64,000 nucleotides of DNA from positions 62,001 to 126,000 of the forward strand of contig NC_021313.1 in the NCBI RefSeq assembly GCF_000403645.1, written 5' to 3'. The stretch is from Salinarchaeum sp. Harcht-Bsk1. Its GTDB lineage: Archaea; Halobacteriota; Halobacteria; Halobacteriales; Salinarchaeaceae. Both the position numbers and the translations under genes were made by a program. Positions 1-64,000 of this stretch are shown here, one piece after another. The notes under the pieces were generated by a model. It ran no database searches. It was not told the DNA's origin and saw only the letters and a list, made by a program, of their open reading frames with translations. Numbering within the stretch: the stretch's first letter is position 1; each line of letters begins with the position of its first letter.

Positions 1-753
1 GCCACCGACGAGTTCCGGCACGCCACCCCGGCGCATGTCGGAGCCGAGGTCGAGCGCTTCCGGAATGAACTCCGAGAGGACGAGATAGATCATCGCCCCG
101 GCGGCGAATCCGAAGCCAACCGGGAGGAACTCTCTGGCGATTCGCACGAACCAGAACGCTAGCACCGCGCCGATCGGCTGGGGAAGGCTCGAGAAGACGG
201 CCCACCAGACCATCCGCCACTCGGAGACCTCCATCGATCGGAGCGGAATCGCGATGGCGGTCCCTTCCGGGACGTTGTGGATCGATATCGCGACGGTCAT
301 GAACACGGCCAGCGGCGGGATCGTGAGTCCGAGCACCCAGATCCCGGTTCCGAGGTTCAGGTCGGCGAAGGAAACGCCGATCGCGACGCCCTCGGGGAAA
401 CTGTGCACCGTCAGCACGCCGAGGATGAGCACGAGTTTTGCGAAGTCCGCCTCCTCGTAGTCACGGGCGTCGAGTTCGCTGTTCATCAGCAGGTCGTGCG
501 CGACGACGACGAGCAAAACGCCGGCGAGTGCACCGATCCCGACTTCGAGGATCGTCCCCTCGGCCAGCCCCTCGCCCACGAGTCCGAACATCGACGCCGA
601 GAGCATGATCCCGGAGGCGACGCCCCAGAGCGCGACGTTCATCCGGGTGCTGATGTCGTCGAAGAAGAAAAACGGCAGTGCGCCCAGCCCGGTCGCGAGT
701 GCCGTGATCAATCCGGCGACGAAGACCACGACGAGATTCTCGACGACGGCCAT
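1..753 (-). CDS. ZIP-family divalent metal transporter (3' end cut by window)
   Basis: The reverse strand reads from an ATG at 751-753 through 251 codons to the window edge with no stop, so the C-terminus is missing. The product is a polytopic membrane protein. Two diagnostic ZIP motifs are visible, HSFPEG near residues 117-122 and HNVPEG near 159-164; in this family these helix IV and V residues form the metal-binding site in the membrane. The first 30 residues form a hydrophobic helix, and a short acidic/His-containing loop (around residues 86-103) precedes the motif helices. ZIP proteins move zinc, iron or related divalent ions into the cytoplasm; the exact metal cannot be told from sequence. 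It diverges from nothing and is followed on the same strand upstream by the DICT gene. Family call is firm, substrate is not. Confidence 0.93.
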   Translation of the reverse strand, partial: MAVVENLVVVFVAGLITALATGLGALPFFFFDDISTRMNVALWGVASGIMLSASMFGLVGEGLAEGTILEVGIGALAGVLLVVVAHDLLMNSELDARDYEEADFAKLVLILGVLTVHSFPEGVAIGVSFADLNLGTGIWVLGLTIPPLAVFMTVAISIHNVPEGTAIAIPLRSMEVSEWRMVWWAVFSSLPQPIGAVLAFWFVRIAREFLPVGFGFAAGAMIYLVLSEFIPEALDLGSDMRRGGVPELVGG

Positions 754-853
754 CGCGCCGACGTTTGCGTCGGGGATTCAAAGGTCCACTGGAAGCCCCC
801 ACTACGGGCTGCCAAGTGGACGATTCCACTGCAGGTGAAGGCCGACGGATCGG

Positions 854-1651
854 TCAGAGTTCCCGCTCGACGTAGCGTTCGATCCGCTGGACACGAACGG
901 GGTCGTAGGTCCAGAAGCCGCGCCAGGTCCGGGGCTCTGTCTCGTAGGCGACGAGTGCAATCGCGTCTTCTCCGGAGGACGGGGGATCGAACAGAACGAA
1001 CCAGCTTCGTCGGAAGTCGGCCGTGTCGCCTGCGTGGACGATTCCACGGAGTTCCTCTGGCGGTAACTCGTCGGCCGTGCCGTAGAGGTGGACGTCGACG
1101 TCCGTGTCGACGAGGCTCCGGTAGACCTCGTACGTGCCTTTCTCGTCCTCGATTCGAGCGAGATTCTGGAATGAGGCGCGGAGCGTCCCCTCGCCGGCTT
1201 CCCAGGCACGACGTTCGATCAACCGGGAAATCGTGATGAGGACGAGCTTCTCCCGGTCGGATTCTGGGTAGCCACGGAGGTGAAACGGCTGCTCGTCCAT
1301 CGCGAGCAGGACGTCCGGTACGACGACGTCCTCGAGGTCGCGGGTGCCGGTCCGGAAGATGTCGGAGTTGACGTACAGCAACTGCTCCCCCAGCGCTCCC
1401 ATGGGGGACCGCGCGACGACCTCGCCGTCTTCGACGAGCAACACGACGTCTTCGTCCTCGTCGTCGGCGACGCGTTCGATCGTGGGGACGTCCTCTTCGG
1501 GAAATGTCGCCTCCAGCAACTCAGAGACGTGTTCGGGCTCAGTCCGGTTGAGGACCGCCAACGATCGATCCGGATCGGGAAGCTCCTCCACGAACGACAG
1601 CAGTGTCACGGAGAGAGGTTGCACTGTTTCCAGCCTAAGCGTTCTGGCCAA
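854..1651 (-). CDS. DICT sensory domain protein
   Basis: A 265-codon reading frame on the reverse strand whose product fits the DICT family of haloarchaea: an N-terminal domain of about 150 residues with repeated acidic segments and a region DDEDEDVVLLVEDGEVVARS, then a C-terminal part with IERRAWEAGEGTLRASFQ. DICT domains are found in light- or redox-related signalling proteins of cyanobacteria and archaea, but their ligand is not established. No membrane segment, DNA-binding domain or kinase domain is visible. The first ATG gives MARTLRLETVQPLSV; a GTG at 1624 would give a start closer to the conserved hydrophobic segment, so the N-terminus may be nine residues shorter. Function beyond sensing is not known. 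Confidence 0.75.
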   Translation of the reverse strand: MARTLRLETVQPLSVTLLSFVEELPDPDRSLAVLNRTEPEHVSELLEATFPEEDVPTIERVADDEDEDVVLLVEDGEVVARSPMGALGEQLLYVNSDIFRTGTRDLEDVVVPDVLLAMDEQPFHLRGYPESDREKLVLITISRLIERRAWEAGEGTLRASFQNLARIEDEKGTYEVYRSLVDTDVDVHLYGTADELPPEELRGIVHAGDTADFRRSWFVLFDPPSSGEDAIALVAYETEPRTWRGFWTYDPVRVQRIERYVEREL

Positions 1652-1828
1652 CCCTACCAGCCGCGAGTCCTCACCACTGGGCTCCCTCGCCCGACGGATG
1701 GACGTTGCATCGCCTGTTTGCAGATGCCCTCAGATAGAAGATGGCGAGGGAGAGACGCCGACTCTCACTTCGTGAGGACGTTCGAAGGTGAGGAATTACT
1801 ATACGATGCCGTCGTTCAAACGAGTTCG

Positions 1829-2713
1829 ATGGCAGCGATGGACGATGCCCTGCCGGAGCAACGGTTTCTCGACCGGGAGTGGGACGTCTGCATCGTCCTC
1901 GACGCGTGTCGGTACGACCGGTTCGCGGCGAAGTACCAGGACTACCTCGTCGGCGACCTCCAGCGCCTGGTGAGTCCTGGCTCCTCCACGCCGGAGTGGG
2001 CCTACCGGACGTTCACCGACCACCACGACGTCGCGTACTTCTCCGGCAACCCGTTCGTCAACGGACTCGGCATCCCGCTGAACGAACTGAAGTGGGGCGC
2101 CAGTTGCGACTACGACTGGGCCGCCAGCGACCACATCGAGACCGTGATCGACGTCTGGAAGGAGGGCTGGGACGACGACCTCGGCACAGTACCCCCGGGG
2201 TCACTCGCCCAGGCACTCGAACGACACCGCGAGAGCGCCGAAGCGGCCGAACGAATCGTCCTCCACTACATGCAGCCACACGCACCCTACCTGGATCGCG
2301 AGACGAGTGGCAAACTATCGACGATCAAGAACGGGATCCAGTCCCAGGGCGCAGAGGCTGACGGTGGCGATCCTGGCATCGTCGACCGCATCGGCGACGC
2401 CGTCCGGCCCCGCGTCGAGCAGTTCCTCGAGGGCCGAAGACTCGCTCAGAAGGCCGGGATGTGGGTCGAACTCGACAAGCGAGGCATTCTCACGTCGGGA
2501 ACGCGAGCGACGGCGCTGCAACACTACGATCGAAACCTCGAGATCGTGCTCGAGTCGGTCACGTCGCTGATTCCCGAACTCGAGGGCGACGTGGTGGTCA
2601 CCGCCGACCACGGCGAGGCCTTCGGCGAGCATGGCATCTGGGAGCACCACATCGAGACGCACATTCCGCCCCTGATCGAGGTACCCTGGATCGAGGTCGA
2701 GGCCGTCAGGTGA
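1829..2713 (+). CDS. Alkaline-phosphatase/sulfatase-fold hydrolase
   Basis: A 294-residue product starting at an ATG that opens MAAMDDALPEQ; the open frame continues upstream but in compositionally non-coding sequence. The segment VCIVLDACRYDRF at residues 19-31 and the late motif VTADHGEAFGEHG match the metal-binding ends of the alkaline-phosphatase superfamily as seen in haloarchaeal sulfatase-like proteins, and HYMQPHAPYL lies between. There is no CxPxR or SxPxR sulfatase maturation motif, so it is probably a phosphatase, phosphodiesterase or phosphotransferase acting on a glycan or lipid rather than a true sulfatase. No signal peptide or transmembrane helix is seen. A second in-frame ATG three codons later is an equally possible start. 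Substrate unknown. Confidence 0.8.
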   Translation: MAAMDDALPEQRFLDREWDVCIVLDACRYDRFAAKYQDYLVGDLQRLVSPGSSTPEWAYRTFTDHHDVAYFSGNPFVNGLGIPLNELKWGASCDYDWAASDHIETVIDVWKEGWDDDLGTVPPGSLAQALERHRESAEAAERIVLHYMQPHAPYLDRETSGKLSTIKNGIQSQGAEADGGDPGIVDRIGDAVRPRVEQFLEGRRLAQKAGMWVELDKRGILTSGTRATALQHYDRNLEIVLESVTSLIPELEGDVVVTADHGEAFGEHGIWEHHIETHIPPLIEVPWIEVEAVR

Positions 2714-2754
2714 CGACGCCGAAGCGATGGCAACGAGCGGCGATCGCTCTATCA

Positions 2755-2810
2755 CTCTCTATCAGCATCTCTCTATCATTATCTCTCTATCAGCATCTCT
2801 CTGAGATCCG
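2755..2810. repeat. 14-bp tandem repeat, about 4 copies
   Basis: Three near-identical 14-bp units (ctctctatcagcat, ctctctatcattat, ctctctatcagcat) at 2755-2768, 2769-2782 and 2783-2796 are followed by a partial fourth unit. A related half unit (ctctatca) precedes them. They lie in the 143-bp spacer between a hydrolase gene and a flavoprotein gene on the same strand, so they may sit in the 5' region of the flavoprotein message. The tract is much richer in A+T than its surroundings. Confidence 0.85.
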
Positions 2811-2856
2811 TTCGCCGGTGCAAACGTCTTTGATGCGTGCTACCGAATAGCTCCCC

Positions 2857-3438
2857 ATGGCACACGTGATCGTCGTCGGGGGCGGCCCCGCAGGGCTGAG
2901 TGCGGCACTCTTCGCGGAGAAGAACGGTCTCGACGTAACTGTCTTTGACACCGACGGAACGTGGATGCACAACGCACACCTCTTCAACTACCCTGGCGTC
3001 GGGTCGATCGACGGAACGTCGATGATGGAGAACCTCCGCGCCCAGGTCGACAGCTTCGGCGTGGACCGACACCAGGACGAGGAAGTCACCGACGTCGCGG
3101 CTGCCGGGGAGGGGTTCACTGTGACGACCGACGACGGAGAGTACGACGCCGACTACGTCGTCCTTGCTACTGGGGCGAATCGCGACCTCGCGGAGTCGCT
3201 CGGCTGTTCCTTCGACGGCGACGTCGTCGACGTCGACGTGACGATGGAGACGAGCGTCGAGGACGCGTACGCGACGGGCGCGATGGTCCGCGCCGAGGAG
3301 TGGCAGGCCGTCATCTCGGCCGGCGACGGTGCCGCAGCAGCACTCAACGTCCTCACGAAGGAGAAAGGGGAACACTTCCACGACTTCGACACTCCAGACA
3401 CCGCTACGGAGACCTTCGGATCCTTCGGCGAGGAGTGA
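2857..3438 (+). CDS. Small FAD-dependent (thioredoxin-reductase-like) oxidoreductase
   Basis: A 193-residue protein that begins with a clean dinucleotide-binding fold, VVGGGPAGLSAALFAEKNG, with an acidic residue at the end of the second strand (VFDTD), and has the second FAD contact YVVLATGAN near residue 107. This is the FAD half of the thioredoxin-reductase-like family. It is far shorter than true thioredoxin reductases (about 310 residues): the NADPH domain and the redox CxxC pair are absent, and the only cysteine visible is in LGCSF. Such short forms occur in haloarchaea, and their electron donor is not known. It stands alone downstream of the 14-bp repeat tract. Cytoplasmic. Confidence 0.85.
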   Translation: MAHVIVVGGGPAGLSAALFAEKNGLDVTVFDTDGTWMHNAHLFNYPGVGSIDGTSMMENLRAQVDSFGVDRHQDEEVTDVAAAGEGFTVTTDDGEYDADYVVLATGANRDLAESLGCSFDGDVVDVDVTMETSVEDAYATGAMVRAEEWQAVISAGDGAAAALNVLTKEKGEHFHDFDTPDTATETFGSFGEE

Positions 3439-3557
3439 TTTCACCGGGCGCGTCGCAAGACGTCTAAGTCGATAATCATCGCCGGCAGTGAACGCTGACA
3501 CCGTGGAGAAGCGGCAACGGCCACATCGTTATCCACCTCCGATCCCTACCAGACGTA

Positions 3558-4499
3558 ATGCCAAGCAACATTCCCGGCGTACACCACGTGACGGCGATCG
3601 CGGGGGATCCCAGCCGCAACCTCGCGTTCTACACCGAGACGCTCGGTCTCCGTCTCGTCAAGCGAAGCGTCAACCAGGACGACGTCGGCACCTACCACCT
3701 GTTCTACGGCGACCACGGCGGCTCGCCCGGGACGAGTATGACCTTCTTCCCGCACCCGAACGCCCGACGTGGGCAGGTCGGCAACGGACAGGTCTCGACG
3801 ACCCAGTTCCTGATCCCCGGCGACGCCGTCGAGTACTGGACCGAACGCCTCGCGGACGAAGGCGTCGACGCCCGCGAACCCCATGACCGCTTCGGCGACA
3901 CCGTAATCGCGTTCGAGGACCCCGACGGGCTCCCGCTCGAACTCGTCGCTCGCGACGACGCGCCAGCCGGGGATCCGCCCGACGGCCCAGTCCCGGCGGA
4001 CTACGCCATCCGGGGCTTCTTCGGCGTCACGCTCTCGCTGGCACGCGCTCGCGGAACGACCAATCTCCTCGAGGCGATGGGCTTCGAAGCGACGGAATCG
4101 ACGGCGAACCGCGAGCGATACGAGTCGCACGGCGACCTCGGGTACGTGGTCGACGTCCTCGAAGACGACTCGATTCCTGCGGGGAGCCAGGGCGCGGGGA
4201 CCGTCCACCACGTCGCGTTCCAGGTCACGGCCGAGGAGCAAGCCGAGTGGCGCGAGGTCCTCCAGAGCCACGGCCTGCGGCCCACCGAAATCATCGACCG
4301 GAAGTGGTTCGAGTCGGTGTACGCCCGAACCGCGGGCGGCGTGCTCTTCGAGTTCGCGACGGAGGAGCCCGGATACACCGTCGACGAAACGCTCGACTCG
4401 CTCGGCGAGTCGCTCGTGCTCCCGGAGTGGTTAGAGGAGCGCCGCGACGAGATAGCGGCGCAGCTACCGCCGCTCGACGGGTCCTCGCGATCGGATTGA
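3558..4499 (+). CDS. Two-VOC-domain ring-cleaving dioxygenase-like protein (glyoxalase fold)
   Basis: The 313-residue product has two vicinal-oxygen-chelate domains in tandem. The first starts with GVHHVTAIAGDPSRNLAFY and ends with DPDGLPLELVARDD; the second starts near residue 150 and contains GTVHHVAFQV and GVLFEFATEEPGY. Histidines at the start of each domain and glutamates at the ends are the expected metal ligands. The arrangement matches the MhqO/YkcA group, which is associated with quinone and aromatic stress and annotated as ring-cleaving dioxygenase. The substrate here is not known. It is a single-gene unit whose start ATG follows directly on a 119-bp spacer. Cytoplasmic. Confidence 0.88.
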   Translation: MPSNIPGVHHVTAIAGDPSRNLAFYTETLGLRLVKRSVNQDDVGTYHLFYGDHGGSPGTSMTFFPHPNARRGQVGNGQVSTTQFLIPGDAVEYWTERLADEGVDAREPHDRFGDTVIAFEDPDGLPLELVARDDAPAGDPPDGPVPADYAIRGFFGVTLSLARARGTTNLLEAMGFEATESTANRERYESHGDLGYVVDVLEDDSIPAGSQGAGTVHHVAFQVTAEEQAEWREVLQSHGLRPTEIIDRKWFESVYARTAGGVLFEFATEEPGYTVDETLDSLGESLVLPEWLEERRDEIAAQLPPLDGSSRSD

Positions 4500-4534
4500 G
4501 GCGTTCGGCGTCCCGAGTCGCTCTGCCCACCGCT

Positions 4535-4578
4535 TGCATCGAAAGCTATTCGCGGAATATAATTTTGCAATCGAAAGC
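4535..4578 (+). promoter_or_regulatory. TATA box flanked by direct repeats, promoter of Lrp-TRASH/copA
   Basis: An A+T-rich TATA element (atataatttt, 4557-4566) lies about 60 bp before the Lrp-TRASH start. It is flanked by two copies of atcgaaagc at 4538-4546 and 4570-4578, each preceded by tgc or tgca, with a 32-bp spacing, close to three helical turns. A regulator dimer bound to both copies would bracket the TATA box. Seen directly: the repeats and TATA. Inferred: that the Lrp-TRASH protein itself binds here. Confidence 0.55.
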
Positions 4579-4621
4579 GCCAGGCCACAGACCTATGGGT
4601 GCCGAGTGCCTTCGACCGAGT

Positions 4622-5209
4622 ATGCACCAGCTCGACGACACGGACCTGGAGATTCTCGAGATGCTAGGCGAGGACGCCCGGCGGCCGTTCAGCGAAATCG
4701 CCGACCGCGTGGGGATGTCTGGCCCCGGCGTCTCGGATCGCGTGGACCGACTGCGCGACGCTGGCATCATCGAGCGGTTCACCGTCGACGTCGATCGAAC
4801 GCAGCTTCGTGACGGCGTCCCCGTGTTCGTGCAAGTGCGCGGTCACGCCGGGTCGGTCCAGGAGCTCAAAGACGACCTCGCTAGCGAGGATCCAGTCGAG
4901 CACGTCTTCGTCACCGCCGCTGGCGAGTGCTGGTTCGTCGCCCGCCCGCCAGAGGGATCGGTCCGGCAATGGCTCGACGATCGAATCGACCGGGACGAGG
5001 CGAGCGTGACCGTCACGCTGCTCGACGAGGTCGCCTGGACGCCATCCATCGGCGGGACCGCCTTCGCGCTTGCCTGTGCAGAGTGTGGAAACACCGTCGA
5101 CAGCGAAGGGGAACAGGCGACGATCGACGGCGAGCGCTACAGCTTCTGCTGTACCTCCTGTCGCGACCGGTTTCTCGAGCGTCGCGACCGAATCGCGGAG
5201 GACGCCTGA
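4622..5209 (+). CDS. Lrp/AsnC-type regulator with C-terminal TRASH metal-sensing domain
   Basis: A 195-residue protein with an N-terminal winged helix (QLDDTDLEILEMLGEDARRP ... SEIADRVGMSGPGVSDRVDRL, residues 2-45), a middle ligand-binding-like domain, and a cysteine-rich C-terminus with CAECGN, then FCCTSC about 20 residues later. The latter is a TRASH domain, a metal-coordinating module that senses copper in archaeal regulators next to copper ATPases. It lies 85 bp upstream of copA on the same strand, which strongly suggests that it controls copper export. The chosen ATG gives MHQLDDTD, the usual beginning of this family; an in-frame ATG at 4595 would add nine residues and sits closer to the TATA box at 4557. 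Confidence 0.92.
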   Translation: MHQLDDTDLEILEMLGEDARRPFSEIADRVGMSGPGVSDRVDRLRDAGIIERFTVDVDRTQLRDGVPVFVQVRGHAGSVQELKDDLASEDPVEHVFVTAAGECWFVARPPEGSVRQWLDDRIDRDEASVTVTLLDEVAWTPSIGGTAFALACAECGNTVDSEGEQATIDGERYSFCCTSCRDRFLERRDRIAEDA

Positions 5210-5294
5210 CGCTTGGATTCGTAGCTCCCGGGCGACCGCTTGCTTGGATTTCGAGGGGCAACGTGCCTAAAGGAGGAACCCGTACTAGTTTCCA

Positions 5295-7946
5295 ATGACG
5301 ACGAGAACAGCGCAGCTCTCGATACAGGGAATGAGTTGTGCGAACTGCGCACAGACCATTACCGACACCGTGGAGGACCTCGATGGCGTCGAGACGGCGA
5401 GCGTCAACTACGCGACCGACGAGGCGTCGGTCGAGTACGATCCCGACTCGGTGTCGCTCTCGGCCATCTACGACGCCGTGGAGCGGGCCGGCTACGATCC
5501 CGTCCGGGTCGATCGATCGATCGCGATCGCGGACATGAGCTGTGCGAACTGCGCCGACACCAACGAGGACGCACTCGGCGCAGTGCCCGGCGTGATCGAC
5601 GTCGACGTCAACTACGCGACGGACGAGGCGTCGGTGAGCTACAATCCCAACGACGCCGACCTCGCGGACCTCTACGACGCAGTCGAGAACGCCGGCTACT
5701 CGCCGGTCCGGGAGGGCACGGACGGTGGCGAGTCCGGCGGAGGAAGCGAGGGAGACAGTGGAGGCGACGGCGAGGAGGTGTCGGCACGGGACGCCGCCAG
5801 AGAAGCCGAGATCCGCAAGCAGCTTCGCCTGACGCTGTTCGGCGCAGCGCTCGCCGCACCGCTGGTGTTCTTCCTGATCGAACGGCTGGTAATCGGCGGG
5901 GGCATCCTCCCCGACCACGTCTTCGGCGTCGAGTTCGGCTGGCTGGAGTTCGCGCTCGCGACGCCGGTCCAGGTCGTCCTCGGCAAGCCGTTCTACGAGA
6001 ACTCGTACAAGGCGCTCGTCCGGAATGGGCGCGCCAACATGGACGTGTTGATCGCGCTGGGTTCCACGACGGCGTACCTCTACAGCGTCGTCGTCTTGCT
6101 CGGGCTGATCGCCGGCGGCCTCTACTTCGACACCGCCGCGCTCATCCTCGTGTTCATCACGCTCGGGAACTACCTAGAGGCCCGCTCGAAGGGCCAGGCG
6201 AGCGACGCGCTCCGGGAACTCCTCGAGATGGAGGCCGACACGGCGATCGTCGTCCGCGACGACGGCTCCGAGGAGGAGATTCCGCTCGAGGACGTTCAGG
6301 TCGGCGACCGGATGAAGGTCCGCCCAGGTGAGCAGATCCCGACGGACGGTCGTGTGGTCGAGGGCTCCTCCGCCGTCGACGAGTCGATGGTCACCGGGGA
6401 GTCGGTGCCGGTCGAGAAGTCCGATGGCGACGAAGTCGTCGGGTCCACGATCAACGAGGGCGGCCTGCTCGTCGTCGAAGCCACCAAAGTCGGCGAGGAC
6501 ACCGCCCTCCAGCAGATCGTCCAGACGGTCAAGGAGGCCCAGTCTCGCCAACCCGAGATCCAGAACCTCGCGGATCGCATCTCGGCGTACTTCGTTCCCG
6601 CCGTGATCGCGAACGCCCTGTTCTGGGGCGTGGTCTGGTTCCTCGCGCCGGACGCACTCGCTGGCGCCGTCGACGCGCTCCCCGTCTGGGGGCTCGTCGG
6701 CGGCGGTCCCGGAACGCTGGGTGCCTTCGAGTTCTCAGTCATCGTGTTCGCTTCAGCGGTGCTCATCGCCTGTCCCTGCGCGCTGGGGCTGGCGACGCCC
6801 GCCGCGACGATGGTCGGCAGCACGCTCGGCGCGAAGAACGGCGTCCTGTTCAAGGGCGGCGACGTCCTCGAGCGGGCGAAGGACGTGGACACCGTCGTCT
6901 TCGACAAGACGGGGACGCTGACGACCGGCGAGATGCAGCTCACCGACGTCGTCGCAGTAGGAGACGGGGCCGTCTCGGCTGACGGTGGATCGTCGAGTGG
7001 CGAACCGGCAGCCGACGGCGGCGCAGTGAGCGAAGTCGAGCCACCAACGCTCGACGAGGACGAAGTGCTCCGCCTCGCCGCGAGCGCCGAGCAGGGCAGC
7101 GAGCACCCGCTGGGCGAAGCGATCGTCGACGGTACGCGGGAGCGCGGACTCGACCTCTCCGACCCAGAGGAATTCGAGAGCGTCGCCGGACGGGGCGTGA
7201 AAGCCACGATCGACGGTCGAGCGGTGGCCGTTGGGAACCGTCGACTCATGGCCGAGGAGGGCGTCGACGCCAGCGCCGCCGAGGACACCATGGAGCGCCT
7301 GGAATCGGAGGGCAAGACGGCAATGTACGTCGCCGTCGACGGCTCGCTCGCCGGTGCCGTTGCGGACTCGGACACGCTCAAGGAGTCCGCGCCCGACGCA
7401 GTCGCAGCGTTGCAGGCCCGCGACCTCGACGTCATGCTCATCACGGGCGACAACGAGCGGACGGCGCGGGCCGTGGCCGAGCAGGTCGGCATCGATCCCG
7501 GGAACGTCCGCGCGGAGGTCCTGCCGGAGGACAAGTCCGACGCCGTCGAGGCGATTCAGTCGGACGGCAGGAAGGCGATGATGGTCGGTGACGGCGTCAA
7601 CGACGCACCGGCGCTCGCGGTCGCCCACGTCGGTACGGCGATCGGCTCTGGCACGGACGTCGCCATCGAGGCCGCGGACGTGACGCTGATGCGCGACGAC
7701 CCGCTGGACGTGGTCAAGGCGATCCGGATTTCGGAAGCCACCCTCCAGAAGATCAAGCAGAACCTCGTCTGGGCACTCGGCTACAACACGGCGATGATCC
7801 CGCTGGCGTCGCTGGGGCTGCTCCAGCCGGCGTTCGCGGCCGGTGCGATGGCGATCTCGTCCGTCTCGGTGCTCTCGAACAGCCTGCTGTTCCGGCGGTA
7901 CGTTCCCGACCACGACTACCGGCTGCTCGGGTTCCTCCGTCGGTAA
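5295..7946 (+). CDS. copA: Copper-exporting P1B-type ATPase CopA
   Basis: The 883-residue protein carries two N-terminal heavy-metal-associated domains with CANC at residues 15-18 and 83-86 (each metal-binding loop reads MSCANCA), an intramembrane CPC at 493-495 within [12 protein letters not shown], the phosphorylated aspartate D537 in DKTGT, a SEHPLGEA nucleotide-binding motif and a [10 protein letters not shown] hinge. This is the full set for Cu(I)-translocating ATPases that pump copper out of the cytoplasm using ATP. The two HMA domains both contain [10 protein letters not shown], a recent internal duplication. A glycine/serine-rich linker follows at about residues 143-160. A purine-rich aaaggagg lies roughly 15 nt before the ATG. 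No copZ chaperone gene is seen nearby. Confidence 0.95.
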
Positions 7947-8037
7947 TCCAGGCGATCCGTTCCTTCGGCGCGTTTTACACGTCCGAAGCGTTCCGACGCG
8001 TCCGGTCGGACCGCTGCTCGTTCGACGCGGTCGACCG

Positions 8038-8814
8038 TCAGGTCCCCTCGATAATCTCGACGTCGTCTCCGACTGTGATCGAGGAGCCCCGATCAACCTC
8101 CGGAACGCGAGCGATCAGCCTGAGCGTGAACAGGTGATCCAACGCGTCGCGATCGGCCCACTCGGGGAAGGACGCCTCGCGGCGTTCGACGAACGTCTCC
8201 CGAAAGCCATCGATTTCCTCGCCCGTGTCGGGATCGCGGCCGGGCACCACGCAGCGCCCACACGGGGTGACTCCCTCGAAGCGGACCCCGCCGATCCGGA
8301 ACGCTGGCGCGCCCTCGCCGACGAATCGATCTTCCCAGAACGCCGGAACGCCGCCGACTTCCATGTTCGCCCGGAACCGGCGTCGAGCGCCGTCGAGCGT
8401 CATCGAATCGTACCACGACGAGACCGTTTCCAGCGTCGCGGTGCTGATCACCGAAGGACCCATCGAGGGACGGTCGACGAAGCCACGCGTCGCATTTCGC
8501 TGCAGGCGGAGTTCCGCGTCGAAGATCGTTCCGAAGTGGCTGGCCGCGGCTTCGCGCTCGGCGGGGAGAACGAAGCGCCTGCTCGGCAGATCTGGGCCCT
8601 GGATCGTGAGCGTCCCGGTCTCGGGATCGTAGGTCGCGGACACGTGGTGGACGCGATCGGTACGCTTGCCGTTGATAACGTCGCCGTCGACGTCGTAGAG
8701 CGCGTACTCCCGGTCGTGTTCGAGCGTTCCGCCGTCGAGAATCCGGGCCGATTCGAGCGGACACCGATCGAACCCTTTCACCGGATACGTGTCGATCCGC
8801 TCGACGTGTGCCAT
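8038..8814 (-). CDS. MOSC domain protein (YcbX-like)
   Basis: A 258-residue protein with an N-terminal beta-barrel domain (VERIDTYPVKGFDRCPLES) and a C-terminal MOSC domain that includes RRRFRANMEVGG near residues 145-155 and the cysteines of TPCGRCVVP (C185, C188). MOSC proteins bind a sulfur-carrying molybdenum cofactor; YcbX and mARC relatives reduce N-hydroxylated compounds. The open frame runs another 90 codons upstream, but that part is poor in acidic residues and overlaps the divergent gene, so I chose the ATG giving MAHVERIDTY. Cytoplasmic; no partner genes are adjacent. Confidence 0.9.
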   Translation of the reverse strand: MAHVERIDTYPVKGFDRCPLESARILDGGTLEHDREYALYDVDGDVINGKRTDRVHHVSATYDPETGTLTIQGPDLPSRRFVLPAEREAAASHFGTIFDAELRLQRNATRGFVDRPSMGPSVISTATLETVSSWYDSMTLDGARRRFRANMEVGGVPAFWEDRFVGEGAPAFRIGGVRFEGVTPCGRCVVPGRDPDTGEEIDGFRETFVERREASFPEWADRDALDHLFTLRLIARVPEVDRGSSITVGDDVEIIEGT

Positions 8815-8923
8815 CGCTTCGACCGTGGAAGCGGGGACCGAAAACCGTTGCTCCGAACGGAGCGCGGTGGACGATCGTCCATTCGGCCGTAGCTTCATGT
8901 GCGGCTGCTTCCAACGGTACGAC

Positions 8924-9208
8924 GTGGCAGACGAGAGCGACGAAACGGTCCAGGTCTGGCTCGTCGAGCGGACGTACTCCGACGACGAGCAGAACCTGAT
9001 CATCCTCACGTACGCGACGACCGATGGTGAGCGGTACTTCCGGAAGGAGCGAGCCCTGACCTCCTTCACTGACGTTCGCGACACGACCGCAGCCGTCGAG
9101 GCGTCGCCGGCGAATCTCGGACGCGTGGCGGATCCCGACGAACGCGACCGCTACGCGGCCGAAGCACGGCTGATGGCGGATCGCCACGAACCAGACGACG
9201 TCATCTGA
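8924..9208 (+). CDS. Small conserved haloarchaeal protein, function unknown
   Basis: A product of 94 residues starting at a GTG (MADESDETVQVWLVERTYSD); an upstream in-frame ATG at 8897 would add nine residues, MCGCFQRYD. The pattern VWLVERTYSDD...LIILTYATTDGERYF resembles a family of short acidic haloarchaeal proteins of unknown role. Acidic composition and codon use are those of a real gene. No membrane segment or cysteine motif remains if the GTG start is right. It is transcribed divergently from the MOSC gene, 109 bp away. I do not recognise a biochemical function. Confidence 0.7.
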   Translation: MADESDETVQVWLVERTYSDDEQNLIILTYATTDGERYFRKERALTSFTDVRDTTAAVEASPANLGRVADPDERDRYAAEARLMADRHEPDDVI

Positions 9209-9255
9209 GCGGGTGACTGGCCGCAAGGGGTGGCTGGACGCGACCGACGGGGTCG

Positions 9256-9969
9256 TTACGGCGAGAGATCCTTCTGCTCGAGCCAGGAGAGCACCCGTCC
9301 GCGATAGATGTACCCCAGCCCGGACACGACGAGCATGGCGATCGCAAGTCCAGTAGCGATACCGATCTCGCCCGCTCCGAGCTGATCGCCGAGGACGTTA
9401 ACTACGAAGAAAGCCGGCGTTCGACCCACCAGTGCGACGAGGACCAGCTTCCGAAGACGAACGTCCGTTAGCCCGCCGACGAAGCAGAGCACGTCGTCTG
9501 GCATCCCGGGGACGAGGAACAGGACGAACAGGGCGGCCATGACGTTGTCCTCCTCGATGTCGTCGAACGTCTCGATGAGATCGGGATGGACCATCGCTTC
9601 GACGTAGGATCGTCCGAACCGTCGGGAGAGCCAGAACGCGACCGTGCTCCCGATCATGATGCCGGTCATGTTGTACAGCGTCCCCCACCACGGGCCGAAG
9701 AGATACCCAGCGACGACGGCGAGTACCTGCCCCGGGATCGGGGCCGCCACCACCTGGAGGGCCTGGAGGAGCACGAGCGCCAGTGGTGCGAACACGCCGA
9801 AGTCCGAGACGAACCCCCGGGCCTGAATCGGATCGAGCAGAAACTGGTACCGATCGACGATCACGACGAACGCCGAAAGTGCGGCGACCGTCGCGATGAC
9901 GGCGTGAAAGAGGAAGCGACGCCGGGCCGTCCCCGAGCGAAATACCTGAGGCGGTCGGGACGGCGCCAT
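9256..9969 (-). CDS. TVP38/TMEM64-type VTT-domain membrane protein
   Basis: A 237-residue integral membrane protein. After an arginine-rich N-terminus come hydrophobic helices at about residues 19-40 and 60-95, the diagnostic VTT/DedA-type segment with PIPGQVLAVVAGYLFGPWWG and a re-entrant stretch, then FVLFLVPGMPDDVLCFVGGL and a final helix near 205-222. Members of this superfamily are half-transporters or lipid scramblases; in bacteria DedA relatives translocate polyprenyl phosphate or confer selenite resistance. The substrate in this organism is not known. It is monocistronic, with the stop 47 bp past the neighbouring small gene on the opposite strand. Confidence 0.9.
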   Translation of the reverse strand: MAPSRPPQVFRSGTARRRFLFHAVIATVAALSAFVVIVDRYQFLLDPIQARGFVSDFGVFAPLALVLLQALQVVAAPIPGQVLAVVAGYLFGPWWGTLYNMTGIMIGSTVAFWLSRRFGRSYVEAMVHPDLIETFDDIEEDNVMAALFVLFLVPGMPDDVLCFVGGLTDVRLRKLVLVALVGRTPAFFVVNVLGDQLGAGEIGIATGLAIAMLVVSGLGYIYRGRVLSWLEQKDLSP

Positions 9970-10093
9970 TCATCTGGACGATTCGGCCGGATCCACATGG
10001 ATGCTTCGAGACGCACGCCGGAACGACGTCTCGATCAGTCTGTCGCTGGGCAACGAATGCATCCGTGGGGCCAGTGACCGCTTCCACGGCCGT

Positions 10094-10101
10094 CATTTAT
10101 T
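10094..10101 (+). promoter_or_regulatory. TATA box of the flavin-binding protein gene
   Basis: The sequence catttatt is centred 28 nt before the ATG at 10126, the distance expected for an archaeal TATA box when transcription begins at or next to the start codon, so the mRNA is probably leaderless. Confidence 0.6.
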
Positions 10102-10125
10102 GGCACACGCCTCGAAGAAGAATCT

Positions 10126-10563
10126 ATGACCCAACACGAGCCCGTCGACCTGACCGCCGAGGAACGCGCGGACCGGCTCGGCACAGGTGGCGTTGGCGTG
10201 TTATCCCTCGATACTGGCACTCACGAACCACCCCACGCCGTCCCGGTGTCGTACGGGTTTGATCCGGTGGAGGAGGTATTCTACTTTCGTCTCGCTGTGG
10301 GCGGTGGGAGCACGAAAGGGGACGTGAACCACCGGGAGGCCGCGTTCGTGGTCCACGAGGAGAACGGCGACGACTGGTGGAGCGTCGTCGCGCACGGCGA
10401 ACTCGTCCGAACGGACGAGGAATCGGTATCGACTGCGTCACTGGAGGGACTCGATCGCGTTCGAATCCCGTTCGTCGACGCATTCGAGGCACCGCCCGAG
10501 GAAATTTCGTTCGCGTTCGTCCGGCTCGAGCCCCACGAACTGACGGGGCGCAGATCGGACTGA
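10126..10563 (+). CDS. Pyridoxamine 5'-phosphate oxidase-like flavin-binding protein
   Basis: A 145-residue protein with the split-barrel flavin-binding fold: GTGGVGVLSLDTGTHEPPHA near the start, then AVPVSYGFDPVEEVFYFRL, a glycine-rich stretch and VVAHGELVRTDEE. The order of these segments matches haloarchaeal PNPOx-like proteins that bind FMN, F420 or heme. The cofactor and substrate cannot be assigned. The TATA box 28 nt upstream suggests a leaderless message. A second member of the same family lies at 12125-12586, so the window has two paralogues 1.6 kb apart. Cytoplasmic. Confidence 0.85.
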   Translation: MTQHEPVDLTAEERADRLGTGGVGVLSLDTGTHEPPHAVPVSYGFDPVEEVFYFRLAVGGGSTKGDVNHREAAFVVHEENGDDWWSVVAHGELVRTDEESVSTASLEGLDRVRIPFVDAFEAPPEEISFAFVRLEPHELTGRRSD

Positions 10564-10597
10564 TCGCTCCCGGAAGCTGGTAGCACGGCCCGGTCGG

Positions 10598-10747
10598 TTA
10601 CTCCGAGTAGCCCTCCTGCAGGAAGGCGCCCTCGACTTCGTACATCGATACCAGCTCTGCGACGAACTCCTCGGGCGACTCGTCCTCCTCGCAGTGGTCG
10701 TGGATTCGTTCCCAGAGGTCGTCGTCGATTTCGAGTGTGTGGGTCAT
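10598..10747 (-). CDS. DUF7557-like 49-residue protein
   Basis: A very short gene that reads MTHTLEIDDDLWERIHDHCE and continues with EDESPEEFVAELVSMYEVEG before ending FLQEGYSE and a TAA. The beta strand followed by two acidic helices resembles antitoxin-like ribbon-helix-helix proteins and the haloarchaeal DUF7557 group, whose members are of this size. No toxin gene is adjacent: the next gene on this strand is a phosphoribosyltransferase, separated by a 17-bp inverted repeat. Codon use and acidity fit a real gene. Function unknown; a small DNA-binding or regulatory protein is possible. Confidence 0.75.
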   Translation of the reverse strand: MTHTLEIDDDLWERIHDHCEEDESPEEFVAELVSMYEVEGAFLQEGYSE

Positions 10748-10820
10748 AGGTAATCGAGCCTCCAGATTGGACTTGGTGCTCCAGCGGCATCAATTGGTCC
10801 CCGCCTGGCAGGCAACTCTG

Positions 10821-10878
10821 GCGCGGATCGATTCGTTCGTTGCGTGCCGGTTCGTGGCCCAAACGAATCGATCCGCGC
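10821..10878. repeat. 17-bp perfect inverted repeat, candidate terminator or operator
   Basis: gcgcggatcgattcgtt at 10821-10837 is perfectly complementary to the sequence at 10862-10878, with a 24-nt loop. It lies just after the phosphoribosyltransferase stop and before the DUF7557-like start, both on the reverse strand. A stem of this length could end transcription of the upstream pair or be bound by a dimeric protein. There is no run of T on the reverse strand after it, so a simple intrinsic terminator is not obvious. Confidence 0.8.
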
Positions 10879-10889
10879 GAAAACCACGC

Positions 10890-11537
10890 TCAGCGTTCCA
10901 GTAGCTCGATCGCTTCCTCGTCGCTCACCTGCCCGAAGTCCTCGTAGAACTGCCCGACAGCACCGAACCCCGTCGGTTCGAGCAGGCAGATCACCTCGTC
11001 GGCTTCGCGCCGAAGCGTATCGAGCGTGTCCGGCGGTGCGACCGGCAGTGCGAGGACGATCCGCTCGGCGTCGCGGGCCCTCGCGAGCCGGATCGCCGCG
11101 ATCGTCGTCGACCCCGTCGCGGCACCGTCGTCGACGAGGAGCACCGTCGATCCGTCGAGCGACGTCGACGCTTCCTCGCCACGGTACCGTGCCTCCTTCT
11201 CGGCGGCGGCCTCGGCGACGGATTCGCGCTTGCGCTGGACGTACTCCTGATCGATCCCGTGTCGCTCGATGACGGCTTCGTCGAACCACGCCGAGCCGTC
11301 GCTGCCGACGGCCCCGATCGCGAGTTCCGGGTTCCACGGAGCGCCGACCTTCGAGGCCACGATGACGTCGAGTGGACGATCGATGGCGTCGGCGACTTCG
11401 CGACCGACGGGGAGCCCACCGCGCGGAATCGCGAGCACGAGGTCGGCGTCGACGCCTCGATCGCTGATCTCCGCCGCGAGTCGTTTGCCTGCCTCGGTGC
11501 GATCTGTGAACCGGCTCTTCTGTCCCCTGTCGAACAT
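10890..11537 (-). CDS. Phosphoribosyltransferase-fold protein
   Basis: A 215-residue protein with the PRTase core: AIPRGGLPVGREVADAI near residues 38-54, IVASKVGAPWNPELAIGAV, and the PRPP loop VLLVDDGAATGSTTIAAI near 130-147. The flexible region YVQRKRESVAEAAAEKEARY in between is typical of a larger haloarchaeal and bacterial family of unknown base specificity, often found with universal stress proteins or dienelactone hydrolases. Here the universal stress gene ends nine bases upstream on the same strand, so the two form an operon. Enzyme activity is not proven. Cytoplasmic. Confidence 0.88.
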   Translation of the reverse strand: MFDRGQKSRFTDRTEAGKRLAAEISDRGVDADLVLAIPRGGLPVGREVADAIDRPLDVIVASKVGAPWNPELAIGAVGSDGSAWFDEAVIERHGIDQEYVQRKRESVAEAAAEKEARYRGEEASTSLDGSTVLLVDDGAATGSTTIAAIRLARARDAERIVLALPVAPPDTLDTLRREADEVICLLEPTGFGAVGQFYEDFGQVSDEEAIELLER

Positions 11538-11546
11538 CGTCTGTGA

Positions 11547-11966
11547 TCAGGCGACGAGGACCGGTCGACCGGCGTTCGAGACGACCCGATCGGTGACGGA
11601 ACCGATCTGTCCGGGATCGGAGTGAGAGTGGCCCTGGTAGCCGACCACGATCAGGTCCGCGTCGATCGTGTCGGCGTACTCGATGATCTCGATGTAGGGC
11701 CGACCGTGACAGGATCGCGTGAGCACGTCGACGTCGAGGGACTCGGCACGTTCCGCGACCTCGTCGAGTTCCTGCTGGCCCCACTCTTCCATCTCGGTCG
11801 TGGCGAGTTCGGCGCTACTGAGAGCGGGTTCGGCGTAGCGGGCCGTGTCGACGACGTAGATCGCGTGCAGTTCGGCGTTGGAGCGTTCGGCCTGTTCGAG
11901 CGCGTGGGTAACCGCACGGGTCGCCGGACCGCTGCCGTCCGTCGCGACGAGAACTGTATCGTACAC
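11547..11966 (-). CDS. Universal stress protein (UspA family)
   Basis: A 139-residue protein from a GTG start reading MYDTVLVATDGSGPATRAVT, the standard beginning of UspA domains. The ATP-binding loop is partly visible near the end as IVVGYQGHSHSDPGQIGSVTDRVV, a variant of the G-x2-G-x9-G-S/T motif. An upstream ATG at 11993 would add nine residues (MPRLPCPSI), which are unlike family members, so the GTG was preferred. It is cotranscribed with the phosphoribosyltransferase gene 9 bp downstream. The family acts in stress adaptation, and the ligand is usually ATP or a nucleotide. Confidence 0.9.
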   Translation of the reverse strand: MYDTVLVATDGSGPATRAVTHALEQAERSNAELHAIYVVDTARYAEPALSSAELATTEMEEWGQQELDEVAERAESLDVDVLTRSCHGRPYIEIIEYADTIDADLIVVGYQGHSHSDPGQIGSVTDRVVSNAGRPVLVA

Positions 11967-12124
11967 GATCGAGGGACACGGGAGGCGTGGCAATTAGTAG
12001 CGACCGCATAGCGGGTGCTACGGCGACGTTGCCGAGCGGTACGGTCGTCGTAGCAGCCCCGAGGTTCGAAATCGCTACCGAATCGACCAGCGGGATTACG
12101 GTCCCCCGGAGCGAACGGGAAGTC

Positions 12125-12586
12125 GTGCACCACGTCGAGTTTTCTTACACGAGCGGCATGGACGAGGACACCGTGGCGTCGTACCTCGAACGGCAGGAAA
12201 CCGGCGTCCTGTCCCTCGCCGACGACGGCGACGCCTACGCCGTGCCGATCGCACACTACTACGACGACGGCAACCTCTACTTCCGGCTCGGCCGGACGGA
12301 GGATAGCCAAAAGTGGGAGGCGATCGAGGCGACCGACACGGCTGCCTACGTCTGTTACGGAACGGCCGAGACGACCGATCCCCGAGAACTCGAGTCATGG
12401 AGCGTGCTGGCGAGCGGCCCGCTGCGCGAACTCCCGCCGGAGGAAGCCGAGCGCTTCGACGCGGCCGAGATCAACGAGCACTTCCCGCCGATCCGCGTCT
12501 TCGGCGAGTCGATCGACGAGGTAGACGTCGTGATCCTCGAACTCGAGGTCGAGTCAGTGATCGGCCGGACGACGCCGGATGCCTGA
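12125..12586 (+). CDS. Pyridoxamine 5'-phosphate oxidase-like flavin-binding protein (second copy)
   Basis: A 153-residue protein beginning at a GTG (MHHVEFSYTSGMDEDTVASY), which resembles the N-terminus of this haloarchaeal family; an ATG at 12158 would remove eleven residues. The split-barrel signature is LERQETGVLSLADDGDAYAV followed by IAHYYDDGNLYFRLGRTEDS, then VLASGPLRELPPEEAERF. Relatives bind flavin or deazaflavin. It is paralogous to the protein at 10126-10563 but clearly divergent from it. It is transcribed away from the universal stress gene; nothing else shares its transcription unit. Confidence 0.85.
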   Translation: MHHVEFSYTSGMDEDTVASYLERQETGVLSLADDGDAYAVPIAHYYDDGNLYFRLGRTEDSQKWEAIEATDTAAYVCYGTAETTDPRELESWSVLASGPLRELPPEEAERFDAAEINEHFPPIRVFGESIDEVDVVILELEVESVIGRTTPDA

Positions 12587-12946
12587 GACTCCAGCAGCCG
12601 CCCAGCGAGTAGTTCGACCTCCCTGCTTCCGCCGAACACTTCCAAGGTAGCGTTCCACACTGCATCGGATCCGTCGGTTCACCGTGGGGAGCGTCCACGG
12701 TCGGAGGTGGGAAAATCTGGGACGCTCCATGCAGTTGGCCACCGTCTAGACCGAGATGGTAACCACGTCGTCGGAAGCTGGACAGTTCCTATTTCGGCCT
12801 TCGTGTTGACTGTTGGCACATGCAGTGCTTCGGTGGGATCGGTCCCCGCCACGGAAGCGCTGACCGCGTATCGACCGGCTTGAATCAGCGGCCGCTCTCG
12901 CCGGGTGATCGGCGACGAGCGGGGAACGCTCGACAGGTGGTCGACA
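12587..12946. other. Non-coding stretch before the oxidase gene, with a hairpin
   Basis: No convincing gene in these 360 bp. A 9-bp perfect stem (ggagcgtcc 12688-12696 with ggacgctcc 12720-12728, 23-nt loop) lies about 100 bp after the end of the flavin-binding protein gene and could act in termination. The rest lacks acidic-protein codon bias in any frame. Confidence 0.6.
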
Positions 12947-13022
12947 ATGAGCGACGAGCGTGTCTGGCGCGGTCGTCGACGAGCCGGGAGCGTTCGGGAG
13001 GTGAACCACGATGAGTGAAGAG
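12914..13022 (+). repeat. Imperfect 45-bp direct repeat covering the oxidase start region
   Basis: Positions 12914-12958 and 12978-13022 are 64 bp apart and agree at 34 of 45 positions by my count. Each copy contains a gacgagc segment, a purine-rich gaggtg or caggtgg segment and ATGAG. The second copy holds the real start of the oxidase gene (ATG at 13011); the first holds an ATG at 12947 that opens a 23-residue arginine-rich reading frame ending inside the oxidase start (TGA at 13016-13018). Confidence 0.6.
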
Positions 13023-15446
13023 CTTCCACCGCGCAGCTCCGCCCGTCGCTGGTTGTTCTCGACGAACCACAAGGACGTCGGGATCATGTACCTCCTGACG
13101 AGCCTCTACGTCTTCGCAGTCGGGGGTATCATGGCGCTCCTGATCCGGACCCAACTCTGGACGCCGGGAGCCTCCATTCTCGAGTCGATACCCTACAACG
13201 AGGTGGTGGCGTCCCACGGACTGCTGATGATCTTCTGGTTCATCACGCCCTTCGCCGCCGGGCTCGCGAACTACCTCGTTCCCCTACAGATCGGCGCCGA
13301 CGACCTGGCGTTCCCGCGGCTGAACGCCCTCTCGTTCTGGCTGTACTTCGTGTCGCTGCTGGTCTACCTGACCTCCTTCTTCTTCGAGGGAACCTACGCT
13401 GCAGGCTGGACCATGTACGCACCGTTGAACCTCCCGATGTACACGCCGACGATCGGGGGCTCGATCACGGTGTTCGCGCTGGCGATGTTGATGTTCTCCT
13501 CGACCATCGCCTCGGTCAACTTCATCACGACGATCCACTACTGCCGGGCGGAGGGGCTCGGTCTCTGGAACGTTCCCCTGTTCACCTGGTCCTGGCTGCT
13601 GACGGTCTGGATGATGCTGTTCGCGTTCGCGACGCTGCTCGCAGCGCTCCTCATGCTGGGATCCGACCGCGTGCTGGGCACCCTCTTCTTCGCTGGCGAG
13701 CGCGGCGGTGGCTCCCTCCTCTGGGGGCACCTGTTCTGGTTCTTCGGCCACCCCGAGGTCTACATCGTCTTCTTCCCGCCGCTTGGCATCCTCCTCGAGG
13801 TCTTCCAGACCTACTCGGGGCGGCGACTCGTCGGCCGGAAGTGGGTCATCCTGGCGATGGTGCTCGTTGCCCTGCAGAGCTTCCTCGTCTGGATGCACCA
13901 CATGTTCCTGACGACGATCAACCTCGAGATCAAGACGCTGTTCATGGCGACGACCATCGGAATCTCGCTGCCCTTCGACCTGATCGTCTTCTCGTTGATC
14001 TACACGATCGTCAAGGGAAAGATCAGGTTCAAGACGCCGTTCCTGTTCGCGCTGGGCGGCCTGCTGCTCTTCGTCCCCGGCGGCATCACCGGCGTCTTCC
14101 TCGGCGCCGTCGTGCTGGACTACGAGTTCCGGGGCACCTACTGGGTCGTCGCGCACTTCCACTACGTCATGCTCGGTGGCGGTGGGACCGCCCTGATCGC
14201 GGGCCTGTACTACTGGTTCCCGAAGATGACGGGACGCATGTACGACGAACTGCTCGGCAAATTCCACTTCGTGCTGTACTTCGTCGGGTTCAACCTCGCG
14301 TTCGGCGCCCAGTTCGTGGCGTGGGAGACCCCGCGGCGAGTGTTCGCGTACTTCCCGGAGAACACCACCTGGCACCAGATCTCGACGATCGGCGCGTTCC
14401 TGCTCGGCGTCTCTTTCATCGTGATGTTCTACAACCTCGGGAAGAGCGCGTTTCGCGGCCCGAGCGCTGACGAACGGCCCTGGGAGTTCGTCCGCACTGG
14501 CGAGTGGGCCACGTCGTCGCCGCCGCCGCTCGAAAACTGGCCGGGACGGCCGACGTACCGGAACGGCGTGCTCGAGTTCGTCGAGACCCACGAGAGCGTG
14601 ACCAGGCCAGGGGACAGCGCGACGCGAGCAGACGGTGCGGGCACCGCCCAGCCGGAGCCGGCACTCGAGAGCGGCGAGGAGGGCGGCGAACTCCACCCGG
14701 ATCACGCCAGCCCGTGGCCGATCGTCGTCGCGTTCGGCGTTGGCCTCCTGTTCCTCGGATTCGGGCTCGCCCAGCGCGGCGGCGTCCTCGCGGTCTCGAC
14801 CGGAACGGCGGGCCTGCTCGTGTTGCTGGTCGGCACCTTGCAGTTCGGGAGAGAGGACTTCTACGCCCCGGTGTCACCCATCGCTCAGCGGTGGCCCTTC
14901 GAGGACGTGGGGCGTGGCAAACTCGGCATGTGGGTGTTCCTCGCCTCCGACGTCATGGTCTTCGGGTCGGTCATCGGCTCGTTCATCTTCGCGAGGATCC
15001 GCCTCGGCTGGGACTCCTGGAAGACGATTCCGCCGTCGGTGGTCCCCGGCCTGGTCAACACCTACATCCTGCTGACCAGCAGTTTCCTCGTCGTGCTCGC
15101 CTTCGAGTACGCGCGACGCGGCGAGCGAGGCCGTCTCGTGGGCTCGCTAGCGGGCACGCTGGCACTCGGGGTCGTCTTCCTCGGCATCAAGGCCTACGAG
15201 TGGACCGAGGAGTTCGCCCACGGCGTCTACTGGGACAGTTCCATCGAGGCCTCGGCGTACTTCTTCACCACGGGCCTGCACGCCCTCCACGTCATCCTCG
15301 GACTGGCCGTCGCGAGTTTCATGATCGTACGGGCCAACGACGGCGTCTACGACGGGAACGAGGAGCCCGTGGAGCTGTTCGGCCTCTACTGGCACTTCGT
15401 CGACATCGTCTGGGTGTTCCTCTTCCCGCTCTTCTACCTGCTCTGA
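13011..15446 (+). CDS. Fused cytochrome c oxidase subunits I and III (CoxAC type)
   Basis: The 811-residue membrane protein joins a heme-copper oxidase subunit I (about residues 12-500) to a subunit III domain (about 570-811) through a hydrophilic linker. Ligands are present: H69 for the low-spin heme, H247 in FGHPEVY and H296-H297 for CuB, Y251 of the His-Tyr crosslink, H382 and H384 in AHFHYVM for the hemes, plus E249. D98 and N105 in [11 protein letters not shown] fit the D proton pathway. The K-pathway lysine is missing: the aligned segment PFDLIVFSL has isoleucine at the usual place of lysine in PTGIKVFSW. No subunit II or heme A gene is adjacent, so partner subunits lie elsewhere. It is the terminal electron acceptor enzyme of respiration in the cell membrane. 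Confidence 0.93.
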
Positions 15447-15520
15447 GGTGCGATTTTCGGCGTCTGCGGTAGAAGTACGGCAACGGTCGAGCAGGTGCGC
15501 TGCTACCCCGTGTCAGCGCA

Positions 15521-15528
15521 CATATTTC
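15521..15528 (+). promoter_or_regulatory. TATA box of the ABC-2 exporter operon
   Basis: catatttc is centred about 28 nt before the ATG at 15553, implying a leaderless transcript for the ABC gene pair that follows. Confidence 0.6.
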
Positions 15529-15552
15529 AGGTATCCGCTCCAACTGTAAACC

Positions 15553-16473
15553 ATGGCAGCGATCGACTGTTCGGGACTCACGAAGCGGTTCGGCGACGTG
15601 CTCGCCGTCGACGACCTGGATTTGACCGTCGAAGAGGGGGAGATCTACGGGTTTCTCGGCCCGAATGGCGCCGGGAAATCGACCACGATCGACATCCTGC
15701 TCGACTTCGTGCGTCCGACCTCCGGCGACGTGACCGTCCTCGGACACGATGCGCAGGATGAGGGCGAACTCGTCCGCCAGAAGACCGGCGTCTTGCCCGA
15801 CGCCTACCACGTCTACGATCGGCTGACGGGGCGCCAGCACGTGCAGTTCGCCTGCGAAATGAAGGGCGTCGACGACGATCCGATCGCGCTACTCGAACGA
15901 ACCGGCGTCGCCGAGGCAGCCGACCGGAAAGCCGGGGGCTACTCGAAAGGGATGCGCCAGCGGCTCGTCCTCGCCATGGCACTGGTCGGCGACCCGGAAC
16001 TGTTGATCCTCGACGAACCCTCGACCGGGCTGGATCCCAACGGCGCCCGCGAGATGCGCGAGATCATCCAGGCTGAGAACGACCGCGGCGCGACCGTCTT
16101 CTTCTCCAGTCACATCATGGAGCAGGTCGAAGCGGTCTGTGACCGCGTCGGGATCATCAACAAGGGGTCGCTCGTCGCGGACAACTCCATCGACGGCCTC
16201 CGGAACGCGACGGAGACCGGCGAGGTGCTGTTCGTGACGCTCGACCGGATCGACGAGTCTGTGCGCCAGCAGGTAGCGGCCCTCGACGGCGTCGCCGACG
16301 TCGCGATCGACGACGGTCGAATCCGGCTCTCGGTCGCCGATCGCTCGAAGTTCCGGGTCCTCGAGTCGATCGACGACGGCGTCGCGCCGGTACAGGACTT
16401 CGAGGTCGTCGAGTCGTCCCTCGAGGATCTCTTCGTACGCTACACGACCGACGCACAGGAGGTCGAAGCATGA
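15553..16473 (+). CDS. ABC-2 type transporter ATP-binding protein
   Basis: A 306-residue ATPase with Walker A GPNGAGKST at residues 36-44, the Q-loop region, signature YSKGMRQRL, Walker B LLILDEPSTGLDPNG and switch histidine in FFSSHIMEQ. The C-terminal 80 residues form the extension common to NatA/CcmA-like exporters. The ATG of the permease gene overlaps its stop (16470-16473), so the two are translationally coupled and form one transporter. Cargo is not known. Its location just after the oxidase gene recalls NosF/NosY or heme-related exporters, but nothing in the sequence demonstrates such a role. Peripheral on the cytoplasmic face. Confidence 0.92.
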   Translation: MAAIDCSGLTKRFGDVLAVDDLDLTVEEGEIYGFLGPNGAGKSTTIDILLDFVRPTSGDVTVLGHDAQDEGELVRQKTGVLPDAYHVYDRLTGRQHVQFACEMKGVDDDPIALLERTGVAEAADRKAGGYSKGMRQRLVLAMALVGDPELLILDEPSTGLDPNGAREMREIIQAENDRGATVFFSSHIMEQVEAVCDRVGIINKGSLVADNSIDGLRNATETGEVLFVTLDRIDESVRQQVAALDGVADVAIDDGRIRLSVADRSKFRVLESIDDGVAPVQDFEVVESSLEDLFVRYTTDAQEVEA

Positions 16474-17318
16474 GCGTCGGCATCGTCGCGAAGAAGGACT
16501 TCCGCGACGCGATCCAGTCCCGTGCTCTCTGGGCGCTCGTCGGGACGTTCATCGTCCTCTCCGTGATCACGACCTACGGCTACACCGAGGCACCCGAGCT
16601 GTTCGGGACCCAGGAGGAGGCGACGTTCGGTGGTCTCGTCTTCTTCACCCTGGGCTTTACCGCCCTCTTCGTGCCGATCGCAGCGATCATCGTGGGCTAC
16701 AAGTCCGTCGCCGGGGAGCGCGAGATCGGCAGCATCAAACTCCTCCTCTCACAGCCGACGACCCGTCGCGACGTATTCCTCGGAAAGGTGCTCGGCCGGG
16801 CGGCCGTCCTCGCGACCGGGCTCGCCATCGGACTCGTCGTCGGATTGCTCTTCGGCGCTCTCCTCATCGGCGGGCTGAACGCGTGGGCCCTCGTGGCCTT
16901 CGTCGCGCTGACGCTCCTGTTCGTCGCCGTCTACTCCGCCGTCATGGTCAGCATCTCGGCGACGACCGGATCGACGACTCGCGCGACGACGCTCGCCATC
17001 GGGTTCTTCGTCCTCTTCGAACTGGTCTGGGACGTCGTGCCGCTGATGATTGTTTACGTCGTCGAAGGGTTCCAGTTCACCACCGACTATCCCGACTGGG
17101 CCTACATCGTCACGAACGTGTCGCCGTCGACGGCGTACTCCTCGGGACTGTTCGCACTCCTCCCCGGCGTCGCAGATTCGCTCGAAGCCAGTTCCGACGC
17201 CGGGAGCGAGACCGACGCCTTCTACCAGACGCCCGAACTGGGACTGGTCATGCTCGTGCTCTGGATCGTCGTCCCGCTGCTCGTGGGGTACTACCAGTTC
17301 AACCGCGCCGATCTGTAG
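16470..17318 (+). CDS. ABC-2 type transporter permease
   Basis: A 282-residue integral membrane protein with an N-terminal amphipathic part (VGIVAKKDFRDAIQSRALW) and about six hydrophobic helices, near residues 24-41, 52-70, 105-135, 138-160, 174-200 and a final one at 258-275. GEREIGSIKLLLSQPTTRRD near 74-93 is the conserved cytoplasmic loop that contacts the ATPase in this family (NosY-like, ABC2_membrane_2). It overlaps the ATPase gene by four bases. Together they should form a homodimeric exporter with the ATPase; the substrate is unknown. Confidence 0.92.
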   Translation: MSVGIVAKKDFRDAIQSRALWALVGTFIVLSVITTYGYTEAPELFGTQEEATFGGLVFFTLGFTALFVPIAAIIVGYKSVAGEREIGSIKLLLSQPTTRRDVFLGKVLGRAAVLATGLAIGLVVGLLFGALLIGGLNAWALVAFVALTLLFVAVYSAVMVSISATTGSTTRATTLAIGFFVLFELVWDVVPLMIVYVVEGFQFTTDYPDWAYIVTNVSPSTAYSSGLFALLPGVADSLEASSDAGSETDAFYQTPELGLVMLVLWIVVPLLVGYYQFNRADL

Positions 17319-17451
17319 CCCCTCGATCGATCGTCCGCTGGTGCGCCGAGGGCTCCCGTGAGTCGAGAACCGCCGGCCGTCTTTATCCCGAATCCGATCG
17401 TAGTTCAATACGAGGCGTCGTGGTTCAGTACCGACGCCGGAGGTTCAACCC

Positions 17452-18210
17452 ATGGACGGAATACACGGTTCGACGGCGATCGTAACGGGCGGTGGATCCG
17501 GTATCGGACGAGAGGCCGCGCTGCGCTTTGGAGACGAAGGCGCCAACGTCGTGGTCGCAGACGTCGACGTCGAGGGCTCCGAGGAGACGGTCGAACGCAT
17601 CCGGGACGCCGGCGGCGAGGCGACCGTCGTCGCGACTGACGTCAGCGACCCCGACGAGGTCGAGGCGATGGTCGACACGGCCGTCGACACCTACGGGAGC
17701 CTCGACTTCGCGTTCAACAACGCCGGCATCGAGGGCGAGTCCGAGCCAGCAGGGGAGCACCCGCTCGACAACTGGGAACAGGTCATCGACGTCAACCTGA
17801 AAGGCGTCTTCCTGGCCATGCGGTACGAAATTCCCGCGATGCTCGAATCGGGCGGTGGCTCCATCGTCAACACTTCCTCGATCGCGGGCCTGGTCGCGTT
17901 CCCCAACCTGAGTCCCTACGTCGCCAGCAAGCACGGCGTGATCGGTCTCACGAAGACCGCCGCGGTCGAGTACAGCGGTGAGGGGATCCGGGTCAACGCG
18001 ATTAGCCCCGGCGTCATCGACACGCCGATGGTGGCTCGCTCCCAGGAGGACGACCCCGAGACGATGGAGGCGACCAAGGCCGCAACTCCGATCGGCCGCC
18101 TCGGCCAGCCCGAAGAGATCGGGGACGCCGCGGTGTGGCTGTGCTCCGAGGACGCCTCCTTCGTGACCGGCGAGACGCTGACGATCGACGGGGGCTACGT
18201 CGCGCAGTAA
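17452..18210 (+). CDS. Short-chain dehydrogenase/reductase (SDR)
   Basis: A 252-residue classical SDR. The cofactor loop TGGGSGIG is at residues 12-19, NNAG at 89-92, catalytic serine in NTSSIAG near 142, and the catalytic pair Y156 and K160 in YVASK. An aspartate after the second strand (VVADVDVEG) favours NAD over NADP. ISPGVIDTPM and the C-terminal GETLTIDGGYVAQ are typical of glucose/3-oxoacyl dehydrogenase-like SDRs. The substrate cannot be given from sequence. It converges on the TIM-barrel gene with a gap of only 13 bp. Confidence 0.92.
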   Translation: MDGIHGSTAIVTGGGSGIGREAALRFGDEGANVVVADVDVEGSEETVERIRDAGGEATVVATDVSDPDEVEAMVDTAVDTYGSLDFAFNNAGIEGESEPAGEHPLDNWEQVIDVNLKGVFLAMRYEIPAMLESGGGSIVNTSSIAGLVAFPNLSPYVASKHGVIGLTKTAAVEYSGEGIRVNAISPGVIDTPMVARSQEDDPETMEATKAATPIGRLGQPEEIGDAAVWLCSEDASFVTGETLTIDGGYVAQ

Positions 18211-18223
18211 TCGAGTCGACCGA

Positions 18224-19006
18224 TCAACTCGTCTGGCCGAACAGGTCGGTGACACGCTCGGCACTGTCTCGCAGGAGAGACAGGTCGTCGGTGAAGACCT
18301 CGACGGCGACGGTCCCGTCGAAGTCGTCGAGGTGCTCTTCGAGGAGACTCCAGTCCACCTCCCCAGCGCCGATCGGAATGTGGGTGTCGCCCCTGGAGCG
18401 GGCGTCGTGCACGTGGAGGTGGGAGATCCGGTCGGCGTTTCGAGAACAGAAGCGATCGATCCCGTCGTCGCCTTCCTCCATGTAAGCGTGGCCGACGTCG
18501 AAGCAAATCGGGACCTCCGCCTCGCGGGCGAGGTCGGCGAGGACCGATAGCTGGACGCCCTGTTTCTGGTGGCCGACGTTCTCGACGACGACCTCGACGC
18601 CGTGCTCCTCGCCGACGGCGGCGATCCTGCGGAGCTGTTCGGCGATCGTCGGCCGGAGGTCCGTGTCGTACGGGTTCCGGGCAGTCGCGTGGAGGACCGC
18701 CTTGCGAGCGCCGACAGTGCCGCCCCAGGACAGCAAGTCTTCGAGGTACTCGACGATCGCGTCGTTGAGCTGTTCGACCGGCGTCGCGACCACCTGCTGG
18801 AAGGGGAGATGCATGCAGAGGTCCGATTCAGTCGCGGCGAGTGCCGAACGGAGCCGCGGCGCCGCGGCGTCCGTCGGAAGCGGCTGTGCCTCGCCGACGG
18901 ACACCTCCACGAAGTCGAAGTCCACGCCCGTCCGCTCGAGTCGATCGATCGAGTCGCCGACGGTCACGCCGAGGTCCATGACCGGCACTTGGCCGGCGAG
19001 CGCCAT
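18224..19006 (-). CDS. TIM-barrel protein of the xylose isomerase/AP endonuclease 2 family
   Basis: A 260-residue protein whose motif order fits this superfamily: MHLPFQQ early, VLHATARNP, VVVENVGHQKQG, ICFDVGHAYMEEG, ISHLHVHDARSRGDTHIPIG and VAVEVFTDD near the end. The E, D, H and H residues in these strands are the usual divalent metal ligands. Such proteins are sugar isomerases, epimerases or endonucleases; the presence of GDTHIPIGAGEVDW favours sugar isomerase/epimerase type. The ATG at 19006 gives MALAGQVPVMDLGVTVG; an ATG nine codons later (18979) starts right at the first beta strand and is an equally good choice. Function undetermined. Confidence 0.85.
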   Translation of the reverse strand: MALAGQVPVMDLGVTVGDSIDRLERTGVDFDFVEVSVGEAQPLPTDAAAPRLRSALAATESDLCMHLPFQQVVATPVEQLNDAIVEYLEDLLSWGGTVGARKAVLHATARNPYDTDLRPTIAEQLRRIAAVGEEHGVEVVVENVGHQKQGVQLSVLADLAREAEVPICFDVGHAYMEEGDDGIDRFCSRNADRISHLHVHDARSRGDTHIPIGAGEVDWSLLEEHLDDFDGTVAVEVFTDDLSLLRDSAERVTDLFGQTS

Positions 19007-19050
19007 AACTCTCGATGGCCGCCACACGAGAGTGCCGAGCGACTTCGGCG

Positions 19051-20040
19051 TTAGACGCCCAGCCCGAGGACGACTCCCGCGACGCCGATCACGACGGCGT
19101 AGCCGGGGATGAGGTACTGCCAGACCGAGTTCGGCACGACGCGGACGAGATACGGCGCGAGGATCGCAGCGAAGAATCCCCCAGTCAGCACGGATGGAAC
19201 GAGGAGGAAATCGACCGGTTCGCCGAGGTACCAGAAGACGAGGAACGTGAGGCCACCGACCAGGGAGAGTACGCCTTCCGACGCGGACGTGATGGCGACG
19301 GCGCTCTTCTCGTAGACACCGGAGAGAATCTGCCCGAGCGTGACGACCGGTCCGAACCCACCGCCGCCGATGCCCTTGCTCGCCCCGGCGAAGAGCGCGA
19401 ACCCCACGAGTCTCCGCGGCCGAAAGACCTCGGGAGTGCCGATGCGTGTGCGCAGCAGGCCGAACGCCCCCATCAGTACGACGAGTACCGAGACGTAGGC
19501 CTCGACGAAGCCCTGGGGGAGAATCGCCAACGCGTGGACCAGCGTCACCGAAATCACGAGTGCAACGGTACTCAGGAGGATCAGGAGTACGACGAGCCGA
19601 ATCTCCCGATTCGGTGGCCGGAGCCTGAACGTGACGTTGTTCATCTCGTGGTGGAGCAGGCCGGAGAGCAGACCGGTGACGGACTCGGAGAGCAACAGTG
19701 CTGGAACGACCGCGAGTGGCTCGTACCCGAAGACGAACAGCAAGGGAGCGAGTCCCGTTCCGAACCCCATCCCGGTCGCCGAGTCCGTGGATTCGAGCAC
19801 GAACGCGACGATGACGACGGACGGGACCACGACCGTCCCGCCCGCTCGTCCGCCGAATCCGACGACGAACACGAGCAGGGAGAGGGCGTACCCGAGGCCG
19901 AGGACGAGGACGATTCGTCGCGCCGATCGCGGGAGCGAGAGTCGCTGGACGGTCGTCCGGTTGGCGTCGAGCACAGCAGCTTCCTCGCCGATACCACCTG
20001 GTGGAGTGGGAATGTCCGGACTCGATCCTGCGTCGGGCAT
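19051..20040 (-). CDS. TSUP family (TauE/SafE-type) membrane permease
   Basis: A 329-residue integral membrane protein with about eight helices. Two similar halves each begin with a helix followed by a glycine-rich turn, GGTVVVPSVVIV near residue 70 and GIGGGGFGPVVTLGQILSG near 225, characteristic of sulfite/sulfonate exporter-like TSUP proteins. Substrates in the family include sulfite, sulfoacetate and other organosulfur anions, but none can be assigned here. The N-terminal 40 residues are hydrophilic and proline-rich. The frame stays open for 54 more codons upstream in arginine- and serine-rich sequence, so the ATG giving MPDAGSSPD was chosen. Confidence 0.88.
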   Translation of the reverse strand: MPDAGSSPDIPTPPGGIGEEAAVLDANRTTVQRLSLPRSARRIVLVLGLGYALSLLVFVVGFGGRAGGTVVVPSVVIVAFVLESTDSATGMGFGTGLAPLLFVFGYEPLAVVPALLLSESVTGLLSGLLHHEMNNVTFRLRPPNREIRLVVLLILLSTVALVISVTLVHALAILPQGFVEAYVSVLVVLMGAFGLLRTRIGTPEVFRPRRLVGFALFAGASKGIGGGGFGPVVTLGQILSGVYEKSAVAITSASEGVLSLVGGLTFLVFWYLGEPVDFLLVPSVLTGGFFAAILAPYLVRVVPNSVWQYLIPGYAVVIGVAGVVLGLGV

Positions 20041-20575
20041 TGATAGTGGATCCGGGGAGCGCGCTGGCAAGGGCAAAGGCAGACTGGCGGATTCGACAGC
20101 CATCGAGGACGGCATCGACGGCCGGTTCGAGCGCAGCGGCAGTCTCGCTGACCTGCAGCGCAGTACGCGATAGGCGCGTGGACGCTCTTGAACAGTTACC
20201 ACCTAGGCCGCGAACGCTGCTCCGCACCAACAGGCCGTCGAACGTCCTCGAACGACCGCGGGCCGATCGACGGTGGCAACCCCTGAAGTGCAATCCACGG
20301 GTACGGACCGGTCTCCACGAACGCTGAACGAGGAGACTGTCACACCGGAGGGAGGTATCTGTGGAAACGATCACAGCGCGCCGCCATCGATCGAAAGCCC
20401 AGCAGCGGCAGTCACTCGCTAGAGCCAGCCCGGAATCTGAGCGGCCCTGCAGATGTGGGGGTACACCGACACGCAGGCCGGTTTCGAGTAGCACGGTTCT
20501 ACCGCCGCGAAAGCGGATCGTAGCCGTACGATATCACACTTGTAACAATCACCGTCCTCCGTGAGGACCCTGCCA
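20041..20575. other. 535-bp stretch without a recognisable gene
   Basis: No frame in this region has the acidic, Asp/Glu-rich composition of the neighbouring genes; the longest open frames are rich in arginine, serine and proline, as expected for non-coding high-GC sequence. It separates two divergent units (TSUP permease to the left, methyltransferase to the right) and must hold both promoters; a mild A+T-rich patch occurs at about 20528-20550. No RNA gene or repeat was recognised. Confidence 0.6.
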
Positions 20576-21406
20576 ATGGCCCTCGGGGCGATTCGCAACG
20601 CAATTGGAGCCGTCACGTCCTGGTCCCAGGTGCTTCTGCGGGGACTCCGAAATCCACAGCAGATCCCTCCGTTCGTCGTGGGAACCGTCTTTCCGGAGTC
20701 ACGATGGGGACCGAACTGGCGCAAGAAGGACGGGTTCATCACGTTCGACGACGGCGGCTTCGCCGGGGGCGATCCATCCCGACCCGAACTCAGCGCCCGC
20801 CTCTACAGGGAGTCCCGGCACCTCGACAGCGTGCTCGGTAATCGGAGCTACGACCGGGCGCTCGAACTGGGCTGTGGGTACGGTCGGCTCACCGGGTGGA
20901 TTTCGGAGCACGCAGAGGAGACCATCGGGGTCGATCCGAACGGGGACGCGATCGAGCGTGCCCGGACCCTCTACCCGGAGCTGGAGTTCGAGGAGACGCT
21001 CGGCCAGGACCTTCCGTTCGAGGACGACTCCTTCGACCTGATCGTCTCCTGGAACGTCCTCCAGCACATCCCGCCGGACGCGGTCGGGGAGGTAGCGAGT
21101 GAGCTTCGACGAGTGCTCGCCGAGGGCGGGACGATCAACTGCTGTGAGATGACCAGTGGTGACGGCGGGCGGGCGAGCTGGGTCCGCAGTCGAGCCGAGT
21201 ACGAGTCGCTGTTCGCACCGCTCACGCTCGTGGACGTCGACGAACGGCCAGCCGAGCGAACCTTCGAGTACGCGAACCGGGGCGAGGCGATGGTCTTCGA
21301 ACGCGACGGCGGCGCCCCACGAGGAATCGCGACCTCGAATCGCACCCGGCCAGTGCGCGAGCACGGACCGGCAACGCTGCAGAAATCCTCGGCGGAGTCA
21401 CCGTGA
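20576..21406 (+). CDS. Class I SAM-dependent methyltransferase
   Basis: A 276-residue protein with the Rossmann methyltransferase motifs: LELGCGYGRLTGWI near residues 98-111 (motif I), TIGVDPNGDAIERA (motif II), and FEDDSFDLIVSWNVLQHIPPD (motif IV), followed by LRRVLAEGGTINCCEM (motif V). This is a UbiE/ArsM-like small-molecule methyltransferase. A GTG at 20561 would extend the N-terminus by five residues. The next gene starts inside its stop codon (GTGA at 21403-21406). With the following methyltransferase and glycosyltransferase, it looks like part of a cell-surface glycan or lipid modification unit, though acceptors are unknown. Confidence 0.88.
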   Translation: MALGAIRNAIGAVTSWSQVLLRGLRNPQQIPPFVVGTVFPESRWGPNWRKKDGFITFDDGGFAGGDPSRPELSARLYRESRHLDSVLGNRSYDRALELGCGYGRLTGWISEHAEETIGVDPNGDAIERARTLYPELEFEETLGQDLPFEDDSFDLIVSWNVLQHIPPDAVGEVASELRRVLAEGGTINCCEMTSGDGGRASWVRSRAEYESLFAPLTLVDVDERPAERTFEYANRGEAMVFERDGGAPRGIATSNRTRPVREHGPATLQKSSAESP

Positions 21407-22353
21407 CGCTCCTCGAATCAGTCGCGGAGCGCGTGCCGGAGGACGCGAAGCCCCGGATCGACCGGCTCGCGCACTTCGTCGTTCCCTGGATGTCCTGGCG
21501 GAAACGCCGCAGAGTCCACCGGACCGAGGAGGCGTTCGTGGATCGGTTCTTCCCCAGCCCCGCCGATTTCGAGGCCTACGAGCAGGAGTTCTTCGCCGGG
21601 CGAATCGTGGACATCTGCCGTTCGGCGGCGGAGGAACTGTCGACCGACGGTTCGATCTACGACGCACACATGGACGAGTGTGCCCGGCTCTACGCCCTCG
21701 TCAGGGAGTACGAGCCCACTACGATCGTGGAAACTGGCGTGTATCACGGCGTCTCGACTGCGTCGTTGTTGCTCGCCCTCGACGAGAACGACGCCGGAAC
21801 GCTGTACTCGCTCGATCCGGTCCCACTCCTCCAGGGCACTCCCCAGGATGCGGAGGCGCCTGCCCTCGCGGACGGACGTGGTGCGACGATCGCTCAACCC
21901 CGCCGGGACTACTACGAGCGAGGTCGCCCGTCCTGCTCTGAAGCCGGCACGCACCGGATTCCCGAGGACCGCGAGGCGGGCTGGATCGTTCCCGATGATC
22001 TCCACGACCACTGGGATCGCCGGACGGGACGAAGCCAGCGGGACCTGCCCGGCCTCCTCGATTCGGTCGGCGGCGTCGACCTCTTCATCCAGGACTCCGA
22101 GCACTCCCAGACCGGGATGGCCTTCGAGTTCGACCTCGCCTGGGAACATCTCGTTCCCGGCGGACTGCTCGTCTCCTTCCACGTGGACTGGAACGACGCC
22201 TTCGACGCCTTCGTCGAGGAGCGAGGCTGCGCGCACGGCCCGCTCGCCTACACCTACAACGGGTTCGAAGACTACGAGACGGCCTGTACTTCGGCCTACG
22301 CGATCAAGCCGGCGAGGCGTCGGCCGAAACCCTTCGCGGAACTCGATCCATGA
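21403..22353 (+). CDS. Class I SAM-dependent methyltransferase (CmcI/Methyltransf_24-like)
   Basis: A 316-residue product from a GTG that overlaps the previous stop. It has TIVETGVYHGVSTASLLLAL near residues 107-126 as motif I, LYSLDPVP, a long arginine-rich insertion and then DLFIQDSEHSQTGMAFEFDL, VPGGLLVSFHVDW. The DSEHS and ETGVYHGVS patterns fit the CmcI/Methyltransf_24 group seen in glycan and rhamnosyl methylation. The first 60 residues are basic (WRKRRRVHR) and could bind membrane or a nucleotide sugar. It lies in a tight cluster with a second methyltransferase and a glycosyltransferase. Activity is inferred. Confidence 0.8.
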   Translation: MTLLESVAERVPEDAKPRIDRLAHFVVPWMSWRKRRRVHRTEEAFVDRFFPSPADFEAYEQEFFAGRIVDICRSAAEELSTDGSIYDAHMDECARLYALVREYEPTTIVETGVYHGVSTASLLLALDENDAGTLYSLDPVPLLQGTPQDAEAPALADGRGATIAQPRRDYYERGRPSCSEAGTHRIPEDREAGWIVPDDLHDHWDRRTGRSQRDLPGLLDSVGGVDLFIQDSEHSQTGMAFEFDLAWEHLVPGGLLVSFHVDWNDAFDAFVEERGCAHGPLAYTYNGFEDYETACTSAYAIKPARRRPKPFAELDP

Positions 22354-22414
22354 CGCTGGGGCAGCCATCGACGGTACCGCATCCACCCGCCGGAACGAGA
22401 TCCGGTGATCCAGA

Positions 22415-23398
22415 GTGAGGTCCACGGAGCCCGAAGTCCGGCCACGCGACAGCCCCTCGACGGACGTCTCGGTCCTGAGCCTCGTCACCTCCGATCACGC
22501 CACGTTCTATCGCCAGCAGGTCGAAGCGCTCGGGCGGCTGGGCGTTCGGACGGAAGTCGTCCCCGTCAGCGGCACGCGGGCGGCGACCGGCGACGGGAGC
22601 GAGCGGTCGCTCGTCGACTACCTCGGACTGGTGGCAGACGTCCGAAAGCGGGATCTCTCGGCGTACGACCTCGTCCACGCCAACTACGGGCTCACGGTGC
22701 CGGCGGCCTTCGCCCAGCGCACCTGCCCAGTCGTCCTCTCCCTGTGGGGCTCTGACGTCAGCGGCAGATTCGGCTGGATCGGCCGGCTGGGTGCACGCCG
22801 CGCGAGCGAGACCATCGTGATGTCGAGTGGGATGGCCGAGACGCTTCGGTCGGACTGCACGGTGATTCCCCACGGCGTCGACCTGGAACTGTTCGAGCCG
22901 ATGGACCGCGAGCAGGCATTGTCGTCGGTTGGATGGGCCCAGGCTGCCAAGCACGTGCTCTTCCCGTACCCCAGCGACAGGGCGGTCAAGAACTACCCGC
23001 TGGCGCGGCGACTCGTCGACGTCGCCGACGCGCGACTACCCGACGACGTCGTCCTCCACACGCTCGACGAGCGCGTCGCCCACGAACGGATGCCCGTACT
23101 GATGAACGCTGCCGACGCGATGGTGCTCGTCTCCGCGTCGGAGGGTTCCCCGAACACCGTCAAGGAGGCGATGGCCTGCAATCTGCCAGTGGTGGCTCGA
23201 GACGTCGGTGACGTCCGGGAGCGGCTCCGCGGCGTCGAGCCCTCGGTCGTCGCCGAGGAGGAGCAAGCCCTCGTGGACGGCCTCGTCGCAGTGCTCGACG
23301 ATCGCGAGCGATCGAACGGCCGGGAGCACGTCCAGGAGCTATCGGTCGATCGTGTCGCCGAACGCACCCTGGGCGTGTACCTATCTGCAATCCGGTGA
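22415..23398 (+). CDS. Glycosyltransferase of the GT4 (GT-B) type
   Basis: A 327-residue protein from a GTG start. The N-terminal half has the strand-helix pattern VSVLSLVTSDHATFYRQQVE and LVHANYGLTVPAAF; the junction VIPHGVDLELFEP near residue 150 is the classical GT4 hinge, and the C-terminal half has LMNAADAMVLVSASEGSPNT and VKEAMACNLPVVARDVGDVR, where the E-x7-E type motif contacts the nucleotide sugar. It probably adds a sugar to a lipid, protein or glycan at the cytoplasmic face. The two upstream methyltransferase genes, in the same orientation with a 61-bp gap, are probable partners. Confidence 0.9.
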   Translation: MRSTEPEVRPRDSPSTDVSVLSLVTSDHATFYRQQVEALGRLGVRTEVVPVSGTRAATGDGSERSLVDYLGLVADVRKRDLSAYDLVHANYGLTVPAAFAQRTCPVVLSLWGSDVSGRFGWIGRLGARRASETIVMSSGMAETLRSDCTVIPHGVDLELFEPMDREQALSSVGWAQAAKHVLFPYPSDRAVKNYPLARRLVDVADARLPDDVVLHTLDERVAHERMPVLMNAADAMVLVSASEGSPNTVKEAMACNLPVVARDVGDVRERLRGVEPSVVAEEEQALVDGLVAVLDDRERSNGREHVQELSVDRVAERTLGVYLSAIR

Positions 23399-23458
23399 CC
23401 GGTCGTGGCGGTCGGTACGGTACAGATTCTTATCGGAACGCAGGCCGTAGGTTCGTCC

Positions 23459-24595
23459 ATGGTCCCCACCGTGCTCCACGTCAGCGATACGCTCGCGTTC
23501 GCACCCGACAGCCCCGACGAGCCCGAAGTCGACCTCGGCGGCCTCGCGAACGTCGTCCGCCGCGCGATCGATCGGGACGTCGACGCGGTCGTCCACACCG
23601 GGAACCTCCTCCGGTCGCCGGAGCCGAAACCGGACACGATCCAGGCGATTCGGAGTGCACTGACGACCCTCCGGGACGCGGAGATTCCGGTCTACCTGGT
23701 CGCCGGAACCCGTGAGAGCACCGGCGACGGCACGGCGATCGAGGAGTTCCGCGACGGCGACCTCGCCCACGAACTCGGAACGTCGCCGGTCCGCATCGAC
23801 GACCTGGCGCTCTACGGCGTCGATCACGTCGACTCCGGGGACGCCTTCCAGCGCGAACTCGCCGCGCTCGAACCGACCGAGGACTACGCCTACAACGTGA
23901 TCGCCTGTCACCAGGGAATCTGGCCGCCACTGGACGAGGCCGACGCCGACGTCTCGGCGTTCGACGCGATGGTGGCGACCGACGTCTTCGTCGACGACGT
24001 ACTCGCCGGCGGCAGCGACGAACCCCTCGCCTGGGAGAACGACGACTTCGACTACTGTGTCACCTACGCCGGGTCGACGAATCGCCGCCACCGCGAGGAC
24101 GGCGCGATCCCGACCGGCACGCTAATCGAGGCCTCCACCGACGCCCACAGCCACGAGCGTATTCCGCTCACTGCCACCGAACCAGAACAGGAGATCGAAC
24201 GCCTCCGCACCACCCTCGACCACCAGCCGGCGGACCTCGAATCCGCCGACGTCGAGACGCTCGCTGATCTCTACGGCCTCGCCGCTCGCGCGAGGGAACT
24301 GTTCGACCAGCGTCGGCGGGAGATCCGGGAGGAGCTACTGGATCGCGTCCACGAGGACATGCGGATTCAGGGCACGTACGCAGCGGTAACGCGGACGACC
24401 TCGCAGCGCAGGGTGACCAAACCCCAGCGCGAGGTGTTCGAGGCATTGCGGCAGGCTGGGGTGAATCCCTACGAGGTGCTGGAGCTTGACTCGTCGGCGT
24501 TGCGGGAGTTGAGCGAAGCGGGGCGCGTGTCGGACGAGGACGTGTTCGATCGGGAGGAGCGGACGTACGTTCGGGTGAGCGATACGGAGATCTGA
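23459..24595 (+). CDS. Mre11-like metallophosphoesterase with degenerate active site
   Basis: A 378-residue protein that retains the Mre11/SbcD shape, starting MVPTVLHVSDTLAFAPDSP, then VVHTGNLLRSPEP, VYLVAGTREST and VIACHQGIWPP. In active phosphoesterases these positions read DTHLG, GDLFD, GNHD/E and a later histidine. Here the first histidine is leucine, GDLFD is TGNLL, GNHE is AGTRE, so most metal ligands are lost while the fold is kept. The C-terminal third is helical and charged (REIREELLDRVHEDMRIQG), ending with a helix-rich EALRQAGVNPYEVLELDSSA segment. It probably has a structural or regulatory role in DNA repair rather than nuclease activity. Start chosen because MVPTVLHVSD begins the fold. 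Confidence 0.75.
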   Translation: MVPTVLHVSDTLAFAPDSPDEPEVDLGGLANVVRRAIDRDVDAVVHTGNLLRSPEPKPDTIQAIRSALTTLRDAEIPVYLVAGTRESTGDGTAIEEFRDGDLAHELGTSPVRIDDLALYGVDHVDSGDAFQRELAALEPTEDYAYNVIACHQGIWPPLDEADADVSAFDAMVATDVFVDDVLAGGSDEPLAWENDDFDYCVTYAGSTNRRHREDGAIPTGTLIEASTDAHSHERIPLTATEPEQEIERLRTTLDHQPADLESADVETLADLYGLAARARELFDQRRREIREELLDRVHEDMRIQGTYAAVTRTTSQRRVTKPQREVFEALRQAGVNPYEVLELDSSALRELSEAGRVSDEDVFDREERTYVRVSDTEI

Positions 24596-24683
24596 AAGCG
24601 AGAACGTCGTCGCCCTCCCACGTTACGACCGAGACGTCGAACTCGACGAGATCGGCTTTGGGATCGACGAAGGCAGCCAGAAC

Positions 24684-24778
24684 AGCGGGCTCGACGGGAC
24701 CGAGCAAACGCGAAGCGTTTGCGAGGGTCGTCGAGGCCGCGAATCCGAGCGCAGCGAGGATGAGCGGGCTCGACGGGA
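24684..24778. repeat. 16-bp duplication of the tRNA-Arg 3' end plus an 8-bp hairpin
   Basis: agcgggctcgacggga occurs at 24684-24699 and again at 24763-24778, where it is the 3' end of the tRNA-Arg gene (acceptor strand and start of the T arm). Between them is a perfect hairpin with 8-bp arms (gcaaacgc 24704-24711 and gcgtttgc 24715-24722, GAA loop) directly 3' of the tRNA on its own strand. A tRNA 3' end duplicated nearby can mark an integration event, but no integrase is present. Confidence 0.6.
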
Positions 24779-24837
24779 TTTGAACCCGCGGCATCTAGGT
24801 CCGGAACCAAGTGCTCTGTCCACTGAGCTACGAGCCC
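24765..24837 (-). tRNA. tRNA-Arg (anticodon CCG)
   Basis: On the reverse strand the sequence GGGCTCG...CGAGCCC forms a 7-bp acceptor stem with G as discriminator; D arm GCTC...GAGC; anticodon arm CTTGG-TTCCGGA-CCTAG with one T-T mismatch and anticodon CCG; T arm GCGGG-TTCAAAT-CCCGT. The anticodon CCG reads CGG arginine codons. There is no intron and CCA is not encoded. All positions were read by eye. Confidence 0.93.
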
Positions 24838-24901
24838 TCGCCGTTTCGTAGCAGCCAATCAGCTAAAAGCATGTTCAAACGGGCAGCGATCGAGCGCCGG
24901 T

Positions 24902-26326
24902 CTACTCGGCGGCCGCCGACGGCCCCCGCGGATCGTCCTCGTCGATCACCGCCTCTTTCCACGTGCCGCGGAGGAACCACGGTACGGCGACCAGCGTCCC
25001 GAGAATGTGGCCGATCGTCATCCCGATCCAGATACCGGTCGGGCCCCAGTCCTGGACGACGGTGAGGTAGAACACAGTCGGGACGCGGGCGACCCAGAGT
25101 GTGACCATCGATATCGCTAGCGCTGTCCGAGTGTTGCCCGCACCGCGGAAGCCACCGAGGACGACCTGCATGATCCCGATGAACACGAACTCGATCGAAC
25201 GAATCCGGAGGTAGTCGGTGCCGAGGGCGATCGACTCTGCGGTGTACTCCGTGTCCGCGCCGATGACCGCGGCGACGATCGGCTCCGGGACGGCGTAAGC
25301 AACGAGCGCGACGACGGCCATCACGCCGCCGGAGACCGCGACGCCGAGCCAGACTGCTCGCTCTGCGCGGTCGGCCTTGTCCGCCCCGAGGTTCTGTCCG
25401 ACCATCGTGTTCGTCGCGCGGCCGACGCCCATCGCTGGCAGGAAGACCAACGAGACGAGGCGGTTGCCGACGCCGTAGGCCGCCGCGACCGGCGGGCCGA
25501 ACTGCGCGACCATCGCGGTCAGGGTGACCATCGCGACTGCGGCCATCGACTGCTCGAGCGCGCTCGGCACGCCGATCGAGAGGATCTGCCGGATGATCTC
25601 GACGTTGAAGGGTAGGTCCGCCGTCGAGACCGACGGCCCACGGTTCGTCCGGAAGAGGACGTGCAGCCCCGCGAGCGTCGCAAGTCCCCGGGCGCCCATC
25701 GACGCGATCGCTGCGCCGACGATGCCCAGTTCCGGCGCGGGACCGAGCCCGAAGATGAGGATCGGATCGGCGACGACGTTGAGCGCGACGCTGCCGGCCA
25801 TGATCCGCATCGGCGTCCGGGTGTCACCGTACCCCCGCATGAGCGCGGAGAAGACGAAGAAGCCGAAGATCGCCGGCAGACCCAGGAAGAGCACCTTCAG
25901 GTAGGCCGCCATTTGCGGGACGACCTCCTGGCCGGTCTCGGCCTCCGTCGGCAGGAACGCCAACGCGGGATCGACGACCAGGAAGCCCAGGATCGCGAGC
26001 AATACCGACAGCGATCCGACGAACGCGAGCGTCTGGCCGGCGACCCGGCCCGCCGACCGCTCGCCCTCCGCACCGGTGTACTGCGCGACGAGGATGCTCC
26101 CAGCGGTCGTGAACCCGCCGGCGACGGAGATGATCAGGAACAGTAGCGGAAACGCGAGGCTGATCGCGGCGACCGCGGTCGGATCGTACCAGCCCAGGTA
26201 GATCGTGTCTGCGATGTTGTAGGTGACCTGCAGCAGCTGGATGACGACGATCGGCCAGGCCAGGCGTGCGAGTGGGCGTGCCAGCCCACCGTCGGTGAGA
26301 TTCTCGCGACGCGACTGCTTCGACAC
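24902..26326 (-). CDS. MATE family multidrug/metabolite exporter
   Basis: A 474-residue membrane protein with twelve predicted helices in two homologous halves. The MATE hallmarks are LAWPIVVIQLLQVTYNIADT in helix 1 and, after a 200-residue repeat, IGVPSALEQSMAAVAMVTLT in helix 7; a conserved FSALMRGYGDTRTPM occurs after helix 4 and GGFRGAGNTRTALAIS in the second half. The family exports cationic drugs or metabolites in exchange for Na+ or H+. The stop lies 64 bp beyond the tRNA gene on the same strand. Substrate unknown. Confidence 0.93.
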   Translation of the reverse strand: MSKQSRRENLTDGGLARPLARLAWPIVVIQLLQVTYNIADTIYLGWYDPTAVAAISLAFPLLFLIISVAGGFTTAGSILVAQYTGAEGERSAGRVAGQTLAFVGSLSVLLAILGFLVVDPALAFLPTEAETGQEVVPQMAAYLKVLFLGLPAIFGFFVFSALMRGYGDTRTPMRIMAGSVALNVVADPILIFGLGPAPELGIVGAAIASMGARGLATLAGLHVLFRTNRGPSVSTADLPFNVEIIRQILSIGVPSALEQSMAAVAMVTLTAMVAQFGPPVAAAYGVGNRLVSLVFLPAMGVGRATNTMVGQNLGADKADRAERAVWLGVAVSGGVMAVVALVAYAVPEPIVAAVIGADTEYTAESIALGTDYLRIRSIEFVFIGIMQVVLGGFRGAGNTRTALAISMVTLWVARVPTVFYLTVVQDWGPTGIWIGMTIGHILGTLVAVPWFLRGTWKEAVIDEDDPRGPSAAAE

Positions 26327-26544
26327 ACTCCCTCGCTACCGGAGGTCCGAACATGAATATGGTGGGAGGTGTGGGGACTCTCCGCATCCTGAAACACCCG
26401 ACGGCGCGGGACAATACGACCGTTGACGGACGAATTCGTACACTGCCACTATACGATAGAGAGCTGATAGCAATGGGTGACCGAACGTGATCGAGACGGC
26501 TACTCGGCGAACGGAAACCGGCTGGGGAGCGGAAAAACGTGACG

Positions 26545-27123
26545 TCAGGGAGACTCGCTGGTCTCCAGCGAGAAGTCCGCACGCGGGTAGGCGACGCAGG
26601 TCAGGACGTAGCCGTCCTCGAGTTCGGGGTCGTCGAGCATCTCTTGATCGTCGTGCTCGACGAAGTCACGGGCGTCGCCGTCAGGGATGTGTCCCGCACA
26701 GGAGACGCACTGCCCCTCGCGGCAGGCGTATGGAAGGTCCCAGCCGTGGTCCTCGCCCTGATCGAGGAGCGGTTCGTTGTTGACGACTTCGATGGTCTCC
26801 CCTTCCTTGACGAACTCGACGTCGAAGTACTCGATTTCGTCCTCGGGGATGTCGCCGGGGCTGGAGCTCTCCTCTTCGCCCTCTTCGAGTTCCGTTCCCT
26901 CTTCGCCCTCACCGACGGCAGCCACGGCGGCACCGCCCCCGGCGCTGAAGGTGCGATTGGACGGCTCCGGGAAGTCCGTCTCCGGAACCGTCTGCGCTCG
27001 CTGTTCGAGCACGGCTTGTGAGATGTCCTCGTTCGGGCTCCACCCGGTGCCACGCGAGAAGTGCACCAGCACGGTGAGGACCGTCAGCCCGACGCCAACG
27101 GCGAAGGCCAAACCCAGTTCCAT
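26545..27123 (-). CDS. Membrane-anchored plant-type [2Fe-2S] ferredoxin
   Basis: A 192-residue protein with an N-terminal transmembrane helix (residues 4-22), an acidic low-complexity linker with Ala/Gly and Glu/Ser runs at about 60-95, and a C-terminal ferredoxin domain. Cluster cysteines are C134, C139, C142 in PYACREGQCVSCAGH and C176 in LTCVAYP, spacing C-x4-C-x2-C. The acidic insertion EHDDQEMLDDPELEDGYV is typical of halophilic ferredoxins. It should carry electrons at the inner face of the membrane for an unidentified redox partner. A GTG two codons upstream is an alternative start. The PfpI gene is divergent. Confidence 0.9.
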   Translation of the reverse strand: MELGLAFAVGVGLTVLTVLVHFSRGTGWSPNEDISQAVLEQRAQTVPETDFPEPSNRTFSAGGGAAVAAVGEGEEGTELEEGEEESSSPGDIPEDEIEYFDVEFVKEGETIEVVNNEPLLDQGEDHGWDLPYACREGQCVSCAGHIPDGDARDFVEHDDQEMLDDPELEDGYVLTCVAYPRADFSLETSESP

Positions 27124-27283
27124 TTGCACGGCAGTTCGAAACGGTGCTTTATCTGTATTGTGATCCGGTGACCGCATCGACCCGGCGCACAGCGGTGGCT
27201 CCCGAAACTGTTCGGCCCTGAAATGGCATCCGCCCCAGCGAGTGCGCCGAGGACTTTTTGGCCCACAGGGAGTCGAGTACGTC

Positions 27284-27895
27284 ATGGATTCCTCCGAGAC
27301 GACGTCGGTGGAGGTCGTCGTCTTCAACGGCTTCGACGAACTGGACGCCCTCGGCCCGTACGAGGTCCTCGAGAACGCCAAAGACGCCGGCGCCAATCTC
27401 GACGTCGAACTCGTGACCCTCGGTGGAGCCACGAGTGCGACGGGCAATCACGACCTCACCGTCGCCTCACAGGGCGCGCTCTCCGACCACGCGGACCTGC
27501 TCGTCGTCCCTGGTGGCAGTTGGGACGGCCGGGCCGTCGCCGGTGCGTGGGCAGAGGTCCAGGCGGGCGACCTCCCCGAAGCAGTCAGGCTAGCACACCA
27601 ACGCGGAGCGATCGTCGGGTCGGTCTGCACCGGAGCGATGATCCTCGAGGCAGGCGGACTGCTCGATGGAAAACGGGCGACGACCCACCACGGCGCGATG
27701 GAGGACCTGCGAGAATCGGGCGCGGAAGCCGTGGACGCCCGCGTCGTGGACGAGGGCGACGTCGTCACTGCCGGTGGCGTGACCGCAGGACTCGACCTGG
27801 GTTTCTGGCTCGTCGAGCGATTCTGGGGCGTGGACCTCGCCGACGAGATCGCTCGCGAGATGGAGTACGAACGCTCGGACGACGTCGTCGCGTAG
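27284..27895 (+). CDS. DJ-1/PfpI family protein (glutamine amidotransferase-like)
   Basis: A 203-residue protein with the DJ-1/PfpI fold: VEVVVFNGFDELDALGPYEV in the first 30 residues including the conserved glutamate/aspartate, LLVVPGGSWDG near 72-82, and the nucleophile elbow IVGSVCTGAMILEAGG with Cys115. TTHHG near 134 supplies the histidine. The combination is nearest to the AraC-type DJ-1 domain and isonitrile hydratase-like proteins. Probable roles are deglycase, chaperone or hydratase; not determinable. Its convergent neighbour is 6-phosphogluconate dehydrogenase. Confidence 0.9.
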   Translation: MDSSETTSVEVVVFNGFDELDALGPYEVLENAKDAGANLDVELVTLGGATSATGNHDLTVASQGALSDHADLLVVPGGSWDGRAVAGAWAEVQAGDLPEAVRLAHQRGAIVGSVCTGAMILEAGGLLDGKRATTHHGAMEDLRESGAEAVDARVVDEGDVVTAGGVTAGLDLGFWLVERFWGVDLADEIAREMEYERSDDVVA

Positions 27896-27934
27896 TCGCC
27901 CCGGGAAGGAATCGGTCCTCGACGGCGCGATCGC

Positions 27935-28828
27935 TCAGTTCTCTCGGACGACCTCGTGCCGTCCGAACCCGTAGCGCAGCCGGTTGGCGAGTTTCCGCGC
28001 GAAGCGGTCCTTGCGGCTGTCGAAGCGCTCGGCGAGCGCCTGGTAGATCAGCGGCACTGGCACCTCCTGTTCGAGCGCCTCCTGGACGGTCCACGTCCCC
28101 GTCGACCCACCCTGTACGTGATCGGCGACGTCGCCGAGGTCCGAGCCCTCCTCCCGGAACGCCTCTTCACAGAGGTCCAGGAGCCAGGAGCGGATCACAG
28201 CACCGTTGGTCCAGGTTCGCGCGACGGACTCGAGGTCGAGGTCGTAGCGGCCACGCGCAAGGAGTTCGAAGCCCTCGCCGTAGGCCTGCATGAGCGCGTA
28301 CTCGATGCCGTTGTGGACCATCTTGACGTAGTGGCCGGAGCCGACCGGACCCATCCGGTCGTGGCCGTCGGGGCCGGTCGCGACGGCGTCGAACGCCGGC
28401 ACCATCGCCTCGTAGGCCCACTCGGGGCCCCCGATCATCAGCGAGAAGCCGAGTTCGGCACCCGCCGGCCCGCCGCTCGTCCCGCAATCGAGGTAGGCAG
28501 CGTCAGTCGCGTCGGCGCGCCGGACCGAAGCCTCGAAGTGCGAGTTACCGCCGTCGACGATCACGTCGTCGCCGTCGACGTGGCCGTCGAGTTCGGCGAG
28601 GGCGGCGTCGACCGGATCGCCCGCGGGAACCATGAGCCAGATTCGTCGCTCCGATCCGAGTTCGTCGGCCACGTCGGGAATCGAATCGGCGGGCGTGACG
28701 CCGGCGTCCGCCGCGGCTGCGACGGCGTCATCGTCGATGTCGAAGGCGACGACGTCGTGCCCGGCGTCGAGGAGGCGATCGACGACGATCCTGCCCATCC
28801 GCCCCAGCCCGATAACGCCAATGTGCAT
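27935..28828 (-). CDS. gnd: 6-phosphogluconate dehydrogenase (decarboxylating, short type)
   Basis: The 297-residue protein has the NAD(P) loop IGLGRMGRIVVDRL at residues 6-19, an acidic residue after the second strand (VVAFDIDDD), favouring NAD, DGGNSHF near 92-98, and the catalytic K169 in GHYVKMVHNGIEYALMQAYG, the 6PGDH signature. The length is that of the short homologues (about 300 residues) found in archaea and some bacteria. It oxidises and decarboxylates 6-phosphogluconate to ribulose 5-phosphate. In haloarchaea this enzyme works in the oxidative pentose phosphate pathway. Cytoplasmic; monocistronic. Confidence 0.92.
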   Translation of the reverse strand: MHIGVIGLGRMGRIVVDRLLDAGHDVVAFDIDDDAVAAAADAGVTPADSIPDVADELGSERRIWLMVPAGDPVDAALAELDGHVDGDDVIVDGGNSHFEASVRRADATDAAYLDCGTSGGPAGAELGFSLMIGGPEWAYEAMVPAFDAVATGPDGHDRMGPVGSGHYVKMVHNGIEYALMQAYGEGFELLARGRYDLDLESVARTWTNGAVIRSWLLDLCEEAFREEGSDLGDVADHVQGGSTGTWTVQEALEQEVPVPLIYQALAERFDSRKDRFARKLANRLRYGFGRHEVVREN

Positions 28829-28904
28829 GGGCGAGGCTGCGATACGCCGGCAGGTAGTGGTTGCGATTCCCTGGCCGGGCGCTGGTGCTGAGAGACTGGC
28901 CTGG

Positions 28905-29378
28905 TCAGAAGCCGACGCCAGCGGAGAGCATCCCGCCGATCGTCAGCACTGCAACTCCCAAGAGGGCAGCCGCCTGGAACCACGGCAACGCCGTCCTGGT
29001 CGGTTCGCGCAGTTTGCCAGCGTCGAGGCCGTCGGAGAGTTTGCTGTTCCCGATCTCCACGGTCGCGATGACGCCGACCCAGAGGACCACCATGGTCAGG
29101 ACGAGGTGGCCCCGACCGCTGCTCGTCAGCGGCTCCGCAGTCACCTCCCCGCCGAGCGTGACGTGGTAGAGGACGTGGCCACCGGTCGCGAGCATCACGA
29201 GTGCAGCGAGTCGCGAGAGCGTGACGAGTCGATCGACGACCGCCGACAGCGGTTCGGGATCGATGCTGGCGTCTCGACCCAGTGGAAGCACTGCGAGTGC
29301 CACGAACGCCACGCTACCGATCCAGAGTCCACCGAAGAGTACGTGCACGACCGTCGCAACGGAGTCCAGCGTCGTCAT
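28905..29378 (-). CDS. CopD-like four-helix membrane protein
   Basis: A 157-residue integral membrane protein with helices at about 5-30, 52-75, 88-106 and 132-153. Histidines lie in helix 1 (ATVVHVLFGGLWIGSVAFVAL) and helix 2 (LATGGHVLYHV), the pattern of CopD/YcnJ-like domains where they bind copper or heme. The gene lies 77 bp from the 6-phosphogluconate dehydrogenase start in the same direction. ATG at 29378 gives MTTLDSVATVVHV, right at the first helix; nine codons of upstream open frame look non-coding. Metal transport or heme binding is possible; neither is shown. Confidence 0.82.
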   Translation of the reverse strand: MTTLDSVATVVHVLFGGLWIGSVAFVALAVLPLGRDASIDPEPLSAVVDRLVTLSRLAALVMLATGGHVLYHVTLGGEVTAEPLTSSGRGHLVLTMVVLWVGVIATVEIGNSKLSDGLDAGKLREPTRTALPWFQAAALLGVAVLTIGGMLSAGVGF

Positions 29379-29486
29379 ACGGAACGGTGACCGGTGACTC
29401 GGCAAAGCAGTGACGATCGGCGACGCCGGCTCCGTCGAACGGAACTTCGTAGTCGCTCGGGGGAGCGGATCGGGCGACGACAGCTG

Positions 29487-30278
29487 TTACTCGGCGCAGG
29501 AGGGACACACGAGCGCCACGGAACCGCCTTCGGACTCGCGAATCGTCGTCTGGAGGACGCTAACCGGATGGGCTCGGCCGCAGATCGCACAGTCGCTCTC
29601 GGGGTCGGCAGTCAGGGAGTCCGGGACGCCGTCACCCTGACTGCCGGATGGCGCGGTCCCGGCACTGTCGGTCGTCTGGGTCGCTCCCATGCCGTCGGTG
29701 ACGCCCGCGCCGACGCCCTGATCGACGCCATGTTCGAGCTCATCAAACGCCTCGCTAGTCATCTCGTCGAGGACCTCCGCGGCGAGTTCACGGACGACGC
29801 CGTCGGCGTGGGCGGTGTCGAGCATCGACTCGACGCCGGGCGAGGGGTCTCGCCGGGACTCGTCGAGGCCGTCGACGTAGTCGTCGAAGCTGACGGACTC
29901 GAACTCGCTCGACTCGATGGTCGCCTCGGAGAGGTCGGTGGTGCCTGCCTCGCTGGAAGACTCCGCGCTGGAAGCCTCCCCACCAGAGCCCCCGGCGCCG
30001 GTCACCGGCGAATCAGTCCCGTCGGCGTCGGTACTGCTCGCTGGATCCGTCGTTCCGTTCGACGGTCCACTCGTCGGTCCAGCAGACGCTGCGGACGCGT
30101 CGTCGGACGGAGCTGTCGCAGCTGAGGCGAGGTCCACGACGACGCTCAACGCCTCCTGGAAACTCGCCGGTTCGTAGCCACGCTCGGCGACGAACAGTTC
30201 GTCGACGCGTTCGCGGAGGGGTTCGGGAACGCGATGCTGTCCTGCATCGCCACCGACGGCATCGCCGTTCCCGCTCAT
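29487..30278 (-). CDS. Acidic disordered protein with C-terminal zinc ribbon, unknown function
   Basis: A 263-residue haloarchaeal protein from ATG MSGNGDAVGGDAG. Residues 1-60 are a helical domain (PLRERVDELFVAERGYEPAS), followed by a long disordered Ser/Asp/Gly/Thr-rich stretch to about 130, a helical acidic part (SFDDYVDGLDESRRDPSPG), and a C-terminal zinc ribbon with CAICG and, 23 residues later, CPSC. A TATA box at 30302-30310, 28 nt upstream, fits this start; the ATG at 30299 would lie inside the promoter and adds MESRREC. No enzyme motif is visible; a nucleic-acid or protein adaptor role is a guess. Confidence 0.8.
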   Translation of the reverse strand: MSGNGDAVGGDAGQHRVPEPLRERVDELFVAERGYEPASFQEALSVVVDLASAATAPSDDASAASAGPTSGPSNGTTDPASSTDADGTDSPVTGAGGSGGEASSAESSSEAGTTDLSEATIESSEFESVSFDDYVDGLDESRRDPSPGVESMLDTAHADGVVRELAAEVLDEMTSEAFDELEHGVDQGVGAGVTDGMGATQTTDSAGTAPSGSQGDGVPDSLTADPESDCAICGRAHPVSVLQTTIRESEGGSVALVCPSCAE

Positions 30279-30301
30279 ACACTCGCGTCGGGACTCCATC
30301 C

Positions 30302-30310
30302 TAATAAATT
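30302..30310 (-). promoter_or_regulatory. TATA box deciding the start of the zinc-ribbon gene
   Basis: On the reverse strand the sequence aatttatta is centred 28 nt before the ATG at 30278 and only about 7 nt before the ATG at 30299. The distance supports a leaderless transcript from 30278 and argues against the upstream start. Confidence 0.65.
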
Positions 30311-30457
30311 GAAGTGTTGCAGCGAAGAAGGGAACCACCGACGGGCCGCCTCGCGGCGGTCGAGAGCGGCTGGCGCGGCGCGTTCGCTTCTCACAGGCTG
30401 AGAATCGGACCCGATCATATCAGGGCTACTCTCGTAGCTACGGTCAGAGAGCCACCG

Positions 30458-31120
30458 ATGACGCACGCTGAACTCACCGTAACGTTACCTGACGGCACCT
30501 GGGTCAAGGACGTGTCGGCGGCGAATCCCGACGCCACGTTCCGCGTCCTCGCTGCACTGCCGGGCACAGAGACCGGATTCGGGCTCGTGGAACTCGTCGC
30601 GGACGACCCGCGTCCGGTCCTCACCGCCATGGAGGACCACGACGCGATTACCCGGATCGAACTCCTCCAGGCCGGGGAGGATCGAGCGATGGTCCAGTTC
30701 GAGACCACACAGCCACTCCTCCTCTTTTCCGCCCGCGAATCCCGGATGCCGATCGAACTACCGATCGATATCGTCGACGGGACGACGACGCTCGAACTGA
30801 CGGCCTCGCGAGACCGCCTGTCCGAGCTCGCCCACCAGTTCGACGCCTTCGGACTGGACTACGCCGTCGAGTACGTCAGTCCGCGCGTCGAGTCCGAACG
30901 CCTCCTGACGGATCGCCAGCGAGAACTCGTCACGACGGCGATCGAGATGGGCTACTACGACACGCCGCGCGAGGCCTCGATGACCGAACTCGCGGAGGCA
31001 CTCGACATCGCGAAGTCGACCTGCTCGGAGACGCTCCACCGCGCCGAAGAGAAGGTGATCAAACGGTTCTCCGAGGGAACCCTTCACGACACCGATCCGG
31101 CGACCGTCGAGCCCCAGTGA
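30458..31120 (+). CDS. HTH-10 (bacterio-opsin activator type) transcriptional regulator
   Basis: A 220-residue protein with an N-terminal ligand/sensor part and a C-terminal HTH-10 DNA-binding region. The latter contains LLTDRQRELVTTAIEMGYYD and TPREASMTELAEALDIAKST, then CSETLHRAEEKVIKRF, the conserved signature of the haloarchaeal Bat family (residues about 150-205). The N-terminal 140 residues are mixed alpha/beta with no cysteine or PAS/GAF motif that I recognise. It probably regulates a nearby or distant operon; the DUF7521-like membrane gene follows in the same direction. No target is proven. Confidence 0.9.
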   Translation: MTHAELTVTLPDGTWVKDVSAANPDATFRVLAALPGTETGFGLVELVADDPRPVLTAMEDHDAITRIELLQAGEDRAMVQFETTQPLLLFSARESRMPIELPIDIVDGTTTLELTASRDRLSELAHQFDAFGLDYAVEYVSPRVESERLLTDRQRELVTTAIEMGYYDTPREASMTELAEALDIAKSTCSETLHRAEEKVIKRFSEGTLHDTDPATVEPQ

Positions 31121-31214
31121 CGATGCGCCGTTCCAGCGAAGCGAGAATCGAACCGGCCATTGATACCGACCGCTGCCGTCGGATGCACCGAGGACCCGCA
31201 GCGGTCCCCGTCAG

Positions 31215-31538
31215 GTGATTCAGATGGACGCCCTCACGACAGCCGTCGTCGCCGCCAACACCGTGACGCTCGTGTTCGGGAGCGCGATCGTGCTCCTGGC
31301 GTACCGGGCGTACGCGAGAACCGGCTCCCGCGCCCTCCGCGCGTTGAGCGCTGGCCTCGGACTCGTCACGCTGGGCACGCTGCTCGGCGGGACGCTCCAC
31401 CAGCTTACCGCCTCCTCGCTCCTCCAGAGCATCGTCGTCCAGAGCGGCTTCACAGCGCTCGGGTTCGTCGTCCTCGCCTACTCGCTGTTCGTCGAACGAA
31501 CGCCGACGCCGACCGTCGTGTCGTCGACGACCGAGTAA
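31215..31538 (+). CDS. Small membrane protein (DUF7521-like)
   Basis: A 107-residue membrane protein with helices at about 9-30, 41-62 and 73-92 connected by short basic loops (YRAYARTGSRALRALSA). This arrangement is seen in haloarchaeal DUF7521 proteins that are commonly placed beside small regulators. It follows the HTH-10 gene by 94 bp in the same orientation, so may be co-regulated. The first start is a GTG giving MIQMDALTT, and an ATG three codons later is equally likely. Function unknown; a sensor or accessory of the regulator is a possibility only. Confidence 0.78.
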   Translation: MIQMDALTTAVVAANTVTLVFGSAIVLLAYRAYARTGSRALRALSAGLGLVTLGTLLGGTLHQLTASSLLQSIVVQSGFTALGFVVLAYSLFVERTPTPTVVSSTTE

Positions 31539-31655
31539 ATCGCGAACTGCCGATCGCGATCCGTCGGACGGTCCCGTGGCTCTCCGACCCAGATACCGGC
31601 GGTAGCTGCGGTCCGCACAACCTTCATGCGGAGTCACCGAGAAGCGCCACTCGGA

Positions 31656-32939
31656 ATGACAGAGGATCAGCACGGATTCTACACGCGAAGCCTCCACGCA
31701 GGGCAGGAGGCGGACCCGACGACTGGCGCACGCGCACCACCGATCTACCAGACGACGTCCTACGAGTTCGAAGACGCCGAGCACGCCGCCTCGCTGTTCG
31801 CACTCGAGGAGCCCGGCAACATCTACAGCCGGATCATGAACCCCACGAACGCCGTGCTCGAGGAGCGCCTCGCCTCGCTGGAGGGCGGCGTCGGCGCGCT
31901 CGCGACCTCAAGCGGGATGGCGGCACTCGACCTGGCGACGTTCACGCTCGCCAGCGAGGGAGACAACGTCGTCACGGCGTCGGCACTGTACGGCGGCACG
32001 TACATCTACTTCACCCACACGGCGCCGCGCCGGGGGATCGAGACGCGATTCGTCGACACGCTCGATTACGACGCCTACGCAGCGGAGATCGACGAGGACA
32101 CCGCGTACGTACATCTCGAGACGATCGGTAACCCGGCGCTCGTTACCCCGGACATCGAACGGATTGCCGATATCGCGCACGAACACGGCGCACCCCTGTT
32201 CGTCGACAACACGTTCGCGACGCCCTATCTCTGCAATCCGCTCGACCACGGCGCCGACCTCGTCTGGCACTCGACGACCAAGTGGATCCACGGTGCCGGC
32301 TCAACGATCGGCGGCATCCTGATCGACGGCGGCAGCTTCGACTGGAACGGCGAGGACTATCCGGAGATCGCCGCCGAGAATCCCGCCTACCACGGCGTCA
32401 ACTTCCAGGAGCGCTTCGGCGACGCAGCCTTCCTTGCGACGGCCCGTGCACGCGCCCTCCGCGACCTCGGCAACCAGCAGTCACCCTTCGACGCGTGGGT
32501 CACTACCCAGAAGCTCGAGACGCTCCCACTGCGGATGGAGCGCCACTCCGAGAACGCGATGGCCGTCGCCGAGCACCTCGACGAACATCCCGAAGTCGAC
32601 TGGGTCACCTATCCAGGGCTCGAAGACCACGAGACGCACGACCTCTCCACGCAGTACCTCGACGGCGGCTACGGCGGTATGATCGCCTTCGGCCTCGCCG
32701 GCGGCTACGACGCAGCCCGCACCACCGTCGAGTCGACCGAACTCGCGAGCCTGCTGGCGAACGTCGGCGACGCCAAGACGCTCATCATCCACCCGGCCTC
32801 GACGACCCACCAGCAACTCACGGAGGAAGAACAGCTCGCGAGCGGCGTGACGCCCGACCTCGTTCGCCTCTCCGTCGGCCTGGAAGACGTCGAGGACGTG
32901 ATCGCCGACCTCGACGACGCGATCGACGCGGCGACCTGA
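31656..32939 (+). CDS. metY: O-acetylhomoserine aminocarboxypropyltransferase (MetY-type)
   Basis: The 427-residue protein is a PLP enzyme of the Cys/Met metabolism family. Seen: Y57 and R59 in IYSRIMNPT, SSGMAA at 85-90, TIGNPALVTPDIERIA, DNTFATPYLCNP at 184-195, and the Schiff-base K209 in HSTTKWIHG. The long internal insertion (residues 223-260, GGSFDWNGEDYP) distinguishes O-acetylhomoserine sulfhydrylases from cystathionine synthases and lyases. It makes homocysteine from O-acetylhomoserine and sulfide in methionine synthesis. metX, the acetyltransferase gene usually next to it, is not in this neighbourhood. Cytoplasmic. Confidence 0.93.
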   Translation: MTEDQHGFYTRSLHAGQEADPTTGARAPPIYQTTSYEFEDAEHAASLFALEEPGNIYSRIMNPTNAVLEERLASLEGGVGALATSSGMAALDLATFTLASEGDNVVTASALYGGTYIYFTHTAPRRGIETRFVDTLDYDAYAAEIDEDTAYVHLETIGNPALVTPDIERIADIAHEHGAPLFVDNTFATPYLCNPLDHGADLVWHSTTKWIHGAGSTIGGILIDGGSFDWNGEDYPEIAAENPAYHGVNFQERFGDAAFLATARARALRDLGNQQSPFDAWVTTQKLETLPLRMERHSENAMAVAEHLDEHPEVDWVTYPGLEDHETHDLSTQYLDGGYGGMIAFGLAGGYDAARTTVESTELASLLANVGDAKTLIIHPASTTHQQLTEEEQLASGVTPDLVRLSVGLEDVEDVIADLDDAIDAAT

Positions 32940-32972
32940 CTCGAAGCGCCGTCACCGCTCCCTGGACACCCA

Positions 32973-33278
32973 TCAGGCGCCTGACTTCTGGGCGAGCACG
33001 ATCAGTGCCGTACTGTCCTCCCGCGCTCGGGGCGAGACCGCTCGCTCTCCGTCGAACCGTGCGACGTCACCCGGTTCGAGCGTGTGCTCCTCGCCGTCGA
33101 GCGTCACGACGATCGACCCGGACAGCAGGTGGAAGACGATCTGCCGATCGGGATGGCTATGTGCGGCGATTTCCTCCCCGGATTCGAGCCGGAGTCTGAT
33201 CGTCTTCGGTTCGTCGTCGAACAGCACTGCGTGTGGTTCGGCGTCGAGTTCGTCGAGCGCGACGACCGACGGACTCAT
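32973..33278 (-). CDS. Cupin-domain protein
   Basis: A 101-residue single-domain cupin. Motif 1 is GEEIAAHSHPDRQIVFHLLSG near residues 34-54, with H41 and H43 as metal ligands; motif 2 is LEPGDVARFDGERAVSPRA. The start ATG overlaps the TGA of the preceding DUF2249 gene (ATGA at 33275-33278), so the two are translationally coupled. A short metal-binding cupin coupled to a DUF2249 protein suggests a joint role, perhaps in nitrogen-oxide or redox metabolism as in other haloarchaea, but that is inference. Cytoplasmic. Confidence 0.88.
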   Translation of the reverse strand: MSPSVVALDELDAEPHAVLFDDEPKTIRLRLESGEEIAAHSHPDRQIVFHLLSGSIVVTLDGEEHTLEPGDVARFDGERAVSPRAREDSTALIVLAQKSGA

Positions 33279-33502
33279 TCTTTCGGCAGTTCGGCCTCGA
33301 ACGCGTTCGGGCCGGTCTGCTCGACGGCGTACCCGTCCGCGTCGAAGGCGTCGACCTCGGCCTGGAACTCGTAGAAGAGTGGTTTGGGCTCGTGGTCGTT
33401 GACGAGCGTCAACGACTCGCCCGACTCCATCTCGTCGAATGTCTCGTGGACGAGCGGGTGCCGTTCCGGCGGCGCTACGTCGCGAAGATCCAGTCGTGGC
33501 AT
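33275..33502 (-). CDS. DUF2249-domain protein
   Basis: A 75-residue protein reading MPRLDLRDVAPPERHPLVHE, then FDEMESGESLTLVNDHEPKP and LFYEFQAEV, the DUF2249 core (a TusA-like two-layer fold). In bacteria and haloarchaea DUF2249 proteins cluster with hemerythrin and nitric-oxide related genes. The frame stays open upstream by 32 codons of poor coding quality, so the ATG at 33502 was chosen. It shares a four-base overlap with the cupin gene downstream. The TusA-like fold often handles sulfur or electron transfer, but no cysteine is found, so persulfide transfer is unlikely. Confidence 0.85.
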   Translation of the reverse strand: MPRLDLRDVAPPERHPLVHETFDEMESGESLTLVNDHEPKPLFYEFQAEVDAFDADGYAVEQTGPNAFEAELPKE

Positions 33503-33615
33503 GCAGCGTACCCTCCGTGAGCAGCACCGGTTGCAGTTGTCCCGAACGTCTTCGGATGGGGCACTGGACGACGATACGCAGTCCCGCCAGGTTCGCATTT
33601 GCTGAAACCAGCGTC

Positions 33616-33882
33616 TCAGGAGGAATCGGCAGCGAGTGCACGTAACTTGCTGCGTGCGGACGCCGGATCGACGCTGTACTTGAACGCCGGCCGGTCGTTC
33701 AACACGACGTACGGGACGCGTTCGCCGTATTCGTCGCGGAGTTCGGGATCCTCGTCGACGTCCACCAGCGAGAGGTCGAGGTCGACGTCCTCCTGTGCGG
33801 CGATCGTCTCGATCGTTTCCACGGCGTCGTCACACAGGTCGCAGTTCGATCGCGTGTACACCGTCGCCTCGACCGCTGCCAT
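33616..33882 (-). CDS. Glutaredoxin-like protein
   Basis: An 88-residue thioredoxin-fold protein with CDLC near residues 14-17 after VYTRSN, the conserved cis-proline region RVPYVVLNDRP and the final helix RSKLRALAADS. The size and CxxC fit DUF836/glutaredoxin-like proteins. It probably reduces disulfides or acts in redox control with an unknown electron donor. It is upstream of the DUF2249-cupin pair on the same strand, with a gap of 113 bp; a common role is possible but not shown. Cytoplasmic. Confidence 0.9.
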   Translation of the reverse strand: MAAVEATVYTRSNCDLCDDAVETIETIAAQEDVDLDLSLVDVDEDPELRDEYGERVPYVVLNDRPAFKYSVDPASARSKLRALAADSS

Positions 33883-33936
33883 ACTGGCGACTCCGGGCGC
33901 TGTGGAAAAACGGGTTGCGATCCTAGCGGAGACGGG

Positions 33937-34668
33937 CTACGGATCGAACTCGGCCGACGGTTCGCGGTCGGCCACTGCGTCGAGGAGCGACGCGAGCGCC
34001 GCTGCGGCCGCATCGAGCAAGGCCTCCCCGCGCTGTTCGTCGGCCTGGCTCGGATCGCCAACGACGCCGCTGTCTGTGAACTCGGCGCTGTCGAAGGCGA
34101 GATTGACGCCGGCGACCCACTCGCCCCAGCCGTCGCTCGCTCCAGCGACGGCCTCCTCGATGCGATCGTCCTTGATTAGTTCCGGGGCAACGTGGCGGAG
34201 CAGCGACGTCTCGACGGGACCGGCGTGGCCCATGTCCGGGGCGTCGACGGAATCGAACCAGGTGAATGGCACTGCGTATGCGTCACCGTCGCGCGAGAGG
34301 CGGGCGGCGACCTCGCGGAGCGCATCGACGTTGCCGCCGTGGCCGTTCACGAGCACGATCCGGTCGAAGCCGTGGTGGGCGAGACTCGTCGCCGCCTCTC
34401 GGACGTAGGCGCGGAACGTGTCCTCGCTGACCCACATCGTCCCGCCGAAGTGGCGGTGTTCTTCCGAGACGCCGACCGGAATCGCCGGTGCGACGACCAC
34501 GCGTTCGTCGAATCGTTCGGCGCCGGCCGCCGCGACTGCCTCGGCCGCGATAGTGTCCGTCGAAAGTGGTGCGTGGGGACCGTGTTGTTCGGTGCTCCCG
34601 ACCGGCAAGAGTGCCAGCGGAGTCTCGGCGGCCTCGGCGTCGGGCCAGGTCGCCTCGGCGAGGTGCAT
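33937..34668 (-). CDS. Creatininase-family amidohydrolase (ArfB/MftE-like)
   Basis: A 243-residue protein with the creatininase metal motif STEQHGPHAPLSTDT at residues 25-39 (E27, H29, D38), IPVGVSEEHRHFGGTMWVSE, and VLVNGHGGNVDALREVAARL. Members include creatinine amidohydrolase, mycofactocin peptidase MftE and archaeal formamide hydrolase ArfB for flavin and F420 precursor synthesis. In a haloarchaeon the latter is plausible because F420 and flavins are made. ATG giving MHLAEATWPD was chosen because the first 50 codons of open frame upstream are non-acidic. Cytoplasmic; substrate not proven. Confidence 0.88.
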   Translation of the reverse strand: MHLAEATWPDAEAAETPLALLPVGSTEQHGPHAPLSTDTIAAEAVAAAGAERFDERVVVAPAIPVGVSEEHRHFGGTMWVSEDTFRAYVREAATSLAHHGFDRIVLVNGHGGNVDALREVAARLSRDGDAYAVPFTWFDSVDAPDMGHAGPVETSLLRHVAPELIKDDRIEEAVAGASDGWGEWVAGVNLAFDSAEFTDSGVVGDPSQADEQRGEALLDAAAAALASLLDAVADREPSAEFDP

Positions 34669-34817
34669 GCCCGATCCCTCGGACCGATCGGCCTTCAACC
34701 CCGATGCTATCGCCCTGTCCGACGGCCAATCGACGGAGACGTTATCACCAGCTTCGGCACCCAGTGAACACCGATCCACACGTCCCTGCTGCCGTCTCGC
34801 GATCCAGTCCCCCGACA

Positions 34818-34825
34818 CTTATAGT
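34818..34825 (+). promoter_or_regulatory. TATA box of the histidine kinase gene
   Basis: cttatagt is centred 27 nt before the ATG at 34849, consistent with a leaderless message. Confidence 0.6.
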
Positions 34826-34848
34826 GTGGCTCGGTCCACAGAACCGAC

Positions 34849-36360
34849 ATGAGCGGCTCTCGGCCCGGCTTCCGACCCAGCGGGGTCGGCGTGGCCCTGT
34901 TGGCGTTCTCGGTAACGCGACTCCTCGTCGCGCAGACAGCCACGACGGAGGCCGGCACGTTCGTCGCTGCTTCGCTGTTTCCGCTGTCGGCTGGCCTCGG
35001 ACTCACGCTCTTCGGAATCGCGATCAGCGTCGGTGGTGTCTCGCGGGGCTACGCACGGAGCGTCTGGCGGTGGACCGTTCTGGGCACCTTCGCAATGCTA
35101 CTCGTCGTCGTCGCGTCCGGGCTCCACGTCATCCTGCTCGGCGATCGCCTGGGCGCGCTCTGGAGTGATTCGGGGGTGCTGGTCGCGAACGTCCTACTCG
35201 GCGGCGCGATCCTCGGCGCGTTCGTCGGCGACCGATCGGCGAGACACTGGAACACGAACGAGCGGCTCGTGCAGTACGCCGAGCGCTCGATGCTCGTCAA
35301 CCGCCTCCTCCGTCACGAGATCCGCAACGTCCTCGCGATCGTGAACGGCTACGTGGCGACCAGCGACAACGACCAAGAGGAGACCACCAGAGCGATCCGC
35401 GAGTCCACCGAGGAGATCGAGCAGACGATCGAGCACGCCGGCGAGTTCGCCGCCACGACCGGGGAAATCTTCGCCGTCGAAATCGGTGACGCGATCGAGT
35501 CCGTGCTCGACGTGCTCCCCGAAGATGCCGACGTGTCAGTCGCCGGCTCGATACCGGACGGCGTCCTCGTTCGCGCCGACGACCGACTCGACCTCCTCGT
35601 CGCCGAACTGCTCGAAAACGCGTTACAGCACGCAGGCCCGGATCCGTCCGTGGACCTCGACGTCGAGGTCGGGCACCGGACCGTCGAACTCACGGTTACG
35701 GACGACGGTCCCGGACTCCCCGAACCAGCCGAGAGCGTGCTCGCCTCGCGCTCGCTCCCCGAGTACGACGATCCGTCGCTCGGATACGGCCTCCAGATGG
35801 TTCGCCTCCTCGTCGAACAGTACGACGGCGCAATCGAGGCCGACTACGCCGACGGCACCGCACTGACGGTCACGCTCCAGCGAACCCGGGAGCGCTCAAC
35901 GCCTGCGCTGGCACGCGGCGTCCCGACCGTCGACCTGCACCGTGCCGGGTTCGCTGCAGTCGCCGCTGGAATCGTGATGGGCCTGTTCGTCGACCAGGTG
36001 GCGGGCCTGATGCCGGTCGTCGGGTCGCTCTATGGCGTCTCCAGTCCGGTCCTCGGCTGGGTCGCACATATCTTCCACAGCGTGCTCTTCGGCATCCTGT
36101 TCGCTGCGGGCTGTATGCTGCCGCGAATCCGCGAGGTCGCTGCGTCCCAGCGGGGACTGTTTGCACTCGGCATCGGCTGGGGGCTCTTGCTCTGGGTGTT
36201 CGCGGCCGGAATCGTCATGCCCATCTGGTTGCTGGCCGTCGGCACCAGCGCGACGATCCCCCACTTCTCGGCAATCGACCTCGTGGCGCACGTGCTCTGG
36301 GGTGCGATCCTCGGGGGCCTGTACGCCCGGTTGCCCGCCGAAACACTGCTCCCTACGTAG
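34849..36360 (+). CDS. Histidine kinase with membrane domains at both ends
   Basis: A 503-residue protein. Residues 1-125 contain four helices. The kinase core follows: H-box RLLRHEIRNVLAIVNGYV with H156, N-box LVAELLENALQHA near 250-262, G1 DDGPGLPEP, and G2 LGYGLQMVRLL. After residue 365 the protein does not end as usual but continues with a second membrane region of four helices (about 367-503), including VAAGIVMGLFVDQVAG and a C-terminal LVAHVLWGAILGGLYA. A response-regulator gene is not adjacent. The kinase fold is certain, the C-terminal membrane part is unusual and could be the sensor or anchor. Signal and partner unknown. Confidence 0.88.
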   Translation: MSGSRPGFRPSGVGVALLAFSVTRLLVAQTATTEAGTFVAASLFPLSAGLGLTLFGIAISVGGVSRGYARSVWRWTVLGTFAMLLVVVASGLHVILLGDRLGALWSDSGVLVANVLLGGAILGAFVGDRSARHWNTNERLVQYAERSMLVNRLLRHEIRNVLAIVNGYVATSDNDQEETTRAIRESTEEIEQTIEHAGEFAATTGEIFAVEIGDAIESVLDVLPEDADVSVAGSIPDGVLVRADDRLDLLVAELLENALQHAGPDPSVDLDVEVGHRTVELTVTDDGPGLPEPAESVLASRSLPEYDDPSLGYGLQMVRLLVEQYDGAIEADYADGTALTVTLQRTRERSTPALARGVPTVDLHRAGFAAVAAGIVMGLFVDQVAGLMPVVGSLYGVSSPVLGWVAHIFHSVLFGILFAAGCMLPRIREVAASQRGLFALGIGWGLLLWVFAAGIVMPIWLLAVGTSATIPHFSAIDLVAHVLWGAILGGLYARLPAETLLPT

Positions 36361-36520
36361 TCTCGCCGGATCCGATCCACCCCATTCGGAGCCGTTGCTG
36401 GGCGAGTGAGCCGGCAGTTCGATCGATCACGCTGTGAGGCTGCCATCACCGACTCACTATTGCCTTCTCGACGCTGGAGAACAGGGAACGCCGTGGAAGC
36501 GATCCGCGGCGGCAGTTCGC

Positions 36521-38533
<2,013 letters not shown>

Positions 38534-38568
38534 ATCTAACTGCGCTCGGCAGCCGAGCCGCTTCAGGC

Positions 38569-39090
38569 CTACGATTCGAAACAGTCCGTGCCCCTGCCGT
38601 CGACGGTCGTGTTGCCGTACTCGATGCGCACTGGGTCCCCACGTTCGACGCCGGCGTCCGACGCCACGCCGATCGGCACCTCGATCACGTACTGGCCATA
38701 GCCGGGGTACTCCTGGTCCTCGCCGTTCTCGTCCGGCCCCGGTTCTGGCGCGGGATTGACCGACGTGATACAGCCCTCGCTGTCGACGTAGATGATGTCG
38801 ATCCCGAACGCCATCGATCGCATTACGAACGTTCGGTTCGCCGGGTGCTCGTAAACGAACAGCATCCCCTCGTCGTCGGCGAGATCGTCGTGATCCCCGA
38901 GGCCGACGTACTGCTCCTGGAACTCGTCGGCGACGGACGCGTTGATCGTCGCGATTCGCTCGTCGCCGTCGTAGAGCACGACGTTCCCGGAGGTGGTGTC
39001 CTCGGACTCGTAGAGCGTGACGCCCGCGGCGAGGAGGCCCACGATGAGGGCCACGCCAATGGCGAGCACGATGCCGGCGCGTCGCTGCAC
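38569..39090 (-). CDS. DUF192-domain membrane-anchored protein
   Basis: The 173-residue protein has an N-terminal membrane anchor (GIVLAIGVALIVGLLAAGVT, residues 5-24) and an exported DUF192 domain: EQYVGLGDHDDLADDEGMLF, FVMRSMAFGIDIIYVDSEGC and YVIEVPIGVASDAGVERGD. DUF192 proteins are extracytoplasmic and of unknown function; their cysteines are sparse (C116 and C170 here) and may form a disulfide. The gene begins about 60 bp before tRNA-Val on the opposite strand. Function unknown. Confidence 0.88.
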   Translation of the reverse strand: MQRRAGIVLAIGVALIVGLLAAGVTLYESEDTTSGNVVLYDGDERIATINASVADEFQEQYVGLGDHDDLADDEGMLFVYEHPANRTFVMRSMAFGIDIIYVDSEGCITSVNPAPEPGPDENGEDQEYPGYGQYVIEVPIGVASDAGVERGDPVRIEYGNTTVDGRGTDCFES

Positions 39091-39153
39091 GGCTCGGGGT
39101 TCGTCCCCGCGACAGAAAGGGTTATCTGCACGGCTCGGCGAGGTTTCGACCGC

Positions 39154-39227
39154 GGGTTCGTGGTCTAGCTGGTTATGACGCGGCCCTTACAAGGCCGAGA
39201 TCGGCGGTTCGAAACCGCCCGAACCCA
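39154..39227 (+). tRNA. tRNA-Val (anticodon TAC)
   Basis: GGGTTCG...CGAACCC acceptor stem with discriminator A; D stem GTC...GAC; anticodon arm CGGCC-CTTACAA-GGCCG with anticodon TAC; T arm GGCGG-TTCGAAA-CCGCC with perfect pairing. Reads GTA valine codons. CCA is not encoded, no intron. Confidence 0.96.
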
Positions 39228-39230
39228 TGC

Positions 39231-39263
39231 TTGCTGCTGCGAGCGACTTGCGAGCAGCAGCAA
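39231..39263 (+). terminator. 10-bp inverted repeat after tRNA-Val
   Basis: ttgctgctgc (39231-39240) pairs exactly with gcagcagcaa (39254-39263) across a 13-nt loop, beginning three bases after the tRNA. It may terminate or process the tRNA transcript. No T-run follows, so the role is inferred from position. Confidence 0.5.
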
Positions 39264-39306
39264 CCAACGTGAGGGCGGGGTCGAACCTTGCCAAGCGCAC
39301 GCAGCC

Positions 39307-40620
39307 TCAGCCAGCACCGCTCCCACCTGTTCGACCACGCCCGAACCCACCAGCCTCGACGTCGACGACTGCCGGGAACTCCCTGAGCGACGGCACTACC
39401 AGCCAGTAGGCCGAGATGCAGAGATAGCCCACGGCCGAGAGTGCAACGACCGTCGCGCTGTCGAGGACGCCACCCAGGACGCCGCCGGCGAGCAGGCCCA
39501 GCGGGCCGACCACGGCGACGAGGCTCCCCGTCGTCGAGGAAACTCGGCCGAGCAGCTCGTTCGGGACGCCCGTCTGGATGGCAGCGCTCACGAGCACGTT
39601 GTAGACCCCGACCGGAATCGCGGCAGCCCCGTAGAAGAGGAGTACGGCAGGTTGCCACCCGACGACGGCAGCGGCGGCCCGCCCGGCAGCGGCGAACAGA
39701 AATCCCACGACGGTGATCTGGCCGAAGTCGACTTCGTGAAGCCGACCGGCGAGCAGCGATCCGACGAGCGTTCCGGCGGTCGTCGCACCGACGAGGAGCC
39801 CGAACGTTTCGGCGTCGCTGCCGATGGTTCCCGCGAACGCCGGGAGAACGGCAGTCGCCATACCGGTGAACACGCCGGTCAGCGCCGCCGCGACGACCAT
39901 GTGGCCGACGACGGAGTGTCGAACGAGCGCGAAACCGCTTCGGACGTCGTCCAGGTACTCGCGGGCGGACGGGGCCTCGCCCGTGCTCGATGCATCCGGA
40001 ACGTCGAGGCGACCGAACGTCACGGCACTGCAGACGAACGTCGCCGCGTTGACTGCGAACAGGGAGACGGCACCCAGGATCGCGATGATTGCCCCGGAAA
40101 GCGCTTCCGCGGTCGCACCGAGGGCGTGCTTTGTCGTCGAGTCGATCGAGTTCGCTCGCGCAAGGAGGGCTTCCGGAACGAGGCGCGGCAGGGCTGCCTG
40201 TTCCGCTGGCGCCGTGACGCGGCGGAGCACCGTGAGGAGCGTGACGACCACGAGCACGTGACCGACGGACAGGTATCCCATCCACCAGGCCAGGGGAACG
40301 CTTCCGACGATCACCGCCTGCGTCGCTTCGGTGACTGCCAGCAAGCGACCCAGTCGTGCCCGATCGACGAGCGGGCCAGCAAGAAATCCCAGTGCCTGCG
40401 GCGCTTTGCTCAGGAAGCCCGCGAAGCCGGTGTAGAGCGTGGATCCAGTGAGTTCGAAGACGAGCCACATCGCCGCGACGACGTACAGTTTGTCGCCAAT
40501 TCGACTGACCATCCGGCCAGCGTAGAGTCGCTGGAAGCCAGCGTTGCCAAGCAGCGCCTCGGTTTCGTCTGCCAGAAGCCGGGCGCGCAACCCAGATTCA
40601 CCGTCCACGTCACTGTGCAC
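39307..40620 (-). CDS. MFS transporter (Bcr/EntS-like, ~12 TM)
   Basis: A 437-residue transporter with twelve helices, starting ALLGNAGFQRLYAGRMVSRI followed by GDKLYVVAAMWLVFELTG, which is the usual N-terminus of macrolide/siderophore-type MFS exporters. Motif A of the family is only partially conserved (LVDRARLGRLL), and a second, weaker copy GRLHEVDFGQITVVG lies in the C-terminal half. An RVTAPAEQAALPRLVP segment in the cytoplasmic loop is well conserved. The start is a GTG at 40620; a second GTG at 40608 would remove four residues. Substrate unknown. It is divergent from an ArsR-like regulator, which is a candidate controller. Confidence 0.9.
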   Translation of the reverse strand: MHSDVDGESGLRARLLADETEALLGNAGFQRLYAGRMVSRIGDKLYVVAAMWLVFELTGSTLYTGFAGFLSKAPQALGFLAGPLVDRARLGRLLAVTEATQAVIVGSVPLAWWMGYLSVGHVLVVVTLLTVLRRVTAPAEQAALPRLVPEALLARANSIDSTTKHALGATAEALSGAIIAILGAVSLFAVNAATFVCSAVTFGRLDVPDASSTGEAPSAREYLDDVRSGFALVRHSVVGHMVVAAALTGVFTGMATAVLPAFAGTIGSDAETFGLLVGATTAGTLVGSLLAGRLHEVDFGQITVVGFLFAAAGRAAAAVVGWQPAVLLFYGAAAIPVGVYNVLVSAAIQTGVPNELLGRVSSTTGSLVAVVGPLGLLAGGVLGGVLDSATVVALSAVGYLCISAYWLVVPSLREFPAVVDVEAGGFGRGRTGGSGAG

Positions 40621-40745
40621 ACGACGACCTGGACCGCTGGTGCAAAGAGCGCTCGGAGAACTGGAGTTCTGTAATCGGAGCGACCATTTTGGAGCGGGCG
40701 AGTCGTTCGTGGGATTCAAATCGATCGGGGGCAGAAGGCCCGACG

Positions 40746-41126
40746 ATGACAGGGGACGCACAGAACCCCATGGACGCCCTGGAGGCACTCGGCAACGAGA
40801 TTCGCATCTCGATCCTTCGGGAGCTCGCCGACGCCGAGCGCGCCCTCTCCTTCACGGAACTGCGCGATCGGGTCGGCCTCCGCGACTCCGGGAAGTTCAA
40901 CTACCACCTCTCGACGCTGTGTGAGTACTTCGTCCGCGACACGAACGAGGGGTACGAACTCGGACACGCGGGGACCAGGGTCATTTCCGCGACGGGTCGG
41001 CCGGCGCCAGACGAGGCCGAAGACTCGGGTGTCGAACCGATTGCTGCCGAGGAGGAGTGTCCGGTGTGTGGCGAACCGAACTGCGAGAAACTGTTCCACG
41101 TTCACCTGTCGGCGCCCTGGCGATAG
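40746..41126 (+). CDS. ArsR-type winged-helix regulator with C-terminal cysteines
   Basis: A 126-residue protein with a winged helix (DALEALGNEIRISILRELAD, SFTELRDRVGLRDSGKFNYH LSTLC) at residues 9-60, a short linker and a C-terminal CPVCGEPNC zinc-binding motif near 105-113. Haloarchaeal ArsR-like regulators of this shape (with DUF7347/7351-like tails) are common. The divergent MFS gene begins 126 bp away, so it is a likely target. The effector is unknown. The ATG at 40746 opens the first helix directly. Confidence 0.88.
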   Translation: MTGDAQNPMDALEALGNEIRISILRELADAERALSFTELRDRVGLRDSGKFNYHLSTLCEYFVRDTNEGYELGHAGTRVISATGRPAPDEAEDSGVEPIAAEEECPVCGEPNCEKLFHVHLSAPWR

Positions 41127-41270
41127 CACAGCCAGAGCGTGACCGCCAGAGGACAGAGTTGGAGCCGTCAGCAAACACACGTGACAGGTCCCGGGATGGC
41201 TACCGGAGACCAGTTTGGCCGATTCGCGCGAGTTGATTCCACGTTACTGGCCACTCGAACCCCTGGCCCA

Positions 41271-41621
41271 CTACGGCGCTTTGACGTACCCGTACCCCTC
41301 ATCCTGCAAGCGTGCCAGAGCGCCGACGCCACTCTGGACTCGTTCGACGCCCGGCAAGAGGTCCGCCGTGATGGCATTCATCTTCGCGAGACTCGCACCG
41401 CAGGCGAAGCACTCGACGCCCCGTTCGACGAGTGACGCGACGAGTTCCCCGTTCGCTGCCGTGCTGGCGACGAACATCCGAACGCCAGCACCGTTCGCGA
41501 CGATTGCGACGTCGTCGTCGGGTGCCGCGGTCGTGTCGTCTTCCAGTAGATTGGTGACGTTCACCATCGCGTGTCGTCGGACGTCGGACTCCGGACTCGA
41601 AACGTGGAACACCGTTTGCAT
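41271..41621 (-). CDS. DsrE/F-like protein
   Basis: A 116-residue protein with the DsrE fold: MQTVFHVSSPESDVRRHAMV, IVANGAGVRMFVAS in the middle and LVERGVECFACGASLAKMNA near 63-82, where the conserved cysteine lies (CFACG). Typical of sulfur-relay or hypothetical redox proteins (DsrE/TusD family). No sulfur oxidation genes are near; the closest is the ArsR-like regulator converging on it. Cytoplasmic. Sulfur transfer is a family possibility only. Confidence 0.85.
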   Translation of the reverse strand: MQTVFHVSSPESDVRRHAMVNVTNLLEDDTTAAPDDDVAIVANGAGVRMFVASTAANGELVASLVERGVECFACGASLAKMNAITADLLPGVERVQSGVGALARLQDEGYGYVKAP

Positions 41622-41737
41622 ACTTCGACCCTTGCCCGTAGCGCTGCTTTGTTAGGAAGCGGCAAGTCGAGCGAGCGGCCCGACTACGTCGAAGCCTGTA
41701 TTCGATCCTCCCGCGTCGACGAGGGAACCGCTGGGGA

Positions 41738-43435
41738 TTAGCCAAACAGCGTCGTGAACAGATCGACGACGTCGTCGGTTACATCGTCCGTGCTCTCATC
41801 GTCAGCATCCTCCGTGTCCCCCTCGCCAGCCTCGTCCTCCTCCGTGTCGGTGGTACTTTCGTCCCCGTCGTCGTCATCCGCATCGTCGCCATCGGCATCG
41901 TCGTCCTCCGCGTCTTCCTCGACTTCGGTATCGTCGTCCCCGTCCTCCTCACGCTGAGTCTCGTCCCGCTCTCCTGCTTCGGTCTCGTCTTCACCCTGCT
42001 CGTCGGTACCGACTGTCGAATTGGCGTCTGACGGTCCAGACGTGGATTCGTCAGCGTCGTCGGTTCCAGCACTGTCGTTGGACCCTGCCTCCGGTGGCTG
42101 CCTCTCCGTACCGCCGTCGGACTCGACGATCGGATCGTCGACCTCGTTGTCGGAGCCGTCGTAGCCGCGGATCGCAGGACCGTCGTTGTTCCGGATCGAG
42201 AGGTCCGCGAATCGGTTCCCGGAGCTGTCAGTCCCGATGAAGATCCCCGAGCCACCGTTATTGGCGGCAGTGATACCAGTGTACTCGCCGTCGAACACGC
42301 CCTCGAAGAGCGCGAGGCCGTGGTCGCCGTTGTCGGAGACGGTCGCGTCGTCGATGCGCACGCCGCTCGCGTCGAACAGCCCGATCCCACTGCCGTCGTT
42401 CCCACTCGCAGTGACACCCTCCAGCGAACTTCCGGGTCCCACGACGAAGACGCCGTGATTTTCGCTATCGACCGTCTGAACGTCCTCGATCGAAGCGGTC
42501 GCGGACGCGCCCGAAGCAACGACGTAGGTGTCGACGCCGATCTGAACGCCATTCGACCACCCTTCGACGCGCAGGTTACGTATCGATACGTTGCTGACCG
42601 TCGACCCGGCCGGATCGTAGACGTGGACGCCGACGCTCAGCGACTCCCCGGAGCCACCGAGGACGTTCCCGTTGCCCTCGAGCACAACGTCGCTGGTCTG
42701 GATCGCTATACACACCGGTCGGACGAAGCCGTTGCCGACGTCGATCTCCTGGACGTTGGTATCGCCGATGTTTTGTCCGATCTCGTACGTACCGGGCTGG
42801 TCGATGACCGTACACTCGGTCACCGGCCGGACGCCCGACCCATCCTCAGGAGTCGGATCGTCCGGTTCAGGAGTCGAATCGGCCGGTGGAGCCCCGTTCC
42901 CGCCATCGTCGGTGCCGGTGCCCTGGGACGCTCCTCCGTCGACGCCCTGTTCATCGCCGGATTCGGTTCCGGCAGCACCTGTATCGTCGTCCCCCGAATC
43001 CTCGGCGTCGTCGCTCTCGGTTTCCTCGTCCGTCGACGTTCCTGGGAGGTCGTCGCCGCCGTCGCCGGCGGTGGACTCCATCTCCTCAGACGGGGACGTC
43101 TGGTTCGACGAGTTGTCCGCTTCGCCTTCGTCGGCGCCTGAATCGTCGTCAGTGGTGTTCTCTCCGATCGGCGTGTTCGATTCGTTCTCGTCGCCATCCT
43201 GCGTTCCGTTCCCCGGCCCGGCGACTCCAGCGCCGGCGTCCGAGGAGCCGTTGACGTCCGTACGGGGCGAGTCGACTCCGCTGGAGTCAGCAGCCAACGG
43301 TTTCGCGGCGAAACCGACGCCGAGCACCGAGTACCCGACGATTCCGAAGAATGCGAGGAGGAAGCCGATGGCAACCGCGATCCGGACCCAGATCACCAGC
43401 CGCGGATTGCGTTCGCTCGGGGGCGAGCCGTCCAT
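41738..43435 (-). CDS. Membrane-anchored acidic beta-helix (NosD-like) protein
   Basis: A 565-residue protein. A basic N-terminus and a single helix (WVRIAVAIGFLLAFFGIVGY, residues 16-35) anchor it. The exported part has three zones: an acidic low-complexity region rich in Asp, Ser, Thr and Gly (45-205), a right-handed parallel beta-helix domain (about 207-415) with repeats like VRIDDATVSDNGDHGLALFE and FIGTDSSGNRFADLSI, and a second acidic tail with long runs of Asp and Glu (430-550), ending VVDLFTTLFG. It is probably a cell-surface carbohydrate-binding or adhesive protein. No catalytic motif seen. It is monocistronic and flanked by a 19-bp tandem repeat array. Confidence 0.85.
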   Translation of the reverse strand: MDGSPPSERNPRLVIWVRIAVAIGFLLAFFGIVGYSVLGVGFAAKPLAADSSGVDSPRTDVNGSSDAGAGVAGPGNGTQDGDENESNTPIGENTTDDDSGADEGEADNSSNQTSPSEEMESTAGDGGDDLPGTSTDEETESDDAEDSGDDDTGAAGTESGDEQGVDGGASQGTGTDDGGNGAPPADSTPEPDDPTPEDGSGVRPVTECTVIDQPGTYEIGQNIGDTNVQEIDVGNGFVRPVCIAIQTSDVVLEGNGNVLGGSGESLSVGVHVYDPAGSTVSNVSIRNLRVEGWSNGVQIGVDTYVVASGASATASIEDVQTVDSENHGVFVVGPGSSLEGVTASGNDGSGIGLFDASGVRIDDATVSDNGDHGLALFEGVFDGEYTGITAANNGGSGIFIGTDSSGNRFADLSIRNNDGPAIRGYDGSDNEVDDPIVESDGGTERQPPEAGSNDSAGTDDADESTSGPSDANSTVGTDEQGEDETEAGERDETQREEDGDDDTEVEEDAEDDDADGDDADDDDGDESTTDTEEDEAGEGDTEDADDESTDDVTDDVVDLFTTLFG

Positions 43436-43550
43436 GTCCAGAAGTGGCAGTCGTTGCAGCCTTCAGTGTAGTTACGTCGTACTGTCGAGGCACTCCAGAG
43501 TCGCTCGTTCGATTCACACGGCTTTGCCCGAGGTGGCGTCCAACGTCGCC

Positions 43551-43683
43551 GGTGGCTTCTAGCGATTTCGGTGGCTTCTAGCGATTTCGGTGGCTTCTAT
43601 CGTCCTCGATGGCTTCCAGCGTCCTCGATGGCTTCCAGCGTCCTCGATGGCTTCCAGCGTCCTCGGCGGCTTCCATGCCGTCG
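43551..43683. repeat. 19-bp tandem repeats, about six to seven copies
   Basis: Units start at 43551 (ggtggcttctagcgatttc), 43570 (identical), 43589, 43608, 43627 and 43646 (gatggcttccagcgtcctc, three identical copies), with a decayed seventh at 43665. A weak related unit precedes at about 43531. A 19-bp period is not a multiple of three, so the tract is not a coding repeat. It occupies the 296-bp space between the start of the beta-helix gene and the stop of the membrane gene at 43732. No spacers as in CRISPR. Confidence 0.9.
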
Positions 43684-43731
43684 AGAGGAACGTGCTACCG
43701 AGACGGTCTCCCGCGATAGAAGGGCCTGCAG

Positions 43732-44727
43732 TCAGCGCAGGATCAGCGGTTCGACGGTGAGCGTCTGCTTCGCCAGCGTGGCAAGCCGCAGAATGTAGGA
43801 CGTGAACACGAGGAACGGGAGCGTCGAGATGGTGAAGGCTGCGCTGACGACCCAGAGGATCGTCTCGACGCCGAACAACCGGCCGGTGAACGTCGTCGCG
43901 TCCACGAAGACGACCATGCCGCCAGCGACGGTGAGCGCGACGACCGTCGCGTAGAGGATCGCTCGCGAGAGTTTCACGAGTGCCCACTGGATGTACAGTG
44001 CCTTGACGTACTCCCTGACTGGGCCGTACATGGTCAGCGACACCAGTACCTCGCGGAAGGCCGCCAGCTGTTTCTCGGTGAGTTCGTCCTCGTGCTCCCT
44101 GCCGAGCCGACGAACGTCGTGCATCTTCTGGCCGTAGTTGAAATCCAGTGCCGGCTGGACGACGTCGAACGTACCGAAGTCGCTGTCGACGAGCAGCTTC
44201 CGCGCGTGGTCGGCGTTCTCGAGCAAGTCCGCCACGTACGTGTCTACCGACTCGCCGAGTTCCGGGTGCTCGGATTCGTCGATCGCCTCGCGGAGTCGTT
44301 GGGCCCGCTCCTCGCTCTCCGCGATCAGGGCGTCGATGAACGCCGCCGGATCGGCGGGCGTCGTCTCGCCGAGCAGGTCGTCCGTGCTCTCTCGAAAGTC
44401 CATCGTGACGTCCATCCGGCTCCGCTGACTGCCGAGCGAGCCGATCTCCTGGGAGAGGACGAGCTGGTTGATCGAGACGACGAGCGTCGAGACGGTGATG
44501 ACCGCGCCGACGAGGCCCGCGAAGACGGTCTCGACCATGTCGCTGGCTTGCATCGTCGCCTGGAGCGAGGTGGACTTGGTTATCCCCCAGCCCATGAACG
44601 TCCCGAAGACGAGCGCCCCGAGAACCGCGGTGACGACCCACCGATTCGCACCGAGGAGGAGCCAGAACCAGACCCTGTTGACGTCGGTGCGCTCGCGCAT
44701 CCGGTCGGCCGTAGTGAGGTCAGCCAT
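43732..44727 (-). CDS. Four-helix membrane protein of unknown function
   Basis: A 331-residue membrane protein with two helices near residues 20-45 and 65-90, a large cytoplasmic or external helical domain (about 95-235) with acidic helices and EDELTEKQLAAFREVLVSL, and two more near 250-275 and 282-310. It contains MGWGITKSTSLQATMQASDM and HARKLLVDSDFGTFDVVQPA, which I cannot link to a characterised family. It overlaps the start of a DUF4177 gene by eight bases, hence cotranscribed. A channel or signalling scaffold is only a guess. Confidence 0.82.
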   Translation of the reverse strand: MADLTTADRMRERTDVNRVWFWLLLGANRWVVTAVLGALVFGTFMGWGITKSTSLQATMQASDMVETVFAGLVGAVITVSTLVVSINQLVLSQEIGSLGSQRSRMDVTMDFRESTDDLLGETTPADPAAFIDALIAESEERAQRLREAIDESEHPELGESVDTYVADLLENADHARKLLVDSDFGTFDVVQPALDFNYGQKMHDVRRLGREHEDELTEKQLAAFREVLVSLTMYGPVREYVKALYIQWALVKLSRAILYATVVALTVAGGMVVFVDATTFTGRLFGVETILWVVSAAFTISTLPFLVFTSYILRLATLAKQTLTVEPLILR

Positions 44728-44923
44728 CGCCTGGCGAGTCCGAATCAGTGACCGGTCGTTTGAACACGAGCAGCTTCGTGCCGCCCTTGTCGTAGCTGAT
44801 GGTCTCGGCGAGTTCCCAGCCCTCTGCGCCGAGCCGGTTCAGTTCCTCGGTCGGGTCGACGGTCTCGCGCTTGGTCAGCCCCTTCGGCGGCTCGATCGTG
44901 TGGTACTCCCACTGGCGAGGCAT
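44720..44923 (-). CDS. DUF4177-domain protein
   Basis: A 67-residue protein, MPRQWEYHTIEPPKGLTKRE, then LNRLGAEGWELAETISYDKG and TKLLVFKRP. This is the full DUF4177 fold (WEYK...LGxxGWEL...L.FKR). Its function is unknown; DUF4177 proteins are often small partners of membrane or signalling genes. Its stop overlaps the ATG of the membrane gene (44720-44727), so the two are translationally coupled. Confidence 0.88.
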   Translation of the reverse strand: MPRQWEYHTIEPPKGLTKRETVDPTEELNRLGAEGWELAETISYDKGGTKLLVFKRPVTDSDSPGDG

Positions 44924-45094
44924 GTGAATTCGGCCGTGCTACAGCGGCCAGTCGGATAGGTAGGCAGCGGTTGTGCATCCGCACAGTCTCTGCTAACGGG
45001 TCGGCTCGTGCGTACCGATCGTCGAGCGCTATGGCGTCGTCCGGTGGTTCGGGGAGTGCCCCGGAGGCGTCGGCGAGTCGTCGGAAGCCGTGTG

Positions 45095-46453
45095 TCAGTC
45101 CGTCGGACGCGTCGGCTGATCGTCTGACGCGGCGACTTCGTCGGCCGACGAGGTGAGCCGATCGTTCGCCGGGTCGACGACGGTACGATCTGGAATCGGC
45201 TCCGGCGGTGCTGGCGAGCGGGTGACCAGACGTTCGAGGAGCGTCTCGTCGTCGGGATCCGGCTTCTGGACGGATTCGTATTCCACGACGACGGCGCCGT
45301 CGTCGGTCGACGAGAACCGGAAGTAGTTGAGTCGGTAGCTCGCGTAGAACACCGGCGGGAGCACGCCGATCACCGATCCGACCCGGCGAAGCCGTTTGAG
45401 CCAGGTTCCGGTGTTGCAGACGACGCGGTTCCCGATCGTCGTCAGCGAAGCCCGGTGCGTGTGGCCGTAGACGAACGCGGCGACGGACGAGTCATCTTCG
45501 AACACGTCCCGTGCTCCCTCGAGATATGGATCGCGCGACGGCTGGGCTCTGCCTCCCGGAGAGAGGAGGCCGAATCGTCGTAACGTCGATCGAACGTCGC
45601 GAAAGAGGACGTAAAGTGGGACGGAGACGGCGACGAGCAGTCCGAGCACGACGAGGTTCGCCGTGAGAAACACGTCGAGGAGTCTGCCGACTGGGCCGAA
45701 GTCCGCGAGGACGTCCTGGACGACGTTCATCGGCAGCGACCAGATCCCGACGTAATCCAGAACGAAGATCGCGACGTACGCCAGTCCCACGTTGAACAGG
45801 AGCAGGAATGGGACGGCCGCGTAGCGAAGGAACGGGCTCATCTCGCGATAGAAGTAGTTGGAGATGAGCCACTCGGGAATCATCGTCATCGGCGTCACCG
45901 CCTGGATGTCCTTGAGCCAGTTGTACTTGCCGCGTGCGGACAACTGGCCGGCGCGACTGGTCACGTGCTGGTTGACGAAGTAGCCCGGCGGGTTCGCGAA
46001 CGGATTGCCGAAGTCCGGAATCCGATTGCTCGGATCGCGTTGCATCCCGTGTTCGACGTACACGGTGAAGTCACCGACCGTCCGCGTGATCGACTCCACC
46101 TGTCGGAGCCTGACGTTGTACTCGGCCAGTCGGTCGACGTACTCGTCGTATGCCGCCAGTTCGTAGTCGTGGTTGCCGGGGATGAGGGTGATCGGGACCG
46201 TCTCGCCGGTCGCCCGGAGCTGTTCGAAGAGCTCCGGGTACTGTGCGAGCAGTTCGTCGAACTTCGCGGGTCCCTCGACTCCCGTGAACTCCCAGAGCCC
46301 GAAGGCGTCACCGTTGATCAGGAGTTCGGCGTCCTCGTCGGTCGTTTCGAGGTCGCGGAGGAACGCGAGGAATTCCTCGAGGAAGTCGACCGTGCGGAGC
46401 TGTTCGTCTCCGCCGATGTGGAGGTCGCTGACGAGGTAGTAGACGTCCGCCAT
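45095..46453 (-). CDS. Calcineurin-like phosphoesterase with inserted membrane helices
   Basis: A 452-residue protein with a complete phosphoesterase set: D10 and H12 in VSDLHIGG, D49 in INGDAFG, N94, H95 in PGNHDYEL, H135 in EHGMQRDP, and H331, H333 in YGHTHRAS. Between the H135 and H331 motifs lies an insertion of nearly 200 residues with two long hydrophobic helices (about 211-237 and 262-284). So the metal site is split around a membrane hairpin. All ligands are intact. The likely substrate is a nucleotide or lipid phosphodiester at the membrane (UDP-2,3-diacylglucosamine-type fold). The C-terminal tail is disordered. Confidence 0.85.
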   Translation of the reverse strand: MADVYYLVSDLHIGGDEQLRTVDFLEEFLAFLRDLETTDEDAELLINGDAFGLWEFTGVEGPAKFDELLAQYPELFEQLRATGETVPITLIPGNHDYELAAYDEYVDRLAEYNVRLRQVESITRTVGDFTVYVEHGMQRDPSNRIPDFGNPFANPPGYFVNQHVTSRAGQLSARGKYNWLKDIQAVTPMTMIPEWLISNYFYREMSPFLRYAAVPFLLLFNVGLAYVAIFVLDYVGIWSLPMNVVQDVLADFGPVGRLLDVFLTANLVVLGLLVAVSVPLYVLFRDVRSTLRRFGLLSPGGRAQPSRDPYLEGARDVFEDDSSVAAFVYGHTHRASLTTIGNRVVCNTGTWLKRLRRVGSVIGVLPPVFYASYRLNYFRFSSTDDGAVVVEYESVQKPDPDDETLLERLVTRSPAPPEPIPDRTVVDPANDRLTSSADEVAASDDQPTRPTD

Positions 46454-46675
46454 TGGCTGACGTCAACCGACGCGCTCGACGCCCCTTAATAACAATATCG
46501 TACCGTTCGATACCTTCGACAACGACGATCCTAGACCGGCGGCGTGCTTCGAACGGTCGCCGGCCGGAGAGCGGCAACAGACCCAGGGTACGCGAAAGGT
46601 ACTGTGATGTACGTCGATCGAAATCGGCCGGTCGAGTGTTTAACAAAGTGACGCCGCGGCCAACCGAAGCGACGC

Positions 46676-47173
46676 ATGAGCTCACTAGTCGTCCTCGCGT
46701 TCGAGGACATGGACGGCGCAGAGGGGATGCGCGAACGCATGTACGACTTCCAGAAGCGCGAACTTATCACGCTCGAGGACGCGGCCGTCGTCGTCCGGAA
46801 GGAGAACGGCCACGCGAAGGTAAAGCAGGCCCATAGCCTGGTCGGGTCGGGCGCCCTCGGCGGGGCGTTCTGGGGCATGCTCATCGGTCTTCTCTTTCTC
46901 GCCCCGTGGCTGGGGTTGATCGCCGGGGCCGCGGGTGGTGCCCTGGGCGGCAAACTCGGTGACGTGGGTATCGACGACTCGTTCATCAAAGAGGTCAGCG
47001 AGACGGTCGAGCCAGGTCAGTCGGCGCTGTTCCTCCTCGTGCGCGACGCCCAGCTGGAACGCATCGAGCAGGAGACCGAGGACATGAACTTCACGATCAT
47101 CGACACGAACCTCTCGCCGGAGGACGAAACGCAGCTCCGCGAGACGTTCGCAGCCGAAGAAGTCGCGGGCTGA
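46676..47173 (+). CDS. DUF1269-domain membrane-associated protein
   Basis: A 165-residue protein containing the DUF1269 pattern MSSLVVLAFEDMDGAEGM, ITLEDAAVVVRKENGHAKVK, a glycine-rich hairpin helix (SGALGGAFWGMLIGLLFLAP and LIAGAAGGALGGKLGDVG, residues 58-100), and EPGQSALFLLVRDAQLERI. Glycine-zipper hydrophobic segments suggest membrane association or oligomeric assembly. A TATA-like tttaacaa lies about 34 bp upstream, at 46639. DUF1269 proteins are linked to stress in bacteria; the function is unknown. Confidence 0.9.
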   Translation: MSSLVVLAFEDMDGAEGMRERMYDFQKRELITLEDAAVVVRKENGHAKVKQAHSLVGSGALGGAFWGMLIGLLFLAPWLGLIAGAAGGALGGKLGDVGIDDSFIKEVSETVEPGQSALFLLVRDAQLERIEQETEDMNFTIIDTNLSPEDETQLRETFAAEEVAG

Positions 47174-47326
47174 GCGGTTCGTGGTTCGACTCGTTTCGAT
47201 TTCGAACGGCGCGAGAAGGATCCTCGATCGATCGCGATCCCGGCAGCCGGTAACGCGACCGAAGACGGCGGTTCGTGGAGCGTGCGAGGCAGGTGACGCC
47301 ACCCGCCATCGACTCGGGGGTGTGCT

Positions 47327-48727
47327 ATGCGTCTCGTTCAGGTACTGATCCCGGAGGGCAATCGCGCCAGCGTGCTCGACGCGCTCGACGAGTACGGCAT
47401 CGACTACGCCGTCTTCGACGAGGTCGGGCGTGGTGACTTCGAGGCGATGGTCCAGTTTCCGGTGCCGCCGAGCGGCGTCGAACCGGTACTCGAAGACCTC
47501 CGCAGCGCGGGGATCGAGGAGGACGCCTACACGATCGTCGTTCCCACGGAGACGGTTATCTCCCGGCGGCTCTCCGCGCTCGTCGAGCGATTTCCTGGAC
47601 TGCGCATCTCGCGTGAAGAGCTCCACGCCAGAGCCCAGGATCTCGCCCCTGCGAACTCCACGTTCTTCTCCTTCCTGCTGCTCAGTACGATCATCGCGAC
47701 GACCGGCCTGCTCCTGGACTCGGCGGCGACGATCATCGGGGCGATGGTCGTGGCACCGCTGATGGGACCGGCGATTTCAGCGAGCGTCGGGACGATCCTC
47801 GACGACGAGCAGATGGCCGCCCGCGGCGTGAAGCTACAGGTGACCGGTCTCGTCGCCGCGATCGCCACCGCTGCAATCCTCGGGTTCGTCCTCGAGCAAA
47901 CCGTCCTCTTGCCACCGGCGCTGGACATCAGGACCGTCCCCGAGATCGCCGAACGGACGAGTCCGAACGTGCTCTCGCTGTTCCTCGCGCTTGGCTCCGG
48001 ACTCGCCGGCGCGATCAGCGTCATGCGGGGTGCTGGGTCGGCACTCGTCGGCGTCGCGATCGCGGTCGCCCTCGTGCCGCCAGCCGCGACCGCCGGACTC
48101 GGGATCGCGTTCGGGCTCCCCGGCGTCGCGATCGCCGCGGCCGTGCTCGTCGTCGTGAACCTCCTCGCGATCAACCTCTCGGCATTGACGCTGTTCTACC
48201 TCTCGGGATTCCGCCCGCTCGACGCTGGGCAGTACGTCGGCGTCAGGAGTTCCGTCTTCTCCCGGATCGTCGTCGTCGGGATCGGCATCGCCGTGCTCTC
48301 GATCGTGCTCGTCGGGGTGACGCTCGCGACGTTCTACACCGAGTCCGTCGAGCAGGAAGCCACATCCGAAATCGAGCGCGAGTTCGAGGAGGCGCAGTTC
48401 GAGTCGGTCGAACTCGAGGAGGTGAGCGTCGACTACACGACGACGGAACTACTGCTCGGGGAGGAGCCACAAGTCAACGTGCTGGTCGGGATCCCGAGGG
48501 ACGAACCCGCACCGCCGGGTCTCGCCCAGCGGCTGGACGATCGGATCACCGAGGCGACCGGGCAGGACGTCGTCGTACGCGTCGGCTACATCGAGACGCA
48601 GTGGTCGGAGGACGAACCGCGAACCGAAGGGCGGCCGGTTCTTTCTCGAGAAGTGGCTTCCGACGCTCGTTGGAACATACCCGTTCGACCTCGAGGTCCT
48701 CCAATCTCGGAGTCCTCTCCAGGTTGA
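47327..48727 (+). CDS. DUF389 (TIGR00341) multi-helix membrane protein
   Basis: A 466-residue protein with an N-terminal ferredoxin-like cytoplasmic domain (MRLVQVLIPEGNRASVLDAL, residues 1-75), a DUF389 core with helices beginning FFSFLLLSTIIATTGLLLDS and GAMVVAPLMGPAISASVGTI, six to eight helices to about residue 330, and a C-terminal acidic region. The core segments AATIIGAMVVAPLMGPA and RGAGSALVGVAIAVALVPPA are typical of the TIGR00341 family. Its activity is unknown; a role as ion or small-molecule channel has been suggested for DUF389, not proven. It shares orientation with the DUF1269 gene 153 bp upstream. Confidence 0.9.
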   Translation: MRLVQVLIPEGNRASVLDALDEYGIDYAVFDEVGRGDFEAMVQFPVPPSGVEPVLEDLRSAGIEEDAYTIVVPTETVISRRLSALVERFPGLRISREELHARAQDLAPANSTFFSFLLLSTIIATTGLLLDSAATIIGAMVVAPLMGPAISASVGTILDDEQMAARGVKLQVTGLVAAIATAAILGFVLEQTVLLPPALDIRTVPEIAERTSPNVLSLFLALGSGLAGAISVMRGAGSALVGVAIAVALVPPAATAGLGIAFGLPGVAIAAAVLVVVNLLAINLSALTLFYLSGFRPLDAGQYVGVRSSVFSRIVVVGIGIAVLSIVLVGVTLATFYTESVEQEATSEIEREFEEAQFESVELEEVSVDYTTTELLLGEEPQVNVLVGIPRDEPAPPGLAQRLDDRITEATGQDVVVRVGYIETQWSEDEPRTEGRPVLSREVASDARWNIPVRPRGPPISESSPG

Positions 48728-48988
48728 GAATTATCCAGCATCTCTCATAGGGGACACTTGAAGTAATGTTACGTAGATAGATCGTCGTCTAGGGTTATAC
48801 TCATCTACTGTTTCGGGCCAAATTCTATTCGGCCGAGTGTAGTGGTTGAACCGTCCAACACTGTCCGTGCACCCCGACGCCGACCGTGCACCTCGATCGG
48901 TCGCCCGGAGACTATCAATTATTTTATCACTAGCCCGGAACTATAGACAGCTTCAATGGGCTATCGCCCACTCCAAGATATTACTAGA

Positions 48989-50389
48989 TCAAATATTATC
49001 TGTACTGTACATCTTGTAGGAACTTCCCCGACGGGAACTATGATTCTGTACCAGATATCCGTTAGTGATGGGACGTTGGGCCCAACTCTGTGATTCCCCT
49101 ACGACTCCGAGGTGAGCACCATCGGCTGGATCGAAGCGACTATTGCCGACAAATAATGTCGAGTCGACTAGCAACGGGGCACACCTCGGTGAGGAGGTTG
49201 CAAGATCGACTGACCAGTCCACTGAATGCGTCTGTCGATTCAATCGAACGAGTTTCGCTGTATCATCGGATGTCGTCGTAATATAGACGGCCTCCGGTCC
49301 GACTGCGCAATCTCCCGCGACGAGCTCACCCTCGCGCTGCCACTCCCAGCGAACGTCACCGGTCGACAGGTCAAAGGAGATGATAGTACTCACATTATTT
49401 GGGTCTTCGACTGTCAGTGGTACAAACACCGATCCGTCAACCACTGCGGCCGTGTGAAATACTTCGTCATACGACTGGCCACTATACGTGGACGAATCGA
49501 ACGTCCAGACGGAATCACCCGTCGAAGCGTCCAGACATACGAACGTCGAACCGTATCGACCGGTGCCGATCACCACCGATTCGTCGGCAACCGTAACGGC
49601 ACCGGAAACGGTGGCACCGTATTCGCCGTAGGTATCAAGACTGTGACGCCAGCGTTCACCCCCAGTTTCGGGGTCAAGTGCGGCGACGAACGCACTGTTC
49701 GTTCCACTCTGGGCAGCGAGATAGACGTCCCCGGAAACTGCGACGCTTCGATTTACGGGGTAGCCAGCAGTGTACGTCCAGCGGCCCTCGCCCGTGGAGG
49801 TATCTATTGCGTGAAGCTTACCGTCAGCTGCCCCGACAAATGCCGTCCCGTTTTGAACGGTTGGCGACGCATAAACGTCCTGACTCGTCTCGTAAACCCA
49901 TCGTTCGGTTCCAGTAGCGAGATCGATACCCCGAACGGACCCACCGTATGTGGTAACCACCACTGTCTCGCCAGAGACCGCTGGAGACGATTCTGCGAAC
50001 GTTTGACCCACCTCGCTGGTCCACTGGACGGACGCATCATCTCCAGGAGGAGTTTCGGACGGTGCGTAACCCGACCGGGCAGTATCGTACTGATACGTTT
50101 GCCACGATCCACTGGCGGATCCGATCTCATTCTGGGACCCCGAATCGTCATCGCCTTGTGGATCGGAGTCAGTCTCGTTTGATCCCGAGTCCGATCCTCC
50201 ATCGCCCGTTCCAGAGTTATATTCGGTTTCGTTATCTCCAGTTCCGTCACGGGACGAACGTGACCCGTTGTGCCCGGTCGCTGAATCGTCCGCCGAATTG
50301 GAATTGTCACCGGTCGTCGAACAGCCAGCGAGGCCGAATACCAGAGCAGCCCCTGCCATCTTCAACGCTCGTCGTCTTGACGCCGCCAT
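48989..50389 (-). CDS. Tat-exported lipoprotein with PQQ-like beta-propeller
   Basis: A 466-residue protein. The N-terminus ASRRRALKMAGAALVFGLAG followed by C23 is a twin-arginine signal with lipobox LAGC. Next is a disordered Ser/Asp/Gly stretch (24-95) and then repeats of a PQQ-type propeller: VYASPTVQNGTAFVGAADGK, LDPETGGERWRHSLDTYGE, LDASTGDSVWTFDSS and others, with the characteristic W and G positions. The fold is probably an 8-bladed propeller. It may bind an electron donor or scaffold, but no heme or catalytic residue is visible. The gene and both flanks have clearly lower GC than the rest of the window, hinting at lateral acquisition. Confidence 0.88.
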   Translation of the reverse strand: MAASRRRALKMAGAALVFGLAGCSTTGDNSNSADDSATGHNGSRSSRDGTGDNETEYNSGTGDGGSDSGSNETDSDPQGDDDSGSQNEIGSASGSWQTYQYDTARSGYAPSETPPGDDASVQWTSEVGQTFAESSPAVSGETVVVTTYGGSVRGIDLATGTERWVYETSQDVYASPTVQNGTAFVGAADGKLHAIDTSTGEGRWTYTAGYPVNRSVAVSGDVYLAAQSGTNSAFVAALDPETGGERWRHSLDTYGEYGATVSGAVTVADESVVIGTGRYGSTFVCLDASTGDSVWTFDSSTYSGQSYDEVFHTAAVVDGSVFVPLTVEDPNNVSTIISFDLSTGDVRWEWQREGELVAGDCAVGPEAVYITTTSDDTAKLVRLNRQTHSVDWSVDLATSSPRCAPLLVDSTLFVGNSRFDPADGAHLGVVGESQSWAQRPITNGYLVQNHSSRRGSSYKMYSTDNI

Positions 50390-50585
50390 TGTGTGAATCC
50401 CGTTCGCTGCACGAGAGAGCGGTCAAATAAAAATACTGGCTAAAGCTGAGACTGTAGGGAGTGGCACAGTCGTCGGCTGAGTTCGTCACATCCGCGATCA
50501 CTCGTCCACCAGTAACGTCCAAGCGAGAGAGAATGCGGTTTTGAGAGCACACGCGAAACATAGACTTGTCCGTCGCACCGACATC

Positions 50586-51659
50586 CTACGCCGCTTCCAC
50601 GCCGGTCACCGTGATCCGCTTCGCCTCGACGTCCTCGAATCGAGCGCCCCAGCCGCCGACAGTGTGGCGTTCCTCGCCGTCGTCGACGACTATCGTCGCC
50701 GTTCCGGCGAGTTCCAGTAGTTCGGAATCCAGCGCGGACGCGGCCTCGGAGACGTACTCCGTGTCCACGACGGAGCCATCGATCGTGAGCGACTCGCCGC
50801 TCTCGGTGTCGCGGCCCTCGATCTCGACCGTCACGGTCGCGCCCTCGCGGATGGGCTGCAGATACTCGAGGAGGAACTGCCGAACGTCCGCGTAGCGCTT
50901 GGGAGTCTCGCCGGGTTCCTCGGCATAGAGGACCGGCCAGGGTAGCCACATGAAGATGAGGAAGTGCCAGAAGAAGACGTAGGTGAACGAGCGGTTCTGG
51001 AGGATCATGCCGTAGTCCTCGATCGCGGCCGGATTCGACGCGAACGCCGTCCGCTGCAGGTCCGACGTGACGACGAACGGCGAGGGACGCGGCCGTCGGT
51101 GGACGGCGCTACAGACGCCCTCGAAGTCCGAGTCGCCGAGTTCGGGATCCTCGTCGCGGTAGAGCAGCGTGACGTTGACCGTGGCGCCGCGCTCTTTCGC
51201 CTCCTCGAGGTCGCCACGGAGTTCCGCGAACTGCTCGGGGGTGAGCGTCGCGTGCACCTGGGTCTCGGCCTCGGCGACGAACGTCCGGGCAGCCTCGAGG
51301 ACGGTGTCGAAGCGCTTGACGATGCTGACGGTGTGGTCGTCGAGACTCGGCTGTTCGTAGCGGTCCTCGATCTCCGCGGCCGCGTCCTCGAACAGCGACG
51401 CGCGCTCGGTCAGGTTCTCGACGACGGTCTGCGGATCGGTCGCACGAGCCTGGAACGTGTCCTGCTCGTAGAGTTCGACGTACCCCAGTTCGTCGAGGTC
51501 CCGGAGCACGTCGTAGATTCGAGCGTCCGGAACGTCGCTGGACCGTGCGACTTCGGTCGCGGAAGCCGTTCCGAGTTCGAGCAGGGTGACGTACGCGTCG
51601 GCCTGGTAGAAAGAGAGGTCCGCGGCCTGGAGGACCTCCGAAAGTTCCTCGGTGTCCAT
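50586..51659 (-). CDS. TrmB-family sugar-responsive transcriptional regulator
   Basis: A 357-residue protein. Residues 1-80 form a winged-helix domain (LSFYQADAYVTLLELGTASA and TEVARSSDVPDARIYDVLRD), followed by a linker coiled coil (ENLTERASLFEDAAAEIEDR) and a TrmB effector domain containing ATVNVTLLYRD and AEEPGETPKRYADVRQF. In other archaea TrmB proteins bind glucose, maltose or trehalose and regulate sugar ABC importers and glycolytic genes. It is next to a sulfatase and sugar ABC cluster, so it is likely the local regulator. A TATA-like aaaaa tract is 31 nt upstream, and a perfect cgaatattcg palindrome lies at 51706-51715. Confidence 0.92.
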   Translation of the reverse strand: MDTEELSEVLQAADLSFYQADAYVTLLELGTASATEVARSSDVPDARIYDVLRDLDELGYVELYEQDTFQARATDPQTVVENLTERASLFEDAAAEIEDRYEQPSLDDHTVSIVKRFDTVLEAARTFVAEAETQVHATLTPEQFAELRGDLEEAKERGATVNVTLLYRDEDPELGDSDFEGVCSAVHRRPRPSPFVVTSDLQRTAFASNPAAIEDYGMILQNRSFTYVFFWHFLIFMWLPWPVLYAEEPGETPKRYADVRQFLLEYLQPIREGATVTVEIEGRDTESGESLTIDGSVVDTEYVSEAASALDSELLELAGTATIVVDDGEERHTVGGWGARFEDVEAKRITVTGVEAA

Positions 51660-51784
51660 CGGGCGTTAGTTGACCACTCCAGTAGGTAAAAAGCATCGAG
51701 ACTGGCGAATATTCGGGTCGACCGGGCTGCCGCTAGGGGTGTCCGACCGCAGCCGGGACCCGCCATGGCGCCGATAGCTCCGGT

Positions 51785-53176
51785 TCACTCGACCGGCGGA
51801 TAGGCGACGGGACCGTCTAGCAGGGGATCGTCGGTTCGCTCCATCCACTCGCGAAGTTCCGTTCGGAGTGTCTCGAGGACCTCGCGATGCTCCGGGTCCG
51901 GATCACTCGCCGCAGACGTCGGTTCGTACGGCGTGCGGTCCGACGCGAGGTTCTCCTGCTCGGTCGGATCGGCCTCGAGGTCGTAGAGTTCCTCTTCGGG
52001 ACGCTGCTCGACGTAGAACTCCTCGTGGACCTCTCGGCCCGACGGCGTGGGAACCACGTCCATCGGCACGAAGATGCGCGGCAACACCGAGAAGTTCCGG
52101 ACGTACTTGTAGCGCTCCGTGCGGATCGCGCGGACCGGGTTGTACCGGTCGTGCCAGGTCATCTCGCCGAAAATCCGATCTCGCGGATCGTACGTCGTCA
52201 CGTCAGTCTCGTCCTCGTTCTCGTCCACGAGCAGTCCCGCAAAGGATCGCCCGGCGACGTCGGTCGGTGGTTCGACGCCGACGAGGTCCAGTATTGTCGG
52301 CGTAAAATCGACGTTGCTGACGAGTTCCTCGTGGACGGCGCCGCCCTCGATCCGCTCAGGCTGGTAGAAGAGGAGCGCAGTCTCCAGCCCAGGGTCGTAG
52401 CAGGTCCCCTTGGCTCGGGGCATCGCCAGGCCGTGGTCGGTCGTAAAGACGAACAACGTCTCCTCGGCGAGCCCTGCATCGGCCAGCGCCTGCCGAAACT
52501 CGCCGATCGCGGGATCCAGCGTCTCCGCGATGAGCGACTGAAGCGCGGCGGTGTCCTCTCGAACGCCCGGCGCGTCCGGGAGGAACGGGAATCCCTCGAC
52601 GGCCTCCGGCGACGGCTCGTCGTAGATCGACTCCGGGAGGTAGTCACGGCGGAACGGTCGGTGGGGTTCCTCGATCCCAATCGAGACGAAGAACGGCTCG
52701 CCCTCGTCAGCGTGCTGGCCATCCTCGACTCGCGCCTCGAAGAACTCGTCGACGACGTCCACGAGTTCGAGCGCCCGTTTCGTGTCGTCGTCGACGTGAT
52801 CGTAGCCGAGTCGCTCCGGGTCGTCGGGCACCTCGTGCTGGAAGCCGAGGAGGTGCGTGGAGTAGCCGGCCTCGCGGAGGTACTTCGGGAGCGTCATCCA
52901 GTCGTCGTCGAGCGCCCAGCCCATGTGGGCCAGCCCCATGACGCCGTTCTCGTGCGGGTAGGCACCCGTCATCATGCTGGAGCGACTCGGCGAGCACTGC
53001 GGTGCGGTGCAGAAGCTGTTGGCCATCCGGACGCCCTCGTCGGCGAGGCCGTCGAGGTTCGGACTCTCGACGTCGGCGCCGTAGCACCCGAGGTACTGCC
53101 CCAGGTCGTGGCAGTGAACGAGGACCACGTTCGGGCCAGGCGCGTCGTCGGCAGCGTGCGGATCTCCCATGACCAA
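51785..53176 (-). CDS. Type I sulfatase (formylglycine-dependent, no signal peptide)
   Basis: A 463-residue sulfatase. The maturation motif CSPSR is at residues 61-65 (then SSMMTGAYPHENG), where Cys61 would become formylglycine; metal residues are D24 in HCHDLG, DHG in FTTDHGLAMPRAKG and a lysine/histidine in the middle. No signal peptide or lipobox is seen, so it probably acts in the cytoplasm on an imported sulfated compound. It diverges from the ABC binding-protein gene, 117 bp away, and lies beside TrmB. A formylglycine-generating enzyme is not found in the window. A start two codons later (ATG at 53170) is possible. Substrate is not known from sequence. Confidence 0.92.
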   Translation of the reverse strand: MVMGDPHAADDAPGPNVVLVHCHDLGQYLGCYGADVESPNLDGLADEGVRMANSFCTAPQCSPSRSSMMTGAYPHENGVMGLAHMGWALDDDWMTLPKYLREAGYSTHLLGFQHEVPDDPERLGYDHVDDDTKRALELVDVVDEFFEARVEDGQHADEGEPFFVSIGIEEPHRPFRRDYLPESIYDEPSPEAVEGFPFLPDAPGVREDTAALQSLIAETLDPAIGEFRQALADAGLAEETLFVFTTDHGLAMPRAKGTCYDPGLETALLFYQPERIEGGAVHEELVSNVDFTPTILDLVGVEPPTDVAGRSFAGLLVDENEDETDVTTYDPRDRIFGEMTWHDRYNPVRAIRTERYKYVRNFSVLPRIFVPMDVVPTPSGREVHEEFYVEQRPEEELYDLEADPTEQENLASDRTPYEPTSAASDPDPEHREVLETLRTELREWMERTDDPLLDGPVAYPPVE

Positions 53177-53258
53177 CCAAGCACTGCCCGGCCACTTAAT
53201 GACGGATCACGACGGGCGCATTCGCCGGCTCCGTGACACTTATCGGTAACTATGTCCG

Positions 53259-53268
53259 TAATTAATCA
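53259..53268 (+). promoter_or_regulatory. Promoter region with shared taattaatca motif and TATA box
   Basis: taattaatca at 53259-53268 stands in the 117-bp space between the divergent sulfatase and ABC binding-protein genes, just upstream of an A+T-rich TATA-like ataaaatt (53269-53276). The same ten bases occur at 58655-58664, in the other divergent promoter of this cluster. It may be a binding site for the TrmB regulator; binding is not shown. Confidence 0.5.
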
Positions 53269-53293
53269 ATAAAATTGAAGTAAATGGCTCGGT

Positions 53294-54592
53294 ATGGTTG
53301 AGAGTGAGATGCCAGACGACCGACCAGAGTCGCTCCGAACGCGACGCGACGTACTGAAAACGACGGGCGCCGCATCGGCCATCGCGACGGCCGGTCTCGC
53401 GGGCTGTTTCGATAACTCGGGAGACGGCGGCGACGGCGACGGCGGCGGGTCGAGCCTCGAGATCACCGGCGTGTGGGCGGACGCCGAGCAGGAGGACTTC
53501 TCGGCCGTGATGGACCAGGTCGAGGAGAACTCCGACGTGAGCCTGACGTATCACCCGCGGACGACCGACTCCCTGCTCACCGGGACGCTGATGGACTACG
53601 AGTCGGGCGTGGCACCGGCAGACATCGTCGTCATGCCGTCGCCAGCGCGAATCGTGTCCGACGCGCAGAACGGCCACCTGGCACCGGTTGGCGACGCGTG
53701 GTCCGCGGACGACTTCGCGGTCGAACCCTCCCGCGTGACTGTCGACGGCGAGGTCTACGCCGCGCCGTTCAAGATGGACCTCAAGCCGGGCTTCTGGTAC
53801 CGTCAGTCGTTCTTCGACGAGCACGGTCTCTCCGAGCCCGGAAGCTGGGAGGAGTTCCAGACGCTCCTCGACACGATCAGCGAGATCGACGGCGTCGACG
53901 CACCCATCGCGTCCGGGAACGGGACCGGCTGGCCCCTCAGCGACATCACCGAGGGCTTCTTCATGCGCCAGGACAACGGTGCAGAGCTCCAGCAGGGCCT
54001 GATCTCCGGTGACGCGTCCTTCACCGACGACCGGATCTCGTCCGCCTTCGAGGAGATCAAGTCGCTGCACGAGCAGGGCCACTTCAGCCAGACCCGGAAC
54101 TTCGGGGTCCAGTACGAGTACTTCTGGGACGGCTCGACGCCGCTGTACTTCATGGGCTCGTTCACGCCCGCCCAGGACGCGGTGCAGGACCCATCGGACC
54201 TCGGCGTGTTCCGGATGCCCGGCGGAAACGGTATTACCTCCTCGATCAACTGGTTGACCGTGCCGTCGTACTCGGAGAACGTCGACGCCGCCGTGGACGC
54301 AATCGGCTCCCTCGTCTCGGCCGACGCACAGCAGGTGTGGGTCGAGCGAGGCGGCTTCATTGCCTCCAACATCAACGTGCCAGAAGACGCCTACCAGATC
54401 GAGGTCATGGCGCAGCTGCCCCAGCTCGCCAACGAAGTCACCGTCGTTCCGGACCTCGACGACGCGCTGGGCAACCCGTTCCAGGAGGAGTTCTGGTCAC
54501 AGCTGAAGGGACTCTGGGCCTCCCCCGGCACGTCGACGTCCGACATCGTGTCAGCCCTCGACACCGCACACCAGGAGAGCCTGTCTAACTAA
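53294..54592 (+). CDS. Sugar ABC transporter substrate-binding lipoprotein
   Basis: A 432-residue family 1 extracellular solute-binding protein. The Tat signal RRDVLKTTGAASAIATAGLA is followed by the lipobox cysteine C38 (LAGC), and a disordered Asp/Gly region leads to a mature domain with binding-lobe features such as YPHENG-free IVVMPSPARIVSDAQNGH, AAPFKMDLKPGFWYRQSFF, LYFMGSFTPAQDAVQ and VPSYSENVDAA. It binds an oligosaccharide or disaccharide outside the cell. Gene position beside trehalase and a sulfatase suggests trehalose or a sulfated form. The ATG at 53309 (MPDDRPES) is an alternative start. The small membrane gene follows two bases later. Confidence 0.9.
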   Translation: MVESEMPDDRPESLRTRRDVLKTTGAASAIATAGLAGCFDNSGDGGDGDGGGSSLEITGVWADAEQEDFSAVMDQVEENSDVSLTYHPRTTDSLLTGTLMDYESGVAPADIVVMPSPARIVSDAQNGHLAPVGDAWSADDFAVEPSRVTVDGEVYAAPFKMDLKPGFWYRQSFFDEHGLSEPGSWEEFQTLLDTISEIDGVDAPIASGNGTGWPLSDITEGFFMRQDNGAELQQGLISGDASFTDDRISSAFEEIKSLHEQGHFSQTRNFGVQYEYFWDGSTPLYFMGSFTPAQDAVQDPSDLGVFRMPGGNGITSSINWLTVPSYSENVDAAVDAIGSLVSADAQQVWVERGGFIASNINVPEDAYQIEVMAQLPQLANEVTVVPDLDDALGNPFQEEFWSQLKGLWASPGTSTSDIVSALDTAHQESLSN

Positions 54593-54594
54593 CC

Positions 54595-54906
54595 GTGAGT
54601 TCGAACCCCACCGAATCGCGATCGGCGGACGACTGGTCCGTCGAGGCGATCAAGCGGATGTTCGATCCCGAGGAGCTTCGCCGCCGGAACCTCGTCTCGC
54701 TGGGGATGGACCTCCTCATCCTCGTGACCGTCGGGTTCCTCGCGATCCTCTTCACGAAGGGGTTCTTGGCGTCGATGCTCGCGGTGATCCCGGTGGCGAC
54801 GCTCCTGTACTTCGGCTGGGCGTCGTCGAAAGCGTTCTTCGTCTCGGAGCTGCTGGCGATCGCGATCGCGCTCCTGGCGACGTACACCTACATGCTGCCG
54901 TACTGA
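54595..54906 (+). CDS. Small membrane protein in the sugar ABC operon
   Basis: A 103-residue protein from a GTG start directly after the binding-protein stop (two bases). The first 35 residues are hydrophilic, with WSVEAIKRMFDPEELRRRNL, and are followed by helices at about 36-54, 57-75 and 81-99. No recognisable family. The tight linkage makes it an operon partner, possibly anchoring or stabilising the transporter, but this is only inferred from the position. Codon use and acidity match neighbours. Confidence 0.75.
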   Translation: MSSNPTESRSADDWSVEAIKRMFDPEELRRRNLVSLGMDLLILVTVGFLAILFTKGFLASMLAVIPVATLLYFGWASSKAFFVSELLAIAIALLATYTYMLPY

Positions 54907-55545
54907 CGTTCTCGAACTCGCCGTCAGCGATCGATTTTTCTCCGCGCCGCTGTCCCGATGCCTCGCCTTTCCAGCGTTCACGCAGCTCCACCTCTACGAT
55001 CGTAGCCCGCCAGCGACGCGGTCGTCTCATCGTGGCACGTCCGTTCCGCTTCCGAATACAATCTAGACCGGAAACGGTTGCCCACGATCCTGGCTCGCCG
55101 GTACTGGCGCCCAGTCGGATCCGATCGCATCGATCCCGACTGGATCCCACGGGATGCGAGTTCCCCGAAACCGCGTTGGCAGGGTCGATGCGTCGTCCGC
55201 TGGCAGCGCAGAGTACGAGTGGGCCGGCAGCCCACGTAGTGATCCGAGCCAGAGCAGCGTGCGACGACCCAGCCGAAAGCCGACCGTTTTGATCAGCCGA
55301 TGTACCGACTAACCGACTGTTCCGATCAGCCGACTGTTCGGACCAGGAGACCGTCTCGACCAGCCGAAGCAACCAGACTGGTGGCGACGACGGCCGACGA
55401 TCGTGCCGGTGCCGCCAGCGATGCTGGGACCGTCGATAATCCGAACGGCGCGAGCGACTGGCATCGCGCAAACCGGACTCCAGGATCTTCGAGGACGCGG
55501 ATACGGAGAATCGGGTTCGCAAGCAAGCGAGGAAACAGCGGCTGA
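54907..55545. other. 639-bp convergent gap with degenerate short repeats
   Basis: No frame looks coding: the candidates are rich in Arg, Ser and Pro. The stretch lies between the stops of the small membrane gene (left) and the permease gene (right), so no promoter is needed. At 55291-55374 is a degenerate tandem of about 17-bp units (gatcagccgatgtacc, gactaaccgactgttcc, gatcagccgactgttcgg, then two weaker). Nothing else recognised. Confidence 0.6.
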
Positions 55546-56556
55546 TCAGTCCGCGACCGCTGCGACCATCCCCTGCTTGTAGTAGCGCTGCAGGGCGATG
55601 AACAGCAAGATCGGGACGATCATCGTCAGGACCGAGCCCGCAGCGACGAGCCCCCAGTCGATCTGCAGCCGACCCTTCATCAGCGGGAGCACCTGGGGTG
55701 CGAGCTTCTTCTCCTGGGACCGCATGAAGACCAGGGGGAAGAAGAACGAGTTCCAGACCCAGGTAAACTGGATGACCGCCACCGAAACGAGCGCGGGAGC
55801 GGAGTAGGGCAGCACGATCGACTTGAAGATCTGGTAGCGCGACGCGCCGTCGACGCGTGCAGCCTCCTCCAGTTCCTCGGGCAGGCCGAGGAGGTAGTTC
55901 CGGAGGAACATGACGACCCAGCCCAGTCCCCAGCCGATGTGGACCAGGATGAGGCCCATGTAGGTGTCGAACAGCCCGGTCTCCCGGAGCGTGTTGTAGT
56001 TCCCCATCGCGACGAGCTCCGGCGGTGCCGCCATGACGATGATCAGCAGGAAGAACAGGAACGTCTTGAGCGGGAAGTCGAAGCGCGCGAACGGGTACGC
56101 GACCATCGTCCCGAGCAGCGTCACGACGAGGACCGAGGGGATCGTGACGATCGCGGTGTTGAACAGGACCTGCTTCATCGGACCGGACTGGTAGTTCCAG
56201 GCCTGTTCGTAGTTCTCGAAGGTGATCGTCATCCCCTCGAGGTGCCACCAGCCCTGGATGATCTCACTCAGCGGGCGGACCGAGGCCATGAACAGGCCGA
56301 TCAACGGGACCAGCCAGAGCAAGGCGATCGTGATCGCAATCACGTAGCGCGCGGCCCGACCTTTCGACGGGATCGACGCGAGCAGTCGCTCCTGCATCGT
56401 TCGATCGTCGGTCGGGGCGGTGTCCGGCACGTCGTAGCGAACGCGCGTGCCCCCGTCGGTTCGGGTGGTGCCGTCGGTGCCTGCGTCGCCGGCAGAACGC
56501 GCCTCGCCAGCGGTCGCATCGATCGGCTCGTCCGTGGAGTGTGGTGTATCAGTCAT
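55546..56556 (-). CDS. Sugar ABC transporter permease (MalG-like)
   Basis: A 336-residue membrane protein with a long acidic, Thr-rich cytoplasmic N-terminus of about 65 residues (unusual for the family) followed by six helices. The EAA loop that contacts the ATPase is seen as LEEAARVDGASRYQIFKSIV near residue 235. The third helix contains VLVVTLLGTMVAYPFARF. Its start is six bases from the stop of the second permease, so the three transport genes form one operon running right to left. Imports a sugar with the binding protein at 53294. Substrate not proven. Confidence 0.93.
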   Translation of the reverse strand: MTDTPHSTDEPIDATAGEARSAGDAGTDGTTRTDGGTRVRYDVPDTAPTDDRTMQERLLASIPSKGRAARYVIAITIALLWLVPLIGLFMASVRPLSEIIQGWWHLEGMTITFENYEQAWNYQSGPMKQVLFNTAIVTIPSVLVVTLLGTMVAYPFARFDFPLKTFLFFLLIIVMAAPPELVAMGNYNTLRETGLFDTYMGLILVHIGWGLGWVVMFLRNYLLGLPEELEEAARVDGASRYQIFKSIVLPYSAPALVSVAVIQFTWVWNSFFFPLVFMRSQEKKLAPQVLPLMKGRLQIDWGLVAAGSVLTMIVPILLFIALQRYYKQGMVAAVAD

Positions 56557-56562
56557 GCGGGA

Positions 56563-57549
56563 TCAGTCCATGCTGGCGATGTACCAGGCCATCGGCAGTG
56601 CGATGAACAGTTCGATGAGCGCGACGACCATCGCCTCGCCGTAGCGGATCGGGATCGAGAATGCCGACTGGTAGACCTCGAGGCCGAGGACGGAGTACAC
56701 GCCGTTCGGTCCGCCCGACGGCCCGCCGGCCGCGTAGACGATGGCGAAGATCCGGAGGACCCAGATCATCCCCATGATGACGACGACGGCAGTGACCGGC
56801 TTGACCAGCGGCCAGATGACGTCCCTGAAGCGGCGGTACCGGCCGGCCCCGTCGATCCGTGCCGACTCCAGCAAGGACGGATCGATCCCTGCCAGCGCCG
56901 AGCTGTACAGCAACATGCTGAATCCGGTCTGGACCCAGACGCCACCGGCGATCAGCGCGTAGATGGCGATCTGGGGCTCCTGCAGCCAGTTCCTGACCTG
57001 CCCCTCGAGACCGACCGAGGAGAGGAAGGCGTTGAAGATCCCCGCCTGCGGGTCGTAGACGAACAGGAGCACGAGGCCGATCACGACCGTCGGAGTCGTG
57101 AACGCGAGGAACACCATCGACCGAAGGATGCGTCGACCGCGGAGGTCGGCAAAGAGGAGCGCCAGGCCGAGTCCGAGGAACGTGCTCAGGGGCACGTGAA
57201 CGACCATCCAGATCAGGTTCTGGGGCAGCGCCCCCATCGGGTACTCGAGACTCGTCAGGTTGTCCCAGTTGATGATGGCGTCGTTCTGGAACGTCTCGAC
57301 CCAGGTCTCGAGCCCGACGAAGTGTTGCAGGTCGAACGCGTCCCACGCGTAGAAGCTCCCGAAGGCGGAGTAGACCATCGGGCCGACGGAGAAGATCGCG
57401 AACAGGGTGAGGCCGGGAACCATGAAGACGACGATCGCCTTCAGCTTCTCCCAGTCCACGGTCTGCTCCCGTCGATCCTCGAAGGAGTGCTCCGCGGACG
57501 GCTCGGTGGCGCGTTCCGTGGAGCGCTCCGTTGAGTGTTCGGTAGCCAT
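56563..57549 (-). CDS. Sugar ABC transporter permease (MalF-like)
   Basis: A 328-residue membrane protein with six helices. The Glu/Thr-rich N-terminus precedes AIVVFMVPGLTLFAIFSVG. The EAA-like loop is LLESARIDGAGRYRRFRDVI near residue 230, and a helix NLIWMVVHVPLSTFLGLGLA lies in the centre. It is the partner of the MalG-like permease, six bases downstream, and begins 5 bp after the ATPase stop. Together they make the membrane channel of a carbohydrate importer. Regulation probably by TrmB, as inferred from the cluster. Confidence 0.93.
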   Translation of the reverse strand: MATEHSTERSTERATEPSAEHSFEDRREQTVDWEKLKAIVVFMVPGLTLFAIFSVGPMVYSAFGSFYAWDAFDLQHFVGLETWVETFQNDAIINWDNLTSLEYPMGALPQNLIWMVVHVPLSTFLGLGLALLFADLRGRRILRSMVFLAFTTPTVVIGLVLLFVYDPQAGIFNAFLSSVGLEGQVRNWLQEPQIAIYALIAGGVWVQTGFSMLLYSSALAGIDPSLLESARIDGAGRYRRFRDVIWPLVKPVTAVVVIMGMIWVLRIFAIVYAAGGPSGGPNGVYSVLGLEVYQSAFSIPIRYGEAMVVALIELFIALPMAWYIASMD

Positions 57550-57554
57550 GGGTA

Positions 57555-58619
57555 TCAGGCAACGAGTATTCCGTCACCGTCGTAGAGATAGGCGTCCTCG
57601 GGCTCGAACGTGAGATAGACTGTCGTCCCCGGCTCGACCTCGGTCGTCGGCACCTTGACGTTGATCAGCTCTCCGGAGACGTCGACGTTCACCAGCACGT
57701 ACTCGCCGAGCGGTTCGACAGTTTCGACGGTCCCCTTGATCGACCACTCGGATTCGGGCGGCTCGGTGGTGACGACCATGTCTTCGGGGCGGATGCCGAG
57801 GGAGACGTCGTCGGACTCCGTCTCGTTCTTGGCGGGCACGGTGTCGCCCGAGTCGAGGTCGATCGAGCCGTTCCGGCGGTGGCCCGGGAAGAGGTTCATC
57901 GGTGGCGATCCGATGAAATTCGCGATCCAGGTCGTCTGGGGTCGCCGGTAGAGCTCTTCGGGCTCGGCGACCTGCCGGATCGTCCCCTCGTTCATCACGG
58001 CGATCCGGTCGCCCATGCTCATCGCCTCCTCCTGGTTGTGCGTGACGTAGACCGTCGTGATGTCCAGCTCGTTCTGTAGCCGCTTGAGCTCGGATCGCAT
58101 CTCGAGGCGGAGCTTCGCGTCGAGGTTCGAGAGCGGCTCGTCGAGGAGGAACACGGACGGCTCGCGAACGATCGCCCGTGCCAGGGAGGTCCGCTGGCGT
58201 TGGCCACCGGAGATCTCTGCGGGGTCGCTCTCGAGCTGGTCCTCGATATGGAGCAGTTCGGCGGTCTCGGCCACGCGCTCGTCCCGCTCTTCCGGCGGGA
58301 TGCCCCGGACTTTCAGCGGGTACTCGATGTTCTCCCGCACCGTCATGTGCGGGTAGAGCGCGTAGTTCTGGAACACCATCGCGACGTTGCGGTCGGCGGG
58401 TGGATCCCTGTCGACGCGGTCGTCGTCGAAGTAGATCTCACCCTCCGAGGGCGTCTCGAGTCCGGCGATCATCCGGAGCGCCGTCGTCTTCCCACAGCCG
58501 GACGGTCCGAGGAACACCAGAAACTCCCCGTCCTCGACCTCGAGGTCGAGCTTGTAGTTCGCGACTGTGTCACCCCCGTCGAAGTACTTGCTGACGGACC
58601 GCATGGAGATGCGGGTCAT
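57555..58619 (-). CDS. Sugar ABC transporter ATPase (MalK/UgpC type)
   Basis: A 354-residue ATPase. Walker A GPSGCGKTT is at residues 38-46, signature ISGGQRQRTSLARAI, Walker B VFLLDEPLSNLDAKLR and switch histidine VTHNQEEAM, followed by a C-terminal TOBE/MalK regulatory part (residues 240-354, SLGIRPEDMV ... VYLTFEPEDAYLY). It energises the two downstream permeases. The gene is the first of the three-gene operon running leftwards; its promoter region also faces the trehalase gene and carries the taattaatca motif. MalK-type ATPases often serve several sugars. Confidence 0.94.
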   Translation of the reverse strand: MTRISMRSVSKYFDGGDTVANYKLDLEVEDGEFLVFLGPSGCGKTTALRMIAGLETPSEGEIYFDDDRVDRDPPADRNVAMVFQNYALYPHMTVRENIEYPLKVRGIPPEERDERVAETAELLHIEDQLESDPAEISGGQRQRTSLARAIVREPSVFLLDEPLSNLDAKLRLEMRSELKRLQNELDITTVYVTHNQEEAMSMGDRIAVMNEGTIRQVAEPEELYRRPQTTWIANFIGSPPMNLFPGHRRNGSIDLDSGDTVPAKNETESDDVSLGIRPEDMVVTTEPPESEWSIKGTVETVEPLGEYVLVNVDVSGELINVKVPTTEVEPGTTVYLTFEPEDAYLYDGDGILVA

Positions 58620-58654
58620 CGGCGTACCGACACGATACTCGTTTACGGCACTTA

Positions 58655-58664
58655 TAATTAATCA
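58655..58664. promoter_or_regulatory. Second copy of taattaatca between the ATPase and trehalase genes
   Basis: taattaatca at 58655-58664 overlaps an A+T-rich cttataatt element that could be the TATA box of the leftward ATPase gene (start at 58619). It is identical to the ten bases at 53259-53268 in the sulfatase/binding-protein promoter region. Candidate operator for TrmB; inference only. Confidence 0.5.
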
Positions 58665-58733
58665 TTCCTAAAGGACTTGTAAGGCGTGGGGTAGATCGCC
58701 TGATGCTCTCGATTTTCGGGGATGACCCAACAG

Positions 58734-58740
58734 TTATTTA
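58734..58740 (+). promoter_or_regulatory. TATA box of the trehalase gene
   Basis: ttattta is centred about 29 nt before the ATG at 58766 and would lie inside the coding sequence if translation began at 58703. This supports the downstream start and a leaderless mRNA. Confidence 0.6.
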
Positions 58741-58765
58741 TGAATACTGGGGTAAATTGGCACCG

Positions 58766-60301
58766 ATGACTTTCCGCGGGTTCGACTACAGCAACTACCC
58801 CCAGGTCTCCGGTGAGCTATTCCGGGCCGTCCAGCAACGAGGTCCATTCGACGACGCCAAACGGTTCGTCGACTCGGTGCCACGCGTGCAAGCGGATCTC
58901 CTCCACGAGCGGTATCTCGCACTCGAGGAGGCGGGCACGCTCGACGTGGACGCCTTCGTCGAGGAACACTTCCGGGTACCCGAACCGATCGCCGCGAATC
59001 CACAGCTCCAGCCGGATCGGACCATGGAAGAACACGTCGAGGCGCTCTGGGAGCCCCTGACGCGGACGTTCAACGTCGATCCGGATTCGGGGAGCACGCT
59101 CGTCCCGCTTCCCGAGCCCCACGTCGTCCCCGGGGGACGGTTCCGCGAGATGTACTACTGGGACAGCTACTTCGCGATGGAGGGACTCGCCGCGAGCGAC
59201 CGCCTCGAACTCGTCGAGGGGATGATCGAGAACGTCGCCTCTCTGCTGGATCGCTTCGACTTCGTCCCACTCGGCAACCGCGTCTACTACGATAGCCGCT
59301 CGCAAGTCCCGCTGTTCTACCGCATGCTCCGCATTCTCGAACGCGAGCGCGGCCCCGCCGCGGTCGAACCCTACCTCGACGCCCTCCAGACCGAGCACGC
59401 CTACTGGATGGACGGCAGCGATCTGGTCGGTTCGGTCGGTGATCGCCGGAGTCACCGCCGGACCGTCGCCCTCCCCGACGGGACCGTCGTGAACCGCTAC
59501 TGGGACGACCGGGCCAGTCCACGTCCAGAGGCCCACTGGAACGATCGCGAACTCGCAAAGAAGGTACCGACGGACGATCGCCCCCGTCTCTTTCGAGACC
59601 TCCGGGCGGCAGCCGAGTCTGGCTGGGACTTCAGCACTCGCTGGATGGAAACGGGGGAGGACCTCACCTCGATTCGCACGACTGAACTCGTCCCCGTCGA
59701 CCTCAACGCCGTGCTGTTCGGGATGGAGACGGCGCTCGCTGAGTGGCTCCCACGCGTCGACGAACACGAGGCTGCGGACCGGTACGCGAGTGCTGCGAAC
59801 CGTCGCCGCGAGGCCATCGAGCGCTACTGCTGGAGCGACGACGCGTCGCTGTACGTCGACTACGTCTGGACCGAGGAGCAACGATCCGAGCAGAGCACGC
59901 TCGCCGGGGCCGTCCCGCTGTTCACCGGCATCCCGGAGCAGGACCGGGCCGACGCGGTGGCCGAGCGGCTCCGCGAGTTGTTCCTGGAGCGGGGTGGGCT
60001 CCTCACGACCCTCGAAGAGTCCGGCGAGCAGTGGGACGCACCGAACGGCTGGGCACCGTTGCAGTGGATGGCGATCGAAGGGCTTCGCCGGTACGGCCAC
60101 GACGACCTCGCGGCCGAAATCGCCGATCGATGGCTAGCGGTGAATCGAACCGGCTTCGAGACCACTGGCCAGATGGCCGAGAAGTACGACGTCGAGTCGA
60201 AGTCGGTGTCGCCCGACAGCGGCGAGTACGACCTCCAGTACGGGTTCGCCTGGACGAACGGCGTGGTCGCTGCATTGACGGCACGAGAAGAGACGGCGTA
60301 G
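58766..60301 (+). CDS. treA: Alpha,alpha-trehalase, family GH37
   Basis: A 511-residue trehalase. GH37 signature 1 PGGRFREMYYWDSYF lies at residues 122-136; ESGWDFSTRW at 284-293 holds the catalytic acid (D288); signature 2 QWDAPNGWAPLQW starts at residue 422. It hydrolyses trehalose to two glucose molecules. The product has no signal peptide, so it acts in the cytoplasm on imported trehalose. ATG at 58766 gives MTFRGFDYSN and has a TATA box 29 nt upstream; a longer start at 58703 is not supported by the promoter. It is divergent from the ABC ATPase gene. Functional linkage with the importer is strong. Confidence 0.95.
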   Translation: MTFRGFDYSNYPQVSGELFRAVQQRGPFDDAKRFVDSVPRVQADLLHERYLALEEAGTLDVDAFVEEHFRVPEPIAANPQLQPDRTMEEHVEALWEPLTRTFNVDPDSGSTLVPLPEPHVVPGGRFREMYYWDSYFAMEGLAASDRLELVEGMIENVASLLDRFDFVPLGNRVYYDSRSQVPLFYRMLRILERERGPAAVEPYLDALQTEHAYWMDGSDLVGSVGDRRSHRRTVALPDGTVVNRYWDDRASPRPEAHWNDRELAKKVPTDDRPRLFRDLRAAAESGWDFSTRWMETGEDLTSIRTTELVPVDLNAVLFGMETALAEWLPRVDEHEAADRYASAANRRREAIERYCWSDDASLYVDYVWTEEQRSEQSTLAGAVPLFTGIPEQDRADAVAERLRELFLERGGLLTTLEESGEQWDAPNGWAPLQWMAIEGLRRYGHDDLAAEIADRWLAVNRTGFETTGQMAEKYDVESKSVSPDSGEYDLQYGFAWTNGVVAALTAREETA

Positions 60302-60326
60302 AAAATCGAGCGGCAGCCGGAACCGC

Positions 60327-61055
60327 TTACACCAGGTCGCGCATCGTCGCAGCAGCGTCGTCGAGCGACTCGAGCGGGTCGTCGCCCTCGTACTCGTAGA
60401 TGAGCCACTCGCCGTCGATCTCGGCGAAGGCTTCGGCGGCCGCGTCGATGTCGACGTCGCCATCGCCGACGGGGACCGAGTGACCGGCGTCCGCGTCGAC
60501 GTCCTTGACGTGCGCGAGCGAACATCGGTCGCCGACGGCACGAAGGCGTCCTGCGGGGTCGTCGCCACCGATCAGGACGAAGCCGAGGTCGAGTTCGAGA
60601 CCGAAGTCGCTCTCGTCGATGAACGTGTAGAAGCCTGGCTCCCCGTCGTAGTCGGAGTACTCCTGGTCGTGGTTGTGGTAGTGGAGCGTGTACCCTTCCT
60701 CGGCGAGGTCGTCTGCGACGGCGGAGAGTCGCTCGATGGCCTCGTCCAGGCCCTCGCGGCTCGTGAAGTACTCCTCGTCGAGCCACGGGATCACGAAGTT
60801 CTCGACGCCGAGCGTCTCGTAGAAGGCGACGGTGTCCTCGAAGTCGTCTTCGAGGTCCTCGAGGTGCACGTGGGCGCCGGCGGCCTCCAGTCCAGTCTCG
60901 TCGAGAACCGCCCGTACCTCCTCCGGATCCTCGTCGGGGACGCGATATGCGAACTCGACGCCATCGAAGCCGGCGTCGGCGACGGCCTCGAGGAGTTCGT
61001 CGAACGGCAGGTCGACGTCGCGAAGCGTGTACAACTGAATGGCAGTCTTGGCCAT
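60327..61055 (-). CDS. Sugar phosphate isomerase/epimerase (TIM barrel)
   Basis: A 242-residue TIM-barrel protein (xylose isomerase-like). Motifs: MAKTAIQLYTLRDVDLPFDE, FDGVEFAYRVP, LEAAGAHVHLEDLED, YTLHYHNHDQEYSDYDG and LELDLGFVLIGG, AHVKDVDADAGHSVPVGDGD. The E, D, H and E residues at the ends of strands 2, 5, 6 and 8 match the divalent metal site of IolE/IolH-like sugar isomerases. These enzymes often act together with Gfo/Idh oxidoreductases on keto sugars or inositols, and such a gene follows upstream on this strand. Substrate not known. Confidence 0.88.
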   Translation of the reverse strand: MAKTAIQLYTLRDVDLPFDELLEAVADAGFDGVEFAYRVPDEDPEEVRAVLDETGLEAAGAHVHLEDLEDDFEDTVAFYETLGVENFVIPWLDEEYFTSREGLDEAIERLSAVADDLAEEGYTLHYHNHDQEYSDYDGEPGFYTFIDESDFGLELDLGFVLIGGDDPAGRLRAVGDRCSLAHVKDVDADAGHSVPVGDGDVDIDAAAEAFAEIDGEWLIYEYEGDDPLESLDDAAATMRDLV

Positions 61056-61134
61056 ACCCGAGACGAATCCGCCCGTCTAAAAGGGGGTTTGCTTGCCCCT
61101 CCCGATTGCCGACTCTGCGAGCGGCGTCGGCGCC

Positions 61135-61284
61135 GGAAGCGACGGTCGCGGAGCTCCGGTCAGACGTCGATCGGGATGCGCCGAAATGGCGCGAATCGCG
61201 GAGCGCCGATCCGGCGTCGTTCGAGGAGTGCCGATCAAGCGTCGTTCGCAGAGCGCCGATCAGACGTCGATCGCGGTGGACTCG
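61135..61284. repeat. 25-bp tandem repeats running into the end of a Gfo/Idh gene
   Basis: Units start at 61160 (tcagacgtcgatcgggatgc plus gccga), 61185, 61210, 61235 and 61260, each exactly 25 bp, with a weaker one at 61135. The last unit holds the C-terminal codons and the stop (tca, TGA on the reverse strand) of the neighbouring Gfo/Idh gene, so four or five extra copies of the gene's end follow it. A stop triplet aligned with that of the gene (tca) starts two of the other units. Confidence 0.85.
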
Positions 61285-62405
61285 GAGCGCTCGGCTATCT
61301 CCTCGCGTGTCAGTTCGCGGCCGGCCTCCTGAGAGAGGTAGATGCCCTCCATCACGAGCATGGAGTTGAGCGCAATCTCGCCGGTCGGGACGACCTCCTC
61401 GGCAGCTCCGGTGATGGTGTCGATCCAGTGGTGGTACTGCCCGATGGAGCGCTCGAAGTCGTAGCCCGTGTCGCCCTCGAAGAGGGCCTGACGGCGCTCG
61501 TACTCCTCGAGGTCGAGCGAGATGGTCGCCTGGTAGTCGCCCGACGTGGTGTAGAACTCGAAGGGGTCGAACTGGACGCCACCTTTCGTGCCGGCGAGGA
61601 CGTCGGAGTCGTCCGGGAGGAACATGTGCCAGGCGGCACGCAGCGAGAGGAGCGAACCGTCGGCGAGCCGCGCGAAGCCCATCCCCGAGTCCTCGACGTC
61701 GTAGCCGGATTCGGCGAGGCGTTCGATGTACTGGTCGCGATTGTCGCCGACGAGGTCCGTATCGTAGGTGTCCTCCGTGTGCTCGAACGTCGCACCGCTG
61801 ACGCGCTCGACTGGCTCGTTGCCGAGCAGGTGGAGCAGTCGCCCGACGACGTACGTGCCGATGTCGATCACCGGGCCTCCGCCGGCAGACTCCTTGCGAA
61901 CGAACGAGGGCGTCCCGTAGCCGTCGACGTACGGACGGCCTCGTCGGCGCGAGAAGACGCCACGTGCGAAGTACGGATCCCCAAGCTTCCCCTCGTCGCG
62001 CAGCGTCTTGGCTGCCCGCGTCTCGTCGCTGAACAACTCGTGGTTCTGGACGCCGAGGTGGACGCCCGCTTCCTCGGTCGCCTCCATCATCGCCTTCGCG
62101 TCGGTGTAGGTCGCCGCCATCGGCTTCTCACAGAAGACGTGGCAGCCGGCGTCCGCCGCGTCGACGGTGACGGGGCGATGGAGGTTGTTGTGAACGCAGA
62201 CGTCGATGGCGTCGAGGTCCGCGTCGTCGAGCATGTCGCGATAGTCGCCGTAGGCCGTGCCACCGACGGCCCCCGCGAGCGCCTCCGCGGCCTGCTCGTC
62301 GATGTCCGCGACGGCGACGACCTCCGCGCCGTCGACGTCCGCGTACTCGCCTGCGTGCGTCTCTCCACGATTCCCTGCGCCGACGATGCCGATGTCGATC
62401 GTCAT
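61260..62405 (-). CDS. Gfo/Idh/MocA family NAD(P)-dependent oxidoreductase
   Basis: A 381-residue protein with a Rossmann loop IDIGIVGAGNRGETHAGEYA at residues 3-22, the signature EKPMAATYTDA near 95 (the conserved lysine of EKP) and a C-terminal alpha/beta domain with GGPVIDIGTYVVGRLLHLLG, including the D-x3-H-type region. It probably oxidises a hydroxyl of a sugar or sugar derivative to ketone with NAD(P). The start ATG gives MTIDIGIVGAGNRG, eight codons from the upstream open frame. Its 3' end carries the 25-bp repeats. The TIM-barrel gene follows on the same strand, hence a likely two-step pathway; the substrate is unknown. Confidence 0.9.
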   Translation of the reverse strand: MTIDIGIVGAGNRGETHAGEYADVDGAEVVAVADIDEQAAEALAGAVGGTAYGDYRDMLDDADLDAIDVCVHNNLHRPVTVDAADAGCHVFCEKPMAATYTDAKAMMEATEEAGVHLGVQNHELFSDETRAAKTLRDEGKLGDPYFARGVFSRRRGRPYVDGYGTPSFVRKESAGGGPVIDIGTYVVGRLLHLLGNEPVERVSGATFEHTEDTYDTDLVGDNRDQYIERLAESGYDVEDSGMGFARLADGSLLSLRAAWHMFLPDDSDVLAGTKGGVQFDPFEFYTTSGDYQATISLDLEEYERRQALFEGDTGYDFERSIGQYHHWIDTITGAAEEVVPTGEIALNSMLVMEGIYLSQEAGRELTREEIAERSESTAIDV

Positions 62406-62521
62406 AGTCGAAGGGCGTCGACACACGGAAATGAATCCTCGGCTGTCGGAAGGTGGGGCGGCCAGCGGCCATCGCCGCCGTGGCCGCCAGCCTTAGGACT
62501 GCAGCCTCGAAGGACGCGAGC

Positions 62522-63292
62522 ATGAGCACCGACGACGGCGCCGAGCACGTCCGACTCTTGACGAGAGCCGACGACGGGGGGACGGCCGAGAGCGCGAACG
62601 ACGCGATCCGTGAGAGCTACGAGGAGGGAATCCTGCAGAACGTCAGCGTCATGGCCCCCACACCGGCACTCGAGCACGCTGCGGATCGCCTCGCTGGCGT
62701 CGAAGGACTCTGCGTCGGCGTCCACGTCACGCTCTCGTCGGAGTGGGTCGATCCGACCTGGGGTCCAGTGCTCGGCGCAGAGGAAGTGCCGTCGCTCGTC
62801 ACCGACGGCGGGCGATTCTATCGCTCCCCAGAGGCACTCTTCGAGACCGACCCCGATCGCGAGGAGGTCCTCGCCGAGGTCTCCGCCCAGGTCGACCGGA
62901 TCCGCGACGTCGGCTTCGACCCCGACTACGCGGACACCCACATGCTCATCGAGCCTGCATCGGAGTGGTTCGCAGACGCGTTCGACGACCTCTGTGAGCG
63001 CGAGGACCTGATCAACTGGTGGGGCGTGTCGCCGCTGCCAGGCTCGGAGGGCATCGGCTCCGGACCGGAGTGGCTGCTCGATCACCTCGACGGCGTGGAT
63101 CCGGGGACCTACCTCGTCGTGGGGCACCCGGCCTACGACGACGATGAGATGGCGGAGTTCTGGCTTCCCGACGGCGAACCCGGGCGGATCGCAACGGAAC
63201 GCGACGCGCAGCGCCGGATGTTCACCGACGACCGCGTCCTCGAGTACGTCGAGGAGCACGGCGTCGAACCGATCAGGTACGACGAACGCTGA
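62522..63292 (+). CDS. ChbG/YdjC-like carbohydrate deacetylase
   Basis: A 256-residue protein with the YdjC fold: HVRLLTRADDGGTAESANDA at residues 9-28 (DD of the metal site), LCVGVHVTLSSEWVDPTWGP near 71-90 and a DTHM motif near 139-142, with a final HPAYDDDEMAEFW. The HxH and D residues mirror those of chitooligosaccharide deacetylases. It probably removes an acetyl or other N-acyl group from a sugar. No signal peptide. It is divergent from the Gfo/Idh gene and in the same direction as the second Gfo/Idh gene. Substrate unknown. Confidence 0.85.
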   Translation: MSTDDGAEHVRLLTRADDGGTAESANDAIRESYEEGILQNVSVMAPTPALEHAADRLAGVEGLCVGVHVTLSSEWVDPTWGPVLGAEEVPSLVTDGGRFYRSPEALFETDPDREEVLAEVSAQVDRIRDVGFDPDYADTHMLIEPASEWFADAFDDLCEREDLINWWGVSPLPGSEGIGSGPEWLLDHLDGVDPGTYLVVGHPAYDDDEMAEFWLPDGEPGRIATERDAQRRMFTDDRVLEYVEEHGVEPIRYDER

Positions 63293-63394
63293 TCGAACGA
63301 CCACGTTCGCGACCGACCACTCGTCGCAGTTCCCGGCCGCCACAGCATACCGCGATCCGAGGAACTATGCGCGAACGTGTGCCAATCAACAGCT

Positions 63395-64000
63395 ATGACA
63401 GCATCATTCGGCATCGGCGTCGTCAGTTGCGGCTTCATCACCCGCGAGATGCACCTCCCGAGCGTCGAGTACCTCCCGGACGTCCACGTCGGCGGGATCC
63501 AGAATCGCACGAAGGAACACGCCGAGGACGTTGCCGAAACCTGTCGCGAGGAGGGCTGGGGCGATCCGTCGGTCTACGGCGAGGATCGCGTCGCCGCGCT
63601 CGTCGAGGATCCCGACGTGGACGGCCTCTGGGTCACGAGCCCGAACTTCACCCGCGTCGACGTGATCGACGCGGCCGTCGACGCCGTGGAGGACGGCGCC
63701 GACCTGCAGGGCATCGCGATGGAGAAGCCGGTCGCGCGGAACATGGAGGAAGCCAACCACATCGCGGATCGGATCCGCTCGGCCGGTATCCCGAACGCCT
63801 ACCTCGAGAACTGGCCCTTCGAACCCGACATCGCGAAGCTCCGCGACCTGCTCTGGGAGCGCGGCGGCGAGGCCGGTCGCCCCTACATCGCCCGATCGCA
63901 AGCCGAGCACGGCGGCCCACACTCCGCGTGGTTCTGGGACGGCGAACTCCAGGGCGGCGGCGCGCTCACGGACATGCTCTGTCACGCACTGGCGGGCAAC
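63395..64000 (+). CDS. Gfo/Idh/MocA family oxidoreductase (3' end cut by window)
   Basis: The ATG opens MTASFGIGVVSCGFITREMH followed by LPSVEYLPDVHVGGIQNRTK, then ALVEDPDVDGLWVTSPNFTR, and the signature MEKPVARNMEEANHIADRI; 202 codons are present and no stop is reached. The Rossmann loop has GVVSCGFI instead of the usual GxGxxG, as in a group of Gfo/Idh proteins of sugar acid or ketose metabolism. It is a second Gfo/Idh protein in this cluster, only distantly similar to the one at 61260-62405. Substrate unknown; likely a sugar derivative. Confidence 0.88.
   Translation, partial: MTASFGIGVVSCGFITREMHLPSVEYLPDVHVGGIQNRTKEHAEDVAETCREEGWGDPSVYGEDRVAALVEDPDVDGLWVTSPNFTRVDVIDAAVDAVEDGADLQGIAMEKPVARNMEEANHIADRIRSAGIPNAYLENWPFEPDIAKLRDLLWERGGEAGRPYIARSQAEHGGPHSAWFWDGELQGGGALTDMLCHALAGN

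Follow-up and report, generated by a model that had tools for sequence, protein, structure and literature searches.

Results

An intact kinase between two membrane domains

The gene studied here lies on the forward strand of the window (i.e., the whole stretch of DNA that was analysed, 64,000 nt in length) and forms a single open frame of 503 residues, which encodes an intact histidine kinase between two four-helix membrane domains (Table 1). Indeed, the kinase motif residues are all there (H156, N257, D285, G287, G289, G312 and G314), and Pfam locates HATPase_c at aa 245–345 with an E-value of 9.9e-14 and 52.2 bits (cut-off 26.4), as in a sensor histidine kinase. The HisKA match at aa 154–195 is below threshold (17.2 bits, cut-off 26.9), and HisKA is found at E ≤ 0.01 in 13 out of 24 fused members, i.e., proteins that join the kinase to the C-terminal membrane domain (hereafter the C-domain). 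A hydropathy scan of the window protein gave eight hydrophobic segments (aa 13–31, 43–61, 77–95, 109–127, 370–388, 401–419, 446–464 and 473–491). The initial annotation had described a kinase core with H156, an N-box and G boxes flanked by two membrane domains, and both the motif residues and the eight TM segments bear this out. It was also right to regard the C-terminal helices as an addition to the kinase; this four-helix block exists as described, with a start nearer aa 360 (35926) than 35947.

Table 1. Positions of the kinase gene and its features in the window
Feature	Positions	Strand	Basis and remarks
Whole gene	34849..36360	+	503-aa ORF, 4TM-DHp-CA-4TM; layout common to 69 full-length sequences
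N-terminal membrane domain, four TM segments	34885..35229	+	aa 13–31, 43–61, 77–95, 109–127; hydropathy, loop charges
H156, phospho-acceptor His of the H-box (LLRHEIRN)	35314..35316	+	Motif residue; H 49/69, D 20/69
CA (HATPase_c) domain, aa 245–345	35581..35883	+	Pfam 52.2 bits, cut-off 26.4; motif residues
N-box N257	35617..35619	+	Inside the CA domain
C-terminal membrane domain, four TM helices (aa ~360–382, 400–422, 434–463, 475–494)	35926..36330	+	AlphaFold2 models, hydropathy, kinase-less homologues
H407 in TM6 (GWxxHxFHS)	36067..36069	+	69/69 fused, 34/34 other C-domain rows
H410 in TM6	36076..36078	+	69/69 fused, 25/34 other C-domain rows
H481 in TM8	36289..36291	+	69/69 fused, 34/34 other C-domain rows

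The AlphaFold2 model of the C-domain (aa 350–503 plus six relatives) reached a pLDDT of 81.7 and a pTM of 0.76, with long helices at aa 360–385, 400–421, 434–464 and 475–494; the full-length model (pLDDT 56.3) was poor outside the C-domain and served for the C-domain helices only. Both four-helix blocks obey the positive-inside rule, the loop charges alternating as for N-in, C-in: over 69 sequences, the mean number of K+R per loop is 3.84, 0.42, 1.86, 0.51 and 4.55 in the N-terminal block and 2.04, 0.04, 1.75, 0.04 and 2.75 in the C-terminal one. A chance layout is ruled out, because 69 full-length sequences, the window copy included, retain it.

As the initial annotation stated, the response regulator is not adjacent: nowhere in the window did a REC domain turn up, and the nearest one found in the genome is ~43 kb away from the kinase gene. 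Judging from its sequence, the window kinase is probably active and an orphan.

Spread of the fused gene and of the C-domain alone

The 4TM-DHp-CA-4TM layout occurs in at least 70 of the 392 sampled genomes of the order, in 24 of 95 genera and 7 families; since the full-length profile search, whose profile was built from 24 fused proteins, scored the best three candidates per genome, 70 genomes is a lower bound. The matches of this search fell into an upper class, 71 places with E ≤ 8.1e-121 and the C-domain within the match, and a lower class, from 1.7e-55 onward, made mostly of kinases matching only up to about model position 370–410, with a few C-domain-only matches in between. Between both classes stood a broken copy in genome G103 and an N-terminal piece in G221. 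For comparison, 69 complete fused sequences from 68 genomes were taken, including the window copy and leaving out the broken G103 copy and the G221 and G297 copies, which are cut by contig ends. In a quick tree of the kinase part, these 69 kinases form one side of a branch with a support of 100, with six kinases without the C-domain on the other. Note that in the interrupted G103 copy (G103:C1:51062-51679, L118) the C-domain and the kinase parts lie in different frames.

When the C-domain was searched alone, 311 of the 392 genomes of the order matched at E ≤ 0.001, and therefore at least 241 genomes matched only outside the fused gene. The matches fall in long frames and also, among the matches listed, in many frames of about 150–200 aa. 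The search for the C-terminal domain alone that the initial annotation proposed thus does find standalone homologues, this genome included, where two kinase-less C-domain paralogues of 158 and 222 aa are encoded and a third, weak match was seen (E 4.9e-6). Over the phylum, 42 of 294 genomes match the C-domain at E ≤ 1e-5, and all 42 are the own genome or belong to the same order. Its relatives mark the host as a haloarchaeon, the six named records found being Halomarina, Halorussus (two), Natronosalvus and two Halobacteriales MAGs. Pattern scans of viral contigs gave no relatives.

Some further arrangements of the C-domain were observed. One 394-aa open frame without a kinase (G011:C10:270331-271161) contains two tandem C-domain matches and looks like a double copy, and in three genomes of one genus (G113, G185 and G123; L126, L127 and L128) kinase-less C-domain proteins are clustered in threes within a few kb. 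Near the fused kinase at L110, L111, L113 and L114 (one genus) and at L025 (another), a distant C-domain relative of 140 residues is encoded, which retains the equivalents of H407 and H481 (profile comparison E 1.7e-5, probability 78%).

Invariant histidines in the C-domain

The C-domain contains three histidines, H407, H410 and H481, each of which is found in 69/69 rows of the alignment of full-length fused proteins and in 30/30 representatives under 60% identity; S411, Y395, F409, F414, W460 and W484 are also invariant over the 69 rows. Among 34 other C-domain rows, H407 and H481 are kept in all 34 and H410 in 25; three of these rows (L014, L039 and L118) are fragments of fused genes, so that 31 have no known join to a kinase. 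Position 484 is W in all 69 fused proteins; of the other 34 rows, 29 have Y, 2 have F, and W is confined to the three fused-gene fragments. By the model's helices and the charge-derived topology, the three histidines lie at similar depth, each six to ten residues inward from the outer end of TM6 or TM8.

Positions conserved at ≥ 97% over the 69 rows amount to 16/153 in the C-domain, 12/134 in the N-domain, 4/66 in DHp and 3/150 in CA, and the mean pairwise identity of all 69 is likewise highest for the C-domain (0.46), followed by the N-terminal TM region (0.42), DHp (0.38) and CA (0.35). Within the C-domain, conservation is concentrated in the outer half, with a mean of 0.669 versus 0.461 for the inner half (69 rows, Mann-Whitney p 1.6e-6) and 20/76 versus 4/59 positions conserved at ≥ 90%, the halves having loops counted in and boundaries set by us.

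Decay of the kinase part

At position 156, 49 of the 69 fused proteins have H and 20 have D, and the N-box Asn is lost in 24. Taken together, H156 and N257 are both kept in 30, D goes with N in 15, H without N occurs in 19 and D without N in 5, so that one or the other is missing in 39 of 69. On a tree of the kinase part built without the H/D and N-box columns, at least 2 changes are needed for H/D and at least 4 for the N-box, counts that are silent on direction. A Pfam scan of 10 of the 69 proteins, all picked for missing H156 or N257, gave no HATPase_c at E ≤ 1 in 6 and a match in 4. In contrast, 25 of 25 similar kinases that have no C-domain retain H156, N257 and D285, and kinase decay therefore goes with fusion in the sample compared. 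These controls comprise 20 hand-picked, stop-free places without the C-domain and 5 out of another set of 6, from which L120 was omitted because it and L165 are one gene. They stand near the top in similarity to the fused profile, a choice that may favour intact kinases, and owing to shared ancestry the counts are not independent. The kinase is intact in the window copy and likewise in L062, a relative of the same genus. That the kinase is the part being lost is visible from the comparison and hidden in any single sequence.

Gene neighbours

No conserved operon partner was seen across the 67 of 69 loci with a called kinase (L056 and L066 were not called), and these 67 loci show 14 same-strand neighbours at a distance of no more than 60 bp. 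A REC-containing ORF is present in the flanks (up to ~5 kb) at 5 of 69 loci. Over the 69 loci, neighbours are shared within clades only. As an example, in one genus the fused kinase is preceded by a UvrB-like gene and followed by cobalamin-pathway-like genes, and one family has DUF3179-like and HxlR-like neighbours (names by reading). At nine loci of one genus (L064, L067, L068, L070, L071, L076, L078, L085 and L087), an Asp-156 kinase stands between UvrB-like and cobalamin-biosynthesis-like genes, again named by reading. The downstream neighbour in the window, by reading an ABC transporter, is on the opposite strand, and a similar gene follows in the same-genus genome.

Family assignments and rejected candidates

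No Pfam family reaches its cut-off on the first 134 or the last 150 residues of the window protein. HisKA_4TM (PF16926) gave no match at E ≤ 1 to the whole protein or to aa 1–134 and was absent at E ≤ 0.01 in 24 members, and HisKA_7TM (PF16927) gave no match to the window protein at E ≤ 1. The window C-domain is below the cut-off for both DUF6789 (PF20587; 19.4 versus 27.1 bits, and 17.5 bits in the search of its own genome) and DUF1440 (PF07274; 14.9 versus 34.7 bits), two families of "unknown function" by Pfam title to which the C-domain is weakly similar by profile: in alignment A2, 8 of 16 rows match DUF6789 and 6 of 16 match DUF1440 at E ≤ 0.1. Foldseek with the C-domain model gave 0 matches at E ≤ 0.001, and a PDB sequence search with alignment A3 gave 0 matches at E ≤ 1.

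Three other ideas were tried and rejected. A cobalt role related to CbtA (PF09490) came up because of the cobalamin-pathway-like neighbours in one genus; these were seen in that genus only, and CbtA has no profile match at E ≤ 1 in the window protein, at E ≤ 0.1 in the relatives or at E ≤ 0.01 in this genome. That the C-domain arose by duplication of the N-domain within the protein received a probability of 0.1% in a profile comparison. For a globin-like fold, the best VIA-align hit (Z 6.2, 5.6 Å rmsd to the DosC globin) is under the helical-bundle background; a haem site in the C-domain is nevertheless possible.

Discussion

Histidines kept throughout the family and a kinase decayed in many relatives make the C-terminal membrane domain look, as far as the sequences tell, like the heart of the protein. 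Our preferred reading, to which we give somewhat less than an even chance, is a haloarchaeal membrane receptor built on a histidine-kinase chassis, in which a putative ligand or cofactor site of the C-domain relays its state to CA. The four-helix C-domain would be the conserved core of this receptor, and a candidate ligand or cofactor may be held jointly by H407, H410 and H481 within the outer portion of the membrane; a metal ion, haem and a quinone are guessed at because two or three buried His lie on two helices. The state of the site would pass inward via TM5 and a linker of ~15 residues directly to the CA lobe, which would be held between two membrane anchors, so that a movement of TM5 could alter the CA-DHp contact, and the N-terminal 4TM domain would anchor the DHp helices from the opposite side. 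For the window copy, the predicted effect is control over H156 autophosphorylation and over phosphotransfer to a response regulator whose gene lies elsewhere, and in kinase-decayed relatives the output may be non-catalytic, e.g., as a partner in heterodimers. The intact kinase of the window copy, the outer-half conservation and the depth of the histidines count for this receptor, as do the spread of the layout, the three histidines kept in 69/69 (H407 and H481 also in 34/34 other rows) and the highest mean identity of the C-domain over all 69. Against it, comparison of the C-domain with the PDB gave no fold or sequence match of weight, and the clade-specific gene neighbours point to no ligand. 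In addition, the C-domain is not the most conserved part in every group: with D156 and N257, the N-domain is more alike (0.683 versus 0.623), and with D156 without N257, DHp equals the C-domain (0.742 versus 0.737). The loss of kinase function in many relatives is also odd for a sensor with phosphotransfer as its sole output, and standalone C-domains indicate that the domain can work without a kinase, which an enzyme or a transporter fits equally well.

The direction of control may indeed be the other one, the C-domain being the output (a membrane enzyme, an electron-transfer or a transport module) and the kinase-like part an ATP- or dimer-state switch that regulates it. We hold this to be rather unlikely. 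In its favour, the C-domain occurs without a kinase, at least 241 of 392 genomes matching only outside the fused gene, with many listed frames of 150–200 aa; H407 and H481 are invariant in the other C-domain rows too, and 39 of 69 fused proteins are without H156 or N257, with 6 of 10 such proteins scanned giving no HATPase_c at E ≤ 1. However, both H156 and N257 are kept in 30 of 69, the window copy included, and phosphotransfer therefore seems to matter in many lineages; nor does any enzymatic or transport Pfam family reach its cut-off on the window C-domain. A related and unlikely scenario is that a membrane cofactor protein captured a histidine kinase as its regulator, the C-terminal His site being the working part and the kinase core an ATP-dependent control; if so, phosphotransfer would be dispensable, and lineages would repeatedly turn the core into a pseudokinase.

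As the norm for histidine kinases is an N-terminal TM sensor, the N-terminal 4TM domain may also sense as usual here, and the C-domain may bind a structural cofactor or a partner protein and tether the CA lobe to the membrane. The N-domain is well conserved (12 of 134 positions at ≥ 97%), and for related kinases that have no C-domain the alignment spans both the N-terminal TM region and the kinase; three invariant buried His and 16 of 153 positions at ≥ 97% nonetheless exceed the needs of a tether, and we consider this option improbable. From the roles that the initial annotation offered for the C-domain (sensor, transporter-like module or tether), the sensor is best supported, given the three invariant, outer-side buried His and the standalone homologues; a transporter-like or enzymatic module is still a live option, and pure tethering is unlikely because a tether needs no histidines kept in 69/69 while the kinase decays. 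The initial annotation had also considered a separate gene fused by sequencing error. Although the C-domain does exist alone, at least 70 of 392 genomes carry the fusion, with 69 full-length fused genes in single open frames in 68 genomes, and the gene downstream is similar in a relative of the same genus, so that such an artefact is ruled out for practical purposes.

The sensors of HisKA_4TM and HisKA_7TM kinases precede the kinase, whereas in the window family a membrane domain also stands after it. Both are TM sensor domains of haloarchaeal histidine kinases, and an archaeal census lists 4TM and 7TM sensor domains together with histidine-kinase-like proteins without HATPase (PMC5847659). 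The fused layout does not appear to be a widely known kinase architecture, common as it is in haloarchaea: among the matches listed in our literature search on haloarchaeal and archaeal histidine kinases with C-terminal TM domains, subscription journals lying mostly outside its scope, it is not described. Likewise, none of the matches listed for DUF6789 and DUF1440 looked relevant.

Plant ethylene receptors (ETR1/ERS1 and subfamily 2) may be alike in working, with a histidine-kinase chassis and a cofactor site in TM helices, putative in our case. Their subfamily 2 has diverged kinase domains stripped of essential residues, the His being retained in one member but not in others (PMC3611092). 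They differ by the copper of the ethylene-binding domain and by a GAF domain (PMC3611092), and the ethylene-binding domain is N-terminal (PMC6944256) while the candidate His site here is C-terminal; the likeness is therefore one of analogy only. Similar to the decayed fused members, the archaeal MA_type 2 kinases of Methanosarcina (RdmS and MsmS) have no phospho-acceptor His; they bind and hydrolyse ATP, and RdmS is not an autokinase (PMC11784639). RdmS, however, is cytosolic (PMC11784639), whereas here the His loss recurs within one family of membrane proteins. In Corynebacterium glutamicum, the pseudokinase ChrS still matters after catalysis is lost, through heterodimers with HrrS (PMC9491836); it differs from our case as a laboratory-evolved frameshift of a bacterial haem-responsive kinase, and the abstract mentions no C-terminal membrane domain (PMC9491836). 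By analogy with such systems, the repeated decay of the kinase suggests that some fused members may signal without catalysis.

Altogether, histidine kinases are usually read with the sensor first and catalysis last, and this family, present in at least 70 of 392 genomes, ends in a membrane domain that is family-wide better conserved than the kinase. Its members form a natural series from an intact kinase to no recognisable ATPase domain, which lets one ask why a membrane receptor needs a kinase, and they would provide a way into the function of a DUF6789-like membrane domain that, among the matches listed, is found without a kinase in many haloarchaea.
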